Assembly: GCF_019933235.1 (NCBI RefSeq)
Contig: NZ_CP082945.1
Location: forward strand, 5,059,501 to 5,123,500
Origin: Streptomyces angustmyceticus
Lineage (GTDB): Bacteria; Actinomycetota; Actinomycetes; Streptomycetales; Streptomycetaceae
Reading direction: 5' to 3'
DNA length: 64,000 bases
Shown here: positions 1 to 64,000 of the stretch, in pieces
How positions within the stretch are numbered: position 1 is the first letter of the stretch
Layout of the letters: each line of letters begins with the position of its first letter
The notes under the pieces: generated by a model
What the model was told of the DNA's origin: nothing
Databases searched by the model: none
The model's input: only the letters and a program-made list of their open reading frames with translations
Made by a program: the position numbers and the translations under genes

Positions 1-2
1 GC

Positions 3-1574
3 CAGCGGGAGACGGCGGGCGCCGAGGCCGCCGTGGCAGGAGAGCCCGGTGAGACGGTCGCGATCAAGGTCCTCAAGGAGGAGCTGGCGCACGACCCGGA
101 CGTGGTGATGCGCTTCCTGCGGGAGCGCTCCGTCCTGCTGCGCCTGACCCACCCCAACATCGTCCGCACCCGCGACCTGGTCGTCGAGGGCGATCTGCTC
201 GCCCTGGTGATGGACCTGGTCGACGGCCCCGACCTGCACCGCTACCTGCGGGACAACGGCGCCCTCAGCCCGGTGGCGGCCTCGCTGCTCACCGCCCAGA
301 TCGCCGACGCGCTGGCGGCCAGCCACGCCGACGGCGTGGTGCACCGCGACCTCAAGCCCGCCAACGTCCTGCTCGCCGGGTCGGACGGCAGCGGCGAGAT
401 GCACCCGATGCTGACCGACTTCGGCATCGCCCGCCTCGCCGACTCCCCGGGCCTGACCCGCACCCACGAGTTCGTCGGCACCCCCGCCTATGTGGCGCCG
501 GAGTCCGCCGAGGGCCGCCCGCAGACCTCCGCCGTGGACGTCTACGGCGCCGGCATCCTGCTGTACGAGCTGGTCACGGGCCGTCCGCCGTTCGCCGGGT
601 CGACCGCGCTGGAGGTGCTGCACCGCCACCTCAGCGAGGAGCCGCGCCGCCCCAGTACCCTCCCCGAGCCGCTGTGGACGGTCATCGAGCGCTGTCTGCG
701 CAAGCGTCCCGAGGAGCGGCCCAGTGCCGAGAACCTCGCCCGCGCGCTGCGCACCGTGGCCTCCGGCGTCGGGGTGCACGCCACCCCGGCCGCGGCCGAG
801 GCCGCGCTCGGTGTCGCCGCGCTGCTCGCCCCCGACCCGGCGCCCGCGACCGTCCCCGGGACGGGCGCCGACGGTGCCCAGGCCGTCGGCGGCGACGCCG
901 ACCCCACCCAGGTGCTGCCGTCCGGCGCCGGGTCCTACGACCCCGCCGCGGCCACCAGCGTGCTGCCGTCCACGGGCGGCCCGGGTGGTCCGGGCGGCCC
1001 CGGGGGCGCCGACCCGACCCGCGCGATGCCGCCGATGCCCATGGGCGCACCGTCCGGCGGGCCGCAGGACGGTGACGGCCTCCATCCCTGGCAGTCGCAG
1101 ATGCGGGCCGCGCGCGACCGCAACGAGCAGACCCAGGTGCAGTATCTGGATCCCTCCGAGGACCCGCTGCGCCGCCGTCCCCAGCGCCAGGCCGCTCCCC
1201 AGCAGCCGCCGCAGCGTCCGCAGCAGCCGCAGTACCGCCAGCCCGCTCCGCCGCCGTACGCGCAGCAGCAGCCGCAGGCCCCCCAGCGCCGTCAGGAGCC
1301 GCCGCCGCAGCGCTACGAGCCGCAGCGCCCGCCCGCCCCGGAGCCCCGGCCCCGGCGCGAGCCCCGTCAGCGCAGCGCCAACCCCATGAAGATCCCGGGG
1401 CTGGGCTGCCTGAAGGGCTGCCTGTTCACGCTGATCCTGCTGTTCGTGGCGGCGTGGCTGGTGTGGGAACTGACCCCGCTCCAGGAGTGGATCGGCACGA
1501 CGCGGGGCTTCTTCTCGCAGGTCGGGCACGTCTTCCACAGCGTGCAGCGCTTTGTGGAGAAACTCGGCGGCTGA
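3..1574 (+). CDS. pkaA: Membrane Ser/Thr protein kinase, PkaA-like (5' partial)
   Basis: Hanks-type serine/threonine kinase whose N-terminus, including the glycine-rich loop, lies before the window; 523 residues are visible. The catalytic lysine (VAIKVL), the HRD loop (VVHRDLKPANVLL), the DFG segment (TDFGIARLAD) and the APE motif (YVAPE) are all present. After the kinase domain comes a roughly 220-residue Pro/Gln/Arg-rich, probably disordered region. A C-terminal hydrophobic helix (LFTLILLFVAAWLVW) is followed by about 30 residues, so the kinase should be cytoplasmic and membrane anchored. The next gene is a second kinase in the same direction, the arrangement remembered for S. coelicolor pkaA-pkaB. 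The symbol rests on that synteny and on the length; substrates are unknown. Confidence 0.85.
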   Translation, partial: QRETAGAEAAVAGEPGETVAIKVLKEELAHDPDVVMRFLRERSVLLRLTHPNIVRTRDLVVEGDLLALVMDLVDGPDLHRYLRDNGALSPVAASLLTAQIADALAASHADGVVHRDLKPANVLLAGSDGSGEMHPMLTDFGIARLADSPGLTRTHEFVGTPAYVAPESAEGRPQTSAVDVYGAGILLYELVTGRPPFAGSTALEVLHRHLSEEPRRPSTLPEPLWTVIERCLRKRPEERPSAENLARALRTVASGVGVHATPAAAEAALGVAALLAPDPAPATVPGTGADGAQAVGGDADPTQVLPSGAGSYDPAAATSVLPSTGGPGGPGGPGGADPTRAMPPMPMGAPSGGPQDGDGLHPWQSQMRAARDRNEQTQVQYLDPSEDPLRRRPQRQAAPQQPPQRPQQPQYRQPAPPPYAQQQPQAPQRRQEPPPQRYEPQRPPAPEPRPRREPRQRSANPMKIPGLGCLKGCLFTLILLFVAAWLVWELTPLQEWIGTTRGFFSQVGHVFHSVQRFVEKLGG

Positions 1575-1763
1575 CCCGCCCGCCCGGGGGCCCGCCGTGG
1601 TCCGCGGGCGCCCGTGAATCTGTGCGCGCGCCGCTCCGGGCCCGTGCCGCCTGTCCGCAGGCCGGCCGGGCCCGCGGCGTTTCCGGGCTCCGGGGTACCG
1701 GTGCCGTCAGGCCCCGGCGCCTCACGCCGCCGGCGCGCCGGACCGCTCCGCGAAGCGACTCAG

Positions 1764-1792
1764 TTGATTTGTCGACTTCCGGCGGACAATTT
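1764..1792 (+). promoter_or_regulatory. Putative promoter with inverted repeat, pkaB
   Basis: TTGATT (1764-1769) and CAATTT (1787-1792) are 17 bp apart and resemble a vegetative promoter about 120 bp upstream of the kinase start. An inverted repeat TTGTC-N11-GACAA (1769-1789) overlaps the spacer and could be an operator. Visual match only. Confidence 0.35.
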
Positions 1793-1911
1793 CGCTCACA
1801 GAAGTGAAGGTTGCCACGTTCCGGGGCACGGAACCCCCTGGCACCCGCGTAGCTTTGACGCCAACCTCAGCCCCCGCAGGACGCTCGGGGGCCCGACACG
1901 TCGGAGCAGTC

Positions 1912-3219
1912 TTGGCACGGAAGATCGGCAGCCGGTACACCGCCCACCAGATCCTGGGGCGCGGCAGTGCCGGCACGGTATGGCTGGGCGAGGGTCCCGA
2001 AGGGGCCGTGGCCATCAAGCTGTTGCGTGAGGATCTCGCCTCCGACCAGGAGCTCGTCGGCCGCTTCGTGCAGGAGCGGGCGGCGCTGCTGAGCCTGGCG
2101 GACCCGCATGTCGTCGGCGTCCGTGACCTGGTCGTCGACGGCAACGACCTGGCGCTGGTCATGGACCTCGTACGGGGCACCGACCTGCGCACCCGGCTGG
2201 AGCGCGAACGCCGGCTGGCCCCGGAGGCCGCCGTGGCGATCGCCGCCGATGTCGCCGACGGGCTGGCCGCGGCGCACGCCGCGCGGATCGTGCACCGTGA
2301 CGTGAAGCCGGAGAACGTCCTGCTGGACATGCAGGGGCCGCTGGGCCCCGGCGGCGCGCACCCCGCCCTGCTCACCGACTTCGGCATCGCCCGGCTCGTC
2401 GACTCGCCGCGCCGCACCCTCCAGCCCGCGGCGGGGGGCAGCTCCGGCGCGCTCCGCTCGGCCAAGGTCATCGGCACCCCCGACTACCTCGCCCCGGAGA
2501 TCATCGAGGGCCTTCCGCCGCGCGCCTCCGTGGACGTCTACGCGCTGGCGACCGTCCTGTACGAGCTGCTCGCCGGGTTCACGCCGTTCGGCGGCGGCCA
2601 CCCCGGGGCGGTGCTGCGCCGCCATGTGACCGAGAGCGTGGCGCCGCTGCCCGGCATCCCGGACGAGCTGTGGCAGCTGCTGCTGCAGTGCCTGGCCAAG
2701 GCGCCGGCCTCCCGGCTGCGCGCCCCGGAGCTCGCCGCCCGGCTGCGCGAGCTGCTGCCCGGCCTGGTGGGCATGCCGCCGCTGGACATCGACGAGCCGG
2801 AGGACGAGCAGGCCGAGGACGAGCCGGAGAGCGCCGCCGCGTCCCGCGAGGAGCCGTACTACCCGGCGGCGCCCGCGGCGGACGCCACCCCGCCGCGCGG
2901 CGCGGTCCCGCTGGTCCAGGGCGCGGCCCCCGACTCCAACCGGGAGACGCACACCAGCATGCGGGTGCCGGGCCCGGACGAGCTGGCGGGCGGCGCCCAC
3001 GGCACCGCCCGTGCCCCGCGCGCCGCCGGTGAGCGCCGGGCGGGCTCGGCCCGGCACCGCTCGTCGCCGGACGCGGTGCGCCGCCGCCGGATCCGGCTCG
3101 GCGCGGCCGCCGCCGCGGTGGTCGTGGCGGCCGGCCTGGGCGGCTGGCTGGCCTCGGGCGACGACTCGGCCGGCGACGCCACACCGGGCGTCCACCAGCC
3201 GGAACCCGACACTCCGTGA
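1912..3219 (+). CDS. pkaB: Membrane Ser/Thr protein kinase, PkaB-like
   Basis: Complete Hanks-type kinase of 435 residues. The TTG start at 1912 is chosen because GGAG lies 7 nt upstream and the protein then begins MARKIGSRYTAHQILGRG, placing the glycine loop (LGRGSAGTVW) at the usual position. Other motifs are the lysine in VAIKLL, the HRD loop VHRDVKPENVLL, TDFGIARLVD and YLAPE. An acidic, alanine-rich linker follows. One transmembrane helix lies near the C-terminus (GAAAAAVVVAAGLGGWLA) with a short external tail. It lies downstream of the PkaA-like kinase but about 340 bp away with its own promoter-like sequence, so it may be transcribed separately. Confidence 0.88.
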   Translation: MARKIGSRYTAHQILGRGSAGTVWLGEGPEGAVAIKLLREDLASDQELVGRFVQERAALLSLADPHVVGVRDLVVDGNDLALVMDLVRGTDLRTRLERERRLAPEAAVAIAADVADGLAAAHAARIVHRDVKPENVLLDMQGPLGPGGAHPALLTDFGIARLVDSPRRTLQPAAGGSSGALRSAKVIGTPDYLAPEIIEGLPPRASVDVYALATVLYELLAGFTPFGGGHPGAVLRRHVTESVAPLPGIPDELWQLLLQCLAKAPASRLRAPELAARLRELLPGLVGMPPLDIDEPEDEQAEDEPESAAASREEPYYPAAPAADATPPRGAVPLVQGAAPDSNRETHTSMRVPGPDELAGGAHGTARAPRAAGERRAGSARHRSSPDAVRRRRIRLGAAAAAVVVAAGLGGWLASGDDSAGDATPGVHQPEPDTP

Positions 3220-3319
3220 GGGCCCGCCGCGCGCCGGCCGGGCCCCGCAGGCGCGGCTGTCCGCGGTGACCGGCGGGCCCGGTCTGCCGGGGCCGGGTCA
3301 CGCTGACGGTGGCAGCCGT

Positions 3320-3325
3320 TAGGCT
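3320..3325 (+). promoter_or_regulatory. -10 box TAGGCT, leaderless prfB
   Basis: TAGGCT ends 6 nt before the GTG at 3332, which puts the expected transcription start on the start codon. No Shine-Dalgarno sequence is visible, so prfB is probably a leaderless mRNA. Confidence 0.55.
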
Positions 3326-3331
3326 GGGTGC

Positions 3332-4438
3332 GTGGCAGTCGTCGATGTATCCGAAGAGCTGAAGTCCCTCTCCTCGACCATGGGGTCGATCGAGGCCGTC
3401 CTGGACCTCGACAAGATGAGGGCCGATGTCGCCGTGCTCGAGGAGCAGGCCGCGGCGCCGTCCCTGTGGGACGACCCGGAGAACGCACAGAAGATCACCA
3501 GCCGGCTGTCCTACCTCCAGGGCCAGCTGCGCAAGGCCGAGGACCTGCGCGGCCGGGTCGACGACGTCGAGGTGCTCTTCGAGCTCGCCGACGCCGAGGG
3601 CGACGAGGACGCGCGGGCCGAGGCCGAGGCCGAGCTGACCGCCGTCCGCAAGGCGGTCGACGAGCTGGAGGTCCGCACCCTCCTGTCCGGCGAGTACGAC
3701 TCCCGTGAGGCGGTCGTCAACATCCGCGCCGAGGCCGGTGGCGTGGACGCCGCCGACTTCGCCGAGAAGCTGCAGCGGATGTACCTGCGCTGGGCCGAGC
3801 GGCACGGCTACAAGACCGAGCTCTACGAGACCTCGTACGCGGAAGAGGCCGGCATCAAGTCGACCACCTTCGCCGTCCAGGTCCCGTACGCCTACGGCAC
3901 GCTCTCCGTCGAGCAGGGCACGCACCGCCTGGTGCGCATCTCGCCGTTCGACAACCAGGGCCGCCGCCAGACGTCGTTCGCCGGTGTCGAGGTGCTGCCC
4001 GTCGTCGAGCAGACCGACCACATCGAGATCGACGAGTCCGAGCTGCGGGTCGACGTCTACCGTTCGTCCGGCCCCGGCGGCCAGGGCGTCAACACCACCG
4101 ACTCCGCGGTCCGGCTGACGCACATCCCCACCGGCATCGTCGTCTCCTGCCAGAACGAGCGCTCGCAGATCCAGAACAAGGCGACCGCGATGAACGTCCT
4201 CCAGGCCAAGCTCCTCGAGCGCCGCCGCCAGGAGGAGCAGGCGAAGATGGACGCGCTCAAGGGCGACGGCGGCAACTCCTGGGGCAACCAGATGCGTTCG
4301 TACGTCCTGCACCCGTACCAGATGGTCAAGGACCTGCGGACCGAGTTCGAGGTCGGCAACCCCACCGCGGTGCTCGACGGCGACATCGACGGCTTCCTGG
4401 AGGCCGGTATCCGCTGGCGCAAGCAGCAGGAGAAGTAG
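3332..4438 (+). CDS. prfB: Peptide chain release factor 2
   Basis: Class I release factor (368 residues) that reads UGA and UAA stop codons in the ribosomal A site and triggers peptidyl-tRNA hydrolysis. The SPF codon-recognition motif is seen in [10 protein letters not shown] and the GGQ hydrolysis motif in [17 protein letters not shown]. The reading frame is continuous from GTG, so the programmed UGA frameshift known from E. coli prfB is absent, as is usual in actinobacteria. The gene probably has a leaderless transcript and ends in a strong intrinsic terminator. Confidence 0.96.
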
Positions 4439-4461
4439 CGGATCCGCGCGCTCCGTACGTG

Positions 4462-4496
4462 AAACAACTGCCTCCTTCGGGGAGGCAGTTGTTTTT
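4462..4496 (+). terminator. Intrinsic terminator of prfB
   Basis: A perfect 14-bp stem (4462-4475 with 4481-4494) with a TTCGG loop runs into a U tract, 24 bp after the prfB stop codon. Confidence 0.9.
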
Positions 4497-5604
<1,108 letters not shown>

Positions 5605-5624
5605 CGCCGACGCGCCACACGCGG

Positions 5625-5659
5625 GAGGGGCCCGGGACGCACCGCGTCCCGGGCCCCTC
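5625..5659. terminator. Hairpin terminator between convergent genes
   Basis: A perfect 16-bp stem (5625-5640 with 5644-5659) with a 3-nt ACC loop lies between the repeat protein gene and the convergent small gene, and probably ends both transcripts. There is no long U tract. Confidence 0.75.
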
Positions 5660-5706
5660 TGCGTCGCCAGCGGTCGTACGTGGCCGAAAAGGGCCGCGGA
5701 CGGGTG

Positions 5707-5901
5707 TCAGACGGCCTGGTGGAGCAGTACGGACACCGCGATCAGCACGATCATCAGTGCCACCAGCATCGCCGGGCTGAGCTGGGCGAAGATGCCGCCC
5801 GCCTGCTGCTGAAGTCGTTCCCTGCTCGCCCGGCACACGGGGCAGCGGCCCTCGCTCACAGGGGCCGCGCAATTGGCGCACACCAGCCGGTCGTACGTCA
5901 T
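5707..5901 (-). CDS. Small zinc-ribbon membrane protein
   Basis: 64-residue protein beginning MTYDRLVCANC. The start is fixed by a strong AAGGAGG site 5 nt upstream. Two CxxC pairs (CANC at residues 8-11, CPVC at 20-23) form a probable zinc ribbon at the N-terminus. The C-terminal half is one transmembrane helix (MLVALMIVLIAVSVLL). Such short zinc-ribbon/TM proteins are conserved in Streptomyces without an assigned role. It is divergent from ftsEX and convergent with the surface repeat protein. Function unknown. Confidence 0.75.
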   Translation of the reverse strand: MTYDRLVCANCAAPVSEGRCPVCRASRERLQQQAGGIFAQLSPAMLVALMIVLIAVSVLLHQAV

Positions 5902-6152
5902 GCGACCTCCTTCTCCACTGCACCAACGCACCGGGGGGCGCATTGGTTCCCTCTTCCACTGTGCCAGCACATCGCCGGAACGGCGCGCCCCGCGGGATTG
6001 TGCGCCCTTTTGTCCCGTAGGTGCCGTGAACAAACGCACCAACCCCCTACGCCGAACTGGGCCCCCGCGCGAGGTTCGCGTATGGTCACGCACACCGACG
6101 GGAGCCGCAACTCGGCAACCGTGCCCCTATTCAGGTCGACCGTGGTGCATCA

Positions 6153-6842
6153 GTGATCCGATTCGACAACGTCTCCAAGACTTACCCGAAGCAGAACCGC
6201 CCTGCACTCAGGGACGTCTCGCTCGAAATCGAGCGCGGCGAGTTCGTCTTCCTGGTGGGGTCCTCGGGCTCCGGTAAGTCCACCTTCCTGAGGCTGCTGC
6301 TGCGCGAGGAGCGCGCCAGCCACGGCCATGTGCATGTGCTGGGCAAGGACCTCGGGAAGCTCTCCAACTGGAAGGTCCCGCAGATGCGGCGCCAGGTGGG
6401 CACGGTCTTCCAGGACTTCCGGCTGCTCCCCAACAAGACCGTCGGGGAGAACGTCGCCTTCGCCCTCGAAGTGATCGGCAAGCCGCGCGGCCAGATCCGC
6501 AAGACGGTTCCCGAGGTCCTCGAACTCGTCGGTCTCGGCGGCAAGGAGGACCGGATGCCCGGTGAGCTCTCCGGTGGTGAGCAGCAGCGCGTCGCCATCG
6601 CCCGGGCCTTCGTCAACCGGCCCATGCTGCTCATCGCGGACGAGCCCACCGGCAACCTCGACCCGCAGACCTCGGTCGGCATCATGAAGCTGCTGGACCG
6701 GATCAACCGGACCGGTACGACGGTGGTCATGGCCACCCACGACCAGCAGATCGTCGACCAGATGCGCAAGCGGGTCATGGAACTCGAAAAGGGCCGGCTC
6801 GTACGCGACCAGTCGCGCGGCGTGTACGGCTACCAGCACTAA
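6153..6842 (+). CDS. ftsE: Cell division ATP-binding protein FtsE
   Basis: ABC ATPase (229 residues) that partners FtsX at the division septum, where the complex controls peptidoglycan hydrolases. Walker A (GSSGSGKST), the ABC signature ([15 protein letters not shown]) and Walker B ([12 protein letters not shown]) are complete. The GTG start gives [21 protein letters not shown] -10-like box (6081-6086) would give a leader of about 60 nt. ftsX begins 32 bp after the stop, indicating an operon. Synteny with ftsX-smpB-ssrA is the common actinobacterial order. Confidence 0.95.
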
Positions 6843-6874
6843 GCGTGTACGGCCCCCAGCACTGAAAGGACGCC

Positions 6875-7789
6875 ATGCGCGCCCAGTTCGTCCTGTCGGA
6901 GATCGGCGTCGGTCTCCGCCGAAACCTCACGATGACCTTCGCCGTCATCGTCTCCGTAGCCCTCTCGCTCGGCCTGTTCGGCGCCTCGCTGCTGATGCGC
7001 GACCAGGTCAGCACGATGAAGGGCTACTGGTACGACAAGGTCAACGTCTCCATCTTCTTCTGCAACAAGAACGACGCCGACACCGGCGCCAACTGCGCCA
7101 AGGGCGCCGCCACCCAGCAGCAGAAGAACGACATCAAGGCCGAGCTCGACCGGCTGCCGATCGTGCAGAAGCCGGTGGTCTACGAGTCCAGCGACCAGGC
7201 GTACAAGCACTACAAGGAGCAGTTCGGCGACACCCCCGTGGCCGGGCTGGTCACGCCCGACCAGCTTCCGGAGTCCTTCCGCGTCAAGCTCAAGGACCCG
7301 ACGAAGTACGCCGTCATCAAGTCGGCGTTCTCCGAGCGGCCCGGTGTCCAGGAGGTGCAGGACCAACGGGACACCGTCGAGCCGCTGTTCAACCTCCTCA
7401 ACGGCATGAACATCGCCGCGCTGGTCGTGATGGGGCTGATGCTGGTCGTTGCGCTGATGCTGATCGTCAACACCGTGCGGGTGTCGGCGTTCAGCCGGCG
7501 GCGGGAGACCGGGATCATGCGGCTGGTGGGAGCGTCCAGCTTCTACATCCAGATGCCGTTCATCCTGGAGGCCGCCATCGCGGGCCTGCTGGGCGCCGCC
7601 TTCGCCTGCGTGCTGATCGTCGGCGGCAAGTACGTCCTGGTCAACAACTGGCTGGCGAAGAAGATCCAGGTGATCAACTTCATCGGCTGGGACTCGGTGG
7701 CGGCGGTCCTCCCGCTGGTCCTCCTGATCGGGCTGCTGATGCCCGCGCTCGCCGCGTTCTTCGCGTTGCGCAAGTACCTCAAGGTGTGA
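6875..7789 (+). CDS. ftsX: Cell division membrane protein FtsX
   Basis: Permease-like partner of FtsE (304 residues). It has the typical layout: a cytoplasmic N-terminus, one transmembrane helix (TMTFAVIVSVALSLGLFGAS), a large extracellular loop of about 150 residues containing two cysteines (CNKNDADTGANC), and three C-terminal helices. The extracellular loop is the part that engages cell-wall hydrolase activators. The ATG is preceded by GAAAGGA. A terminator follows immediately, so ftsEX forms a closed two-gene unit. Confidence 0.95.
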   Translation: MRAQFVLSEIGVGLRRNLTMTFAVIVSVALSLGLFGASLLMRDQVSTMKGYWYDKVNVSIFFCNKNDADTGANCAKGAATQQQKNDIKAELDRLPIVQKPVVYESSDQAYKHYKEQFGDTPVAGLVTPDQLPESFRVKLKDPTKYAVIKSAFSERPGVQEVQDQRDTVEPLFNLLNGMNIAALVVMGLMLVVALMLIVNTVRVSAFSRRRETGIMRLVGASSFYIQMPFILEAAIAGLLGAAFACVLIVGGKYVLVNNWLAKKIQVINFIGWDSVAAVLPLVLLIGLLMPALAAFFALRKYLKV

Positions 7790-7800
7790 GCTTTGCCAAG

Positions 7801-7838
7801 GGGCGCCGTACGGTCAACGTGCCGTACGGCGCCCTTTT
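7801..7838 (+). terminator. Intrinsic terminator of ftsEX
   Basis: A 13-bp perfect stem (7801-7813 with 7822-7834) is followed by TTTT. It begins 11 bp after the ftsX stop and supports a downstream start for the next gene. Confidence 0.9.
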
Positions 7839-7844
7839 GTCCCC

Positions 7845-7850
7845 TAGACT
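7845..7850 (+). promoter_or_regulatory. -10 box TAGACT, leaderless S41 protease gene
   Basis: TAGACT ends 7 nt before ATG 7858 with no Shine-Dalgarno between, as expected for a leaderless transcript. It lies immediately after the ftsX terminator. Confidence 0.5.
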
Positions 7851-7857
7851 CACCGGC

Positions 7858-9075
7858 ATGTCGGGCCCGTGTTCGTACGACCGGCCCCGCCGCATTCGCC
7901 GCGGGGCGGCCCTGACGTTGTTCCTCGCGAGCGTGCTCGCCACCGGCGCCGCGACCGGCACCTGGAGCCAGGGCCCGCAGGGCCCGGCCCGGCGGCCCGC
8001 CCCGGAGGGCAGGGCCCTCGCCGCTCACACACCCCGCTCCGCCACCGCGGACCGCGCGGCCGTCGAACGGGCCGCCGCCGAGGCCGTCGCGGACGGCAAG
8101 TCCGGTGCCCAGGCCGCCGCCGACGTCGTCAGCCGCAGCGGAGACCGCTGGTCGACGATCTACAGTCCCGGCGAGTTCAAGGACTTCCAGGCGCAGTTGG
8201 ACGGCGGCTACGTCGGCGTCGGGCTCTGGGTGCGGCAGGCCCGGCACGGCCGGATCGAGGTGTCGCGGGTGCAGCCCGGCGGCCCCGCGGCGCGGGCCGG
8301 TGTCGCCGTGGGCGACCGGCTGCGCGCGGTGGACGGCCGGGCCTCCCGGGGCGCGCCGGTCACCGAGGTCGTCGCCCGGCTGCGCGGCGCCGCCGTCGGC
8401 GCGAGCCGCGGTCCGGCCGCGGTCGGCAGCCCGGTGACGCTGGACCTGCAGCGCGGCACCCGCCACTGGTCGGCCACCTTGCACCGCGCGCGGCTCAGAT
8501 CCCGCAACGTCGTCGTCGACCGCCCGGCCGGGGCGCACGGCCCGACCCGCGTCAAGATCGCCGCGTTCGCCAAGGGCACCGGCGCCGCGGTCCGCCGGGC
8601 GGTGCGCGACGCCTCCCCGGAGGGCGGCATGCTGCTCGACCTGCGCGGCAACACCGGCGGCCTGGTCACCGAGGCCGTGGCGGCCGCGTCCGCCTTCCTC
8701 GACGGCGGGCTGGTCGCGACGTACGACGTCCGCGGCAGCCAGCGCGCGCTGTACGCCCACCGCGGCGGCGACACCCGTCTCCCGCTGGTCGTCCTCGTGG
8801 ACGGCGGCACGATGAGCGCCGCCGAGCTGCTGTCCGGCGCGCTCCAGGACCGGGGGCGGGCGCTCGTGGTGGGGTCGCGGACCTTCGGCAAGGGCTCGGT
8901 GCAGATGCCCAGCACGCTGCCGGACGGTTCGGTCGCCGAGCTGACCGTCGGCCACTACCGCACCCCGGCCGGCCGGAATGTCGACGGCGACGGACTCACC
9001 CCGGACGTCGTCGTGGGCAGCGGCGCGGAGAAACGGGCCCGCACAGTATTGAGTGGCCTCGGGGGCGGGGCGTAG
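7858..9075 (+). CDS. Secreted S41-family C-terminal processing protease
   Basis: Tail-specific (CtpA/Prc-type) serine protease of 405 residues. A basic N-terminus and hydrophobic helix (GAALTLFLASVLATGAATG) act as signal or anchor. A PDZ domain follows (GVGLWVRQ through GVAVGDRLRAVDGR), then the S41 catalytic core. The Ser/Lys dyad is S320 (in GGTMSAAELL) and K345 (in TFGKGSVQ). The ATG at 7858 was chosen over an earlier in-frame GTG because that one lies within the ftsX stop/terminator region, and a -10 box sits just upstream. It should act outside the membrane on unfolded or envelope proteins. smpB follows 18 bp later. Confidence 0.88.
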   Translation: MSGPCSYDRPRRIRRGAALTLFLASVLATGAATGTWSQGPQGPARRPAPEGRALAAHTPRSATADRAAVERAAAEAVADGKSGAQAAADVVSRSGDRWSTIYSPGEFKDFQAQLDGGYVGVGLWVRQARHGRIEVSRVQPGGPAARAGVAVGDRLRAVDGRASRGAPVTEVVARLRGAAVGASRGPAAVGSPVTLDLQRGTRHWSATLHRARLRSRNVVVDRPAGAHGPTRVKIAAFAKGTGAAVRRAVRDASPEGGMLLDLRGNTGGLVTEAVAAASAFLDGGLVATYDVRGSQRALYAHRGGDTRLPLVVLVDGGTMSAAELLSGALQDRGRALVVGSRTFGKGSVQMPSTLPDGSVAELTVGHYRTPAGRNVDGDGLTPDVVVGSGAEKRARTVLSGLGGGA

Positions 9076-9093
9076 TGCGAAAATGGCCGCACT

Positions 9094-9591
9094 ATGGCTA
9101 AGGACAAGGGCAAGGATAAGACCCCCGGGCGCAAGCTCGTGGCGCAGCACAAGAAGGCGCGGCACGACTACCTCATCCTGGACACCTACGAGTGCGGCCT
9201 GGTGCTGACCGGCACCGAGGTGAAGTCGCTGCGGCAGGGCCGGGCGTCGCTGGTGGACGGTTTCATCCAGATCGACCGGGGCGAGGCGTGGCTGCACAAC
9301 GTGCACATCCCCGAATACGCCCAGGGCACCTGGACGAACCACAGCGCGCGGCGCAAGCGGAAGCTGCTGATGCACCGCGCCGAGATCGACAAGCTGGAGT
9401 CCAAGAGCCAGGAGTCGGGGCACACGATCGTGCCGCTGGCCCTCTATTTCAAGGACGGCCGGGCCAAGGTCGAGATCGCCCTGGCCAAGGGCAAGAAGGA
9501 GTACGACAAGCGGCAGACGCTCCGCGAGCAGCAGGACCGTCGGGAGACGGACCGCGCGATCTCGGCGGCGCGGCGGCGGCAGCGGGCCTGA
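9094..9591 (+). CDS. smpB: SsrA-binding protein SmpB
   Basis: Small basic RNA-binding protein (165 residues) that brings tmRNA to stalled ribosomes for trans-translation. The oligonucleotide-binding fold is recognisable in [20 protein letters not shown] and [16 protein letters not shown]. The C-terminal tail ([14 protein letters not shown] and an Arg-rich end) is the part that enters the decoding centre. The tmRNA gene lies 124 bp downstream in the same direction. Confidence 0.97.
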
Positions 9592-9636
9592 CCGGCCCGC
9601 CGGCGGCCCGCTGCGGCCGGTCGCGGCGGAATACGC

Positions 9637-9666
9637 TGGCAAGGGCGCGCCTTGTTCCCGTACGAT
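9637..9666 (+). promoter_or_regulatory. Putative tmRNA promoter
   Basis: TGGCAA (9637-9642) and TACGAT (9661-9666), 18 bp apart, lie about 50 bp before the mature 5' end of tmRNA. The precursor would carry a short 5' leader removed by RNase P. Confidence 0.4.
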
Positions 9667-9715
9667 GGCATCGCACCCCACGAGGGGTGTGGGTACCACC
9701 TTGATAAATCAACAT

Positions 9716-10082
9716 GGGGATGATCGGTTTCGACAGCGGATGTCGAAGCAGGGGAAGCGAGTCGAGGAAGCGGCAATGATCTCGTTAACCATATGTCGCA
9801 ACCAATAATCGCCAACACCAAGCGCGATTCCTTCGCCCTCGCTGCCTAAGTAGCGACTTGCGAAGTGTCAGCCCGGGGCTGTTCCCGACCCGGATCCTGG
9901 CATCAGCTAGGGAACTAAACTTCTAGACCCGGTCACGGGGTTTAGGAGGAAATCAAACAGTGGCTGAGCCCGTCGGAGACTTGTCCGCGTGATCTCCGGG
10001 GCCGAGAAAATCGCAGCGGACTGCACTCGGAGAAGCCCTGATTCCGCACCGTTGGACGCGGGTTCGATTCCCGCCATCTCCA
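9716..10082 (+). ncRNA. ssrA: tmRNA (ssrA)
   Basis: The tRNA-like ends pair as a 7-bp acceptor stem: GGGGATG (9716-9722) with CATCTCC (10075-10081). The T arm GGGTTCGATTCCC is next to it. The tag reading frame runs from 9811 to 9849 and encodes ANTKRDSFALAA followed by TAA; the ALAA end is the protease degron. CCA is not encoded after the discriminator A, so it must be added. At about 367 nt the length fits the family, and smpB is upstream. The 12-residue tag is shorter than the 16-residue S. coelicolor tag as remembered. Confidence 0.95.
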
Positions 10083-10223
10083 CTCATCCCATGTGAGGCC
10101 CAGGCCCCGTCTGTCCGGCAGGACAGCGGGGCCTGAGTCGTTTCCGCCCCCGGATTCCGCCGGGGGCCACTCTGTGCGCGGCCGAGCACGCCTGGCGGGC
10201 GGAGCGGCGGCAGGCGGTCCTGC

Positions 10224-11510
10224 TCACCCGGCCGGCACCGACGGGCGCCCCGCGTGACGGCCCGCCGCGACCAGGGCGACGCCCGCGGCGAGGGCGGCCG
10301 CCGCCGCGGGCACCCCGTAGGCCGCGCCCGCCCCGCCCAGGTGCTCGACCGCCCAGCCGCCGCCCGCCGACCCGGCCGCGATGCCGCCCAGCAGCGCGGT
10401 CACGGCGAGCGTCATGCCCTCGTGCCGCTGACCGGGCGGCGTCAGCGACTGGACGAGTCCCATGCCGGTGACCATGGTCGGCGCGGTCGCCATACCGGCC
10501 AGGAGGAGCGCGACGGCGAGCGCCGCCGGGCTCCCCGTCGCGGCCGCGGCCGGCGGCAGCAGCATCAGGGCCGCCATCGCCGCGGTGCAGACGGGGAAGC
10601 GCCGCCCGGCCGGGCCCGTCGGGCGGCGCAGGCCGTAGAGCAGGCCCGCCGCGCAGGAGCCCGCCGCCTGCAGGGCCAGCATGCCGCCCGCCGCCGCCCG
10701 GATGCCGTGCCCGTCGGCGAAGGCGATCGTCACGACCTCCAGGGAGCCGAAGACCGCGCCGGTGGCGAGGAAGGTGACCAGGAGGGGTGGCAGCCCCGGC
10801 AGGCGCAGCGGCGAGCGGGTCCGTCCTGCGGCCGGTGCCGCCACCGGGGGTTCGGTGCGGCGCTGGGCCGCGAAGAGCAGCACCCCGGTCAGCAGCAGCG
10901 CCGCGGCCACCGCCGTGCCCGCCTCCGGGACGAGGGTGGTGCACAGCAGCGTGGCGAGCACCGGACCGAGCAGGAAACACAGCTCGTCCGCGGCCTGTTC
11001 GAAGGAGTCGGCGGTGTGCCGGGCGGCCGGGTCGTCGCGGAAGAGGTGCGCCCAGCGGGCACGGGACATCCCGCCGGTGTTGGGCGTGGTGGCGGTGGCG
11101 GCGTAGGAGGCGAAGAGCGTCCAGTCGGGCGCGCCGTGGTGGACGCACAGGAGGAGCGACAGCGAGCCGAGGACGGCGAGCGCGGTGGCCGGGACGGCGA
11201 CCCGGGCCTGCCCGTGGCGGTCGATCATCCGGGCGGTCCACGGGCCGACCAGCGCCGTTGCCGCCAGCCCGGTCGCGGTGACCGCCCCGGCCAGCGCGTA
11301 CGAGCCGCGCGCACCGGCGATCATCAGCACCGCGCTGACGCTGAGCATCCCCATGGGAAGCCGGGCCACCAGGTTGGCGGCCGTGAAGGCGCGGGCCCCA
11401 GGGACGGCGAAGATCCGGCGGTAGGGGGCGAGGAAGCGGAAGCGGGCGCGGCGCGGGGCGGGGCGTACGGGCGGGGCCGTGACCGGCCGGGCGGCGAGGA
11501 AGAGGATCAT
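10224..11510 (-). CDS. MFS transporter, probable drug/metabolite exporter
   Basis: Major facilitator superfamily protein of 428 residues with about 12 hydrophobic segments. The motif-A-like loop GPWTARMIDRHGQARV lies between helices 2 and 3. The ATG at 11510 (MILFLAARPVTAPPVRP) is chosen because residues further upstream in the frame are only out-of-frame coding of the divergent gene. It is transcribed divergently from a LysR regulator, a common arrangement in which the regulator controls the exporter. The substrate cannot be told from sequence. Confidence 0.8.
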   Translation of the reverse strand: MILFLAARPVTAPPVRPAPRRARFRFLAPYRRIFAVPGARAFTAANLVARLPMGMLSVSAVLMIAGARGSYALAGAVTATGLAATALVGPWTARMIDRHGQARVAVPATALAVLGSLSLLLCVHHGAPDWTLFASYAATATTPNTGGMSRARWAHLFRDDPAARHTADSFEQAADELCFLLGPVLATLLCTTLVPEAGTAVAAALLLTGVLLFAAQRRTEPPVAAPAAGRTRSPLRLPGLPPLLVTFLATGAVFGSLEVVTIAFADGHGIRAAAGGMLALQAAGSCAAGLLYGLRRPTGPAGRRFPVCTAAMAALMLLPPAAAATGSPAALAVALLLAGMATAPTMVTGMGLVQSLTPPGQRHEGMTLAVTALLGGIAAGSAGGGWAVEHLGGAGAAYGVPAAAAALAAGVALVAAGRHAGRPSVPAG

Positions 11511-11570
11511 GCCTCTACGGTCGCGGCCGCGGCCGCCGCCCGTCCAACACCTGATCAGCGCCCATTCACG

Positions 11571-11585
11571 CACCTGAGGTGTCAA
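11571..11585. promoter_or_regulatory. Divergent MFS/LysR control region
   Basis: An 11-bp palindrome CACCT-G-AGGTG (11571-11581) overlaps TGTCAA (11580-11585), which on the minus strand reads TTGACA, a -35 for the exporter gene. It is a candidate LysR operator in the 129-bp divergent gap. Confidence 0.4.
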
Positions 11586-11639
11586 TACGCGCGAGCCTCG
11601 GGGCACGCCGGGGGAGTGGGCTGCTGCCAGGATGACCCG

Positions 11640-12614
11640 ATGCCGTATGACACCGATCCGCGTCTGCTGCGGGCCTTCCTCGCCGTCGCCGAGGAGCTGC
11701 ACTTCACCCGGGCCGCCGCCCGGCTGTACGTCGCCCAGCAGGCGCTGAGCCGCGACATCCGGCGCCTGGAGCGGGAGTGGGGCGCCGCGCTGTTCCTGCG
11801 CACCACCCGCCGGGTCGCCCTGACGGCCGACGGGACGCGGCTCCTGCCGTACGCGCGACGGGTGGTGGCCGCCCACGACGAGCTGGCCGACGCGTTCCGG
11901 GCCGCCCCCGAGCGGCCGCTGCTGGTCGATGTGGGCGTCCCGATCGGCACCGCCCACGGGGTGCTGGAGGCGGCCAGGGACCGGGTGCCGGACAGCTGCG
12001 AGCTGGTCGCCCGCTTCCACAGCGGGCTGACCGGGGCGACGGCGGAGATCACGGACGGCCGGCTCGACGTCTCCTTCGGCCGGATCGCGGCGCTGCCGCC
12101 CGGGGTCCGGACCGGCCTCGACCACCAGCCCGTCCGGCTGGAGCCGATGGCGGTCCTGCTGCGCGCGGACCATCCGCTGGCCGCCCGGCCCGCCGTCCCC
12201 CTCGCCGAGCTGGCCGGCGAGACGCTCTACGCGGCCGCCGGCAACCCGCAGACCGCGGAGTGGACGGACCTGGCCGAGCGGCTCTTCGCCGGGCGCGGCA
12301 TCGCCGCCGCCGCGCCGTTCCCGGAGATCGAGGGCTCGCAGGAGTTCGTGCGGGTGGTGCGCAAGCGGGGCTGGTCGGTGCTGGCGAGCGTGGAGTTCAT
12401 CGAGGTGCCGGGGATGGTGCTGCGGCCGCTCGTCGATCCCGTGCCGCTCTCGCCGGTGTCCCTGGTGTGGCGGCGCGGACTGCGGCATCCGGGCCTGGAC
12501 GCGCTGCGGGCGGCCGCCCGCGAACTGGCCCGGGAACGGGGGTGGTTGACGCCGCCCGGGAGCGCGTGGTGGCTCCCGGAGGAGGACGCCCGGGTGATGG
12601 GCGTACGCCGGTGA
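11640..12614 (+). CDS. LysR-family transcriptional regulator
   Basis: 324-residue LysR-type regulator. The N-terminal winged helix-turn-helix is clear (LLRAFLAVAEELHFTRAAAR, then QQALSRDIRRLEREWG and LFLRTTRRVALT). A periplasmic-binding-like effector domain follows from about residue 90. CAGGAT ends 6 nt before the ATG, so the mRNA may be leaderless. Its position opposite the MFS exporter suggests it controls that gene and itself, with a small-molecule inducer that is unknown. Confidence 0.87.
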   Translation: MPYDTDPRLLRAFLAVAEELHFTRAAARLYVAQQALSRDIRRLEREWGAALFLRTTRRVALTADGTRLLPYARRVVAAHDELADAFRAAPERPLLVDVGVPIGTAHGVLEAARDRVPDSCELVARFHSGLTGATAEITDGRLDVSFGRIAALPPGVRTGLDHQPVRLEPMAVLLRADHPLAARPAVPLAELAGETLYAAAGNPQTAEWTDLAERLFAGRGIAAAAPFPEIEGSQEFVRVVRKRGWSVLASVEFIEVPGMVLRPLVDPVPLSPVSLVWRRGLRHPGLDALRAAARELARERGWLTPPGSAWWLPEEDARVMGVRR

Positions 12615-12728
12615 CGGCCGGGCGTGCGGGGCGGCGCGCGCAAGAATGTCCGGCGCCGAGGCAACCATGGACGCGCGAAATGTTTCCTTAACGGCAGGTA
12701 ATTCTCTGCGGAACGAACAGGGGGAGCC

Positions 12729-13268
12729 GTGCGACGGCGTTCACTTCTCGCGGCGGTGGCGGCCGCGCTGACCTTGACCGTGGCGGCGGGCGCGGCCCTG
12801 ACCGGCTGCGGCTCGGCGCGGATGGCGGCGCTGCACGCCAACTGCACGACCAAGGGCCTGCGCTGGAAGCTCACCGTGCTGAAGAAGAAGCCGCACAGCG
12901 CGCAGCGCGAGGCCCGGCTCTCCATCGCCAACAAGGGCGCGGGCCCCTGTGTGTTCCACGGCTTCCCGGCCTTCGAGGTCCACCTCGGCAAGGGCCCCGA
13001 GTCGGACGCCCGGGGGCACGGCAAGGCCCTGCCGATAGACCTGGGGCGCGGCGGCACGGTCACCGCCGCGCTGCGCTACCGGGACTGCCCCACGGGCACC
13101 CCGCCCGACCCCCTCATGGTCACCAACGACCTGGCCGTGGTGTCCGCGCCGCGCGACTACCCCGGCCGGCAGGCGGTCGTGGCACGCGACGAGAAGGGCA
13201 AGCGCCTGCGGATGACCGTCTGCGCGGACCGGATATGGATGGACCCGCCCCGCGAGACGGCCGAGTAG
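12729..13268 (+). CDS. Secreted lipoprotein with DUF4232-like domain
   Basis: 179-residue predicted lipoprotein. The GTG start is preceded by GGGGGAG. A signal peptide (MRRRSLLAAVAAALTLTV) ends at a lipobox ALTGC, so the mature protein should be lipidated and face outside. The mature domain has C...C pairs (NCTT, GPCVFHG, YRDCPTG, TVCADR) in the order typical of the actinobacterial DUF4232 family, whose function is not known. It stands alone between the LysR regulator and the convergent WhiJ-like operon. Confidence 0.75.
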   Translation: MRRRSLLAAVAAALTLTVAAGAALTGCGSARMAALHANCTTKGLRWKLTVLKKKPHSAQREARLSIANKGAGPCVFHGFPAFEVHLGKGPESDARGHGKALPIDLGRGGTVTAALRYRDCPTGTPPDPLMVTNDLAVVSAPRDYPGRQAVVARDEKGKRLRMTVCADRIWMDPPRETAE

Positions 13269-13289
13269 CCCCCGGTGGCGTAGCCCCGG

Positions 13290-13610
13290 TTACGGGGCTG
13301 TCGTGGAGGCAGCGTTACCTGCTGCGTACGAGGTGAACGAGGCCCAGGCCCCCGGCGAGAAGTCGAGGTGCGGGCCCTGGGGGGCCTTGGAGTCACGGAC
13401 GTGGATGGTGGTGGGGTGGGCGGCGACCTCTAGGCAGTTGCCGCCTTGTTCGCTGCTGTGGCTGGACTTGTGCCAGGTGTAGGCGACTTCGAGGCAGTTG
13501 CCGCCTTCGCTGCCGCTGTAGCTGGACTTGTGCCATGCATAAGCCACTTCGAGGCAGTTGCCGCCTTCGTCGCCGCTGTAGCTGGACTTGAACCACGTCA
13601 GATGGGTCAT
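13290..13610 (-). CDS. DUF397 small protein with triplicated motif
   Basis: 106-residue protein of the DUF397 family, small partners of WhiJ-type regulators in Streptomyces. The family hallmark, a W-K-S-S-Y-S then GGNCLEVA block, normally occurs once; here it is present three times in a row (residues 6-25, 26-45, 46-65), each unit 20 residues. The family C-terminal part (HVRDSKAPQGPHLDF...AWASF) is present once. The ATG overlaps the stop codon of the upstream regulator gene (ATGA), so the two are translationally coupled. Confidence 0.85.
   Translation of the reverse strand: MTHLTWFKSSYSGDEGGNCLEVAYAWHKSSYSGSEGGNCLEVAYTWHKSSHSSEQGGNCLEVAAHPTTIHVRDSKAPQGPHLDFSPGAWASFTSYAAGNAASTTAP
13416..13595 (-). 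repeat. Three 60-bp in-frame tandem repeats
   Basis: Three consecutive 60-bp units (13595-13536, 13535-13476, 13475-13416) encode the DUF397 motif. Units 1 and 2 are nearly identical; unit 3 is more diverged (SSHSSEQ). Confidence 0.9.
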
Positions 13611-14434
13611 CGTTCTCCTAGCAGCCGGTCCAGCAGACCCACGGTTTCCTCTGCGTTGAGAGCCTGCATTCGCAGCATTCCATATTTCTGAGCGAGGATG
13701 CTGAACTCATCAGGGTCCGAGGTCAGCTCGCTGCTGCGTTGCGCCTCGGTATAGGCGAGGTGTTGATGGTCAGCGGTTTCCAGAAGCACGAATGGCCCGT
13801 CGAGCCCCGCATGATGCTTTCGTTTCAACGGCAGGATCTGAATGGAGACCCCGGTGAGTTCCGCGCACTGACGCAGGTGGGAAATCTGGCCCCGCATGAC
13901 TTCCCGGCCCCCGATGTTGCCCAGTACGACGGCCTCGGAGATGACAAAGCTGGCGGTGACGGGGATCTGCTTGTGCAGGACCTGCTGACGATCGAGCCGG
14001 TCCGTGATGCTCTGCTCGACCTTCTCCTCGCTGAGGTGCGGGGTTTTGCTGCGGAAGGTGGCGCCTGCGTAGCCCTCGGTCTGGAGCAGTCCAGGGACGA
14101 CGCCGTTCTCGTAGCCGCTGAGCGAGATCGCCTCCTGCTCGTAGCCGATGAACTCCTCCGCCCAGATCGGATACTTGTCCTTCGGCGGGAGTTTCTCCAC
14201 GCCCGTTGCCAGGGCCCCGCCCGTCTTCAGTAGCTGGTCGAACTCGGTCGCCAGGTGTGGCATCAGGGCGCGCCTGCCCTGTTCGATGGAGCCGATGGTT
14301 TCCTCGGAGGCGGTGGAGCGTTCGGCGAGCTCGCGCTGGGTGAGACCGGTGTTGATGCGGTACATCGCCAGTTGGGCGCCGATGACTTCCATGGCTGCGG
14401 AGTGTCGCTTCTTGGGCTTGTTTCGCGGCTTCAT
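13607..14434 (-). CDS. WhiJ-family XRE regulator (HTH + DUF5753)
   Basis: 275-residue DNA-binding protein. An XRE helix-turn-helix (LAMYRINTGLTQRELAERS, TIGSIEQGRRALM) lies at residues 16-60, followed by the DUF5753 domain (IWAEEFIGYEQEAISLSGYE, VPGLLQTEGYA, QILP). The start at 14434 is chosen because GGGGAG lies 10 nt upstream; an upstream in-frame ATG lies inside the palindromic operator. In Streptomyces such regulators act with DUF397 proteins and HATPase-type partners in development and antibiotic control (whiJ and abaA loci). Both partner types adjoin it here. Confidence 0.87.
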   Translation of the reverse strand: MKPRNKPKKRHSAAMEVIGAQLAMYRINTGLTQRELAERSTASEETIGSIEQGRRALMPHLATEFDQLLKTGGALATGVEKLPPKDKYPIWAEEFIGYEQEAISLSGYENGVVPGLLQTEGYAGATFRSKTPHLSEEKVEQSITDRLDRQQVLHKQIPVTASFVISEAVVLGNIGGREVMRGQISHLRQCAELTGVSIQILPLKRKHHAGLDGPFVLLETADHQHLAYTEAQRSSELTSDPDEFSILAQKYGMLRMQALNAEETVGLLDRLLGER

Positions 14435-14475
14435 GGCGTTCCACTCCCCGTACTTCGACGCCGGTGACCGTGTGC

Positions 14476-14504
14476 GCACCCGTACTCACCGTGAGTACGG
14501 GTGC
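14476..14504. promoter_or_regulatory. 29-bp perfect palindromic operator candidate
   Basis: Two 13-bp arms, GCACCCGTACTCA and its exact complement TGAGTACGGGTGC, are separated by CCG. The palindrome lies between the divergent WhiJ-like and HATPase-like genes, 42 bp from each start, and is a likely binding site of the WhiJ-like protein. Confidence 0.65.
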
Positions 14505-14545
14505 ACGCGCTGTGCAGCATAGTTACTCAGTGCGACCGTGGTCGT

Positions 14546-14761
14546 ATGAACGGAGAGATTCAACTCACCTGTCCACGCGAGCGGTTCTACCGGCGGGAGC
14601 GGCGATCGGTGCCGCTCGCGCGGGAGTTCGTGCGGGTGGCGCTCAAGGACTGGGGGGTCGGGGAGCGGGCGGACGCGGTGTTGCTGTGCGTGAGCGAGCT
14701 GGCGGACAAGTGGGGGGAGCGGCGGCCCGGCAAGATCGTCTGGTGTGAGTTCGCCGTGTGA
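14546..14761 (+). CDS. Short HATPase/anti-sigma-like protein, probably truncated
   Basis: 71-residue protein starting MNGEIQLTCPRERFYRRER. Its beginning resembles the HATPase_c (RsbW/AbaA-type) proteins common in Streptomyces: VPLAREFVRVALKDWG, then LLCVSELADKW where family members have a SELVTNAVRH N-box. The reading frame then stops, so the ATP-binding G1/G2 boxes are missing. It is either a decayed copy or a minimal protein that binds without ATP. It is divergent from the WhiJ-like regulator, the arrangement of intact loci. No frameshift remnant of the missing part was recognised. Confidence 0.6.
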   Translation: MNGEIQLTCPRERFYRRERRSVPLAREFVRVALKDWGVGERADAVLLCVSELADKWGERRPGKIVWCEFAV

Positions 14762-14849
14762 GGCCGCCGGGTGAGGGCGGCCCGTACGGGCCGCCCGTCC
14801 GCAGCGGGCCCCGGCCTCACCCGCCCCCGCCGTACCCGGTGAGCGCAAG

Positions 14850-14886
14850 GTTTCGTACGTGTCACCGGGCGGCACGGTACGGAAAC
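14850..14886 (+). promoter_or_regulatory. GlnR-type box upstream of narK
   Basis: GTTTC-N6-GTCAC (14850-14865) is an exact reverse-orientation match to the GlnR half-box gTnAc-N6-GAAAC. GGCAC-N6-GAAAC (14871-14886), a one-mismatch match in direct orientation, follows after 5 bp. The element ends 48 bp before the narK ATG. Confidence 0.6.
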
Positions 14887-14934
14887 CCGGCCTCCCTAGC
14901 GTCATGGCGCAGGACCCGACCCCTGGGAGGCGCG

Positions 14935-16404
14935 ATGACGGCCGCGGCAGCAGAGAACCGTAGCGACACACCCGACGGCACCCCGGCCGGCGGCCGGACC
15001 GGGGGCCGGGTGAGGCGGGGCGGCCGGTGGATCGAGCGCTGGGACCCGGAGGACGAGGGCTTCTGGCGGGAGACGGGGGAGCGGGTCGCGCGGCGGAACC
15101 TCGTGCTGTCCGTGTTCTCCGAGCACATCGGGTTCTCCGTCTGGAGCCTGTGGTCGGTGATGGTGCTGTTCATGGGGCCCGAGTACGGGATCGACCCGGC
15201 CGGGAAGTTCTTCCTGGTGGCGATGCCGACGCTGGTGGGCGGGGTGCTGCGGGTGCCGTACACCTTCGCGGTGGCGCGGTTCGGGGGCCGCAACTGGACG
15301 GTGATCAGCGCCGTGACGCTGCTGGTGCCGACCGCGGTGGCGGCGGTGGTGCTGGAGCCGGGCACCTCGTACACGACGTTCCTGCTGGTCGCGGCGCTGG
15401 CGGGGGTCGGCGGCGGGAACTTCGCCTCGTCGATGACCAACATCAACGCGTTCTATCCGCTGCGGAAGAAGGGGTGGGCGCTGGGGCTGAACGCCGGCGG
15501 CGGCAACATCGGGGTGCCGGTGGTGCAGTTGCTGGGGCTGCTGGTGATCGGGACGGCGGGGGCCGCGCATCCGCGGATCGTGCTGGCCGTCTATGTGCCG
15601 CTGATCGTCCTGGCGGCGGTGCTCGCGGCGCTGTTCATGGACAACCTCGCCCCGGTGACGAACGACACCGGGGCGGCCCGCGACGCCGCGCGGGAGCCGC
15701 ACACCTGGGTGATGTCGCTGCTGTACATCGGCACGTTCGGGTCGTTCATCGGCTACAGCTTCGCCTTCGGGCTGGTGCTGCAGAACCAGTTCGCGCGCAC
15801 GCCCCTCCAGGCGGCGTCGCTGACGTTCATCGGGCCGCTGCTGGGGTCGCTGGTGCGGCCGGTCGGCGGGCGGCTGGCGGACCGGTTCGGCGGCGCGCGG
15901 ATCACCCTGGTCACCTTCGCGGCGATGGGCCTGGCCACCGGGGTGGTGATCCACGCGTCGGGCGTGCGGTCGCTGCCGGTGTTCCTCGTCGGGTTCATCG
16001 CGCTGTTCGTGCTGTCGGGGCTCGGCAACGGCTCCACGTACAAGATGATCCCGGGCATCTTCCAGGCCCAGGCGCTGCGGCGGGGGCTCACGGGGGAGGC
16101 GGCCGCGGTATACGGACGACGGCTGTCGGGGGCGGCGATGGGGCTGATCGGGGCGGTGGGGGCGCTCGGCGGGCTGGCCATCAACCTGGCCTTCCGCCAG
16201 TCGTTCCTGGTGGCCGGGTCGGGCACGCCGGCCTTCGTGTCGTTCCTGGTCTGCTACGTGGTGTGCGGCGTGGTGACCTGGGGCGTCTATCTGCGCCCGG
16301 CGGTGCGCGGGCGGCGTGCGGCGCAGGTGGCGGAGGGGGCGGACGAGGCCGGTGCGGGGGCGGCGGTGGACGGGGAGCGGGGGCCGGTGTACGCGGAGGT
16401 GTGA
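14935..16404 (+). CDS. narK: Nitrate/nitrite transporter NarK
   Basis: MFS transporter (489 residues) of the nitrate-nitrite porter family. The family signature is clear in NAGGGNIGVPVVQLLG following SSMTNINAFYPLRKKGWALG. About 12 transmembrane helices are visible, with a charged 50-residue N-terminal extension. The ATG at 14935 has GGGAGG 5 nt upstream; the preceding open frame is non-coding. It sits upstream of the regulator gene nnaR, as remembered in S. coelicolor (SCO2959-SCO2958), and behind GlnR-like boxes. Import or exchange of nitrate/nitrite for assimilation is expected. Confidence 0.9.
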   Translation: MTAAAAENRSDTPDGTPAGGRTGGRVRRGGRWIERWDPEDEGFWRETGERVARRNLVLSVFSEHIGFSVWSLWSVMVLFMGPEYGIDPAGKFFLVAMPTLVGGVLRVPYTFAVARFGGRNWTVISAVTLLVPTAVAAVVLEPGTSYTTFLLVAALAGVGGGNFASSMTNINAFYPLRKKGWALGLNAGGGNIGVPVVQLLGLLVIGTAGAAHPRIVLAVYVPLIVLAAVLAALFMDNLAPVTNDTGAARDAAREPHTWVMSLLYIGTFGSFIGYSFAFGLVLQNQFARTPLQAASLTFIGPLLGSLVRPVGGRLADRFGGARITLVTFAAMGLATGVVIHASGVRSLPVFLVGFIALFVLSGLGNGSTYKMIPGIFQAQALRRGLTGEAAAVYGRRLSGAAMGLIGAVGALGGLAINLAFRQSFLVAGSGTPAFVSFLVCYVVCGVVTWGVYLRPAVRGRRAAQVAEGADEAGAGAAVDGERGPVYAEV

Positions 16405-16713
16405 GCGGCGCGCGGGCGGTGCGCGGGCGGCGGGGCGGCGGGTCCGGGCGCGGTGCCCGCCCGTGCCCGGTGGCCGTGTCCGGCGGCCGCCCGTGCCCGG
16501 CGGCCGTGGGCGTACCGCCCGTACGGGGCGGGCGGCGGCGCGCCGTCGTAACCGCGGGGAAATACTGGAGGACCGGGGCCGTCACGTGCCGTTGGCACCC
16601 TGGCCCCCGGACACCTGGTGCCCGGTGCCGCCCGAGCCGCGGCGGCACGGGGCGGGACACCAGCGGTACGCAGGCACACGGCAGCACACCACTCTGGGCG
16701 GAGCGGGACGACC
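16405..16713 (+). other. narK-nnaR intergenic region
   Basis: No gene is seen in these 309 bp of extremely GC-rich, repetitive sequence. It includes the GlnR-like half-box listed separately. No clear terminator for narK is visible. Confidence 0.5.
16548..16563 (+). promoter_or_regulatory. GlnR-like half-box upstream of nnaR
   Basis: GTAAC-CGCGGG-GAAAT matches the GlnR half-site gTnAc-N6-GAAAc at all but the last base. It is 150 bp before the nnaR ATG. Confidence 0.4.
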
Positions 16714-17904
16714 ATGCGCGAGCAGCAGCAGGAGCACGACGAGCGGGAGCCGGCGGCGGGGGAGACGGCGCCGGCCGTCCGGCCGCTGGACGGGTTCACC
16801 GTCGGGGTGACCGCGGCCCGGCGGGCGGAGGAGCTGGGCGCGCTGCTGGAGCGGCGCGGCGCCCAGGTGACGCACGCGCCGGCGCTGCGGATCGTCCCGC
16901 TGCCGGACGACACCGAACTGCTCGACGTCACCCGGGACCTCATCGACCGGGTGCCGGACGTCGTCGTGGCCACCACCGCCATCGGCTTCCGCGGCTGGGT
17001 CGAGGCCGCGGAGGGCTGGGGCCTGGGCGAGGCGCTGCTGGAGCGGCTGGCCGGGGTGGAGCTGCTGGCGCGCGGGCCCAAGGTGCGCGGCGCGATCCGG
17101 GCCGCCGGGCTGACCGAGAAGTGGTCGCCGGCCTCCGAGTCGATGGCCGAGGTGCTCGACCGGCTGCTGGAGGAGGGGGTGTCCGGGCGCCGGGTCGCCG
17201 TCCAGTTGCACGGGGAGCCGCTGCCGGGGTTCGTCGAGTCGTTGCGGGCCGGGGGCGCGGAGGTGGTCGGCGTCCCGGTGTACCGGTGGATGCCGCCGGA
17301 GGACATCGGCCCGGTCGACCGGCTGCTGGACGCGGTGCTGGCGCGGTCCGTGGACGCGGTGACGTTCACCAGCGCGCCCGCCGCCGCGTCGCTGCTGCGC
17401 CGGGCCCAGGAGCGCGGGATCCGCGCGGAGGTGCTGGCGGCGCTGCGGCAGGAGGTGCTGCCGGTGTGCGTGGGGCCGGTGACCGCGCTGCCGCTCCAGG
17501 CGGAGGACGTCCCCACCCTCCAGCCGGAGCGCTTCCGGCTCGGGCCGCTGGTGCAGCTGCTGTGCCGGGAACTCCCTGGACGGGTGCGGCCGTTGCCGGT
17601 GGCCGGGCGGCGGCTGGAGATCCGCGGGCACGCCGTCGTGGTGGACGGCGCGCTGCGGCCGGTGCCGCCGGCCGGAATGGCGCTGCTGCGCGCGCTGGCC
17701 CGGCGCCCAGGCTGGGTGGTCTCCCGCGCCGACCTGCTGCGCGCGCTGCCCGGGGCGGGCCGCGACGAGCACGCGGTGGAGACCGCGATGGCCCGGCTGC
17801 GGGGAGCGCTGGGCACCCCCAAGCTGATCCAGACGGTCGTCAAGCGCGGCTACCGGCTGTCGCTCGACCCGCATGCGGACACGGACAAGTACGGCGGGGA
17901 GTAG
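16714..17904 (+). CDS. nnaR: Nitrate/nitrite assimilation regulator NnaR (HemD-like + winged helix)
   Basis: 396-residue fusion. Residues about 25-270 form a uroporphyrinogen-III synthase (HemD)-like domain (GFTVGVTAARRAEELGALLE, VVVATTAIGFRGW, VTFTSAPAAASLL). The C-terminal ~95 residues form an OmpR-type winged helix (GMALLRALARRPGWVVSRAD, DEHAVETAMARLRGAL, IQTVVKRGYRL). This is the architecture of S. coelicolor NnaR, which cooperates with GlnR at nitrate and nitrite genes; heme synthesis is not its main role there. The ATG has GGAG upstream. The adjacent narK is a likely target. Confidence 0.87.
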   Translation: MREQQQEHDEREPAAGETAPAVRPLDGFTVGVTAARRAEELGALLERRGAQVTHAPALRIVPLPDDTELLDVTRDLIDRVPDVVVATTAIGFRGWVEAAEGWGLGEALLERLAGVELLARGPKVRGAIRAAGLTEKWSPASESMAEVLDRLLEEGVSGRRVAVQLHGEPLPGFVESLRAGGAEVVGVPVYRWMPPEDIGPVDRLLDAVLARSVDAVTFTSAPAAASLLRRAQERGIRAEVLAALRQEVLPVCVGPVTALPLQAEDVPTLQPERFRLGPLVQLLCRELPGRVRPLPVAGRRLEIRGHAVVVDGALRPVPPAGMALLRALARRPGWVVSRADLLRALPGAGRDEHAVETAMARLRGALGTPKLIQTVVKRGYRLSLDPHADTDKYGGE

Positions 17905-17968
17905 CACCGAGACGTACGGCCGGGAGCGGCAGCGGGAGCGGATGCGGGAGCGGCGGGGGAGGTGCCCG

Positions 17969-18745
17969 CTACGCCGGGTTGTTCACCCGGATCTTGGACT
18001 GGCCGTGCGGCCGCTTCTCCCAGTCGTCCATGAAGCGCGCCTCCAGGCCGTGCCTGCGGGCCAGGCCGAGCAGGGTCTCGGTCCGGTAGTAGAAGTCCTC
18101 CCGCAGCACCTGGTGTTCGGCACCCTCGGTGCGGTCGAAGGTGAAGTCGAAGAAGCCGCCGGGCGCCAGGATGCGGCCGACATGGGCGAGGCATTCGTCG
18201 ATGACGCCGAGCGGTGAGTGCGAGAAGACGCTGTGCGCGTGGACGACGTCGAAGTGGGCGGACGGCAGGAAGTCCAGGGTCAGGTTCTGGGTGATCGTCA
18301 GGTGCGGCAGCTTGTCCTGGAGTTCGTAGGTGGTCAGGGTCTGCTTGGCGGAGATCAGGATGTCCGGCGAGATGTCGATGCCGTAGTAGTTGCCGGCGTC
18401 CAGGTGGGCGATGAAGCGCCAGCCGGCGCGCAGATTGCCGCAGCCGATGTCCAGCATCCGGTGGCCGGGCCGCAGACCGTGTTCGGCCAGGTAGCCGAAC
18501 TGCATCTCGCCCAGCGCCAGCCAGCGTTCATGGCTGCGGCTGCCGACCGCGGCCTCCGGATTGCGGCCGGTGTCGGAGGCCATCACCGCCCGGTAGTACG
18601 CGACATGGTCGGGGTGCTTGAGGCGGAGCCAGGTGTCGCGGGCGGTGCGCTTGACGTACGGGGTGATCCTGGCCGGGTGGCGGACCGCGTAGCCGATCTT
18701 GTGGGTCAGGCTGGCGCGGTTCGTGAGCAGGGAGGTGCGCGACAT
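17969..18745 (-). CDS. Class I SAM-dependent methyltransferase
   Basis: 258-residue methyltransferase. The SAM-binding motif I is MLDIGCGNLRAGWRF, with the acidic motif II at YYGIDIS and a later FDVVHAHSVFSH segment. Strong RBS AGGAGGAAGG before ATG 18745. A basic N-terminal 60 residues precede the catalytic domain. The substrate is unknown, and neither a small-molecule nor a polysaccharide acceptor can be excluded. It is convergent with nnaR and divergent from the CGNR regulator gene. Confidence 0.82.
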   Translation of the reverse strand: MSRTSLLTNRASLTHKIGYAVRHPARITPYVKRTARDTWLRLKHPDHVAYYRAVMASDTGRNPEAAVGSRSHERWLALGEMQFGYLAEHGLRPGHRMLDIGCGNLRAGWRFIAHLDAGNYYGIDISPDILISAKQTLTTYELQDKLPHLTITQNLTLDFLPSAHFDVVHAHSVFSHSPLGVIDECLAHVGRILAPGGFFDFTFDRTEGAEHQVLREDFYYRTETLLGLARRHGLEARFMDDWEKRPHGQSKIRVNNPA

Positions 18746-18852
18746 GGAGACCTTCCTCCTGGAGGGCGAGGAGCGCTACGGCACGTGCCGTGGCAGGCGC
18801 TACGGCATGCGGCGGCCGGGGCGCGCGGCCCGCGAACCGCCGCGCCGCGAAC

Positions 18853-18869
18853 TATACATAAGGCGTATA
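18853..18869. promoter_or_regulatory. AT-rich inverted repeat in divergent promoter region
   Basis: TATAC-N7-GTATA is a perfect inverted repeat in a locally AT-rich patch between the methyltransferase and CGNR genes. It is followed by GTATACACC and GTCTACACG, similar blocks in direct orientation. Candidate operator. Confidence 0.4.
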
Positions 18870-19000
18870 CACCTAGCGTCTACACGGGGTGTCCATGTGC
18901 CGTGCCGGTGTGGAGCGGCCGCCTCCGGAGGGTTCCGGCGGGCCAGGGGGCCGGGGCACTCTGGGAGCACACACGTTTGGCCCTAAGGAGTGACAGGCAC

Positions 19001-19669
19001 ATGGCGGCGCCTTGCGACCTGCGGTTCGACTGCGGGCGGATCTGCCTGGACCTCGCGGCCACGTCCGGCGCCCCCGCCGAACGGCTCACCGGCGACGGGA
19101 CCACCGGTGAACGGCTCACCGGCCCCGAGCAGTTGCGGGCCTGGCTGGTCGGCGCGGGCCTGGTGCCCCGCGGCACCCCGCTGGACGGCGTCGACGGCAG
19201 CTGGGTCGGCCGCTTCCGCGCCCTGCGCGACCTGCTGCGCCGCGTGGTGCACGCAGAGCTGCGGGGCCGGGCGGCCGACGCCGACCTGGCGCTGCTGAAC
19301 TCCGCGGCCGCCGCCGGGCAGCCGCCCGCCCCGTGCGCGGTCCGCACCGCCGACGGCGCGCTGGCCGCCGCCCTGCCCGGCCCGCCCGACTGTGCCGGGC
19401 TGCTGGCCGCGGTGGCCCGGGACGCCATCTGCCTGCTGACCGACCCGGTCTCGCGCGCACAGCTGCGGCAGTGCGCCGGCGAGAGCTGCACGCTGGTGTA
19501 TCTGGACACCTCGCGCGGCCGGCGCCGCCGCTGGTGCTCCAGCGAGGTGTGCGGCAACCGCGAGCGGGTGGCCCGGCACCGGCGGCGGACGACGGTGCGC
19601 AGAGGTCAGGACGGAAGCGCTGGTCAGGGCGTCGTGACCGGCGCGGAAAAATTTTCCGCCGAACTCTGA
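19001..19669 (+). CDS. CGNR zinc-finger (ABATE-domain) regulator
   Basis: 222-residue protein. The N-terminal ABATE-like domain starts at LRFDCGRICLDLAAT. The C-terminal CGNR zinc finger is complete: CAGESC, then RRRWCSSEVCGNRERVARHR. CGNR proteins are putative stress-related transcription regulators in actinobacteria. The ATG at 19001 follows AAGGAG by 9 nt, and the long open frame upstream is not coding. It is divergent from the methyltransferase gene and upstream of sigU. Targets unknown. Confidence 0.85.
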   Translation: MAAPCDLRFDCGRICLDLAATSGAPAERLTGDGTTGERLTGPEQLRAWLVGAGLVPRGTPLDGVDGSWVGRFRALRDLLRRVVHAELRGRAADADLALLNSAAAAGQPPAPCAVRTADGALAAALPGPPDCAGLLAAVARDAICLLTDPVSRAQLRQCAGESCTLVYLDTSRGRRRRWCSSEVCGNRERVARHRRRTTVRRGQDGSAGQGVVTGAEKFSAEL

Positions 19670-19770
19670 GTAACCCGCCCGGCCCGTCCGTACTCCTCAC
19701 CGCAAGTCCGATTCATGGCAGGGTCCCCCGGCGATCTTGGGCGATCTGGGCTATCGACCCGGGAGTTGGA

Positions 19771-20310
19771 GTGCGTAAGGATGCCGTCGTGGCAGACAGG
19801 ACGACACCTGACGAGGAGCTCATGCGAGCCCTCTATGACGATCACGCGGGGCCGCTTCTCGCCTTCGTCCTGCGCTTGGTGGCGGGCGACCGGCACCGCG
19901 CGGAGGACGTGGTGCAGGAGACGCTGGTGCGTGCCTGGCGCAACGCCGACCAGTTGCAGCGCGCGACCGGCTCGATACGACCCTGGCTGGTGACCGTCGC
20001 ACGGCGGATCGTGATCGACGGGCACCGCAGTCGCAAGGCGCGGCCCCAAGAGGTCGATCCGACCCCTCTGGAGACGATGCCGGCCGCCGATGTCATCGAC
20101 CGGGCGCTGCGCATGATGACCATCTCGGAGGCGCTGAGCGACCTGAGCCAGGCCCATCGGGAGGCCCTCGTCGAGACGTACTTCAAGGAACGTACGGTCA
20201 ACGAGGCAGCGGAGGTGCTGCGCGTACCGGCCGGGACCGTGCGGTCCCGGGTCTTCTACGCGCTGCGCTCCCTGAGACTCTCGCTAGAGGAACGAGGAGT
20301 GACGGAGTGA
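19771..20310 (+). CDS. sigU: ECF RNA polymerase sigma factor SigU
   Basis: 179-residue group 4 sigma factor. Region 2 (YDDHAGPLLAFVLRLVAGD, AEDVVQETLVRAWRN) and region 4 (LSQAHREALVETYFKERTVN, VPAGTVRSRVFYALRSLR) are complete. The GTG at 19771 has GGGAG 5 nt upstream. The downstream gene encodes a zinc anti-sigma factor and overlaps the sigU stop by 4 bp (GTGA). Together with the position next to the helicase and malic enzyme genes, this matches S. coelicolor SigU-RsuA (SCO2954-2953). Excess SigU there blocks aerial mycelium formation. Confidence 0.87.
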   Translation: MRKDAVVADRTTPDEELMRALYDDHAGPLLAFVLRLVAGDRHRAEDVVQETLVRAWRNADQLQRATGSIRPWLVTVARRIVIDGHRSRKARPQEVDPTPLETMPAADVIDRALRMMTISEALSDLSQAHREALVETYFKERTVNEAAEVLRVPAGTVRSRVFYALRSLRLSLEERGVTE

Positions 20311-21050
20311 ACCCGCCCGCGCAGCCGGACCGGCACACCGACGTCGGCGCCTACGCGCTGGGCGTTCTGGACGGTGCCGACGCCGACCGGTTCGAGGCGC
20401 ATCTCGTCGGCTGCCACCGGTGTGCGGCCGAACTGGAAGAACTCATGGGCCTGTCGCCGGTACTGGCCGAGTTCAAACAGACCGCGCCCACCCCGCAGAC
20501 GATCACGGCCGTCCCCGGCCCGGGGCTGCTGGACGGGCTGATGGACGAGGTCGCCGCCACCCGGCGCGGCCGTGCCCGCAGGCGGCTGTTCCTGGTCGCC
20601 GCGGCCGCCGTGCTGATCGTCGGCGGGCCGCTCGCCGCGCTCCGGCTGGCGCCCCAGGCGCCCGAGGAGAAGGCGGCGCCGCCGCTGGCGAACGCGGTGC
20701 GGGCCCAGTACGCGGCGGGCGAGAAGGCGAGCTCCGTCGACCCGGAGACCAAGGTCTCCGCGGGCGTCTCCATGGCGGCCCGCCCCTGGGGCACCCAGGT
20801 CGTCCTGGAACTCGCCAACGTCAAGGGCCCGCTCACCTGCGGCCTGGTCGCCGTCGGCAAGGACGGCAAGCGGCAGACCGTCACCACCTGGGCGGTCCCC
20901 AAGGGCGGCTACGGCATCCCGGGCGGCGCCGCGAAGTGGAACCGCGAGCCCCTCTACGCGGCGGGCGGCGCGGGCTTCAACCGCGGCGACATCGACCACT
21001 TCGAGGTCACCACCACGGACGGCAAGCGGCTGGCGAAGGTGAACGTCTGA
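20307..21050 (+). CDS. rsuA: Membrane zinc anti-sigma factor RsuA
   Basis: 247-residue ZAS-type anti-sigma factor. The zinc motif H-x3-C-x2-C is seen as H32, C36, C39 (HLVGCHRC), with a further His at residue 10. One transmembrane helix (about residues 93-114) connects the cytoplasmic sigma-binding part to an extracytoplasmic domain of about 130 residues. The coding sequence starts inside the sigU stop (GTGA), giving translational coupling and roughly equal synthesis. It should hold SigU inactive at the membrane until a signal outside the cell triggers release. Confidence 0.86.
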   Translation: MNPPAQPDRHTDVGAYALGVLDGADADRFEAHLVGCHRCAAELEELMGLSPVLAEFKQTAPTPQTITAVPGPGLLDGLMDEVAATRRGRARRRLFLVAAAAVLIVGGPLAALRLAPQAPEEKAAPPLANAVRAQYAAGEKASSVDPETKVSAGVSMAARPWGTQVVLELANVKGPLTCGLVAVGKDGKRQTVTTWAVPKGGYGIPGGAAKWNREPLYAAGGAGFNRGDIDHFEVTTTDGKRLAKVNV

Positions 21051-21271
21051 GCGGCGCGGACGGGCGCCCCGGCCGGGTACGGCACGGCGGCGCCCGTCAA
21101 GCACCGCCATGCCGCCGATCGGCGATCCCCTCGACCGGGCCACGCCCGACGTAGCGGCCCTCGTCGACATCCGACCGAACTCGCCCGTTTTTGTCCCTTT
21201 CTCCAGGTGCGCGCGGTGCCTGGTTCGCGTACGGTTGACGGCTGCCCTACGCACAGCAGAAGGGGGCCTGG

Positions 21272-23764
21272 GTGGCCGCGCACAACGCCACGCACGCACC
21301 GGACCACGCTTCGGATTCCGTTCGCGACCGCGAGATCGAAGCCGAGCAGACGCATCTGGACCGCGTCTACCGGCGCCTCGAGGAGAAGATCCACGAGGCC
21401 GAGTTCCTGATGGACGACGCCGCCAAGCGCGGCCAGGTCGGCACGCCCGGCGCGCTCGCCGAGCGCGACGCCCAGGTCTTCCAGGCCGGCGTCCATCTCC
21501 ACCGCCTGAATTCGGAGTACGAGGACTTCCTCTTCGGCCGGATCGACCTGCTCCTCGGCAAGGACGGCAAGAAGGGCCCGGACGGCGCCTTCACCTCCGT
21601 CGAGCCCGCCGACGGCGCGATCGAGAACAACCGCGCCGCGATCGCCGAGACCCTGCACATCGGCCGCCTCGGCGTCCTCGACGCGGACTACTCCCCGCTG
21701 GTCATCGACTGGCGGGCGCCGGCCGCCGCGCCCTTCTACCGGGCCACGCCGGTCGCCCCCGGGCGGGTCGTGCGCCGGCGGGTGATCCGCTCCAAGGGCC
21801 GCAGGGTCCTCGGCGTGGAGGACGACCTGATGCGCCCGGAGGTCACCGCGACGCTGGACGGCGAGGAGCTGCCGGCGATCGGCGACGGCGCGCTGATGGC
21901 CGCCCTGGGCCGGGCCCGCAGCCACACCATGCGGGACATCGTCGCCTCCATCCAGGCCGAGCAGGACATGGTGATCCGCGCCCCCGCCGCCTCGGTCACC
22001 GAGGTCGAGGGCGGCCCCGGTACCGGCAAGACCGCCGTCGCGCTGCACCGCGCCGCCTACCTCCTCTACCAGGACCGGCGCCGCTACGCGGGCGGCATCC
22101 TGATCGTCTCCCCCACGCCGCTGCTGGTCGCCTACACCGAGGGCGTGCTGCCCTCCCTCGGCGAGGAGGGCCAGGTCGCCATCCGGGCCCTCGGCTCGCT
22201 GGTGGACGGCGCCGAGGCGACCGCCTACGACCCGCCCGCCGTGGCCCGCGTCAAGGGCTCCGCGCGGATGCAGAAGCTGCTGCGCAAGGCCGCCCGCGGG
22301 GCGCTGGAGCTGGCCGGACCCGCGCCCGCCGCGCCCGAGGACGGCGCCGCGGACGAGGGCGCCCAGCTCTCCCTGGACGACCTCGTCGCCGCGCCCGCCA
22401 AGAACGGCGACGGGGAGGGCACGGGCCGCCGCCGCTCCAGACCCTCCCGACCCGCCTCCACCGCACCCACCCGGCTGCGGGTCGTCGCCTTCGGCGGCCG
22501 GCTGGAGCTGGACGCCGACGAACTGCACGCCATCCGGCAGTCCGCGCTCGGCGGCACCGCCCCGGTCAACCTGCTGCGCCCGCGCGCCCGCCGGCTGATC
22601 CTGGACGCCCTGTGGGCCAAGTCCGGCGCCGCCCGCCGCTACACGGACCCCGAACTCGCCGCCGAGGCCCGCGAGGGCTTCGACGAGGACATCACCACCG
22701 AGCCCGGCTTCCAGGAGTTCCTGGACGCCTGGTGGCCCGAGCTGACCCCGCGCGGGGTGCTCGCCGCGATGGCCGACGAGCGCCTCCTCGGCCGCTGGGC
22801 GCGCCGCGTCCTCAACCCGCGCGAGGTGCGCCAACTGGCCCGCTCCCTGCGCCGGTTGGACGGCACCGGGCACGGCCCCCTGTCGGTGCACGACGTCGCG
22901 CTCCTGGACGAGCTGCAGACCGTCCTCGGCGCCCCGATGCGCCCGCCCCGCCCGCGCGAGGCCGACCCGCTGGACCACCTGACCGGCCTGGAGGAGCTGA
23001 CGACCTACACCGAGCGCAACGGCGGCGGCCGCGGCCGGCGCGAACGGCTGGAGGAGGAGCGCACCGACTACGCCCACGTCATCGTCGACGAGGCGCAGGA
23101 CCTGACGCCGATGCAGTGGCGGATGGTCGGCCGCCGCGGCCGGCACGCCACCTGGACCGTCGTCGGCGACCCCGCGCAGTCCTCGTGGTCCGACCCGGAC
23201 GAGGCCGCCGCCGCCCGCGACGAGGCGCTCGGCACCCGCCCGCGCCGCCGCTTCACGCTCACCGTGAACTACCGCAACCCCGCGGAGATCGCCGAACTGG
23301 CCGCCCGGGTGCTGGCGCTGGCGATGCCCGGCATGCAGTCGCCGAAGGCGGTCCGCTCCACGGGCCTCCAGCCGCGCTTCGCGCTCGTCGTGGACGACGG
23401 CGGGGCGGCCCCGGCGGGCGGCGACGCGGCGCTGGAGCGGTCCACGGTGGCCGAGGCCGGGCGGCTGCTGGGCGAGGTGGACGGCACGGTCGGCGTCGTG
23501 GTGGCCATGAACCGCCGCGCGCAGGCCCGCCGTTGGCTGGCCCCGCTCGGCGACCGGGTGGTGGCGCTGGGCTCCCTGGAGGCCAAGGGCCTGGAGTACG
23601 ACGCCACCCTGGTCGTCTCCCCGGCCGAGATCGCCGACGAGTCCCCGGCCGGCCTGCGGGTGCTGTACGTGGCGCTGACCCGCGCCACCCGGCAGCTGAC
23701 CGTCCTGTCGGCCGAACGGGACGAGCCGGACGCGGCCGGCGTCCCCGACCTGCTGCGGGACTGA
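21272..23764 (+). CDS. HelD/HelR-type RNA polymerase-associated motor ATPase
   Basis: 830-residue superfamily 1 helicase-like protein. A coiled-coil N-terminus (EAEQTHLDRVYRRLEEKIHE) comes first. Walker A is EGGPGTGKTAVALHR with K253, Walker B is VIVDEAQDL near residue 606, motif III is VVGDPAQS, and motif VI is LYVALTRATRQL. The N-terminal coiled coil plus split helicase core is the HelD plan; these proteins remove stalled RNA polymerase, and the HelR group also protects it from rifamycins. UvrD-like DNA unwinding is less likely. The GTG start follows AGGGGG. A variable Ala/Glu-rich insert lies around residues 345-395. Confidence 0.85.
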   Translation: MAAHNATHAPDHASDSVRDREIEAEQTHLDRVYRRLEEKIHEAEFLMDDAAKRGQVGTPGALAERDAQVFQAGVHLHRLNSEYEDFLFGRIDLLLGKDGKKGPDGAFTSVEPADGAIENNRAAIAETLHIGRLGVLDADYSPLVIDWRAPAAAPFYRATPVAPGRVVRRRVIRSKGRRVLGVEDDLMRPEVTATLDGEELPAIGDGALMAALGRARSHTMRDIVASIQAEQDMVIRAPAASVTEVEGGPGTGKTAVALHRAAYLLYQDRRRYAGGILIVSPTPLLVAYTEGVLPSLGEEGQVAIRALGSLVDGAEATAYDPPAVARVKGSARMQKLLRKAARGALELAGPAPAAPEDGAADEGAQLSLDDLVAAPAKNGDGEGTGRRRSRPSRPASTAPTRLRVVAFGGRLELDADELHAIRQSALGGTAPVNLLRPRARRLILDALWAKSGAARRYTDPELAAEAREGFDEDITTEPGFQEFLDAWWPELTPRGVLAAMADERLLGRWARRVLNPREVRQLARSLRRLDGTGHGPLSVHDVALLDELQTVLGAPMRPPRPREADPLDHLTGLEELTTYTERNGGGRGRRERLEEERTDYAHVIVDEAQDLTPMQWRMVGRRGRHATWTVVGDPAQSSWSDPDEAAAARDEALGTRPRRRFTLTVNYRNPAEIAELAARVLALAMPGMQSPKAVRSTGLQPRFALVVDDGGAAPAGGDAALERSTVAEAGRLLGEVDGTVGVVVAMNRRAQARRWLAPLGDRVVALGSLEAKGLEYDATLVVSPAEIADESPAGLRVLYVALTRATRQLTVLSAERDEPDAAGVPDLLRD

Positions 23765-23885
23765 CGGGCCCGCGAAGCACCCGTACGGCGGGCGCGGCCG
23801 GGCGCCGCGCGCCGCCGTCCGAGGGGTTGTGAAATCGGGCCCGCGGGACGGGATTCGCTTCCGGGCATGGTTTGTTAGCCTGGGT

Positions 23886-24020
23886 GACGGCACCGGCTCG
23901 ATCCAAGCCCCCGGGCCCAACCATCGTCGCTACGAGCGACCACTTGCCGCGAGGCGAGCATGGCGGGCCGGTGTCTTTGCTCTGAGAGGCCCACGTCACC
24001 CCGTGACGTGGGCCTCTTTG
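23886..24020 (+). ncRNA. Probable intergenic small RNA
   Basis: A TAGCCT -10 box at 23876-23881 predicts a start near 23888. The transcript would end at a 15-bp perfect hairpin (23985-23999 with 24003-24017, loop CCC) followed by a short T run. The roughly 130-nt interval has no credible reading frame but contains C-rich and G-rich complementary blocks that could fold. I recall an S. coelicolor sRNA named for the equivalent gap (scr2952); this could not be checked. Confidence 0.55.
23985..24019 (+). terminator. Intrinsic terminator of sRNA
   Basis: AGAGGCCCACGTCAC pairs perfectly with GTGACGTGGGCCTCT around a CCC loop, then TTT. It lies about 220 bp after the helicase stop and 180 bp before the malic enzyme gene. 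Confidence 0.8.
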
Positions 24021-24201
24021 CGCGACCCCTCAACTCTCGTATGGTGGAATATATTTTCCGAAGTTGCACTGGATGGTGAACACAACGTTCGCAATCCGCC
24101 GCGGCTACCGCGTACTCAGGGGTAGGTGCGACGATCGGACAGCACAACGCTGTGACCCGCAGCGAAACACAGCGACACGGTGAAAGCAGAGGAAGTCGGC
24201 C

Positions 24202-25635
24202 ATGGCAACGGCGCCCAGCGTCTCCTACTCGATGACGGTCCGGCTGGAGGTGCCCGCGAGCGGAACCGCGGTCTCCCAGCTCACCACGGCCGTCGAGTCC
24301 CACGGAGGCTCGGTCACCGGCCTCGACGTGACCGCGTCCGGCCACGAGAAGCTCCGGATCGACGTCACCATCGCGGCGACCTCCACCGCGCACGCCGACG
24401 AGATCGTCTCCCAGCTGCGCACCATCGACGGCGTCTCGCTGGGCAAGGTCTCCGACCGTACGTTCCTGATGCACCTCGGCGGCAAGATCGAGATGTCGTC
24501 GAAGCACCCCATCCGCAACCGCGACGACCTCTCGATGATCTACACCCCCGGTGTCGCCCGCGTCTGCCAGGCCATCGCCGACAACCCCGAGGACGCCCGC
24601 CGGCTGACCATCAAGCGCAACAGCGTCGCGGTCGTCACCGACGGCTCCGCCGTCCTCGGCCTCGGCAACATCGGCCCCAAGGCCGCCCTGCCCGTCATGG
24701 AGGGCAAGGCGGCCCTCTTCAAGCGCTTCGCCGGCATCGACGCCTGGCCGCTGTGCCTGGACACCCAGGACACCGACGCCATCGTGGAGATCGTCAAGGC
24801 CATCGCCCCCGGCTTCGCGGGCATCAACCTGGAGGACATCTCCGCCCCCCGCTGCTTCGAGATCGAGGCGCGGCTGCGCGAGGCCCTGGACATCCCCGTC
24901 TTCCACGACGACCAGCACGGCACCGCCATCGTGGTGCTCGCCGCGCTCACCAACGCGCTGCGCGTCGTCGGCAAGAAGATCGAGGACGTCCGGGTCGTGA
25001 TGTCCGGCGCCGGCGCGGCCGGCACCGCCATCCTCAAGCTGCTGCTCGCCGCCGGCGTCCAGCACGCCGTCGTCGCCGACATCCACGGCGTCGTCCACGC
25101 CGGCCGCACGGACCTGGTCGACGCCGACCCGGACTCGCCGCTGCGCTGGATCGCCGACAACACCAACCCCGAGGGCGTCACCGGCACCCTCAAGGAGGCC
25201 GTGGTCGGCGCGGACGTCTTCATCGGCGTCTCCGCCCCCAACGTCCTGGACGGCGACGACGTCTCGAAGATGGCCGAGGGCGCGATCGTGTTCGCCCTCG
25301 CCAACCCCGACCCGGAGGTCGACCCGGCCGTCGCCCGGCAGACCGCCGCCGTCGTGGCCACCGGCCGCTCCGACTTCCCGAACCAGATCAACAACGTCCT
25401 GGTGTTCCCCGGAGTCTTCCGCGGCCTGCTGGACGCCCACTCCCGTACGGTGAACACCGAGATGATGCTGGCCGCGGCCGGCGCCCTCGCGGACGTCGTC
25501 CTGGAGGACGAGGTCAACCCGAACTACATCATCCCCAGCGTCTTCAACGAGAAGGTCGCGGGCGCGGTCGCCGGAGCCGTCCGGGAGGCGGCCAAGAGCG
25601 GCGACGCGGCTGTGACGGCCACCACGGCGGTCTGA
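24202..25635 (+). CDS. NAD-dependent malic enzyme with ACT domain
   Basis: 477-residue malate oxidoreductase that decarboxylates malate to pyruvate with reduction of NAD(P). An N-terminal ACT-like domain (residues ~8-80, YSMTVRLEVPASGTAVSQLT) suggests allosteric control by a small molecule, possibly an amino acid. The malic enzyme N-domain follows (MIYTPGVARVCQAI, KRNSVAVVTDGSAVLGLGNI, FHDDQHGTAIV). The Rossmann domain is at VVMSGAGAAGTAIL. ATG 24202 is preceded by a long leader with GAGGAAG. It is remembered in S. coelicolor beside HU (SCO2951-2950). Confidence 0.92.
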   Translation: MATAPSVSYSMTVRLEVPASGTAVSQLTTAVESHGGSVTGLDVTASGHEKLRIDVTIAATSTAHADEIVSQLRTIDGVSLGKVSDRTFLMHLGGKIEMSSKHPIRNRDDLSMIYTPGVARVCQAIADNPEDARRLTIKRNSVAVVTDGSAVLGLGNIGPKAALPVMEGKAALFKRFAGIDAWPLCLDTQDTDAIVEIVKAIAPGFAGINLEDISAPRCFEIEARLREALDIPVFHDDQHGTAIVVLAALTNALRVVGKKIEDVRVVMSGAGAAGTAILKLLLAAGVQHAVVADIHGVVHAGRTDLVDADPDSPLRWIADNTNPEGVTGTLKEAVVGADVFIGVSAPNVLDGDDVSKMAEGAIVFALANPDPEVDPAVARQTAAVVATGRSDFPNQINNVLVFPGVFRGLLDAHSRTVNTEMMLAAAGALADVVLEDEVNPNYIIPSVFNEKVAGAVAGAVREAAKSGDAAVTATTAV

Positions 25636-25937
25636 GTACGGCGCGTCGCTGGACACGCCGTCGTTGGGGCCCCCATAGGGTGGCGGGAAGCGACCGCCGC
25701 CCTGTGGGGCCGGCCCGGAGCGGGAATGACACGGAGCGTCACCACGACGAGGCAGTGGCGCTTTTCGTGTGACCCTCCTGGGTGCCGGATTGGCTTTACC
25801 GCCGCAGGTGGGGGCAGGATGCGTAATCGGGCGCGAGGGTCTGGCACCAGACCCGGGTCCGGGGACTGTCCGAGGGCCCTGGCAGCATCGGCTTCGATCT
25901 CACGCCTCATTGGCAAGAAGAACACGGGAGTACAAAC
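25636..25937 (+). other. Malic enzyme-HU intergenic region
   Basis: 302 bp without a gene. It contains the terminator listed at 25735-25765 and then a GC-rich leader of the HU gene. A TAGGGT at 25676-25681 and AT-richer sequence around 25770-25800 could be promoter parts, but none is clear. Confidence 0.45.
25735..25765 (+). terminator. Probable terminator of malic enzyme gene
   Basis: An 8-bp stem with one G-U pair (AGCGTCAC with GTGGCGCT) is followed by TTT, 100 bp after the stop codon. Confidence 0.5.
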
Positions 25938-26219
25938 ATGAACCGCAGTGAGCTGGTGGCCGCTCTGGCCGATCGTGCCGAGGTGACCCGCAAGGACGCC
26001 GACGCCGTTCTGGCCGCCCTCGCCGAGGTGACCGGCGAGGTCGTCGCCAAGGGCGACGAGAAGGTCACCATCCCCGGCTTCCTGACCTTCGAGCGCACCC
26101 ACCGTGCCGCTCGCACCGCGCGCAACCCGCAGACCGGCGACCCGATCCAGATCCCGGCCGGCTACAGCGTGAAGGTCTCCGCGGGCTCCAAGCTCAAGGA
26201 AGCCGCCAAGGGTAAGTAA
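25938..26219 (+). CDS. hupA: Nucleoid-associated protein HU
   Basis: 93-residue histone-like protein of the bacterial HU family that bends and compacts DNA as a dimer. The family pattern is complete: MNRSELVAALADRAEVTRKD at the start, then IPGFLTFERTHRAARTARNP and TGDPIQIPAGYSVKVSAGSK. The DNA-intercalating proline is in the RNPQTGDPI arm. It lacks the long Lys/Ala-rich C-terminal tail of the second Streptomyces HU (HupS), so it is the HupA type. RBS-like GGGAG precedes ATG. A strong terminator follows. Confidence 0.95.
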   Translation: MNRSELVAALADRAEVTRKDADAVLAALAEVTGEVVAKGDEKVTIPGFLTFERTHRAARTARNPQTGDPIQIPAGYSVKVSAGSKLKEAAKGK

Positions 26220-26237
26220 CACCCCTGAGCACGGCAT

Positions 26238-26274
26238 AAAAGGCGGTCATCCCTTCCAGGGGTGGCCGCCTTTT
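26238..26274 (+). terminator. Intrinsic terminator of hupA
   Basis: AAAAGGCGG pairs with CCGCCTTTT, extended by an inner CATCCC/GGGGTG helix. It starts 18 bp after the stop codon and ends in TTTT. Confidence 0.85.
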
Positions 26275-26724
26275 CGTGTCCCCCGGGGCGCGGGGCGGGT
26301 GGAGGACGCGGGCTGGAAAGGGCTGTCCGGGGCCGCCCGGGGGGCTCTACGCGCCGGGAGGGGGCGGGGCGGCCGGAACGGGAGGCCGCGGCGTCCACGG
26401 CGGGCAGAGGGGCCGCCAGGGGCGTGCGGGGGCGGGTGGCGCGGTGGGGGTGGTGCGCGCGGTGCGGGCGGCGACGCGAGGTGCGGCGGCCGGCCGTCAC
26501 CCTGGCGGTGACGTCCCGGCCCGGCAGGGCCGCCGTACGGGTGACGTCGCAGGACACCCGGGGGAGAGGGGCGGGCGGGGCGCGGCTGAGGCCGTGAGCA
26601 ACCCACCAGGGCGAACGCGCCTGCCCCGCGACGGAGTTGCCGGACCGGTCGGGCTCCTCGGTCGCGAGGGCCACTCGCGGCACCGGCCCTCTCGGTACCG
26701 GGCCGCCTTCTCCCCGCACGGCAA

Positions 26725-26749
26725 GGGGGGCGGCAGAAAGCCGCCCCCC
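26725..26749 (-). terminator. Probable terminator of murA
   Basis: A 10-bp perfect stem GGGGGGCGGC/GCCGCCCCCC with an AGAAA loop lies about 77 bp downstream of the murA stop on the minus strand. Confidence 0.6.
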
Positions 26750-26825
26750 ACCGCTCAGTTGGCGCTCGGCGGGGCATGAGCCGGTGCCCCGCCGGGGCAC
26801 GCGGCCGACCGCCCGGCCGGGGTGC

Positions 26826-28172
26826 TCAGTTGGGCAGTGCCCCGTTCGGCAGCTCGACGTCGGCGCCGAGTTCCACGAGCTTCTCCATGAAGTTCTCGTA
26901 GCCGCGGTTGATCAGGTCGATGCCGTGCACCCGGGAGGTGCCCTGCGCCGCCAGCGCCGCGATCAGGTACGAGAAGCCGCCGCGCAGGTCGGGGATGACC
27001 AGGTCGGAGCCCTGCAGCTTGGTCGGGCCCGAGACGACCGCGGAGTGCAGGAAGTTGCGCTGACCGAAGCGGCAGGCGGAGCCGCCCAGGCACTCGCGGT
27101 AGAGCTGGATGTGCGCGCCCATCTGGTTGAGCGCGGAGGTGAAGCCGAGGCGGGACTCGTAGACCGTCTCGTGCACGATCGACAGGCCCGACGCCTGGGT
27201 CAGCGCGACGACCAGCGGCTGCTGCCAGTCGGTCTGGAAACCGGGGTGGACGTCGGTCTCCAGGGCGATGGCGTTGAGCAGGCCGCCCGGGTGCCAGAAG
27301 CGGATGCCCTCGTCCTCGATCTCGAAGGCGCCGCCGACCTTGCGGAAGGTGTTGAGGAAGGTCATCATCGACCGCTGCTGCGCGCCGCGGACGTAGATGT
27401 TGCCCTCGGTGGCCAGCGCCGCGGACGCCCAGGAGGCCGCCTCCAGGCGGTCCGGGAGGGCGCGGTGGGTGTAGCCGTCGAGCTTGTCGACACCGGTGAT
27501 CCGGATGGTCCGGTCGGTGTCCATGGAGATGATCGCGCCCATCTTCTGCAGCACGCAGATGAGGTCCTCGATCTCCGGCTCCACGGCGGCGTTCGACAGC
27601 TCGGTGACGCCCTCGGCCAGGACGGCCGTCAGCAGCACCTGCTCGGTCGAGCCGACCGACGGGTACGGCAGCCGGATCTTGGTGCCGCGCAGCCGCTGCG
27701 GCGCCTCCAGGTACTGCCCGTCGGCGCGCTTCTCGATCGTCGCGCCGAACTGGCGCAGCACGTCGAAGTGGAAGTCGACCGGCCGGCCGCCGATGTCGCA
27801 GCCGCCGAGGCCGGGGATGAAGGCGTGGCCGAGGCGGTGCAGCAGCGGGCCGCAGAACAGGATCGGGATCCGTGAGGAGCCCGCGTGCGCATCGATGTCG
27901 GCGACGTTGGCGCTCTCCACGTGGGAGGGGTCGAGGACCAGTTCGCCCGGCTCGTCGCCGGGGCGCACCGTGACGCCGTGCAGCTGCAGCAGCCCGCGCA
28001 CCACGCGTACGTCACGGATATCGGGCACGTTGCGCAGTCGGCTGGGGCCGCTGCCGAGGAGGGCGGCGACCATGGCCTTGGGCACAAGGTTCTTCGCGCC
28101 GCGAACCCGGATCTCGCCCTCGAGCGGGGTGCCGCCGTGGACAAGCAGTACGTCGTCAGTAGAGACGGTCAT
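26826..28172 (-). CDS. murA: UDP-GlcNAc 1-carboxyvinyltransferase MurA
   Basis: 448-residue enzyme for the first committed peptidoglycan step, transfer of enolpyruvate from PEP to UDP-GlcNAc in the cytoplasm. Family motifs include the substrate lysine region (IRVRGAKNLVPKAMVAALL). The active-site loop GGCDIGGRPVDFHF has Cys125 at the position attacked by fosfomycin, so the enzyme has the sensitive form. The C-terminal DLRGGFSYLIAALAA is also typical. The ATG at 28172 (MTVSTDDVLLVHGG) is chosen over an in-frame ATG 11 codons upstream. It matches the murA next to HU in S. coelicolor. Confidence 0.93.
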   Translation of the reverse strand: MTVSTDDVLLVHGGTPLEGEIRVRGAKNLVPKAMVAALLGSGPSRLRNVPDIRDVRVVRGLLQLHGVTVRPGDEPGELVLDPSHVESANVADIDAHAGSSRIPILFCGPLLHRLGHAFIPGLGGCDIGGRPVDFHFDVLRQFGATIEKRADGQYLEAPQRLRGTKIRLPYPSVGSTEQVLLTAVLAEGVTELSNAAVEPEIEDLICVLQKMGAIISMDTDRTIRITGVDKLDGYTHRALPDRLEAASWASAALATEGNIYVRGAQQRSMMTFLNTFRKVGGAFEIEDEGIRFWHPGGLLNAIALETDVHPGFQTDWQQPLVVALTQASGLSIVHETVYESRLGFTSALNQMGAHIQLYRECLGGSACRFGQRNFLHSAVVSGPTKLQGSDLVIPDLRGGFSYLIAALAAQGTSRVHGIDLINRGYENFMEKLVELGADVELPNGALPN

Positions 28173-28467
28173 GGATCTCGCGTTCCTGGAGACGGGCAGG
28201 GCCAAGCTGAAATGGTAAGGGCGGGCGGGGGTGAGTCCGTAGGCCCGTGCACGGTCTGAGCATGTAATGGCTTTGCCACAACACGCTCCGCTACGATCCG
28301 CCTTTGATCTGTAATCGACCTTTGGCTGGAATTGCCGGGTAATGTCTTGAATGGCCTATTCGGTGCCGGCGATGTGCGCCGGTGCTGCCGCCGTACGCCT
28401 GCCCTGCTCTGGGGCGGGTACGGGCGTTGACTCCCCGCTCCGGGCAGAAGTGCGGGATCATGTGGCC

Positions 28468-29139
28468 ATGACCGAGGTGTCCTCGCTCACAGGGCGGCTT
28501 CTTGTCGCGACGCCCGCGCTCGCCGATCCGAATTTCGACCGCGCGGTGGTGCTGCTCCTCGACCACGACGAGGAGGGCTCCCTCGGCGTGGTCCTCAACC
28601 GCCCCACGCCGGTCGGTGTCGCGGACATCCTCGCGCCCTGGGCCGCACTGGCCGGCGAGCCGGGCGTGGTCTTCCAGGGCGGCCCGGTCTCGCTGGACTC
28701 GGCGCTCGGGGTGGCCGTGGTGCCCGGCGGGCTGTCCGGCGAGGGCGGCATCCCGTCGGTGGACAGCGGCGCCCTGGCGGGCGGCGAGGGCGCGGAGCCG
28801 GCCGGCGCACCGGCCGCGGACCGGGCGGGCGTGCAGTCGGGTGACGAGCCGCTGGGCTGGCGCAGGGTGCACGGCGCCATCGGCCTGGTCGATCTGGAGG
28901 CCCCTCCGGAACTCCTCGCGGCGGTCCTCGGCAGTCTGCGGATCTTCGCCGGGTACGCGGGCTGGGGGCCGGGCCAGCTGGAGGACGAACTGGTCGAGGG
29001 CGCCTGGTACGTCGTCGAGTCCGAGCCGGGTGATGTCTCCTCGCCCGACCCGGAGCAGCTGTGGCGCGCGGTGCTGCGCCGGCAGCGCAACGAGCTGGCT
29101 ATGGTGGCGACGTACCCGGACGACCCGTCGCTGAACTGA
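28468..29139 (+). CDS. yqgE: YqgE/AlgH (UPF0301) family protein
   Basis: 223-residue protein of the UPF0301 family. The start is typical (LTGRLLVATPALADPNFDRA), followed by HDEEGSLGVVLNRP and FQGGPV. A Gly/Ala-rich insert of about 35 residues (roughly 95-130) is not usual in shorter family members. The final part (FAGYAGWGPGQLEDELVEGAW) is also characteristic. The biochemical function of the family is not established. It is divergent from murA across a 295-bp gap. Confidence 0.9.
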   Translation: MTEVSSLTGRLLVATPALADPNFDRAVVLLLDHDEEGSLGVVLNRPTPVGVADILAPWAALAGEPGVVFQGGPVSLDSALGVAVVPGGLSGEGGIPSVDSGALAGGEGAEPAGAPAADRAGVQSGDEPLGWRRVHGAIGLVDLEAPPELLAAVLGSLRIFAGYAGWGPGQLEDELVEGAWYVVESEPGDVSSPDPEQLWRAVLRRQRNELAMVATYPDDPSLN

Positions 29140-29224
29140 CCGCCGCCGGGCGGCGGACGGCGGTTCCGCGGTGGCCCGGATTTTGTTGACGACTTGATTA
29201 TTGTGACGGCCTCGTCATGGGGAA

Positions 29225-29247
29225 TTGTCGGACCCCGTCGCTAGGGT
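29225..29247 (+). promoter_or_regulatory. PafBC-like promoter candidate
   Basis: TTGTCGGAC-N8-TAGGGT resembles the RecA-independent damage promoter tTGTCRgtg-N8-TAnnnT, with mismatches only in the gtg triplet. It lies 67 bp before ATG 29315. Confidence 0.35.
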
Positions 29248-29314
29248 GCGAGACGACAGGGGACGGTGCGCGGTCACGTCGGCGGGACCGCGCTGGACGA
29301 GCGGGGGAGTCGCC

Positions 29315-29995
29315 ATGCACAGGCCGAGCGTGCCCGAGGACCTGGACCACCCGGAGCGCCTGTGGGCGCGCGCCGCGACGCTGGCGGTGGTGGCGGCGGC
29401 CGTGGACGACTGGGACGAATTCTCCTGGGGCGGCCAGGGCTTGCAGTGCTGGAACGACGGCGGAAGCTACTGGTGGCGGCTGAAAATGTTCGAGGACGGC
29501 CGGGCCCTGCTCTGCGGCCAGGACTCCGACGGCAGCCATACGCACAGCGGCGGCCGCCAGATCGACTTCCTGGCCGGCGGCCCCGCGTGGCTGCCCTGGG
29601 AGCGGCTGCGCGAGGACGCCGAAGGCAATCTCTTCGGGTTCGTCTACTGGTGGCAGGACGGCGCCTGGGCCCGCGCCCCGTACCCCGAGAAGTTGCCGGA
29701 CGACGGCCTGGAGATGTCCATGAGCTGGGTCGCCCCCGGCGACGACGCGGCCCGGCACATCGCCGAGGTTCTCGTGGCGCGCACGGAGACGGAGGTCGAC
29801 GCCCTGGCGGCGGTCCGCGCCTTCCTGGCCGCCGCGGAGGCCCGCACGGTCGCCGCCCAGGACATCACCGCCCTGCTGGACACGGTCCGCGGCCAGGACT
29901 GCTGGTACGAGGTCCGGCCGGCCGCCGCGCTGGCCTTCGCCGCGCGGCTGGGCCTGACGGCCGGCTCCCGGGGCGGGGTGGCCGTGGCGTCCTAG
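29315..29995 (+). CDS. Conserved hypothetical protein (Trp-rich)
   Basis: 226-residue soluble protein that I do not recognise beyond probable conservation in Streptomyces. It begins MHRPSVPEDLDHPERLWARA and is rich in aromatic residues (FSWGGQGLQCWNDGGSYWWR, FVYWWQDGAW). No signal peptide, membrane helix or catalytic motif is visible. The ATG 29315 has GGGGGAG 6 nt upstream. It stands alone between yqgE and the DUF3039 gene, behind a possible damage-responsive promoter. Confidence 0.7.
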   Translation: MHRPSVPEDLDHPERLWARAATLAVVAAAVDDWDEFSWGGQGLQCWNDGGSYWWRLKMFEDGRALLCGQDSDGSHTHSGGRQIDFLAGGPAWLPWERLREDAEGNLFGFVYWWQDGAWARAPYPEKLPDDGLEMSMSWVAPGDDAARHIAEVLVARTETEVDALAAVRAFLAAAEARTVAAQDITALLDTVRGQDCWYEVRPAAALAFAARLGLTAGSRGGVAVAS

Positions 29996-30104
29996 GAGGG
30001 CCGGCGCCGTCCGCGCGCGCCCGCGTGCCGCCGGGGTGGCGGAGGGTGGGGCGCGCGCTCCCTCGGGCGGCGGACCGACGCTCCCGGGTTGCTCCGGGCG
30101 TGAG

Positions 30105-30110
30105 TACCCT
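30105..30110 (+). promoter_or_regulatory. -10 box TACCCT, leaderless DUF3039 gene
   Basis: TACCCT ends 8 nt before ATG 30119 with no Shine-Dalgarno sequence between them. Confidence 0.45.
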
Positions 30111-30118
30111 TGGCTGTT

Positions 30119-30412
30119 ATGAGCACTGTTGAGCCCGAGCGCGGGGCAGGTACGGGGACCCTCGTAGAGCCGACGCCGCAGGTGTCGCACGGCGACGGCG
30201 ACCACGAGCGCTTCGCCCACTACGTCCAGAAGGACAAGATCATGGCGAGCGCGCTCGACGGCACCCCCGTCGTGGCGCTGTGCGGCAAGGTCTGGGTCCC
30301 GGGTCGCGACCCGAAGAAGTACCCGGTCTGCCCCATGTGCAAGGAGATCTTCGAGTCCATGGGCGCCGGTGGCGACAAGGACAAGGGCGGCAAGGACGGC
30401 GGCAAGAAGTAG
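30119..30412 (+). CDS. DUF3039 small Cys-motif protein
   Basis: 97-residue protein of the actinobacterial DUF3039 family. The conserved core is HYVQKDKIMASALDGTPVVA, then LCGKVWVPGRDPKKYPVCPM with CPMCKEIFE. One Cys-Gly and one CxxC pair suggest zinc or iron binding. The C-terminus is a Lys/Gly/Asp-rich tail. Function unknown. A probable terminator follows 11 bp after the stop. Confidence 0.85.
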   Translation: MSTVEPERGAGTGTLVEPTPQVSHGDGDHERFAHYVQKDKIMASALDGTPVVALCGKVWVPGRDPKKYPVCPMCKEIFESMGAGGDKDKGGKDGGKK

Positions 30413-30423
30413 CCGACCGCCGC

Positions 30424-30451
30424 GGCACCCGGCCGGCCACGGCCGGGTGCC
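30424..30451 (+). terminator. Hairpin terminator after DUF3039 gene
   Basis: An 11-bp perfect stem GGCACCCGGCC/GGCCGGGTGCC with a 6-nt loop. No U tract follows, which is common in Streptomyces. Confidence 0.6.
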
Positions 30452-30675
30452 CGCGCGTGTAAGGGGCCGGGCGCCGTCCCGCACCGGGCGAGCGCAACCG
30501 GCCCCGCACCCCTCCTCACCCCCCTCCTCACCCTCGCGCCCCCCGGCAACTGCCCCACGCGAGCGGCCCGACCGCTTCACCGGTACGCCGGACGGGACCG
30601 GCCGGGGCGCGGTCACGGCGGCCCGGACCGTGGCAGCATCGGCCGGGACGGCGGGCGCGGTGAAGGGCGGACGGC

Positions 30676-32331
30676 ATGCCGGACACGGACAGCATCCCCT
30701 CGGCGCCCGGCGGCGGACTCGTTCCGCTGCCGCTGAGCGTCGACGGGCCCGGCCGCGGCACGGTCCGCCTCGGCCGGGACACCGCGCTGGCGGCAGCCCC
30801 CGGCACCGAGGACACCGCGCACTGGCTGCGCGCCACCCTCGGCGCGGCCTTCGGCCTGCCCCTGCCGCCCGGCCCCGGCGAGGCCGCGGACACCGTGGCG
30901 CTCGCCCTGGACCCCGTCCTCCCCGCGGAGGGCTACCGGCTGGCGGCGGATCCGCGGTGGGGCGTACGGATCACCGGCGGCGGCCCGGCCGGGGTCTTCT
31001 GGGGAGCGCAGACGCTGCGTCAGCTCCTCGGCCCGCACGCCTTCCGCCGGGCGCCGCTCGCACCCGGGCAGGCGGCCGTCCTGGCGCCGCAGACCATCGA
31101 GGACGGCCCCCGCTTCGCCTGGCGCGGCATGCTGCTGGACGTCGCCCGGCACTTCCTGCCCAAGGACGGGGTGCTGCGCTGCCTCGACCTGCTCGCCGCC
31201 CACAAGCTCAACGTCCTGCACCTCCACCTCACCGACGACCAGGGCTGGCGGATCGAGATCGAGCGCCACCCGAAGCTGACCGGCATCGGCGCCTGGCGGG
31301 AGCGCACCAAGACCGGTCACCGGGCCTCGCCCCTCTGGGACGAGCGCCCGCACGGCGGCTACTACACCCAGGACGACATCCGCGAGATCGTCGCCTACGC
31401 CGCCCGGCGGCACATCACCGTCGTCCCCGAGATCGACATCCCTGGGCACTCGCAGGCCGCCATCGCCGCGTACCCGGAACTCGGCAACGCCGACGTCATC
31501 GACACCACCGCCCTGAAGGTCTGGGACACCTGGGGCGTCAACCCCAACGTCCTGGCGCCCACCGACACCACCCTGCGCTTCTACGAGCAGGTGCTCGACG
31601 AGGTCCTCGCGCTCTTCCCCTCGCCGTTCGTGCACATCGGCGGCGACGAGTGCCCCAAGGACCAGTGGAAGGCGTCGGCCGCCGCCCAGGCGCGGATCGC
31701 CGAACTGTCGCTGGCCGGCGAGGACGAGCTGCAGAGCTGGTTCATCCGGCACTTCGACCGCTGGCTCGCCGACCGCGGCCGGCGGCTGATCGGCTGGGAC
31801 GAGATCCTCGAAGGCGGCCTGGCCGAGGGCGCCGCCGTCTCCTCCTGGCGCGGCTACGCGGGCGGTGTCGCCGCGGCGAAATCCGGCCATGACGTCGTGA
31901 TGTGCCCCGAGCAGCAGGTGTACTTGGACCACCGGCAGCACGCGTCCCCCGACGAGCCGGTGCCGATCGGCTTCGTACGGACCCTGGAGGACGTCTACCG
32001 CTTCGAGCCGGTGCCGCCGGAACTGACCGCCGACCAGGCCGCGCACATCCTGGGCACCCAGGCCAACGCCTGGACCGAGGTCATGGACAGTCAACAGCGC
32101 CTCGACTACCAGGTCTTTCCCCGGCTGGCCGCCTTCGCCGAGGTCGCCTGGTCGCGGCTGCCCGCGCCGGCCGACCGCGACTACCAGGACTTCACCCGGC
32201 GGATGACTGTCCACTACGCCCGGCTCGACGCCCTCGGCGTCGACTACCGCCCGCCCGGCGGCCCCCACCCCTGGCAGAAACGTCCCGGCGTGCTCGGACG
32301 CCCGATCGACGGGGCGCCCCCAAACGTGTGA
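30676..32331 (+). CDS. GH20 beta-N-acetylhexosaminidase
   Basis: 551-residue glycoside hydrolase family 20 enzyme that removes terminal GlcNAc or GalNAc. An N-terminal GH20b-like domain precedes the TIM barrel. The catalytic Asp-Glu pair is D324-E325 in HIGGDECPKD, and substrate contacts appear in HLHLTDDQGWRIEIE and EIDIPGHSQA. There is no signal peptide, so it is probably cytoplasmic and acts on imported chito-oligosaccharides or recycled muropeptide sugars. ATG 30676 is preceded by GGGCGG rather than a strong RBS. Confidence 0.93.
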   Translation: MPDTDSIPSAPGGGLVPLPLSVDGPGRGTVRLGRDTALAAAPGTEDTAHWLRATLGAAFGLPLPPGPGEAADTVALALDPVLPAEGYRLAADPRWGVRITGGGPAGVFWGAQTLRQLLGPHAFRRAPLAPGQAAVLAPQTIEDGPRFAWRGMLLDVARHFLPKDGVLRCLDLLAAHKLNVLHLHLTDDQGWRIEIERHPKLTGIGAWRERTKTGHRASPLWDERPHGGYYTQDDIREIVAYAARRHITVVPEIDIPGHSQAAIAAYPELGNADVIDTTALKVWDTWGVNPNVLAPTDTTLRFYEQVLDEVLALFPSPFVHIGGDECPKDQWKASAAAQARIAELSLAGEDELQSWFIRHFDRWLADRGRRLIGWDEILEGGLAEGAAVSSWRGYAGGVAAAKSGHDVVMCPEQQVYLDHRQHASPDEPVPIGFVRTLEDVYRFEPVPPELTADQAAHILGTQANAWTEVMDSQQRLDYQVFPRLAAFAEVAWSRLPAPADRDYQDFTRRMTVHYARLDALGVDYRPPGGPHPWQKRPGVLGRPIDGAPPNV

Positions 32332-32665
32332 GCCCCCGCCCAAGGAGGGCGCTCGTGCGGCCGGACCCTGGGACGGTGGTGCGGTACGGCGGTCGCCCCG
32401 CACCGAGGCACTGCCGTACCGGGCACCGCCGTACGGCTCGGTGTGCGCCGCGCCGGACGCCGTCGCCGGTGCGCCGCACCGCAGTTCCCGCACGGCCGGC
32501 GGCGGACGAAACCGGACCAGCACCCTGTTCGGGGACGGATCGCCGGTTCGCGGACCCTCGCGCCGGGGGCCCGGGAAGATGTGCCAGAGTTGCCACGTCC
32601 GGGCTGTGAGCACGTACCGTACGGCGGAGCGGAACTGCCGGGACACCGGGGAAGGGGCAGCTGGC
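32332..32665 (+). other. Intergenic region before Mo-hydroxylase operon
   Basis: 334 bp without a credible gene. It contains several copies of GTACGGCG and its complement that could form hairpins after the hexosaminidase gene. A weak promoter-like TTGCCA...TACCGT lies near 32590-32620. Confidence 0.45.
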
Positions 32666-33562
32666 TTGACCACGCACGCACCGCACGCGTCGCACACGGT
32701 GACGTTGCCGGCCTCGCTCGACGAGGCGGTGGCGGCGCTCACCGCCATGCCCGCCGCCGTCCCGGTCGCGGGCGGCACCGATCTCATGGCGGCGGTCAAC
32801 GCCGGACTCCTCAGACCCGCGGCCCTGGTGGGCCTCGGCCGGATCAGCGAGATCCGCGGCTGGCAGTACCTCGACGGCCACGCGCTGCTCGGCGCCGGCC
32901 TCACCCTTGCCCGGATGGGGCGCCCCGACTTCGCGGCGCTGATCCCGGGGCTCGCCGCCGCCGCCCGCGCCGCCGGCCCGCCGCAGGTCCGCAACGCCGG
33001 CACCCTCGGCGGCAACATCGTGACCTCCGCGCCCACCGGCGACACCCTCCCGGTGCTCGCCGCCCTGGAGGCCACGGTGATCATCGCCGGCCCCGGGGGC
33101 GCACGGCGCGAGATCCCGGTCAGCCACCTCCTGGCCGGCCGCGAGATGCTGAGCCCCGGTGAACTCGTGGGCTTCGTAAGGGTGCCGCTGCTGCACGCCC
33201 CGCAGACCTTCCTCAAGGCCACCGCCCGCACCGGCCCCGGCCGGGCCACCGCCTCCGTCTCGCTCGTCCTGGACCCGGCCCGGCGTGGCGTGCGCTGCGC
33301 GGTGGGCGCCGTGGCCGCGATGCCGCTGCGCCCGCTGGAGGCCGAGCAGTGGGTGGCCTCCCTCATCGACTGGGACGGCGAACGCGGCCTGGTTCCCGAG
33401 GCGCTGACGGCTTTCGGCGACTATGTCGCGGCCGCCTGCATCCCGGACCCGGCACCGCCGGAGGACGGTTCGGAGCCGGCCGCCCTGCCGCCCGCCGCGC
33501 TCCACCTGCGCCGTACGGTGGCGGCCCTGGCCCGCCGCGCACTGGGAAGGGCACTGTCATGA
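32666..33562 (+). CDS. Mo-hydroxylase FAD subunit (operon 1)
   Basis: 298-residue FAD-binding subunit of the xanthine dehydrogenase/CO dehydrogenase family. FAD-contact motifs are VAGGTDLMAAV near the start and RNAGTLGGNIVTSAPTGDTL. The TTG start at 32666 follows GAAGGGG and yields MTTHAPHASHTVTLPAS. In the complex it passes electrons from the Fe-S subunit to NAD+ or another acceptor. It is first in an operon with an Fe-S subunit and a Mo subunit. Its own sequence looks functional, unlike the Mo subunit. Its stop overlaps an ATG that opens a tiny ORF. Confidence 0.85.
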   Translation: MTTHAPHASHTVTLPASLDEAVAALTAMPAAVPVAGGTDLMAAVNAGLLRPAALVGLGRISEIRGWQYLDGHALLGAGLTLARMGRPDFAALIPGLAAAARAAGPPQVRNAGTLGGNIVTSAPTGDTLPVLAALEATVIIAGPGGARREIPVSHLLAGREMLSPGELVGFVRVPLLHAPQTFLKATARTGPGRATASVSLVLDPARRGVRCAVGAVAAMPLRPLEAEQWVASLIDWDGERGLVPEALTAFGDYVAAACIPDPAPPEDGSEPAALPPAALHLRRTVAALARRALGRALS

Positions 33563-33666
33563 GCCGGCGCCGTACGGGGCCCCGCCCGGCCCAGGACCAG
33601 GGGAACGTCATCAGGAGGTGCGCGCCTCGCGAATGCGGGGCCGAGCGAAGCGAGGGCTCGGCATGA
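33559..33666 (+). CDS. 35-codon bridging micro-ORF
   Basis: This ORF begins with an ATG overlapping the stop of the FAD subunit gene (ATGA at 33559) and ends with a TGA overlapping the ATG of the Fe-S subunit gene (ATGA at 33663). The 35-residue product is basic (MSRRRTGPRPAQDQGN...) and ends AERSEGSA. It may simply carry ribosomes across the gap. There is no evidence that the peptide has a function. Confidence 0.4.
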   Translation: MSRRRTGPRPAQDQGNVIRRCAPRECGAERSEGSA

Positions 33667-35984
33667 GCGACGCAGACAACCGCCATCCGTACCAGCCGCA
33701 CCCCGAACAGGGCTGGCAACCGCTGCCGCAGGGCGGCGAGTACGAGTCGGAGGCGACCGCCTTCGTGCAGCTCCCGGAGGGCTTCACCACCGGGGTCTAC
33801 GGCGGCGGATCGCCCCGGTACGGCACCCCGGGCGCCGAGCCGCTCGCCGCGCCCGGCCACGGCTACACCCCGCCGTCCTCGTTCGCCCCGCACGACCCCG
33901 CGGACCCCGGCGCCGACCCGGCGTCCACCGGCCAGTGGACGATGCCCTTCGCTGACCCCTCGGCCGGGTACGCCGACCCGTCCGCCGGCTACCCGGCCCA
34001 CGCGGAGTACGCGGCCCACCACGGCGCCGCCGAGGGCTACCACGGCGACGCCCCCGAGGCGGCCCGGTCGTGGCACGCCGACCCGGTGGACTGGCCGGTC
34101 GCGGGCAGCCCGGAGGCGGGCGGCCACGCCACCTGGACGGTCCCCGCGGCCGCCGACGACGGCCTGGAGGAGTCCGGCGAATACCTGCTGGGCGACGACG
34201 GGCTGACGGGGTATCCGGCACAAACCGGTGGTCACCCGGTCCACCCGGGCCATCACGACCCTTCCGACCGGACCGGCCACACGGGCCACCCCGGTCATTC
34301 CGAACACCCCGGGCACGCCGGTCACACGGGGGCCGGTGGCGCCGAGGGCTACCAGGGCGGCGGCTACCCGGGCGCGGGCGCGTACGACGGCGCCGGGCAC
34401 ACGCCCGGCCCCGGCGAGGCCGCCCACACCGGGCACTGGAACTTCACCGCCGGGACGGCCGCCGCGCACGGGGCCGGCACGGCCCCTGCCGCGCCGCAGG
34501 ACGTCCCGCACGGCGGGGCGGCGCACGAGCCCTTCGGCGGCGCCTCCGACGACCCGTACGCGCACGAGCACGGCCTCCCGGAGCACGGCGCCGGGCCGGA
34601 CGCCGAACTGCCCGGAGGCGGCGGCGCGTCGGGCGGCGACCCGTACGGGCCGGGCGCGGGTGCCCACGGCGGCGGGGCGACCGGGCACTGGTCGCTGCCG
34701 GCCGACGCGCTGGCCCAGTGGCCGCCCGCCCCGGAGCCGGCACCGCAGCAGCAGCCGCACGACGAGGCGGCGGCGCGGCAGCACGGGACGCCGCAGCCGC
34801 ACGAGGCCACGGACCGGCCCGACGGAGCGGCCGACACCCCCGATGCGGGCGCCTGGGCGGTCCCGGGCGCCGAGGGCGAACGGCCCGGTGACTCCGGGGA
34901 GTTCGCGCTCAGCGACGCGACCGGACCCGCGCCGTCCGCCGCGCCGCACCCCGACGGCGGCCCGGACGCGCGGCCGGAGCACGGCGGGCACGACGACCGC
35001 ACGGCCTCCGACGGACACACGGCCCCCGAGGGACGTACGGCCGCCGACGGCCTCGCGGACCCGATGGGCGCCGGGACGGGCGAGCGGGCCGACGAGGACG
35101 GCACCGGCAGCGGCAGCGCCGGTGACCTGCGGTCCGCCGACGGCGACGGCACCACCGGCGGCGGGATTCCCGTCCAGGGACCCGAGGGCGCTGTCGGCCC
35201 CGAGGGCGTCGCCGCCCACGAGGGCACGACGGGCCCCGAGGCCCCCGCGGAGTCCGCACCCGACGCCACGCCCGCCCCGTCCGCCGCCGCTCCGGCACCC
35301 GCCGCGAGCCCGGAAGACGACCCCCCCGCCGCGGACGACCCCGGCGCCGAGCCCTTCGACGAACACCCCGCCGCGTCCTACGTCCTGCGGGTGAACGGCA
35401 TCGACCGGCCGGTCACCGACGCCTGGATCGGCGAGTCGCTGCTCTACGTGCTGCGCGAGCGGCTCGGGCTGGCCGGCGCCAAGGACGGCTGCTCGCAGGG
35501 CGAGTGCGGGGCCTGCTCGGTCCAGGTGGACGGGCGGCTCGTGGCGTCCTGCCTGGTGCCCGCGGCCACCACGGCGGGCAGCGAGGTGCGGACGGTCGAG
35601 GGCCTCGCGGAGAACGGGGTGCCCTCCGACGTGCAGCGCGCGCTGACCGCGTCCGGCGCGGTGCAGTGCGGCTTCTGCGTACCGGGGATGGCGATGACCG
35701 TCCACGACCTCCTGGAGGGCAACCACGCCCCCAGCGAGCTGGAGACCCGCAAGGCGCTGTGCGGCAACCTCTGCCGCTGCTCCGGCTACCGGGGCGTGCT
35801 GGACGCCGTCGGCGAGGTCGTCAAGGCACGCGCGGAGGCCGCGGAGGCCGCCTACGGCCCGGCCGACGACCCCGAGGGGGCGGCGCCGGCGGACACCGCC
35901 CGCATCCCGCACCAGGCGGGCCCCGCCGACCCCACGGGCCACACCCCGCACGACCAGGATCCGCACACGGGAGGCTCCGCATGA
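33663..35984 (+). CDS. Mo-hydroxylase 2Fe-2S subunit with long disordered tail
   Basis: 773-residue protein, far longer than the usual 150-200 for this subunit. Residues 1-571 are Gly/Pro/His/Asp/Glu-rich and probably disordered. They carry repeated Trp motifs (TGQWTMP at 89, ATWTVP at 156, TGHWNFT at 256, TGHWSLP at 340, AWAVP at 397) and SGEY/SGEF motifs (171, 411). From about 572 comes a normal [2Fe-2S] protein: plant-type cluster ligands in GCSQGECGACSVQVDG, then QCGFCVPGM and LCGNLCRCSGYRG. The C-terminal tail is again Pro/His/Asp-rich. Lies between the FAD and Mo subunits, so electron relay is expected; the tail's role is unknown. Confidence 0.83.
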   Translation: MSDADNRHPYQPHPEQGWQPLPQGGEYESEATAFVQLPEGFTTGVYGGGSPRYGTPGAEPLAAPGHGYTPPSSFAPHDPADPGADPASTGQWTMPFADPSAGYADPSAGYPAHAEYAAHHGAAEGYHGDAPEAARSWHADPVDWPVAGSPEAGGHATWTVPAAADDGLEESGEYLLGDDGLTGYPAQTGGHPVHPGHHDPSDRTGHTGHPGHSEHPGHAGHTGAGGAEGYQGGGYPGAGAYDGAGHTPGPGEAAHTGHWNFTAGTAAAHGAGTAPAAPQDVPHGGAAHEPFGGASDDPYAHEHGLPEHGAGPDAELPGGGGASGGDPYGPGAGAHGGGATGHWSLPADALAQWPPAPEPAPQQQPHDEAAARQHGTPQPHEATDRPDGAADTPDAGAWAVPGAEGERPGDSGEFALSDATGPAPSAAPHPDGGPDARPEHGGHDDRTASDGHTAPEGRTAADGLADPMGAGTGERADEDGTGSGSAGDLRSADGDGTTGGGIPVQGPEGAVGPEGVAAHEGTTGPEAPAESAPDATPAPSAAAPAPAASPEDDPPAADDPGAEPFDEHPAASYVLRVNGIDRPVTDAWIGESLLYVLRERLGLAGAKDGCSQGECGACSVQVDGRLVASCLVPAATTAGSEVRTVEGLAENGVPSDVQRALTASGAVQCGFCVPGMAMTVHDLLEGNHAPSELETRKALCGNLCRCSGYRGVLDAVGEVVKARAEAAEAAYGPADDPEGAAPADTARIPHQAGPADPTGHTPHDQDPHTGGSA

Positions 35985-36061
35985 GCGAGCGCAGCGAGCG
36001 ATTCGGGGAGCGGCGTGCGCTGAGCGAAGACGAGGCCGGGCGAAGCGAGGTTGCGGCATGA
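35981..36061 (+). CDS. 26-codon bridging micro-ORF
   Basis: Same arrangement as the ORF at 33559: its ATG overlaps the upstream stop (ATGA at 35981) and its TGA overlaps the ATG of the Mo subunit gene (ATGA at 36058). It encodes MSERSERFGERRALSEDEAG followed by RSEVAA. The last 30 bases resemble those of the first micro-ORF. Probably a coupling spacer; peptide function unproven. Confidence 0.4.
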   Translation: MSERSERFGERRALSEDEAGRSEVAA

Positions 36062-38388
36062 GTGGCACGTCCGACGGCGCGACCGCCGTCTCCGCGACGC
36101 CGGCGGCGGGCACCCCGGTCCCCGCCGAGGAGCCGGCGCACGGCCTGGGCGTGTCCCTGCCGTCCGCCGACGCACCGGCCAAGGCCGAGGGCACCTTCCC
36201 GTACGCCGCCGACCTGTGGGCCGAGGGGCTGCTGTGGGCCGCGGTGCTGCGCTCGCCGCACCCGCGGGCCCGCATCCTGTCGATCGACACCAAGCACGCC
36301 GAGGAGATGCCGGGCGTACGCGTCGTCGTCACGCACCAGGACGTCCCCGGCGACGCGGGGCACGGCCGGGGCACCGCCGACCGCCCGGTGTTCGCCAAGG
36401 ACGAGGTCCGCCACCACGGCGAGCCGATCGCCGCGGTCGCCGCCGAACACCCCGACACGGCACGGCTGGCCGCCGCCGCCATCGCCGTCGAGTACGAGAT
36501 CCAGGACCCGGTCACCGACCCCCAACTGGCCTTCGAAGCGGAGCCGTTGCATCCGGACGGCAACCTCATCCGGCACATCCCGCTCCGCTTCGGCGACCCC
36601 GATGTCGTCGGCGAGGTGATGGTCGAGGGGCTCTACCGGATCGGCCGCCAGGACCCGGCGCCCATCGGGGCCGAGGCCGGGCTCGCGGTGCCGCGCCCCG
36701 ACGGCGGCGTGGAGATCTACACCGCCTCCACGGACCCGCACACCGACCGCGATCTCGCCGCCGCGTCCTTCGGGCTCGCACCGGACCAGGTCAAGGTCGT
36801 GGTGACCGGGGTGCCCGGCGCCACCGCCGACCGCGAGGACCCCGGCGTCCAGCTCCCGCTGGGCCTGCTGGCCCTGCGCACGGGCTGCCCCGTCAAGCTC
36901 GCCGCGACCCGCGAGGAGTCCTTCCTCGCGCACGCCCACCGCCACCCCACGCTGCTGCGCTACCGCCACCACGCGGACGCCGACGGCAGGCTGGTCAAGG
37001 TGGAGGCCCAGATCCTGATGGACGCCGGCGCCTACGCGGACACCTCCGCCGACGCGCTGGCCGCCGCGGTCTCCTTCTCCTGCGGCCCGTACGTCGTCCC
37101 GCACGCCGTCGTCGACGGCTGGGCGGTGCGCACCAACAACCCGCCGTCCGGCCACGTCCGCGGCGAGGGCGCGCTGCAGGTCTGCGCCGCCTACGAGGGC
37201 CAGATGGACAAGCTGGCCGCCCGGCTGGGCCTGGAGCCCGACGAGATCCGGCTGCGCAACGTCATGGCCACCGGTGACCTGCTGCCCACCGGGCAGACGG
37301 TGACCTGCCCGGCGCCGGTCGCCGAACTCCTGCACGCCGTCAAGGAAGCGCCGCTGCCCGAACTGCCCAAGGACGCCCCCGAAGCGGAGTGGCTGCTGCC
37401 GGGCGGCCCCGAGGGGGCGGGCGAACCGGGCGCGGTGCGCCGGGGCGTCGGCTACGCGCTGGGCATGGTGCACATGCTCGGCGCGGAGGGCACCGACGAG
37501 GTCTCCACCGCCACCGTCAAGGTCAGCGGCTCGGTCGCCACCGTCATCTGCGCCGCCGTCGAGACCGGGTCGGGGTTCTCCACCCTGGCGCGGCAGATCG
37601 TGCAGGAGACGCTCGGCGTCGACGAGGTGCACGTCGCGGGCGCCGACACCGACCAGCCGCCGGCCGGACCGGCCTGCCACGGCCGGCACACCTGGGTCTC
37701 CGGCGGCGCCGTCGAGCGCGCCGCCAAGATGGTCCGTACGCAGCTGCTGCAGCCGCTGGCCCACAAGTTCGGGATGTCCACCGAGCTGCTGCAGATCAAC
37801 GACGGCAAGATCACCTCCTACGACGGGGTGCTCAGCACCACCGTCGCCGAGGCGCTCGACGGCAAGGAACTGTGGGCCACCGCCCAGTGCCGGCCGCATC
37901 CGACGGAACCGCTGGACGAGTACGGCCAGGGCGACGCGTTCGTCGGCCTCGCCTTCTGCGCGATCCGCTGCGTCGCCGACGTCGACATCGAACTCGGCAC
38001 CATCCGGGTCGTGGAGATGGCCGTCGCCCAGGACGTGGGCCGGGTGCTCAACCCGCGCCAGCTGCGGGCCCGTATCGAGGCCGGTGTCACCCAGGGCCTG
38101 GGCGCGGCGCTGATGGAGAACCTGCGCACCACCCGTGGCCAGGTCCGCCACCCCGACCTGACCGGCTACAACCTGCCGACCGCCCTCGACGCCCCCGACA
38201 TCCGCATCGTCAAGCTCGTCGAGGAACGGGACGTGATCGCCTCCTTCGGTGCCAAGCCCGCCAGCGCCGTCCCGGTCGTCACCTCACCCGCCGCCGTCGC
38301 CTCCGCCGTCCGCGCCGCCACCGGCCGCCCCATCGGCCGCCTCCCGATCCGCCCCCAGGCGGCGGTGGCGCAGGTGGTGCAGCAGTAG
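36058..38388 (+). CDS. Degenerate Mo-hydroxylase large subunit (operon 1)
   Basis: 776-residue homologue of the xanthine dehydrogenase/CoxL catalytic subunit, recognisable over its whole length (AEGLLWAAVLRSPHPRARIL, MDAGAY, SGHVRGEGALQVCAAYEGQM, AVAQDVGRVLNPRQLRARIE). The active-site motifs are changed: the usual Q-E/A-H-x-x-L-E segment is QDPAPIGAEAG (198-208), the glycine-rich molybdopterin loop GGGFGGK is VTGVPGATADRE (249-260), and the C-terminal GxGE glutamate is replaced (GAKPASAVP, Ala737). No frameshift is visible and codon use is normal, so this is a maintained but possibly non-catalytic protein. Confidence 0.82.
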   Translation: MSGTSDGATAVSATPAAGTPVPAEEPAHGLGVSLPSADAPAKAEGTFPYAADLWAEGLLWAAVLRSPHPRARILSIDTKHAEEMPGVRVVVTHQDVPGDAGHGRGTADRPVFAKDEVRHHGEPIAAVAAEHPDTARLAAAAIAVEYEIQDPVTDPQLAFEAEPLHPDGNLIRHIPLRFGDPDVVGEVMVEGLYRIGRQDPAPIGAEAGLAVPRPDGGVEIYTASTDPHTDRDLAAASFGLAPDQVKVVVTGVPGATADREDPGVQLPLGLLALRTGCPVKLAATREESFLAHAHRHPTLLRYRHHADADGRLVKVEAQILMDAGAYADTSADALAAAVSFSCGPYVVPHAVVDGWAVRTNNPPSGHVRGEGALQVCAAYEGQMDKLAARLGLEPDEIRLRNVMATGDLLPTGQTVTCPAPVAELLHAVKEAPLPELPKDAPEAEWLLPGGPEGAGEPGAVRRGVGYALGMVHMLGAEGTDEVSTATVKVSGSVATVICAAVETGSGFSTLARQIVQETLGVDEVHVAGADTDQPPAGPACHGRHTWVSGGAVERAAKMVRTQLLQPLAHKFGMSTELLQINDGKITSYDGVLSTTVAEALDGKELWATAQCRPHPTEPLDEYGQGDAFVGLAFCAIRCVADVDIELGTIRVVEMAVAQDVGRVLNPRQLRARIEAGVTQGLGAALMENLRTTRGQVRHPDLTGYNLPTALDAPDIRIVKLVEERDVIASFGAKPASAVPVVTSPAAVASAVRAATGRPIGRLPIRPQAAVAQVVQQ

Positions 38389-38418
38389 AGTCGCGGCCCT
38401 TACCCGGGTATTTCCCCG

Positions 38419-38447
38419 CCGCCCACCCCCCTTCGGGGGGTGGGCGG
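38419..38447 (+). terminator. Terminator of Mo-hydroxylase operon 1
   Basis: A 13-bp perfect stem CCGCCCACCCCCC/GGGGGGTGGGCGG with a TTC loop, 30 bp after the stop codon. Confidence 0.75.
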
Positions 38448-38749
38448 GTGTATGTGTGCCGGTTTCGGGTGGGGCGGGGCCGGGCGGGGCCGGGGCCTGA
38501 GAGGCAGCGGCCCGGAGCCGGCCGGGGGCCGAGAGCCGGTTCGGCGCGGCCGAGTCCGGCTGCCGGGTGCGGTCCGGCCGGGTCCTGGTACGCGGGCGCG
38601 GCGTGGGACGGCCGAACCCGCACGTGACGTGTTCGGCGTGGGCGAGCGTCCTGGGACCGGGCGGCAGGGGCGCGTTTCCGCGCCCGTCGCGGCGCGGTGC
38701 CCGCGCGGAAGCGGTCGCCGACCGGCATTTTCACGGTCCGTCACGGAAA

Positions 38750-38772
38750 TTGTCAGTGGGGTCGCTTAGAGT
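38750..38772 (+). promoter_or_regulatory. PafBC/RecA-NDp-type DNA-damage promoter
   Basis: TTGTCAGTG (38750-38758), 8 bp, then TAGAGT (38767-38772) is a full match to tTGTCRgtg-N8-TAnnnT, the RecA-independent damage promoter of actinobacteria bound by PafBC. Transcription would start near 38779. Confidence 0.65.
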
Positions 38773-38933
38773 GATTTCCGGTGTGCGGGACGGCGTCGAA
38801 CGACCGGAGGGAAGCGGCCAGAGGAGTCCAAAGTGCTTGCGGCGCACCGGAATTGGAGGATCCTGGGGCGGCCGGAGTGAGCGCCGACCGGCCAGGGGGA
38901 TCGCGGGGAACGCGAGGCCGAGGGGGAGAGCGG

Positions 38934-41018
38934 ATGCCACGGGAGTGGGCGGGGGAGTCCGGGCGGGACCGGGCCGTGGAGCGGTACGTCCAGGAGCTGT
39001 TGGTGCGCAGGCCGCGCAGCCGGCCCGAGTCGCCCGCCACGCTGCTGCTGGGGCCGCGCGGCAGCGGAAAGACGACCGTGCTGCGGCATCTGGCGGACTG
39101 GGCCCGGCGGGCACCGGTGGCCCGTCTCGACCTGGCGGCGCTGGGGCAGGAGGGCCGCAAGCCGATCGATGTGCTGGCCGCTCTGGTCTTCCAGCTCAAC
39201 GAGCGGAAGAAGGACTTCGCCCGGCTGCGGTTCCCGGCGTTCGGACTGTTGACGATCGCCGTCGCGGCACAGGTGGAGGCGGCCGACCGGGACGCCGCGG
39301 TACGGCGGATGGAGGAGGCACTGGTCGGCCCTCCGGGCAGCCGCTCGGAGGTGATCAATCAGCTCGCCGCCTACGCCGCGACGGTCCTCGGCGCCCCGAC
39401 AGCGGTGACCGCCGCGCTGCCGCTGCTGCCGGAGTGGCGCCGTCACTGGGCGCGCCTGCGGGTGCGCTGGCAACTGGCGCGTATCCGGCGCCGCAGCCGG
39501 GGCGCCGGCTCCGTCGACGGGTTCCTGATCGACCTCAACCAGCGCTACGGGGACAGGGAGGAGGCAGAGCGGCAGCGGGCCGAGGCGGTGCTCTTCGACG
39601 CCTTCCTGGACGATCTGCGCCGCGCGTACGCCTCGCGCGGTGGTGATAAACGGCGGACGACACAGTGCCTGGTGCTGCTGGACAACGTCGACAGCCCGCT
39701 GGGCAACGACTTCCTCAAAGCGTTGTTGGACGCCCGGCGCAAGGCGGGGGCGCCCGACCCGCTGCTGGTGCTCGCCACCGCGGGCAGCTATCCGGCGGCG
39801 CTGGAGGGCTTCGCGTTCGGCGGACCGCGTCGGGCCGGTGCGCTGCCCGGCCGGTGGCCCGCGGAGGAGGAGAAGTTCGTTCCGGAGCGGGTCGTGAAGG
39901 GGCTGGTGGTGGGCCGGCTGCGCGATCTGGCGCGCCACGAGGTCGAGCAGCAGGCCGAAGAGGTCCTGCGGTCGGCCGGCCGCCGGGTGCCGTTGCCCGC
40001 TGCCGACAACGGTGTGCAATGGCTGGGCTGGGTGGTGCACGAACTCACCCGCGGCCATCCGGCGGGCACCGCGCAGCTGCTCCAGGCCCTGCTCGAATGC
40101 CCTGCGGAGACCGGTTGGGAGGCGCGGCTGCGGCAGGTCCTGCAGCCCTCCTCGGGCCTCGTCGACACCCTGCTGGAGCGGCTGTTGCCGATCGACGCGA
40201 GCGGTGAGCTGGCGCAGGCACTGACCCGTGCCGCGGCCGCCGTCGATCTGGCCCAGACGCAGGCGGGCCTGGCGCTGTGGGACGAGTCGAGCGCCCGGGT
40301 CCAGGAGGAGTTCAACGACTTCTGTACGGACGTGCTGCGCACCATGCACCTCGACAGCGGTGACGAGGCGGCCGACGGCCCTACGGAAACCCCTCATCCG
40401 CTGCTGCGCCTCCTGCTGCTCTGCCGGCTCGCCGCGGCCCCGGATCCCGCCATGGGGACGGGAAGGGACGCCGGGGCCCTCGACGGGGCGTCCGGCCTGC
40501 GCAGGTGGCGTGCCGTCCATGCCGCCCTGAGGGACCGGGCCGCAGCCTCGGGGGAGCAGTCCACCGCGGCCTATCACGCGCTGGCGGGTGGTGATCTCGC
40601 CGCGGCAGCCGCCCATCTGGACGACGCTTTCGACCGGCTCGCCCCCGAGGAGTGGTGTGCGGAGCTGTGCCGGCTGCGGCGCGCCCCGCTCCCCGAGGCG
40701 GACGGGGCCCTGGGCCAGCCGCTGTGGGAGCGCTACGAGCGGCTGGTGGACCATCTCGGCGACGGTGCGGTGGATCAACGGTTGCGGACCATCACCCGGC
40801 TGCTCGCGGCGGTCTGGATCAGTCCCGAGCCGCCGGACGACCCCCGGACGGACCGGGTCGGCGACCCGTATCGCGACCCGCTCGGCGATCCCGCCGCGGA
40901 GCTGTACGGCGAGATCCAGGCCCGCTTCCACACCCTCGCGGTGCACGCCGACAGCGTGCTCTGGACCTCGGCGCTGCTGCGGAAGGCGAAGCAGTACGGA
41001 AAGGAGCCGTGGCTGTGA
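38934..41018 (+). CDS. P-loop NTPase, receptor-coupled
   Basis: 694-residue ATPase. Walker A is GPRGSGKTT (residues 40-48), and a Walker B-like strand QCLVLLDNVD lies near residue 245. Two moderately hydrophobic stretches (LLTIAVAAQVEA and AAYAATVLGAPTAVTAALPLL, about 105-160) interrupt the NTPase core, as in membrane-associated STAND/KAP-like ATPases. The C-terminal ~350 residues are helical and Leu/Ala/Arg-rich, possibly a repeat or regulatory domain. The start at 38934 is supported by AGGGGGAG. The stop overlaps the start of the receptor gene (GTGA), so the two proteins are made together. Specific family not identified. Confidence 0.75.
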   Translation: MPREWAGESGRDRAVERYVQELLVRRPRSRPESPATLLLGPRGSGKTTVLRHLADWARRAPVARLDLAALGQEGRKPIDVLAALVFQLNERKKDFARLRFPAFGLLTIAVAAQVEAADRDAAVRRMEEALVGPPGSRSEVINQLAAYAATVLGAPTAVTAALPLLPEWRRHWARLRVRWQLARIRRRSRGAGSVDGFLIDLNQRYGDREEAERQRAEAVLFDAFLDDLRRAYASRGGDKRRTTQCLVLLDNVDSPLGNDFLKALLDARRKAGAPDPLLVLATAGSYPAALEGFAFGGPRRAGALPGRWPAEEEKFVPERVVKGLVVGRLRDLARHEVEQQAEEVLRSAGRRVPLPAADNGVQWLGWVVHELTRGHPAGTAQLLQALLECPAETGWEARLRQVLQPSSGLVDTLLERLLPIDASGELAQALTRAAAAVDLAQTQAGLALWDESSARVQEEFNDFCTDVLRTMHLDSGDEAADGPTETPHPLLRLLLLCRLAAAPDPAMGTGRDAGALDGASGLRRWRAVHAALRDRAAASGEQSTAAYHALAGGDLAAAAAHLDDAFDRLAPEEWCAELCRLRRAPLPEADGALGQPLWERYERLVDHLGDGAVDQRLRTITRLLAAVWISPEPPDDPRTDRVGDPYRDPLGDPAAELYGEIQARFHTLAVHADSVLWTSALLRKAKQYGKEPWL

Positions 41019-42544
41019 GCACCCGGATCTTCGAACCGCCCCGGCCGCCGCGGCGCTGGGGCCTGTGGATCGCTTCGGCTCTGGTGGTGGCGGCGGTCGC
41101 GGTCGCCGCCGTGGTGCAGATCGTCGACCGGGCCGGCCGCTGCGGCGACGGCGTCCGCGAGGTGGCCGGCGGCGAGTGCGTGGGCGTCACGGACGGCGCG
41201 TACGCCTTCGGGAACATGCAGCAGCTGAGCGCCAGGATCCGCGACGAGAACCAGAAGGTCGCGACGTCCGGGCAGCGGTCGGTGGCCATCGCCTATGTCG
41301 AGGCCATGGCGGGCGGATCCGCCGACCGCGGGCCGGAGGCCACCCGGCAGGCCGTCAGCGGCGCCTATCTCGCCCAGCGCGCGCTGAACGCCGAGCGTGC
41401 GACCCTCCCCAAGGTCCGGCTGCTGCTCGCCAACACCGGCAGCGGCGACCGCCATTGGAAACAGGTCGTCGACCAGCTCATCGCGATGAAGGGCAAGGAG
41501 AACCTCGTCGCCGTGGCAGGCTTCGGACAGAGCAACGACCGGACGATGAGCGCCGTGAAGCGGCTGCGGGCCGCCGGGCTGCCGATGGTCGGCGCGACCG
41601 TGGCGGCCGACGGACTCAGTTCCCGCACGGCCGGGTTCTACCGGGTCTCCTTCCCCAACCGCGACCAGACCGCGGCCGCCGCCGGCTACCTCGAGCAGCA
41701 GCAGCGAAAGCACCCCGGCTACCGCGTCCAGGTGATCCGTGACGGCAACGAGAAGGACGACTACAACACTTCCCTCTACGAGGACTTCTCCGCGGCGGCC
41801 CGGCGGACGGGGCTGAAGGTGGACGACGAGGTCGTCCCGTTCCGCTCCGGGGAGGGCGAGGAGGCGACGGCGGGCAATGCGCTGTCCCTGGTCGCCGACA
41901 AGGTCTGCGGTGCCCCGAAGCCACCGGACGTGGTGTATTTCGCCGGCCGGGGACGTGAGCTGCGCCGGTTCATCGAGGCCGCGGGGGAGGGAGGCCGGCA
42001 CTGTCCCACGACCGTGCTCTCCGGCTCCAGCGCGCTGGGCGTCTACTTCGACACCGGCGGCGACCGGCACCGCGCCGAGCTCGCCACCCTCGCCGAACGC
42101 TGGAAGCACAGCCGGCTGACCGTCTACTACACCGCCTTCACCCACCCCCGGATATCCGAGGAGGTCTACGGCGCCGCCGGGAACGGCCCGTTCGCGGACT
42201 TCGCGCGTGCCTACCGCGACGAGGTCGGCGGCCCGCCCGCCGCCCTCGCCAGCGGCCAGGCGATGCTCGGCCATGACGCCGTGTACACCATCGGCAAGGC
42301 GGCCCGGAGCGCCGTCGGCGTCTACGGCACCCGCCGGGTCACCGCCCGGATGGTCCTCGCCATGCTGGAGCAGACCAACGGCAGATCCCGGGTCCGTGGC
42401 ATCAGCGGCTACATAGCCTTCGACCCGGACACGGGCGAGCCGGTGGACCGCCCCCTGGCGCTGGTGGAGCTGCGCCGCCCGACGGACGCGGGCGAGGCCG
42501 GGGACACCTACCGGTTCGTGGCCGCGCTGCACGCCGACGGGTGA
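41015..42544 (+). CDS. Membrane-anchored periplasmic-binding-like receptor
   Basis: 509-residue protein with a short cytoplasmic N-terminus, one transmembrane helix (LWIASALVVAAVAVAAVVQIV, residues ~17-37) and an outside domain of about 460 residues. That domain resembles type I periplasmic-binding (LivJ-like) proteins: YVEAMAGGSADRG, VAVAGFGQSNDRTMSAVKRL, GLPMVGATVAADGLS, FYRVSFPNRDQTAAAAGYL, PPDVVYFAGRGREL. GTG 41015 is chosen because AAGGAG is 8 nt upstream, whereas the GTG at 41009 is too close to it. No ABC permease is nearby, so it is likelier a sensor for the coupled NTPase than a transporter part. Confidence 0.78.
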   Translation: MSTRIFEPPRPPRRWGLWIASALVVAAVAVAAVVQIVDRAGRCGDGVREVAGGECVGVTDGAYAFGNMQQLSARIRDENQKVATSGQRSVAIAYVEAMAGGSADRGPEATRQAVSGAYLAQRALNAERATLPKVRLLLANTGSGDRHWKQVVDQLIAMKGKENLVAVAGFGQSNDRTMSAVKRLRAAGLPMVGATVAADGLSSRTAGFYRVSFPNRDQTAAAAGYLEQQQRKHPGYRVQVIRDGNEKDDYNTSLYEDFSAAARRTGLKVDDEVVPFRSGEGEEATAGNALSLVADKVCGAPKPPDVVYFAGRGRELRRFIEAAGEGGRHCPTTVLSGSSALGVYFDTGGDRHRAELATLAERWKHSRLTVYYTAFTHPRISEEVYGAAGNGPFADFARAYRDEVGGPPAALASGQAMLGHDAVYTIGKAARSAVGVYGTRRVTARMVLAMLEQTNGRSRVRGISGYIAFDPDTGEPVDRPLALVELRRPTDAGEAGDTYRFVAALHADG

Positions 42545-42588
42545 GGCGCGCGGCACCGGCACGGCGCACCGGGACACGCGGTGCATCG

Positions 42589-42660
42589 AGGCCGTGGCGG
42601 GAATCGAACCCGCGTAACTCGCTTTGCAGGCGAGTCCCTGAACCACTCGGGCACACGGCC
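42589..42660 (-). tRNA. tRNA-Cys (GCA)
   Basis: On the minus strand the 7-bp acceptor stem GGCCGTG/CACGGCC closes a cloverleaf with a T loop GGTTCGATTCC and an anticodon loop containing GCA (plus-strand 42625-42627, tgc). CCA is not encoded. No integrase or att-like duplication is seen beside it. Confidence 0.95.
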
Positions 42661-42817
42661 GTGTTGCTGTGCTGATCACGACTGTAGGCCGCGTGGCGGG
42701 GGGCCCGGCAAGGGTGCGGGGCGGGGTGCCATGGGGCTGTCATGCGGGGCAACGGGGGGCAACGCGGGGCAATGTGGTGTTCATGAAGGGGGGCTGCGGG
42801 CGCCGGTTCGGTGGGGC

Positions 42818-43681
42818 TCAGGCCGTGTGCAGGAAGTCCTCGATCGTCTGGCCGAAGAGTCCCGGGGCGTCCACCCAGGGGTAGTGGCCCACCTCGTGCA
42901 GGGTCCGTACCCGGGCGTCCGGGAAGGACTCGGCGACCAGCTCGCCCGCGCGCATGCCCGTCACCCCGTCCCGGTCGCCGGTCACCACCAGCACCGGGCA
43001 GGCCGCGTCGCGCAGGCTGGCCAGCAGGGCCAGCCGCAGGTGTTCGTCCACGCCCTGCCAGAAGCCGGCGCGCGGTACCGGCCCCAGCTGCTCGCCCTCC
43101 GTGGCGGCGTGCGCCTGCTGCGGCTCCTCCCACCGTCCGTAGGCGAGCGGTGCCGCGGCGAACAGCAGCTCCCGCACCTCGCTCAGGTCGGACGCCTCGG
43201 CCAGTTGCTGCACCGCCGCCGACGCCGTGGGCCACCACTCCTCGTGCGCCCGTGCGGCGAAGATCTCCTGTGCGTCGTCGGGGAGTTCGCCCTGCAGCCG
43301 GGAGCCGGGGCAGACCAGGACCAGGCGGGTCAGCCGCTGGGGGTACCCCGCCGCGTACGCCTGCGCGACCGCGGCCCCCGCGTCGTGGGCGAGCAGCGCG
43401 AACCGCTCCAGGCCCAGGTGCGCGCGGAGCGCCTCGACGTCCTCGGCGAGCTGGGGGAAGGCGTAGCGGGCGGGGTCGGCGGCGGCCGGGGAGTCGCCGG
43501 TGCCGCGGCTGTCCGGGAGGATCAGCTGCCGGTCCTCCGCCATCCCGCCGAGATCGCCCAGGTACGCGGCGTCCCGCCCGGGGCCGCCGGCCAGGCACAC
43601 CAGGGGCGGCCGGGGCGAGTCGGCCGGGCCGAGTACGCGGTAGTGGAGCTCGGTGTCGTCGTAGGTGCGGAAGTGCGGCAT
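42818..43681 (-). CDS. Alpha/beta hydrolase with Asp nucleophile
   Basis: 287-residue alpha/beta hydrolase. The N-terminal part (PLVCLAGGPGRDAAYLGDLG, LPDSRGTGDS) looks like the proline iminopeptidase group. The nucleophile elbow reads LLAHDAGAAVA, with Asp100 where Ser is expected, as in epoxide hydrolases and haloalkane dehalogenases. The acid (GDRDG) and histidine (EVGHYPW) are present. A lid region (about 140-200) is rich in Trp/Ala. The protein is soluble with no signal peptide. The substrate is unknown; epoxide hydrolysis or another Asp-ester mechanism is possible. Divergent from an MFS gene. Confidence 0.8.
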   Translation of the reverse strand: MPHFRTYDDTELHYRVLGPADSPRPPLVCLAGGPGRDAAYLGDLGGMAEDRQLILPDSRGTGDSPAAADPARYAFPQLAEDVEALRAHLGLERFALLAHDAGAAVAQAYAAGYPQRLTRLVLVCPGSRLQGELPDDAQEIFAARAHEEWWPTASAAVQQLAEASDLSEVRELLFAAAPLAYGRWEEPQQAHAATEGEQLGPVPRAGFWQGVDEHLRLALLASLRDAACPVLVVTGDRDGVTGMRAGELVAESFPDARVRTLHEVGHYPWVDAPGLFGQTIEDFLHTA

Positions 43682-43840
43682 ACGGACAGCTTGCCCGAAA
43701 CGCGGGGAGGGAGACGTGCGGGGAGGGGCGGGAGGAGAGGAGCCGGGGAGGTCCGGGGAGGTGAGGGGCCGGGGCGTCGTAGGACCGGAGGACGAGGCGA
43801 TCCCCGTCCTCCGACAGGGGCGCCGGGCTCGTATGGCCCT

Positions 43841-43846
43841 TACGCT
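43841..43846 (+). promoter_or_regulatory. -10 box TACGCT, leaderless MFS gene
   Basis: TACGCT ends 6 nt before ATG 43853, consistent with leaderless transcription. It lies in the divergent gap with the hydrolase gene. Confidence 0.45.
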
Positions 43847-43852
43847 GGCCCG

Positions 43853-45403
43853 ATGAGCGCTGACCGTCCCCGCGGCACCGACCCCCACACCGACCCGGTC
43901 CCCGCCATCGGGGCCACCGGGACCACCGGGCCCGCCGGGGCCGCCACCGCCTCCGCGGCGCCCGCCCCGCCTGCCGCCACCACCCGGGCCGCCCCGCCCG
44001 ACGACCCCCGCCCCGCCGGCGGCATCCTCGGCCGGGAGTACCGGGCGCTCACCTTCGGGATCATTTCCGTGGTGTCGGTCGTCGCGTTCGAGGCGAGTGC
44101 GGTGAACACCGCGATGCCGGTTGCCGCCCGGGCCCTGGACGGCATCGGGCTGTACGCCTTCGGGTTCTCCGCGTACTTCACGGCGAGCCTGTTCGCGATG
44201 GCGCTGTCGGGGGAGTGGAGCGACCGGCACGGGCCGCTCGCGCCGCTGTTCGGCGGGATCGCCGCGTTCGGGGCGGGCCTGCTGGTCGCGGGCGGGGCGC
44301 AGAGCATGGGGATGTTCGTCGCGGGCCGCGGCGTGCAGGGCATCGGCGGCGGGCTTGTGGTGGTCGCGCTGTACGTGGTCGTCGGCCGGGCCTACCCGGA
44401 GCGGCTGCGGCCGTCGATCATGGCGTCGTTCTCGGCGGCCTGGGTGGTGCCGGTGATCGTCGGCCCGCTGGTCGCCGGAACCGTCACCGAACAGCTCGGC
44501 TGGCGCTGGGTCTTCCTCGCCATCCCCGTGCTGATACTCCTGCCGCTCGCGGTGATGCTGCCCGCGCTGCGCAAGCTGCCCGCTGCGCCGGGCCCGCGCG
44601 GCGGCGTGCGGCAGGTGCTGGGCAACCGGCGCTGCCTGCTCGCGCTGGCCGTCGCCGTGGGGGCCTGTCTGCTGCAGTACGCGGGGCAGCGGCCGGACTG
44701 GTGGGCGCTGCTGCCCGCGGCCGCCGGGCTGGCCCTGCTGGCGCCGGGCATCGTGCGGCTGCTGCCCCGCGGCACGTTCCGCGCCGGCCGCGGCCTGCCG
44801 AGCGTGGTGCTGATGCGCGGCCTGGCCGCGGGGGCGCTGGTCGCCGCCGAGAGCTTCATCCCGCTGATGCTGGTCACCCAGCGCGGACTGTCCCCGACCC
44901 TCGCCGGCCTCTCCCTCACCGGCGGCGGCCTGACCTGGGCGCTGGGCTCGTACGTGCAGAGCCGGCCGCGCCTGGAGCCGCACCGGGAGCGGCTGATGGG
45001 CCTGGGCATGGTGCTGCTGGCGGCGGCCATCGTGACGGTGCCGCTGGCGCTGCTCGACGGGGTGCCCGTCGCGATCGTGGCCGTGGCCTGGGCGGTCGGC
45101 GGGTTCGGGATGGGCCTGAACATCTCCAGCGGCGGCGTCCTGCTCCTGAAGCTCTCCCGCCCCGAGGAGGCGGGCACCAACTCCGCGTCCCTGCAGATGT
45201 CGGACGCGCTGGGAAACGTCACGTTCGTCGGCCTCAGCGGGGCCCTGTTCGTGGCCTTCGGCGGAGGCGCGATCGTCACCCACGCCCCCACCCTCACCGC
45301 CGCGCCCGGCCCGGCGAGCCACCCCGCGGCGTTCGTCGCCGTCTTCGCGACGATGACCTTCGTCGCACTCGCGGGGGCGGCCGTGACGAGGCGCCTCCGT
45401 TAG
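43853..45403 (+). CDS. MFS transporter, DHA2-like
   Basis: 516-residue major facilitator with a Pro/Ala/Thr-rich cytoplasmic N-terminal extension of about 60 residues and about 12-14 hydrophobic helices. The motif-A equivalent is SGEWSDRHGPLAPL, and motif-C-like SAAWVVPVIVGPLVAGTVTE suggests an exporter. The substrate is unknown. A leaderless ATG start is supported by the -10 box. It is divergent from the alpha/beta hydrolase, with which it might share regulation. The final helix and RRLR end are followed by the repeat-containing gap. Confidence 0.83.
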   Translation: MSADRPRGTDPHTDPVPAIGATGTTGPAGAATASAAPAPPAATTRAAPPDDPRPAGGILGREYRALTFGIISVVSVVAFEASAVNTAMPVAARALDGIGLYAFGFSAYFTASLFAMALSGEWSDRHGPLAPLFGGIAAFGAGLLVAGGAQSMGMFVAGRGVQGIGGGLVVVALYVVVGRAYPERLRPSIMASFSAAWVVPVIVGPLVAGTVTEQLGWRWVFLAIPVLILLPLAVMLPALRKLPAAPGPRGGVRQVLGNRRCLLALAVAVGACLLQYAGQRPDWWALLPAAAGLALLAPGIVRLLPRGTFRAGRGLPSVVLMRGLAAGALVAAESFIPLMLVTQRGLSPTLAGLSLTGGGLTWALGSYVQSRPRLEPHRERLMGLGMVLLAAAIVTVPLALLDGVPVAIVAVAWAVGGFGMGLNISSGGVLLLKLSRPEEAGTNSASLQMSDALGNVTFVGLSGALFVAFGGGAIVTHAPTLTAAPGPASHPAAFVAVFATMTFVALAGAAVTRRLR

Positions 45404-45493
45404 CGTTCCGCTGTGCTTTGCTGCCGGCCCACGTGGCTGGCTTTCCCGCCGTTGCTCCCCCACTGCCTTAAGGGCGTGGGAGGTACCCCCACG

Positions 45494-45611
45494 CGGCGGG
45501 CGGGGTCCGCTGCGCGGGGCTGTGGGTGCGGTGACGGACCTCCGGGGCCTGGTGTGTGGACTGCTTCGCTTTACGTCCACACACCAGGCCCCTCCGGCCC
45601 GTCCCCTCCCG
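45494..45611 (+). repeat. Structured element copy A
   Basis: Conserved left flank (GGTCCGCTGCGCGGGGCTGT, then GGTGCGGTGACGG) leads to an 18-bp perfect stem (45544-45561 with 45575-45592) with loop TGCTTCGCTTTAC (45562-45574). The right flank is TCCGGCCCGTCCCCTCCCG. GGCTTTCCCGCCG at 45439-45451 is shared with copy B further out. Confidence 0.85.
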
Positions 45612-45770
45612 TGGGTGAGTGAAGTGATCGTGGGTGGGGGCGGGCGTCGATCACAGCCAATTCCCTGCGCCGCAGCCATTTCCCTATGCCCACGGCCGTT
45701 TCCCCACGCCCACAACGCGCACCGGACCACCGAGGTCCACCCCCACCGGCCTTCTTTCCACCCCCCTCAA

Positions 45771-45891
45771 CGGGAGGGGACGGGCCGGAGCGGGTGGGGT
45801 GCCGGACGTAAAGCGAAGCAGTCCGGCACCCCACCCGCGCAGGCCCGTCACCGCACCCCGACAGCCCCGCGCAGCGGACCCCGCCCGCCGC
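45771..45891 (-). repeat. Structured element copy B (inverted)
   Basis: Inverted copy of the element at 45494-45611. The flanks and the 13-nt loop (45808-45820) are the same when read on the minus strand. The 18-bp stem (45790-45807 with 45821-45838) has a different sequence that still pairs perfectly. The outer GGCTTTCCCGCCG is at 45949-45961 on the minus strand. Confidence 0.85.
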
Positions 45892-46038
45892 CAGGCGCCA
45901 CGCCGGGCGCACCCGCGCAGCGGGGCGAAACACGGCGAGCCCCCAGCACGGCGGGAAAGCCGACACCGTGGGACCCCGGCCAAGCGCAGCGGATAGGCTG
46001 ACGCGGTTGCCGATCGCCGACCCCAGCCGACGGAGACC

Positions 46039-47835
46039 GTGACTACCACCACCAGCGCCACCAATAACCACCACCTGTCCCCGGCTTTTCCGGGGCGGGC
46101 CCCTTGGGGTACCGCGAACAAGCTGCGTGCCTGGCAGCAGGCGGCCATGGACCGCTACATCCAGACGCAGCCCAGAGACTTCCTCGCCGTCGCGACGCCG
46201 GGCGCCGGCAAGACGACCTTCGCGCTCACGCTCGCCTCGTGGCTGCTGCACCATCACGTCGTGCAGCAGGTGACGGTCGTCGCGCCGACCGAGCACCTGA
46301 AGAAGCAGTGGGCGGAGGCGGCGGCCCGGATAGGGATCAAGCTCGACCCGGAGTACAGCGCCGGGCCGCTGGGCCGCGAGTACCACGGTGTCGCGGTCAC
46401 CTACGCGGGTGTGGGCGTCCGGCCCATGCTGCACCGCAACCGCATCGAGCAGCGCAAGACGCTGGTGATCCTCGACGAGATCCACCACGCCGGCGACTCG
46501 AAGTCGTGGGGCGAGGCGTGTCTGGAGGCGTTCGAGCCCGCGACGCGCCGGCTGGCGCTGACCGGTACGCCCTTCCGCTCCGACACCAACCCGATCCCGT
46601 TCGTGACCTACGAGGAGGGCAACGACGGCATCCGGCGCTCCTCGGCCGACTACACCTACGGCTACGGCAACGCGCTGGGCGACGGCGTGGTCCGGCCGGT
46701 CATCTTCCTCTCGTACAGCGGCAACATGCGCTGGCGGACGAAGGCGGGCGACGAGATCGCGGCCCGGCTAGGCGAGCCGATGACCAAGGACGCGGTGTCG
46801 CAGGCGTGGCGTACCGCGTTGGATCCGCGCGGCGAGTGGATGCCGAACGTGCTGCGCGCCGCCGACCAGCGGCTGAGCGAGGTCCGCAAGTCCATCCCGG
46901 ACGCCGGGGCGCTGGTGATCGCCTCAGACCAGGAGCAGGCGCGGGCGTACGCCAAGCTGATCCGGGAGATCACCGGGGAGGGCGCCACGCTGGTGCTGTC
47001 CGACGACTCCGGGGCCTCGCAGCGCATCGACGACTTCGCGCACTCCCAGGACCGCTGGATGGTCGCGGTCCGGATGGTGTCCGAGGGGGTCGACGTGCCG
47101 CGGCTGGCGGTCGGGGTGTACGCCACCACGATCTCGACGCCGCTGTTCTTCGCCCAGGCCGTGGGGCGTTTCGTGCGTTCCCGTAAGCGCGGCGAGACCG
47201 CCTCGGTGTTCCTGCCCACCGTCCCGATGCTGCTCGGCTTCGCCAACGAGATGGAGGTCGAGCGCGACCACGTCCTGGACAAGCCGAAGAAGGACGGGGA
47301 GGAGGACCCGTACGCCGAATCCGAGAAGGAGATGGAGGAGGCGAACAAGGAGCAGGACGAGGACACCGGCGAGCAGGAGCAGTTCTCGTTCGAGGCGCTG
47401 GAGTCGGAGGCGGTCTTCGACCGGGTGCTCTACGACGGTGCCGAGTTCGGGATGCAGGCCCACGCGGGCAGCGAGGAGGAGCAGGACTACCTCGGCATCC
47501 CCGGGCTGCTGGAGCCGGACCAGGTGCAGATGCTGCTGCAGAAGCGGCAGGCCCGGCAGATCGCGCACAGCAAGAAGCGGCCGGACGAGGAGGCCGACCT
47601 GCTGGAGCTGCCGGCCGAGCGGCGCCCGGTGGTCACGCACAAGGAGCTGCTGGAGCTCAGGAAACAGCTGAACACGCTGGTGGGGGCGTATGTCCACCAG
47701 AGCGGGAAGCCGCACGGCGTGATCCACACCGAGCTGCGGCGGGTGTGCGGCGGGCCGCCGAGCGCGGAGGCCACCGCCGGGCAGCTGAACGAGCGGATCA
47801 AGAAGGTACGGGAGTGGGCCACGCGGATGCGGTGA
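46039..47835 (+). CDS. SF2 DEAD/DEAH-type helicase
   Basis: 598-residue superfamily 2 helicase. Motif I is VATPGAGKTTFAL, motif II DEIHHA, motif III LTGTPFRSD, and a C-terminal RecA lobe carries motif V/VI-like MVSEGVDVPRLAV and QAVGRFVRSRKRG. An acidic Glu-rich insert (EKEMEEANKEQDEDTGEQEQ) lies near residue 430. It resembles the Rad25/XPB-like helicases of actinobacteria. The GTG start has ACGGAG upstream, and a -10 TAGGCT predicts a leader of about 30 nt. DNA repair or RNA handling is possible; the substrate is unknown. Confidence 0.9.
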   Translation: MTTTTSATNNHHLSPAFPGRAPWGTANKLRAWQQAAMDRYIQTQPRDFLAVATPGAGKTTFALTLASWLLHHHVVQQVTVVAPTEHLKKQWAEAAARIGIKLDPEYSAGPLGREYHGVAVTYAGVGVRPMLHRNRIEQRKTLVILDEIHHAGDSKSWGEACLEAFEPATRRLALTGTPFRSDTNPIPFVTYEEGNDGIRRSSADYTYGYGNALGDGVVRPVIFLSYSGNMRWRTKAGDEIAARLGEPMTKDAVSQAWRTALDPRGEWMPNVLRAADQRLSEVRKSIPDAGALVIASDQEQARAYAKLIREITGEGATLVLSDDSGASQRIDDFAHSQDRWMVAVRMVSEGVDVPRLAVGVYATTISTPLFFAQAVGRFVRSRKRGETASVFLPTVPMLLGFANEMEVERDHVLDKPKKDGEEDPYAESEKEMEEANKEQDEDTGEQEQFSFEALESEAVFDRVLYDGAEFGMQAHAGSEEEQDYLGIPGLLEPDQVQMLLQKRQARQIAHSKKRPDEEADLLELPAERRPVVTHKELLELRKQLNTLVGAYVHQSGKPHGVIHTELRRVCGGPPSAEATAGQLNERIKKVREWATRMR

Positions 47836-48220
47836 GCCGCCCGTGGCCCGTGGGGGCGGTGCGCCGGTGGGACGGCGCGCCGCCCCCGCTGTCGTTCCCG
47901 GTGCGCGGACCCCGTCGTCGTCCGGCCGCGGGCCCGGCGCCCTCGCCCAAATCGCCCGCACCATCCTGTAGCCCTACCTGAAACACAACGGGACCTTCTG
48001 GACGGACCTACGGGGATATTCCGGGCGGGGGAGCCCGGATTCTGGACGGACTCTTCCGCTCACCGGACCGGCTCGCTACTGTCCCGGTCACGCACACGCC
48101 CCGTGGCAGCGCCGCCGCGGAGCGCAGCCGGTTGCCATGCGGCCGGCGGCCTCTAGCGCGCGCTGCTCCGGGACCCGCAGCGCGTCGCGTCCGAGGGCCG
48201 CCACTCACCCAGGAGGCGTC
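47836..48220 (+). other. Intergenic region upstream of IclR gene
   Basis: 385 bp without a gene. It contains two direct repeats TTCTGGACGGA (47996-48006 and 48040-48050) flanking a CCGGGC/GCCCGG hairpin, then a TACTGT -10-like box near 48076. The repeats are candidate binding sites for the IclR protein. Confidence 0.45.
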
Positions 48221-48862
48221 GTGACCGCAGAGACCTCCCAGACACTCGACAGAGGGCTGCGTGTCCTCAAACTGCTCGCGGACACCGACCACGGGCTGAC
48301 CGTCACCGAGCTGTCCCACAAGCTCGGCGTCAACCGCACCGTGGTCTACCGCCTGCTGGCCACACTGGAGCAGCACGCCCTGGTGCGCCGCGACATAGGC
48401 GGCCGGGCCCGGGTCGGGCTGGGCGTGCTGCGCCTGGGCCGCCAGGTCCATCCGCTGGTCAGGGAGGCCGCACTGCCCGCGCTGCGCTCGCTCGCCGAGG
48501 ACGTGGGGGCCACCGCGCACCTCACCCTCGTCGACGGCACGGAAGCGCTGGCCGTCGCCGTGGTGGAGCCGACCTGGACCGACTACCACGTGGCCTACCG
48601 GGCCGGGTTCCGTCACCCGCTGGACCGGGGGGCGGCCGGCCGGGCGATCCTCAAGGCCCGGCAGGGGCGCCTCCAGGACGCCGGACTCGCCCTGACGCAC
48701 GGGGAGTTGGAGGCCGGTGCGAGCGGCGCGGCGGCGCCGCTGCTCGGGGTGAGCGGCATCGAGGGGAGCGTGGGCGTGGTGATGCTCACGGACAGCGTCT
48801 CCGAGCGGATCGGACCGCGGGTGGTCGACGCGGCCCGGGAGGTGTCGGAAGCGCTGCGCTGA
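48221..48862 (+). CDS. IclR-family transcriptional regulator
   Basis: 213-residue regulator. The winged helix-turn-helix occupies the first 65 residues (TLDRGLRVLKLLADTDHGLT, VTELSHKLGVNRTVVYRLLA), followed by an IclR effector domain (GVLRLGRQVHPLVREAALPA, ATAHLTLVDGTEALAVAVV, HPLDRGAAGRAIL). It is slightly short at its C-terminus (the family is usually ~250). GTG 48221 follows AGGAGG by 5 nt. Stands alone between the helicase and the S16 protease. Target genes cannot be told; autoregulation through the direct repeats is an inference. Confidence 0.87.
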   Translation: MTAETSQTLDRGLRVLKLLADTDHGLTVTELSHKLGVNRTVVYRLLATLEQHALVRRDIGGRARVGLGVLRLGRQVHPLVREAALPALRSLAEDVGATAHLTLVDGTEALAVAVVEPTWTDYHVAYRAGFRHPLDRGAAGRAILKARQGRLQDAGLALTHGELEAGASGAAAPLLGVSGIEGSVGVVMLTDSVSERIGPRVVDAAREVSEALR

Positions 48863-48948
48863 GGCCCCGGGGGCCACGGGGTGTGAAGGGGCGGTGGCCG
48901 TGTGGTGAGGCGGCAGCGCCGTGCGGCCCTGGTGGGGCGGGGGTCAAT

Positions 48949-48954
48949 TAGGCT
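48949..48954 (+). promoter_or_regulatory. -10 box TAGGCT, leaderless S16 protease gene
   Basis: TAGGCT in an ATTAGGCT context ends 6 nt before GTG 48961. Confidence 0.5.
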
Positions 48955-48960
48955 GGCTGA

Positions 48961-49740
48961 GTGTCCTCACGCACCCGTGCCCTGGCGGTCTGCTCCGCCC
49001 TCGTCCTGGCCCTCGTTCTCACGGCGCTCCTCGCCCCGCTGCCGTTCGCTGTCGCCTATCCGGGCATGACGGCGAACGTCCTCGGCGACGACAAGGGCAA
49101 ACCGGTGATCACCATCACCGGCGCCGGGACCCGCAAGACGAGCGGGCAGCTGCGGATGACCTCGATCGTCGCCACCGGCCCGGACGCCTCCGTCCACCTG
49201 CCGGACCTCATCGAGGGCTGGTTCCGCACGGACGAGGCCGTGATGCCGCGCGAGGCCGTCTACCCGGTGGGCAACAACACCGAGGAGATCGCCGAGCACA
49301 ACGCGAAGCAGATGGCCCAGTCCCAGGACACCGCCACCAGCGCCGCGCTCGGGCAGCTCGGCAGGTCCACCAAGGACATCAAGGTCAAGCTGAGCCTCGC
49401 GGACGTCGGCGGCCCGAGCGCCGGCCTGATGTTCGCCCTGGGCATCGTCGACAAGCTGGACGGCGACGGCGCGGGCCACGACCTGACCGGCGGGCGCACC
49501 GTCGCCGGCACGGGGACCATCACCGCGGACGGCAAGGTCGGCGCGGTGGGCGGGGTCCCGCTGAAGACGCAGGCCGCGCACCGCGACGGCGCCTCGGTCT
49601 TCCTGGTCCCGCGCAAGGAGTGCACCGACGCGCGGGCGGAGCTGCCGAAGGGGATGCGGCTGGTCCCGGTCACGACGCTCGACAGCGCGGTGGACGCGCT
49701 GAAGGCGCTGCGGACCGGGGGGCCGGTTCCGCACTGCTGA
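48961..49740 (+). CDS. Secreted Lon-like (S16) protease without ATPase domain
   Basis: 259-residue protein with an N-terminal signal/anchor helix (ALAVCSALVLALVLTALLAP) and a Lon proteolytic domain. The Ser-Lys dyad is S153 in GGPSAGLMFAL and K202 in VPLKTQAAH, with the characteristic ADGKVGAVGGV between. The N-terminal domain resembles that of YlbL-type proteases (TSGQLRMTSIVA, YPVGNNTEEIAEHNAKQMAQ). The PDZ domain usually placed before S16 in YlbL is not apparent, and there is no AAA+ module. It acts outside the membrane, ATP-independently. Probably leaderless GTG start. Confidence 0.85.
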   Translation: MSSRTRALAVCSALVLALVLTALLAPLPFAVAYPGMTANVLGDDKGKPVITITGAGTRKTSGQLRMTSIVATGPDASVHLPDLIEGWFRTDEAVMPREAVYPVGNNTEEIAEHNAKQMAQSQDTATSAALGQLGRSTKDIKVKLSLADVGGPSAGLMFALGIVDKLDGDGAGHDLTGGRTVAGTGTITADGKVGAVGGVPLKTQAAHRDGASVFLVPRKECTDARAELPKGMRLVPVTTLDSAVDALKALRTGGPVPHC

Positions 49741-49837
49741 ATCCGTACGGCCGACTGCTGCTCCCGTACGGCCGCTCCCACCGGGGAGCGGGCCGCTGCC
49801 GGGGCCGGAGCCCCGCGCGCGTCCGGCCCGCCCGGCC

Positions 49838-50854
49838 TCAGCCCTCCTTGATGAAGCCCTCCTGGATCAGCCAGTTCTTCGCGACCTCGTGCGGGTCCTC
49901 GCCGTCCACGTCGACCTTGCGGTTGAGCTCCTGGGCGACGGTGTTGTCGAGGGCCTTGGTCACCGGGGCCAGGACCTCGGCCATCGCCGGGTACTTCTTC
50001 AGGGCCTCGGCGTTGATCTCGGGGGCGACGTTGTAGTTGGGGAAGAAGTGCTTGTCGTCGGCGAGGACGTGCAGGTGCATCGCCTTGATCCGGCCGTCGG
50101 TGGTGAAGACCTCGCCGAACGCGCAGGTGCCCTTCTCCGTCTCGGTGTAGACGACGCCGCCGGTCATCTTGCGGATGTTGGCCGACGGCACGTTCATGCC
50201 GTACGCCCGCGCCATGCCCGGCAGGCCGTCGTTGCGGGTGGCGAACTCGTTCTCCACGCACATCGTGACGGCGCCGGGGTTCTTGTGCGACAGCGCCGCG
50301 ACGTCCGAGAGGTCGCGCACCGCCAGCTTCTTGTAGTTCGCGGAGTTCAGCGCCAGCGCGTAGGTGTTGTTCAGCCGGGAGGCCGGGAGCCAGACGATGC
50401 CGTTCTTCCGGTCCTCGGCACGGACCGCCTCCCACTGCTTGCGCGGATCCACGATCGGCTTGGTGTGGCCGAGGTAGGTGATCCAGCCGGTGCCGGTGTA
50501 CTCGTACGCGGCGTCCGCCGTACCGGACTTGACGGCCTCCCGGGCGCCGATCGAGCCCTGGATGCTGGTCTTGTCGATGACCTTGGCGCCCGCCGCCTCG
50601 AAGACGATGCCCATCATCTGGCCGAGGACGATCTGCTCGGTGAACTCCTTGGAGGTCACGGTCAGCTGCGCCCCGGTGAGCGGCCTGCCCTGGTAGCCGG
50701 CCTTCGGCCCCGGCAGCACGGTGTCGCTCATCGCGCTGCCGCTGACCAGGCCGCAGGCGCTGAGCAGGGTGGCGAACAGGACGAGCAGGAGGCGGGAGCC
50801 CCGGCGTCTTTCGGGGCGGCGGCGCGGGGCCGGACACGGGTGGTTCCTCATCAT
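49838..50854 (-). CDS. Osmoprotectant ABC transporter substrate-binding lipoprotein
   Basis: 338-residue lipoprotein of the OpuAC/ProX (glycine betaine/choline-binding) family. A signal peptide ends with the lipobox LLSAC. The body contains LTVTSKEFTEQIVLGQMMGI, then AYEYTGTGWITYLGH and ALALNSANYKKL. ATG 50854 overlaps the stop of the preceding permease gene (ATGA), with GGAGG 7 nt upstream. It is last in a four-gene transporter operon: permease, ATPase, permease, binding protein. Binds quaternary ammonium compounds outside the membrane; the exact ligand is unknown. Confidence 0.9.
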   Translation of the reverse strand: MMRNHPCPAPRRRPERRRGSRLLLVLFATLLSACGLVSGSAMSDTVLPGPKAGYQGRPLTGAQLTVTSKEFTEQIVLGQMMGIVFEAAGAKVIDKTSIQGSIGAREAVKSGTADAAYEYTGTGWITYLGHTKPIVDPRKQWEAVRAEDRKNGIVWLPASRLNNTYALALNSANYKKLAVRDLSDVAALSHKNPGAVTMCVENEFATRNDGLPGMARAYGMNVPSANIRKMTGGVVYTETEKGTCAFGEVFTTDGRIKAMHLHVLADDKHFFPNYNVAPEINAEALKKYPAMAEVLAPVTKALDNTVAQELNRKVDVDGEDPHEVAKNWLIQEGFIKEG

Positions 50855-51735
50855 GCCGTCGCCTCCAGTCCGCGCGGCCGCAGCAGGAGTTCGGCCAGCG
50901 ACGCCAGCCACTCGACCAGCAGGGCGAGCGCCACGGTCAGCACCGAACCGAGGATCAGGACGGGCATGCGCTGGGTGACGATGCCCGCCGAGATCAGGTC
51001 GCCGAGGCCGCCGCCCCCGCCGAAGGTGGCCAGCGTCGCGGTGCCGACGTTCAGCACCAGCGCGGTGCGGACGCCGGCCAGGATCAGCGGTACGGCCAGC
51101 GGGAGTTCGACCTTGGTCAGCACCCCCGTGGGGGACATCCCGATGCCGCGGGCCGCCTCGGTCAGCGTCGGCTCGATGCCGCGCAGCCCGGCGATGGTGT
51201 TGGCGAGGACCGGCAGCACGGCGTAGATGACCATGCCGACGATCGCCGAACGGGGCCCGATGCCCAGCCAGATGACCAGCAGGATCAGCAGACCCAGGGC
51301 CGGGACGGCCTGCCCGAGGTTGGCGAAGGCCATGGCGACGGGGGTGGCCCGGCGCAGCTTGGACCGGGTCAGCGCGATGCCCAGCGGAATCGCGATGATC
51401 AGCACGAAGAAGGTGGAGACGGCGGTGAGATAGATGTGCTGCCGCAGAGCCAGCCACACCTTGCCGTTGTCGACCGCCTGGTGGGCGATCGAGTCCAGGC
51501 GGGCGCCGCGGAACCACAGCCAGGTGGCGAGCAGCGCGAGCACCAGGAAGGCCGGCATGAAGGTCCACTTCTGCCAGCTGATCCGGCGCGCTCCCCGGGC
51601 GGCGGAGGGGACGGGCGCCTCACCGGCCGCGTCCTCCCGCTCCGCCATCTCGACGTCGTCGCGGACTGCGAAGCCCTCGTGGTCGCTGGGCGGCCGCCCC
51701 CCGCGGTGCGGGCTGCTCCCGTCGCGGGGGCTCAT
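50851..51735 (-). CDS. Osmoprotectant ABC transporter permease
   Basis: 294-residue permease of the ProW/OpuCB type. A charged cytoplasmic N-terminal extension of about 50 residues precedes six predicted helices. The EAA loop, which contacts the ATPase, is seen at LTEAARGIGMSPTGVLTKVE, with LPLAVPLILAGVRTA following. Both its start and its stop overlap neighbouring genes by ATGA, showing tight translational coupling in the operon. A second, shorter permease is encoded upstream, so the transporter uses a heterodimeric channel. Confidence 0.91.
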   Translation of the reverse strand: MSPRDGSSPHRGGRPPSDHEGFAVRDDVEMAEREDAAGEAPVPSAARGARRISWQKWTFMPAFLVLALLATWLWFRGARLDSIAHQAVDNGKVWLALRQHIYLTAVSTFFVLIIAIPLGIALTRSKLRRATPVAMAFANLGQAVPALGLLILLVIWLGIGPRSAIVGMVIYAVLPVLANTIAGLRGIEPTLTEAARGIGMSPTGVLTKVELPLAVPLILAGVRTALVLNVGTATLATFGGGGGLGDLISAGIVTQRMPVLILGSVLTVALALLVEWLASLAELLLRPRGLEATA

Positions 51736-52970
51736 GCCTCCATGCCTTCCTGTTCCAGCTGCGTCTGGCGGGCGCGCTGTTCCCGGAGCTGGTGCTGGTG
51801 CTCCAGGGCCTCCATCCGGTCCGCCTCCAGCAGTTCCTGGACGTTGTTCATCAGCGTCTCCATGTCGACCACGCCGATGTACTCGCCGCGCCGCCCGGTG
51901 ACCGAGACCCGGCCGGCGCTGTCGGTGAGCACCGCCTCCAGCGCGTCGCGCAGGGTCGCGTCCCGGGTCACGGTGTGCTGGACCGGGGTCCCGGCCCGCG
52001 CCAGCGACTCCTTGGCCAGGGCCAGGTCGCCGCGGCGCAGCCACTTGTACGGGCGGCGGTTGGGGTCCAGCAGCAGCAGTTCGTTGTGGGAGCCGGAGCG
52101 CAGCCGGTCGAAGATGGACTCCAGCGGGTCGTCGATCCGGGCGGTGGGGAAGTCGACCACGCCCACGTCCCGTACCCGGGTGAGGTTGAGCCGTTTGAGC
52201 GCCGCCCCCGCACCGACGAAGCCCGAGACGAAGTCGTCGGACGGGTTGGTGAGGATGGCCTCGGGGGTGTCGAACTGGGCGATGTGCGAGCGCTCGCGGA
52301 GCACCGCGATCCGGTCGCCGATCTTGATCGCCTCGTCGAAGTCGTGGGTGACGAAGCAGATGGTCTTGTGCAGCTCGTGCTGGAGCCGGATCAGCTCGTC
52401 CTGGAGGTGGTCGCGGGTGATCGGGTCGACGGCGCCGAACGGCTCGTCCATCAGCAGGACGGGCGGGTCGGCGGCGAGGGCGCGGGCCACCCCGACGCGC
52501 TGCTGCTGGCCGCCGGAGAGCTGGCGCGGATAGCGGCCGTGGAACTCGCCCGGGTCCAGGCCGACCAGGTCGAGCATCTCCTCGACCCGGTTCCTGGTCT
52601 TCGCGGCGGACCAGCCGATCATCTTCGGGACCAGGGCGATGTTCTGGGCGACCGTCATGTGCGGGAAGAGGCCGGACGCCTGGATGGCGTAGCCGATCTT
52701 GCGGCGCAGCTTGACCGGGTCCATGTCGGTGACGTCCTCGTCGCCGATCCGGATCCGTCCGGAGGACGGCTCGATCAGACGGTTGATCATCTTCAGGGTG
52801 GTGGACTTGCCGCACCCCGAGGGCCCCACGAGGATCACGATCTCGCCGGCCTTGATCTCCATGTTGACGTTGTCCACCGCGGGGACGGGGTTGCCCGGGT
52901 AGACCTTCGTCAGGTTCTCCAGATGGATCCTCGCCCCGGTGGTGGCGGCGTTCTCGGGCGTCTCAGGCAC
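51732..52970 (-). CDS. Osmoprotectant ABC transporter ATPase with CBS domain
   Basis: 412-residue ATPase of the OpuCA/ProV type. Walker A is GPSGCGKSTTLKMI, the signature is QLSGGQQQRVGVARALAAD, and Walker B is VLLMDEPFGAVDP. The C-terminal ~130 residues contain CBS-like sequence (PVQHTVTRDATLRDALEAVL, YIGVVDMETLMNN), the module that senses ionic strength in OpuA, and end in a Gln/Glu-rich tail. The GTG start follows AGGGGG. It overlaps the upstream permease gene by 8 bp and the downstream permease gene by 4 bp. Confidence 0.93.
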   Translation of the reverse strand: MPETPENAATTGARIHLENLTKVYPGNPVPAVDNVNMEIKAGEIVILVGPSGCGKSTTLKMINRLIEPSSGRIRIGDEDVTDMDPVKLRRKIGYAIQASGLFPHMTVAQNIALVPKMIGWSAAKTRNRVEEMLDLVGLDPGEFHGRYPRQLSGGQQQRVGVARALAADPPVLLMDEPFGAVDPITRDHLQDELIRLQHELHKTICFVTHDFDEAIKIGDRIAVLRERSHIAQFDTPEAILTNPSDDFVSGFVGAGAALKRLNLTRVRDVGVVDFPTARIDDPLESIFDRLRSGSHNELLLLDPNRRPYKWLRRGDLALAKESLARAGTPVQHTVTRDATLRDALEAVLTDSAGRVSVTGRRGEYIGVVDMETLMNNVQELLEADRMEALEHQHQLREQRARQTQLEQEGMEA

Positions 52971-53610
52971 GGATCCCCCTGGAGATGGTCAGGCGTCCGA
53001 TCAGGACGTAGGCGGCGTCGAAGAGGAGGGCGAGGATGGCGATCCCGAGGGTGCCGGAGAGCACCTGGTTGAGGGAGTTGGCGCTGCCCAGCGAGGCGAT
53101 CCCGCGGAAGATCTCGTTGCCCAGGCCCGGACCGGAGGCGAAGGCGGCGATGGCGGCGATGCCCATCAGCATCTGGGTGGCGACCCGGATGCCGGTGAGG
53201 ATGGGCGGCCAGGCCAGCGGCAGTTCGACGCGGAAGAGCCGGGCGGTGCGGGACATCCCGATGCCGGTGGCCGCGTCGACCAGGTCCGGGTCCACCCCGC
53301 GCAGCCCGACGATGGCGTTGCGGACCACCGGCAGCAGCCCGTACAGGGTCAGCGCGATGACCGTCGGGGGGACGCCCAGGCCGACGATCGGGATCAGCAG
53401 ACCGATCAGGGCCAGGGAGGGGATGGTCAGGATGGTGGCGGTCGAGGTGGTGGCGAGGTTGCCCGCCCATTCGCTGCGGTAGGTCACCACGGCGATGAAG
53501 ACGCCCAGCAGGGTGGCCAGCACCATGCACTGGAAGACGGCGCTGGCGTGCTGATACGTATCCGTCAGCAGCTGGGCGTGCCGGGTGCCGACGTACTCCC
53601 AGAAGCTCAC
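52963..53610 (-). CDS. Osmoprotectant ABC transporter permease (short)
   Basis: 215-residue permease with five to six helices. The EAA loop is at LVDAATGIGMSRTARLFRVE, with LPLAWPPILTGIRVATQMLM following. The GTG start follows GAGGAG and lies only 13 bp after the stop of the AsnC/Lrp regulator gene, so the transporter is probably co-transcribed with that regulator. It pairs with the longer permease further down the operon. Confidence 0.91.
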   Translation of the reverse strand: MSFWEYVGTRHAQLLTDTYQHASAVFQCMVLATLLGVFIAVVTYRSEWAGNLATTSTATILTIPSLALIGLLIPIVGLGVPPTVIALTLYGLLPVVRNAIVGLRGVDPDLVDAATGIGMSRTARLFRVELPLAWPPILTGIRVATQMLMGIAAIAAFASGPGLGNEIFRGIASLGSANSLNQVLSGTLGIAILALLFDAAYVLIGRLTISRGIRA

Positions 53611-53623
53611 TCGGTCTCCTCGG

Positions 53624-54091
53624 TCAGTCTGCCGATGCCTGTTTCACCAGCGGGACGATCCGCAACGGAACCGGATTTTCCATGACAATCGCCGTGGAAG
53701 CCCGCACGATCCCATCAAAGCCCACAACCCGGTCGATCACCCGCTGTAGATCGGCGTTGGACCGGGCGACGAGCCTGCAGAGCATGTCCCCGTGTCCCGT
53801 CGTTGTATGCAGCTCCAGCACCTCGGGAACGGTCGTCAAGTGGGCGCGTACGTCATTGCCTTGGCCCTGTTTGATCTCCAGCGTGGCAAAAGCGGTCACC
53901 GGATAGCCGAGCGCAGCCGGGTCCACGTCCGGCCCGAAGCCCCGGATCACTCCATTCGACTGAAGGCGGTCGAGCCGGGCCTGGACCGTCCCGCGCGCCA
54001 CCCCCAGCCGCCGGGACGCCTCCAGCACCCCGATCCGCGGCTCCTCGGCGAGCAGCTCCAGCAGCGCCCCGTCCAGATGATCGATCGCCAT
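53624..54091 (-). CDS. AsnC/Lrp-family regulator
   Basis: 155-residue feast/famine regulator. The HTH is at residues ~5-50 (DHLDGALLELLAEEPRIGVL, EASRRLGVARGTVQARLDRL) and the ligand-binding RAM domain follows (AFATLEIKQGQGNDVRAHLT, TTGHGDMLCRLVA). It is divergent from hppD, a position remembered for S. coelicolor (SCO2928-2927), and first in line with the osmoprotectant transporter genes. It probably controls hppD in response to an aromatic amino acid and itself. Confidence 0.9.
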   Translation of the reverse strand: MAIDHLDGALLELLAEEPRIGVLEASRRLGVARGTVQARLDRLQSNGVIRGFGPDVDPAALGYPVTAFATLEIKQGQGNDVRAHLTTVPEVLELHTTTGHGDMLCRLVARSNADLQRVIDRVVGFDGIVRASTAIVMENPVPLRIVPLVKQASAD

Positions 54092-55375
<1,284 letters not shown>

Positions 55376-55498
55376 GCGGATGCGGCGGGGCCGGGGCGGT
55401 GCGCCTACCGCTTGGGCGCGCCCCGGTGGGCGGCTGTCCGTACGTTCGGGTTCCTGGGTGATCTTCCGTGTACGGCCCATGGATGCGAGGCTGAGGGT

Positions 55499-56863
55499 AT
55501 GGACCTCATCGCACGTCTGCGTGCCGGGCTGCCGGGGGAAGCGGTGCTCACCGACCCCGATGTGACCGGCTCCTACGCCAACGACATGGCGAGCTTCTGT
55601 GAGGCGGGGACGCCCGCCGTGGTCGTGCTGCCGCGTACCGTCGAGCAGGTCCAGCACGTCATGCGGACGGCCTCCGAGCTGCGGGTCCCGGTCGTGCCGC
55701 AGGGGGCGCGCACGGGGCTGTCGGGCGCCGCCAACGCCTCCGACGGCTGCATCGTGCTCTCGCTGGTCAAGATGGACCGGATCATCGAGATCAATCCCGT
55801 CGACCGGATCGCGGTGGTCGAACCGGGTGTCGTCAACGCCGTGCTGTCGCGCGCGGTGAACGAGCACGGGCTCTACTACCCGCCCGATCCCTCCAGTTGG
55901 GAGGAGTGTTCGATCGGCGGCAACATCGGCACCGCCTCCGGGGGACTGTGCTGCGTCAAGTACGGGGTCACCGCCGAGTACGTCCTCGGCCTGGACGTGG
56001 TGCTCGCCGACGGGCGGCTGCTGACGACCGGGCGGCGCACCGCCAAGGGCGTCGCGGGCTACGACCTCACCCGGCTGTTCGTGGGCTCCGAGGGCAGCCT
56101 GGGCATCGTCGTCCGCGCCGTGCTCGCGCTCAAGCCGGAGCCGCCCGGTCAGCTCGCGCTGGCCGCCGAGTTCCCGTCCACCGCCGCCGCCTGCGAGGCG
56201 GTCTGCGAGATCATGGCGCGCGGCCACGCCCCGTCGCTGCTGGAGCTGATGGACCGTACGAGCATCCGCGCGGTCAACGACATGGCGCGGATGGGCCTCC
56301 CGGACAGCACCGAGGCGCTGCTGCTGGCCGCCTTCGACACCCCCGAGCCGGCCGCCGACCTCGCGGCCGTCGCGGAGCTGTGCACGGCGGCGGGCGCCAC
56401 CGAGGTCGTGCCGGCCGAGACCGCCGCCGAGTCCGATCTGCTGCTGCAGGCCCGCCGGCTGACCCTGACCGCGCTGGAGCGGGTCAAGTCCGCGACCATG
56501 ATCGACGATGTCTGCGTGCCGCGGTCCCGGCTCGCCGAGATGCTCGACGGCACCGCCGCCATCGCGGAGAAGTACGGCCTGACCATCGGCGTCTGCGCCC
56601 ACGCGGGCGACGGCAACACCCACCCGACCGTCTGCTTCGACGCGGCCGACCCCGACGAGTCCCGCCGGGCCCGCGAGTCCTTCGACGACATCATGGCGCT
56701 CGGCCTGCAACTGGGCGGCACCATCACCGGTGAGCACGGGGTGGGCGTGCTGAAGAAGGAGTGGCTGGCGCGCGAACTGGGGCCGGTGGGGCTGGAGTTG
56801 CAGCGGGGCATCAAGGATGTCTTCGACCCGCTGGGCATTCTCAATCCGGGAAAGCTGTTCTGA
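55499..56863 (+). CDS. FAD-linked oxidase (GlcD/D-lactate dehydrogenase type)
   Basis: 454-residue flavoprotein. The PCMH-type FAD-binding domain occupies the first 210 residues (VVVLPRTVEQVQHVMRTASE, VVPQGARTGLSGAANASDGC, SIGGNIGTASGGLCCVKYG). The FAD-oxidase C-terminal domain ends with GVCAHAGDGNTHP, GGTITGEHGVGVLKKEW and LNPGKLF. It oxidises a 2-hydroxy acid such as glycolate or D-lactate; which one is unclear, and no GlcE/GlcF partners adjoin. It follows hppD in the same direction with a 123-bp gap. Confidence 0.9.
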   Translation: MDLIARLRAGLPGEAVLTDPDVTGSYANDMASFCEAGTPAVVVLPRTVEQVQHVMRTASELRVPVVPQGARTGLSGAANASDGCIVLSLVKMDRIIEINPVDRIAVVEPGVVNAVLSRAVNEHGLYYPPDPSSWEECSIGGNIGTASGGLCCVKYGVTAEYVLGLDVVLADGRLLTTGRRTAKGVAGYDLTRLFVGSEGSLGIVVRAVLALKPEPPGQLALAAEFPSTAAACEAVCEIMARGHAPSLLELMDRTSIRAVNDMARMGLPDSTEALLLAAFDTPEPAADLAAVAELCTAAGATEVVPAETAAESDLLLQARRLTLTALERVKSATMIDDVCVPRSRLAEMLDGTAAIAEKYGLTIGVCAHAGDGNTHPTVCFDAADPDESRRARESFDDIMALGLQLGGTITGEHGVGVLKKEWLARELGPVGLELQRGIKDVFDPLGILNPGKLF

Positions 56864-57123
56864 GAAACCCGGTTCCCGGATTTCCGCTTACGGTTCTTTC
56901 CGTGGTGGTCGCGTATTTTACCGGTGGTTCCGGGGGTGTGCAGAAAGGCGTTATCCGGCTGGGATTCCGGCGTGGCGGGGGCGGACTGTTCTGCCTATCC
57001 TGAACACGAATTATCTGCGTCCGCCGGTCCTTTTGTGAGCAGTTCCGACCGCGTCGGCCCCAGGGACGCCGCCCTTGAGGCCGCGCCGTTCCCCGCGCCT
57101 TTCGCCGTGAGGGAGGTCGTCCC

Positions 57124-57951
57124 ATGGACCTCAACACCGTCACCGACGTCGTCCGGCGACCGTCCGACCGGCCAGGCGCCGACTGGCGCCCCGGGGACGC
57201 CTGGCTCGCCGGGGGGACCTGGCTGTTCTCCGTGGAGCAGCCGGACCTGCGCCGCCTGGTCGACCTGACGGCGCTGGGCTGGGAATCCCTCGTCCCCGGC
57301 GAAGCGGGCCTCGGGATCGGCGCCACCTGCGCCATCCGCGAGCTGTACGGCCATGAGCTGCCGGAGGAGTGGAGCGCGGGAAGCCTTTTCCGTCCGAGCT
57401 GCGAGGCGTTCCTGTCTTCGTTCAAGGTCTGGAGCGCGGCGACCGTCGGCGGCAACATCTGCCTGTCCCTGCCGGCCGGCCCGATGATCACGCTGACGGT
57501 GGCCCTGGAGGCGCGCTACGAACTGTGGGCCCCCGACGGGTCCGTACGCACCGTCGACGCCCTCGACTTCGTGACCGGCGACCACCGGAACATCCTGCAG
57601 CCCGGGGAAATCCTGCGGCGTATCGACATTCCGGCGCACGCCCTGCGGAAACGCGCCGCGCACCGCCGTTTCTCGCTGACCCGCCTCGGCCGTTCGACGG
57701 TGTTCCTCATCGGCACGCGGACGCCGGGCGCGAGCGATCTGCTGCTCACCGTCACCGCCGGCACCACCCGGCCGGTGCGCCTGGCCTTCGACGCCCTGCC
57801 CGACGCCCGAACGCTGTGGCGGCGCATCGACGCCCTGCCCGCCGGCCTCTGGTTCGCCGACCCCAACGGCACCCCCGACCACCGCCGCCATCTGACCCAC
57901 CACTTCGCCGAAGAGATCCGCCGCGAACTCATGGCTGGGGGCCCGGCATGA
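57124..57951 (+). CDS. Mo-hydroxylase FAD subunit (operon 2)
   Basis: 275-residue FAD-binding subunit of the molybdenum hydroxylase family. FAD motifs are LAGGTWLFS near the start and SAATVGGNICLSLPAGPM in the middle, followed by a CO_deh_flav_C-type domain. It is shorter and more divergent than the FAD subunit at 32666. Its stop overlaps the start of the next gene by ATGA. A 260-bp gap upstream is AT-richer than average and probably contains the operon promoter. Confidence 0.86.
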   Translation: MDLNTVTDVVRRPSDRPGADWRPGDAWLAGGTWLFSVEQPDLRRLVDLTALGWESLVPGEAGLGIGATCAIRELYGHELPEEWSAGSLFRPSCEAFLSSFKVWSAATVGGNICLSLPAGPMITLTVALEARYELWAPDGSVRTVDALDFVTGDHRNILQPGEILRRIDIPAHALRKRAAHRRFSLTRLGRSTVFLIGTRTPGASDLLLTVTAGTTRPVRLAFDALPDARTLWRRIDALPAGLWFADPNGTPDHRRHLTHHFAEEIRRELMAGGPA

Positions 57952-60677
57952 CCTACCTCGTGAACGGCAGGCGCTTCGACGACGCACCCGGGCCCGGCCA
58001 GTGCCTGCGCACCTTCCTCCGGGAGCTCGGCCACCACGGCGTCAAGAAGGGCTGCGACGCGGGCGACTGCGGCGCCTGCACGGTGTGGCTGGACGGCAGC
58101 CCGGTGCACAGCTGCATCACCCCCGCCTTCCGCGCGGACGGCCGGGAGGTGACGACGATCGAGGGGCTCGGGGCGCCCGGGAGCCCGCACCCCGTGCAGC
58201 GGCGGTTCCGTGACGCCCCGGGGTTCCAGTGCGGCTTCTGCACCGCCGGGATGATCATGACGTCGGCGACGTTCACCGAGGCCCAGAAGGCGGACCTGCC
58301 GCGGGCGTTGAAGGGCAACCTCTGCCGCTGCACCGGCTACCGGGCGATCGAGGACGCCGTGCACGGCGTCGCGGGCGTGGCCGAGGCGGCGCCGGGAAAG
58401 GCCGTCGGGACGAGCGTCGCGGCGCCCGCGGCCGAGGACGTGGTGACCGGCCGGGCCGCGTTCACGATGGACACCCGCCTTGACGGCATGCTGCACCTCA
58501 AGGTGCTGCACTCGCCCCACGCGCACGCCCGGATCGTCTCGATCGACAAGACCGCCGCCCTCGCCGTCCCCGGCGTGCACCGCGTCTACACCTGGCAGGA
58601 CGTGCCGCGCCGGCGCTTCACCACGGCGATCCACACCGACCACCTCGTGGACCCCGACGACACCCGCATCCTCGACGACACCGTCCGCTTCGCCGGCCAG
58701 CGCGTCGCCGCGGTCCTGGCCGACACCGTCGGGGCGGCGGAGGAGGGCTGCCGGCGGATCGCCGTGGAGTACGAGGTGCTGCCCGCGGTGTTCGACCCCG
58801 AAGCGGCGATGGCCGAGGGCGCGCCCCAACTGCACGGCCCGGTGGACCCGTTCGTCCTCGACCCCGTCCACAACATCCTGGTGGAGATCCACTCGGAGAT
58901 CGGCGACATCGAGGCGGGGTTCGCCGAGGCCGATGTGATCCACGAGGGCACCTACTTCTCCCCGCGGGTGCAGCACGCCCACCTGGAGACCCACGGCTCG
59001 ATCGCCTGGACGGAGGACGGCCGCCTGCACGTCCGCACCAGTTCGCAGTCGCCGTCCATCGCGAAGGACAAGCTGGCCCACCTGTTCGCGCTGCGCCCCG
59101 ACCGGCTGCGGGTGTTCTGCGCCCGGGTGGGCGGCGGCTTCGGCGGCAAGCAGGAAGTGATCTCGGAGGACCTGGCCGCGCTCGCCGCCCTGGACACCGG
59201 GCGGCCGGTCTCCTTCGAGTACACCCGGGAGGAGGAGTTCACCACCGCCTCGCCACGGCACCCGATGACGCTGACGGTCACGCTCGGCGCCAAGGCCGAC
59301 GGCACCCTCACCGCGCTCCGGGTCCGCAACGTGTCCAACACCGGCGCCTACGGCAACCACGCCGGCGAGACGCTGTTCGCGGGCGGCGCCGCCGTCATGC
59401 TCTACCGCTGCCGCAACAAGAAGTACGACGCGTACTCCGTCTACACCAACACCGTGCCGAGCGGGGCGCTGCGCGGCTACGGCATGACGCAGCCGGCGTT
59501 CGCCGTGGAGTCGGCGATGGACGAACTCGCCCGCGCCCTGCACCTGGACCCGTTCGCCCTGCGGCGGCGCAACATCGTGCGGCCGGGCGAGCCGCTGCTC
59601 GCCATGGCGGAGGGCCCCGACGACGTGGTGTTCACCGAGGACGGCCTCGGCACCTGCCTCGACCTGGTGGAACGGGCCATGGCCCGGCACGCCGGCGAGC
59701 CGCCGCCGTCCGGCGCCGCCTGGCTCGTCGGGTCCGGTGTCGCCGGCTCCCTGCACGAGACCGCGCCGCCGACCGAGCACCTTTCCGAGGCGTGGGTGAC
59801 GCTGGGCGACGACCTCGTCTACGAACTGGCCGTCGGCACCGTCGAGTTCGGCGAGGGGACGTCGACCGCGCACGTCCAGATCGCCGCCCACCAGCTGGGC
59901 ACGACGCCGTCGCGGATCCGCCTGGTGCAGTCCGACACCGACCGCACGGGGTTCGACACCGGCGCCTTCGCCAGCGCCGGCCTCTTCGTCGCCGGGAACG
60001 CGGTGCTCCGCGCGGCCGATGCCGTGCGCGACCGCATCCTGGAGTTCGCCGCCGCGTACACGGGCGAGCACCTCGTGATGTGCGCGATGGACGACGACAG
60101 CGTCCGCTGCGGCGAGCGGCGGGTGCCGCTGGCGGAGCTGGTCGCCGCGGCGCGGGCGCGCGGCATCCGCTTCGCCGCCGCCCGCACTGCCCACGGCTCG
60201 CCCCGCAGCATCACCTCCAATACCCAGGGTTTCCGCATCGCCGTCCACCGGGTGACGGGGGAGATCCGCATCCTCTACAGCGTCCAGGCGACCGACGCCG
60301 CCGTCATCATCAACCCCGCGCAGGTCCGGGGCCAGGTGGAGGGCGGTGTCGCCCAGGGCATCGGCTTCGCGCTGACCGAGCACCACCACCTCGACGCGCA
60401 CGGCGTGATGGCCAACCCGAACTTCCGCAACTACCGCATCCCCGCCTACGCCGACATCCCCCGCACCGAGGTGCTGCTGGTGGACTCGGCGGACTCCGTC
60501 GGGCCCCTGCGGTCGAAGGGCATCGCGGAGTGCTGCATCAACCCGGTCGCGCCCGCGCTGGCCAATGCCCTGCACGACGCCACGGGCGTCCGCTGCCGCG
60601 CGCTGCCCCTGACACCGGAACGCCTCTACCGGCGGCTGTGCGCGGGCGCGTCGGCGGTGACGGGAGCGGACCGGTGA
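57948..60677 (+). CDS. Fused 2Fe-2S/molybdopterin hydroxylase (operon 2)
   Basis: 909-residue fusion of two subunits usually encoded separately. Residues 1-150 hold both [2Fe-2S] clusters (GCDAGDCGACTVWLDG, QCGFCTAGM, GNLCRCTGYRA). From about 165 comes the Mo-cofactor domain, with intact active-site motifs: QHAHLETHGS (342-351), GGGFGGK (395-401), LRGYGMTQPAFAVE and the C-terminal glutamate in SKGIAECCINP (E861). It should hydroxylate an N-heterocycle or aldehyde and pass electrons to the FAD subunit. The substrate is unknown. GTGA overlap joins it to the next gene. Confidence 0.9.
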   Translation: MTYLVNGRRFDDAPGPGQCLRTFLRELGHHGVKKGCDAGDCGACTVWLDGSPVHSCITPAFRADGREVTTIEGLGAPGSPHPVQRRFRDAPGFQCGFCTAGMIMTSATFTEAQKADLPRALKGNLCRCTGYRAIEDAVHGVAGVAEAAPGKAVGTSVAAPAAEDVVTGRAAFTMDTRLDGMLHLKVLHSPHAHARIVSIDKTAALAVPGVHRVYTWQDVPRRRFTTAIHTDHLVDPDDTRILDDTVRFAGQRVAAVLADTVGAAEEGCRRIAVEYEVLPAVFDPEAAMAEGAPQLHGPVDPFVLDPVHNILVEIHSEIGDIEAGFAEADVIHEGTYFSPRVQHAHLETHGSIAWTEDGRLHVRTSSQSPSIAKDKLAHLFALRPDRLRVFCARVGGGFGGKQEVISEDLAALAALDTGRPVSFEYTREEEFTTASPRHPMTLTVTLGAKADGTLTALRVRNVSNTGAYGNHAGETLFAGGAAVMLYRCRNKKYDAYSVYTNTVPSGALRGYGMTQPAFAVESAMDELARALHLDPFALRRRNIVRPGEPLLAMAEGPDDVVFTEDGLGTCLDLVERAMARHAGEPPPSGAAWLVGSGVAGSLHETAPPTEHLSEAWVTLGDDLVYELAVGTVEFGEGTSTAHVQIAAHQLGTTPSRIRLVQSDTDRTGFDTGAFASAGLFVAGNAVLRAADAVRDRILEFAAAYTGEHLVMCAMDDDSVRCGERRVPLAELVAAARARGIRFAAARTAHGSPRSITSNTQGFRIAVHRVTGEIRILYSVQATDAAVIINPAQVRGQVEGGVAQGIGFALTEHHHLDAHGVMANPNFRNYRIPAYADIPRTEVLLVDSADSVGPLRSKGIAECCINPVAPALANALHDATGVRCRALPLTPERLYRRLCAGASAVTGADR

Positions 60678-61663
60678 CCGGCGGGACGCCGGCGGGCGCC
60701 GGGGAGCCGGCCGGCGCGGAGGCGACCGTCATCATCGGCCAGAAGGTCAGGACCGGACGGGAGCGGGAGTTCGCGGCGTGGCAGGAGGAACTCAACGCCG
60801 CCGCCGCCGAGTACGCCGGGTTCCTCGGCGCCGAGGTCTCCCGGCCCACGGACCTCCAGCCCGAATGGCTGGTCGTCTACCGCTTCGACTCGATCGCCCA
60901 CCTCCAGGCATGGATCAACAGCGCCACCCGGCAGCGCTTCCTCGACCGGGGCGCCGCCTACGCGGACGGCCCGGCGACCCAGCAGGTCGTCAGCGGCGGC
61001 ATCCGGCCACCGGACCCGCTGGTGACCGTCGTGGTCACCCACCGCGTCCGCCCTGATCACATCGACGCCTTCCTCGACTGGCAGCGCCGGATGACCGAGC
61101 AGGAGGGAGCCTTCGAGGGCTTCCGCGGCACCGAGCTCTTCCGGCCGGTCGAGGGGCTCCAGGACGAATGGACGACGCTGTACCGCTTCGACAGCGCCGC
61201 CCACCTGGAGACCTGGCTGACGTCGGCCGAGCGGAGGGAACTCCTCGCCGAGGGCGAGAGGTTCCACGACTTCCACCTGCGCACCCTCGACAACTCCTTC
61301 GGCAGCTGGTTCGCCTTCGAGGAGAACGGCAGGCAGGCGCCGCCGCCCTCGGAGACCAGGACCTCCGTCGCCGTCTGGGTCGGCCTCTACCCGACGGTGG
61401 TGCTGCTGACCCTCGCCCTGTCCCCGCTGAAGATGCCGCTGTGGCTCGGGCTGTTGGTGGGCAACCTGCTGTCGAGCTTCATCATGAGCTTCGTGACCAT
61501 GCCCTTCTATGTGAACCCGCTGCTCAGGCGGTGGCTACGGCCGCGCCCCGGCGCCCCGAGGGCACGAACCCACCTCGTCGGACTCGGCACCGTCGCCGCG
61601 GTGATGGTGTTCTGGGCCGCCGTCTTCTGCCTCGTGACGACCCGTATCTGGCATCTGCCCTGA
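60674..61663 (+). CDS. Membrane protein with two ABM domains
   Basis: 329-residue protein. Two tandem antibiotic-biosynthesis-monooxygenase (ABM) folds occupy residues ~18-100 (TVIIGQKVRTGREREFAAWQ, EWLVVYRFDSIAHLQAWINS) and ~116-205 (VTHRVRPDHIDAFLDWQRRM, DEWTTLYRFDSAAHLETWL). The C-terminal ~100 residues form three transmembrane helices, so the ABM pair is tethered to the membrane. This layout fits an uncharacterised family (COG3224, from memory). Start overlaps the Mo-hydroxylase stop (GTGA), suggesting a joint role in handling a quinone-like or heterocyclic substrate; that role is inferred. Confidence 0.83.
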   Translation: MTGGTPAGAGEPAGAEATVIIGQKVRTGREREFAAWQEELNAAAAEYAGFLGAEVSRPTDLQPEWLVVYRFDSIAHLQAWINSATRQRFLDRGAAYADGPATQQVVSGGIRPPDPLVTVVVTHRVRPDHIDAFLDWQRRMTEQEGAFEGFRGTELFRPVEGLQDEWTTLYRFDSAAHLETWLTSAERRELLAEGERFHDFHLRTLDNSFGSWFAFEENGRQAPPPSETRTSVAVWVGLYPTVVLLTLALSPLKMPLWLGLLVGNLLSSFIMSFVTMPFYVNPLLRRWLRPRPGAPRARTHLVGLGTVAAVMVFWAAVFCLVTTRIWHLP

Positions 61664-61738
61664 CCCGGCGCGCCGCCGTTCCACGACCGGGTGCACCCCG
61701 CGGCGTCTGCCGTGTGCATGGCAGGCGCCGGGGTCTCA

Positions 61739-61744
61739 TAGAGT
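61739..61744 (+). promoter_or_regulatory. -10 box TAGAGT, leaderless L7/L12-like gene
   Basis: TAGAGT ends 7 nt before ATG 61752, with no Shine-Dalgarno sequence. Confidence 0.5.
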
Positions 61745-61751
61745 CTGCGCC

Positions 61752-62045
61752 ATGGAATACGCCACCCTCATCGCCCTCGTGCTGCTGCTGTGCGCCGGCT
61801 ACCCGCTCGCCCAGGCCGGTGACCGCCGGGCCAAGCGGACGGACCTGCGGCTCCGGCGGCTGGAGCGCAAGGTGGACCTGCTGCTCGCGCACGCCGGCAT
61901 CGCCGAGCCGGAGGACCCCAGGATGGCCGAGATCGACCAGCTGCTCACGGAGGGCAAGAAGATCCAGGCGATCAAGGTGCACCGCGAGGTGACCGGTTCC
62001 GGGCTCGTCGAGGCCAAGGAAGAGGTGGAACGCCGGATGCGCTGA
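61752..62045 (+). CDS. Membrane protein with L7/L12 C-terminal-like domain
   Basis: 97-residue protein. An N-terminal transmembrane helix (ATLIALVLLLCAGYPLAQA) is followed by a basic coiled segment (RLRRLERKVDLLLAHAGI). The C-terminal domain resembles the factor-binding domain of ribosomal protein L7/L12 (IDQLLTEGKKIQAIKVHREV, SGLVEAKEEVERRM). It cannot be the stalk protein itself because it lacks the stalk N-terminal dimerisation domain. Function unknown. Leaderless start likely. Confidence 0.82.
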   Translation: MEYATLIALVLLLCAGYPLAQAGDRRAKRTDLRLRRLERKVDLLLAHAGIAEPEDPRMAEIDQLLTEGKKIQAIKVHREVTGSGLVEAKEEVERRMR

Positions 62046-62117
62046 CGGCCCGTTGGGCAGAGGATGTCCGGGAAGGATCCGCCGGGCCCCTCACGCCCCC
62101 GCAGGAAGCGAGCGCCG

Positions 62118-63563
62118 ATGGCAGCGACCGAAGCGACCCGAGCCGCCGACGAGGCGTACGACGTCATCGTGCTGGGGGCCGGGCCGACCGGCGAGAACGT
62201 CGCCGACCGGGCACACGCCGCCGGGCTGAGCGCGGTGGTCGTGGAGAGCGAACTGGTCGGCGGCGAATGCTCCTACTGGGCGTGCATGCCCAGCAAGGCG
62301 CTGCTGCGCCCGGTATCCGCCCGCGCCGAGGCCCGCCGGGTCCCCGGCCTCAAGGACGCCGCCGACGTCCCCCTGGACGTGCCGGCGGTGCTCGCCCACC
62401 GCGACGAGTTCACCTCCTACTGGAAGGACGACGGACAGGTCCGCTGGCTGGACTCCTCCGGCATCGACCTGGTCCGCGGCCACGGCCGGCTGGCCGGGCC
62501 CCGGCGGGTGGTCGTGGACGGCGCGCGGGTGCTCACCGCCCGGCACGCGGTCGCGGTGTGCACCGGCAGCCGCGCGGTGCTGCCGCCCGTCCCGGGCCTG
62601 GCCGAGGCCCGGCCCTGGACCAGCCGCGAGGCCACCAGCGCCAAGGCCGTACCGGGCCGCCTGGTGGTGGTCGGCGGCGGTGTGGTGGGCGTGGAGATGG
62701 CCACCGCCTGGCGCGCCCTGGGCTCCTCCGTGACGCTGCTGGTGCGCGGCGACGGGCTGCTGCCCCGTATGGAACCGTTCGCCGGCCACCTGGTCGCCGA
62801 ATCGCTCGCCGAGGCCGGGGTCTTCCTGCGGACCGGCGTCGAGGTGCGCGAGGTGCGCCGGGAGGCCCCGGGCGGCCCGGTCACCGTCCTCCTGGATTCC
62901 GGCGACGAGATCGTCGCCGACGAGCTGCTGATCGCCACCGGCCGCTCCCCGCGCACCGAGGACATCGGCCTGGACACGGTCGGCCTGACCCCCGGCTCCT
63001 GGCTGGACGTCGACGACAGCCTCCGGGTGACGGGCGTGACCGGCGGCTGGCTCTACGGCGTCGGCGACGTCAACCACCGCGCGCTCCTGACCCACCAGGG
63101 CAAGTACCAGGCCAGGATCGCCGGTGCCGCGATCTCCGCGCGCGCCCGGGGCGTCCCGATCCTGGAGTCCGACCGCTGGGGCGCGCACGCCGCCACCGCC
63201 GACCGGCTCGCCGTCCCGCAGGTCGTCTTCACCGACCCCGAGGCCGCCTCGGTGGGCCTGACCGCCGCCGCGGCCGAACAGGCCGGCTACCGCACCCGGG
63301 TCGTCGACCAGGACCTGTCGGCCGTCGCCGGGGCCTCCCTGTACGCGGACGGCTACCGCGGCCGGGCCCGGATGGTCGTCGACCTGGACCGCGAGGTGCT
63401 GCTCGGCGCCACCTTCGTCGGCTCCGGGGTCGCGGAGCTGCTGCACTCCGCGACGGTCGCGGTGGCCGGCGAGGTCCCCCTGGAGCGGCTGTGGCACGCG
63501 GTGCCCTCCTACCCGACGATCAGCGAGGTGTGGCTGCGGCTGCTGGAGGCGTACCGCGGCTGA
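62118..63563 (+). CDS. Pyridine nucleotide-disulfide oxidoreductase
   Basis: 481-residue flavoprotein of the dihydrolipoamide dehydrogenase/mercuric reductase fold. The FAD-binding GxGxxG is in VIVLGAGPTGENVADRA, and the redox disulfide is C51-x4-C56 in GGECSYWACMPSK. The NAD(P)-binding site is VVVGGGVVGVEMATAW. The C-terminal dimerisation domain carries PSYPTISE where classical members have a catalytic His-Pro-Thr, so Tyr replaces His. That makes true dihydrolipoamide oxidation unlikely; quinone or other substrates are possible. Start MAATEATRAADEAYDVIVLG. Confidence 0.87.
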   Translation: MAATEATRAADEAYDVIVLGAGPTGENVADRAHAAGLSAVVVESELVGGECSYWACMPSKALLRPVSARAEARRVPGLKDAADVPLDVPAVLAHRDEFTSYWKDDGQVRWLDSSGIDLVRGHGRLAGPRRVVVDGARVLTARHAVAVCTGSRAVLPPVPGLAEARPWTSREATSAKAVPGRLVVVGGGVVGVEMATAWRALGSSVTLLVRGDGLLPRMEPFAGHLVAESLAEAGVFLRTGVEVREVRREAPGGPVTVLLDSGDEIVADELLIATGRSPRTEDIGLDTVGLTPGSWLDVDDSLRVTGVTGGWLYGVGDVNHRALLTHQGKYQARIAGAAISARARGVPILESDRWGAHAATADRLAVPQVVFTDPEAASVGLTAAAAEQAGYRTRVVDQDLSAVAGASLYADGYRGRARMVVDLDREVLLGATFVGSGVAELLHSATVAVAGEVPLERLWHAVPSYPTISEVWLRLLEAYRG

Positions 63564-63627
63564 GCCGCCCGGCCGGCCGGACGCCGCTCCGCCCCTGCCG
63601 GTCGGACGCCGCCCCGCGCCCGGCCGG

Positions 63628-63987
63628 TCAGGCGCCGTCCGCGCCCAGCGCCGCGGCGATCCGCAGCTGCCCGGCGCCCTCGTCGGCCCGCCCCTGGCGC
63701 TCCAGGGTGCGGCCCAGCATCAGGCGGGCGTACGACTCGACCGGGTCGCGCTCCAGCACGGCCCGCAACTCGGCTTCGGCGCGCTCCAGCCGGGCGGAGT
63801 GGTAGTAGGCGCGGGCCAGCAGCAGCCGGGGCGCGACCTGCCCGGGGTCCTCGTCCACCAGGCCGCGCAGGATGTGGGCCGCGGCCGTGAAGTCCTTCGC
63901 CTCGAAGAACAGCCGCGCCCGCGCCCAGCGCTCGGCGGCGGTGCCGTGCCCGTAGTAGTCCGCGTCCCGGTCCTGGCCGTACGCCAC
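63628..63987 (-). CDS. Tetratricopeptide repeat protein (5' end uncertain)
   Basis: At least 119 residues, starting at a GTG at 63987 (MAYGQDRDADYYG) or upstream of the window, since the frame stays open to its edge. Two to three TPR units are visible (AERWARARLFFEAKDFTAAA, PRLLLARAYYHSARLERAEA, SYARLMLGRTLERQGRADEG). It is probably a soluble protein-protein interaction module. It is convergent with the disulfide oxidoreductase gene. No partner can be inferred. Confidence 0.8.
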   Translation of the reverse strand: MAYGQDRDADYYGHGTAAERWARARLFFEAKDFTAAAHILRGLVDEDPGQVAPRLLLARAYYHSARLERAEAELRAVLERDPVESYARLMLGRTLERQGRADEGAGQLRIAAALGADGA

Positions 63988-64000
63988 CGCGCCGGTGCCG

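Follow-up and report, generated by a model that had tools for sequence, protein, structure and literature searches.

In Streptomyces angustmyceticus, an MFS-like ORF and a helicase-like ORF are separated by a space that holds two inverted hairpins that carry one and the same loop on unlike stems, which raises the question of what kind of element they belong to and at which level, RNA or DNA, their structure is maintained. We analyzed the 64,000-nucleotide stretch that contains this locus (the window) together with related genomes. A repeat search of the window revealed that the space is occupied by a single inverted-repeat composite of ~590 bp (Table 1). The original prediction had described two inverted elements; the hairpins, A and B, are indeed present, but they are not separate, as both are arms of one composite. 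Its further statements on the architecture were borne out: both arms carry the 13-nt loop TGCTTCGCTTTAC and share their flanks, and an outer block, GGCTTTCCCGCCG, spans 45440-45452 and has an inverted mate (45948-45960). Both stems are perfect over 18 bp; 9 of the 18 positions differ between them, and each difference is compensated (9/9). Under each stem lies a symmetric 3-nt internal loop followed by a helix of ~8 bp. No shuffled sequence folded equally well, either when the hairpin regions A and B were folded as RNA (z = -4.2 and -5.8) or when they were folded as single-stranded DNA (z = -6.9 to -10.2). Hairpins A and B are not a product of chance. Within the element, Rfam gave no match at the gathering threshold, and the weak matches at relaxed thresholds were to hairpin-shaped microRNA models far below the cut-off; elsewhere in the window, a tmRNA gene was matched at 9716-10085 (+).

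Table 1. Parts of the composite element, in window positions.
Feature	Position	Strand	Remarks
Whole composite element	45407-45993	.	two inverted arms and central spacer; inverted repeats I1-I3
Outermost inverted repeat, TCCGCTGtGCTTtGC.../...GCcAAGCGCAGCGGA	ends of 45407-45993		
Left outer module, CCCACGTGGCTGGCTTTCCCGCCGTTG	45428-45454	+	starts 24 nt past the upstream stop codon
Optional mosaic module, CTCCCCCACTGCC...GGTACCCCCA	45456-45492	.	in some copies only (14-pair alignment)
Left inner flank, GCGGCGGGCGGGGTCCGCTGCGCGGGGCTGTGGG	45493-45526	+	holds small palindrome CCGC-TGC-GCGG; 97% complementary to 45858-45891
Hairpin A	45530-45606	+	lower helix, internal loop TCC/TCC, 18-bp stem 45544-45561/45575-45592
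Loop of A (13 nt)	45562-45574	+	complementary strand GTAAAGC-GAA-GCA, includes GCGAAGC
Central spacer	45613-45769	.	conserved across this genome's copies; differs in other species
Hairpin B	45776-45852	-	lower helix, internal loop TGC/TCC, 18-bp stem 45790-45807/45821-45838
Loop of B (13 nt)	45808-45820	-	same as loop of A
Right inner flank	45858-45891	-	mate of 45493-45526 (repeat search)
Right outer module	45944-45972	-	inverted mate of left outer module; inverted repeat I2

The loop 13-mer occurs in 41 exact copies in the 8.1-Mb S. angustmyceticus genome (G000; reversed control, 0). We grouped these into 27 loci, all of which lie within 2.25-6.99 Mb of 8.12 Mb; many are pairs of a + and then a - loop ~245 bp apart, often convergent and unlike, and 14 such pairs were aligned. 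The exact 21-nt tip was found in 8 of 199 Streptomyces genomes, the richest four of which hold 40 (G000), 49, 17 and 9 copies. A covariance model matched 14 of the 199, with copy counts that are lower bounds, as 21 candidates per genome were scored. Hosts among the matches listed include S. nigrescens, S. endophytica, S. noursei, S. lydicus and S. albospinus, and the occurrence of relatives is patchy, chiefly around S. lydicus, noursei, nigrescens and albospinus. The suggestion of a repeat family of the genus therefore holds for a dispersed family but not for a genus-wide one. Phage records that were searched gave no matches, and plasmid records gave partial matches in three Streptomyces records. 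We found no published description of this family in the literature searched, which covered few subscription journals. Three loci (L079, L084 and L093, in G174 and G129) gave weak model matches with loops of ~40 nt that enclose their own GCA- or GAA-capped palindrome and may be distant relatives. At locus L346 (G319) the outer module stands in about four tandem repeats adjoining the element, and at L035 (genome 6649200-6651800) a palindromic module of ~50 nt lies within one tip directly past the loop, that is, as a nested insertion into the hairpin.

The unlike stems are matched by covariation across the family, as the prediction of many copies with covarying stems had it. Among 28 aligned copies with an 18-bp stem, variation affected both partners in 12 of the 18 stem pairs and a single partner in none (one-sided cells, 0/700), and the covariation score was 0.443 compared to 0.101 for shuffled and at most 0.121 for slid alignments, in a sample that we selected for equal length and that is accordingly biased towards structure. 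In 91 distinct tips, from which 8 tips had been removed because pairing covered fewer than 11 of their 14 variable positions, 1238 of 1274 variable stem cells were Watson-Crick (97.2%), with 3 G.T and 10 A.C cells; these tips are not independent, because conversion relates them to one another. The unfiltered set of named genomes gave 942 of 994 cells Watson-Crick and 6 G.T. Selection on RNA from one strand should favor G.U over A.C, and since this pattern is absent, the data support upkeep of the palindrome at the DNA level or use of both strands, and do not single out DNA: G.T pairs would be purged by RNA selection on both strands as well. Complementarity is not restored immediately, since some chimeric, mismatched tips persist (L001, L023 and L037). 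The arms of these three are drawn from different tip types, and two of them resemble deletions between A and B that kept one loop.

We also examined the loops, which the original prediction had taken to be frozen. They are identical in A and B; across species they vary, almost entirely inside GNA or GNNA. On the complementary strand, the recognised loops were GTAAAGC-GAA-GCA (82), GCA (17), GACA (8, and one more with an altered flank) and GTCA (6), with three additional GAA loops that have a flank change, in a count that omits about a dozen rows representing misplaced matches of the script. Two single copies, GTAAAGCAAAGCA and GTAAAGCGAAGGA, are the exceptions to GNA/GNNA. In nearly all recognised tips the GAA, GCA, GACA and GTCA loops sit between GC and GC, and short tips in G137 and G391 read C-GAA-G and C-GGA-G. 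The internal loop on this strand is mostly GGA facing GGA or GCA, and internal loops of the GGA/GGA or GGA/GCA type form sheared G.A pairs. As single-stranded DNA, the GAA strand is predicted to be more stable by ~4 kcal/mol. DNA mini-hairpins with a GNA or GNNA loop and two or more G-C pairs have been described as extraordinarily stable (PMC4686876). Thus, of the two kinds of selection on a hairpin that had been proposed, as RNA or as single-stranded DNA, DNA or both strands are favored by the loops together with the few G.T cells.

Similar loops are found in Streptomyces telomere palindromes, in which sheared G:A pairs close the GCA loops of the foldback strand (PMC4513846); at the chromosome end of G064, the strand that was read carries TGC and TTC loops, which are GCA and GAA on the other strand. 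The elements described here differ in being internal, paired and dispersed, and membership of the telomeres is rejected by their position, with copies at 2.25-6.99 Mb and none at the chromosome end. Origin by telomere fusion is likewise rejected: judging by orientation, the 5'-to-3' direction of the GAA strand points away from the center, whereas a head-to-head fusion of telomeres would produce the opposite.

The placement of the loci relative to genes bears on an alternative in which the hairpins are elements of RNA 3' ends, that is, bidirectional terminators or stabilisers of mRNA ends selected as RNA on both strands. With genes called by a simple codon-usage script, none of the 27 loci (41 exact loops) falls within a gene; 14 are convergent, 12 codirectional and none divergent, with one unclassed. 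The intergenic baseline by bases (~464 kb) is 21% convergent, 58% codirectional and 21% divergent, giving P-values of 2.7×10−4 for convergent and 0.003 for divergent placement. At about 19 gene ends the outer module starts 0-29 nt past the stop codon; elsewhere it is farther off or unrecognised. Positions directly past stop codons, the excess between convergent genes and the fact that the element stands at the window locus where relatives have a short native spacer all speak for an RNA 3'-end element, and two-strand use would also forbid G.U, because its complement is A.C. Strong hairpins near a stop codon are shared with intrinsic terminators, and intergenic stem-loops in general favor gene 3' ends and convergent spaces (PMC1590033). 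Unlike intrinsic terminators, however, the element is a multi-hairpin composite with species-specific tips, and inspection revealed no T-run adjoining hairpin A or B. In addition, codirectional genes flank about half of the loci, and although transcription of only one strand is expected there, the tips are Watson-Crick at these loci too; GACA and GTCA loops are not GNRA; and termination needs neither two unlike arms, a long spacer nor a patchy distribution. On balance, we regard an RNA 3'-end element as possible but improbable.

Comparison of orthologous sites demonstrated both occupied and empty states. At the window site the element is present in G000 and G064 and related elements in G137, G194 and G391; a short native spacer is found in G373, G319, G415, G175, G336 and G290, and the element stands in place of the ~130-160 bp native spacer of related species. 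In a tree of the helicase gene, G000 and G064 grouped (support 80/75) beside G319, G373 and G415. Two further loci displayed full, internally deleted and half elements, unrelated genes or plain spacers. Repeated gain, loss and exchange between species may each underlie this pattern. No target duplication is readable at the window site and at two others for which empty sites exist, because the spacers have been replaced or have diverged. The proposed mobility is thus partly supported, insofar as loci are gained, lost and internally deleted, but a search with the Y1_Tnp profile found no transposase in G000, G064, G191, G175 or G137, and the spacers are too diverged to read a target duplication. 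At locus L033 (G000), several of the relatives' counterparts (L353, L354, L355 and L359, in G194, G191, G137 and G391) carry a reverse-strand ORF, glyoxalase-like by reading, where G000 has the element, which may mark a lost gene.

At least 19 of the 27 G000 loci have an occupied counterpart in other species, a lower bound on locus sharing that is silent on empty sites, as the orthologs were chosen for carrying the element. In these orthologous counterparts the tips are different and self-matched. Some 70-81% of tips recur at a further locus in their own genome, and 25-50% are identical to a tip of another genome, with the exception of S. nigrescens (88%); exact sharing is thus also high between closely related genomes. 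Of the 16 tips in S. nigrescens, 13 are the same, and its main tip is common to S. endophytica. Loci that are often common to several species, with tips that are mostly common within a genome, amount to concerted evolution. Near-identical copies in G000 have long inner blocks in common and differ outside them, which fits gene conversion. The two arms of an element nonetheless stay unlike: in the five genomes with at least five pairs, identical arms were found in 0 of 41 pairs, where random pairing would give about 5.7, and in each of the five the arms were less alike than random (P-values 0.0095 to 0.124). At one orthologous locus (L034 in comparison with L283), G000 and G064 have the A and B arms in opposite order, which looks like an inversion or replacement of the inner part.

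A different account of the turnover would treat tips as cassettes that an enzyme recognising a folded single strand, and not ordinary gene conversion, copies from site to site. Short and long tips do occur on the same base (in G137, 34 matches to the short tip GGAC-TTC-GTCC share the base of the long tip), at a shared orthologous locus and, in L282 of G137 and L346 of G319, on opposite arms of a single element. The identity blocks of near-identical copies, however, span the center and flanks too, as they would under plain gene conversion, and no candidate enzyme was found with the one profile tested, Y1_Tnp; we therefore consider copying by such an enzyme very unlikely. A broader version, in which tips are copied from one resident site to another by an activity that recognises the folded single strand with its GNA cap, and are so renewed genome-wide without a known transposase, appears to us unlikely.

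Among known systems, the closest resemblance is to the REP/BIME repeats of E. coli, Pseudomonas and Stenotrophomonas, which are likewise many-copy extragenic palindromes at gene 3' ends. As previously reported, REPs form extragenic, inverted hairpin pairs with species-specific hairpins and compensated stems (PMC2817692, PMC3733652), and REP heterodimers are known (PMC3733652). The present family is a dispersed extragenic palindrome (41 exact loops at 27 loci) of inverted, often unlike units (14 aligned pairs, 0/41 identical). It differs from REP/BIME in its Streptomyces host, in its much larger units (an 18-bp stem, a 13-nt loop and a lower helix in an element of ~590 bp) and in the tag: REPs of the GTAG or CGTC class have that tag unpaired at one hairpin end, whereas by eye the window copies show no GTAG at the base and have CGTC only within the lower helix, where it is paired. 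REP/BIME repeats are tied to a Y1 transposase. The Y1_Tnp profile (PF01797) had no match in G000, G064, G191, G175 and G137, with control genomes including E. coli positive; G194 had one match, and a genome that lacks the tip had two. A Y1 (RAYT-type) transposase is accordingly rejected as the driver, with no match in four of the five genomes richest in exact or modelled tips or in G137. The resemblance to REPs would itself favor mobilisation of a REPIN-like, non-autonomous element by a Y1 transposase of the RAYT/IS200-IS605 type; with neither the enzyme nor the GTAG tag found within the scope described, and a size several times that of usual REP pairs, we find such an origin hardly credible.

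Taken together, these results point, with a probability of roughly 0.6, to a REP/BIME-like dispersed family of DNA-hairpin repeats in one part of Streptomyces that is homogenised by recombination. Each full element is built of two unlike hairpins in inverted orientation, embedded among smaller palindromes that form a mosaic, and it lies in the 3' space that follows genes. The palindrome probably functions, or is maintained, at the level of DNA, where it would fold once single-stranded or supercoiled. Tips and inner parts would be homogenised through ectopic gene conversion among resident copies, and complementarity could be restored by arm-to-arm templated repair, by selection or by both. The host may tolerate the element or use it as a gene-end boundary, possibly ending transcription from both sides. 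A family comparable to REP/BIME, with unlike paired hairpins, is thus abundant in Streptomyces genomes in which the Y1 enzyme was not found. With its tips turning over under strict Watson-Crick restoration, the family provides a natural setting in which to ask whether selection or arm-to-arm repair maintains palindromes, and how repeats at shared sites evolve in concert.
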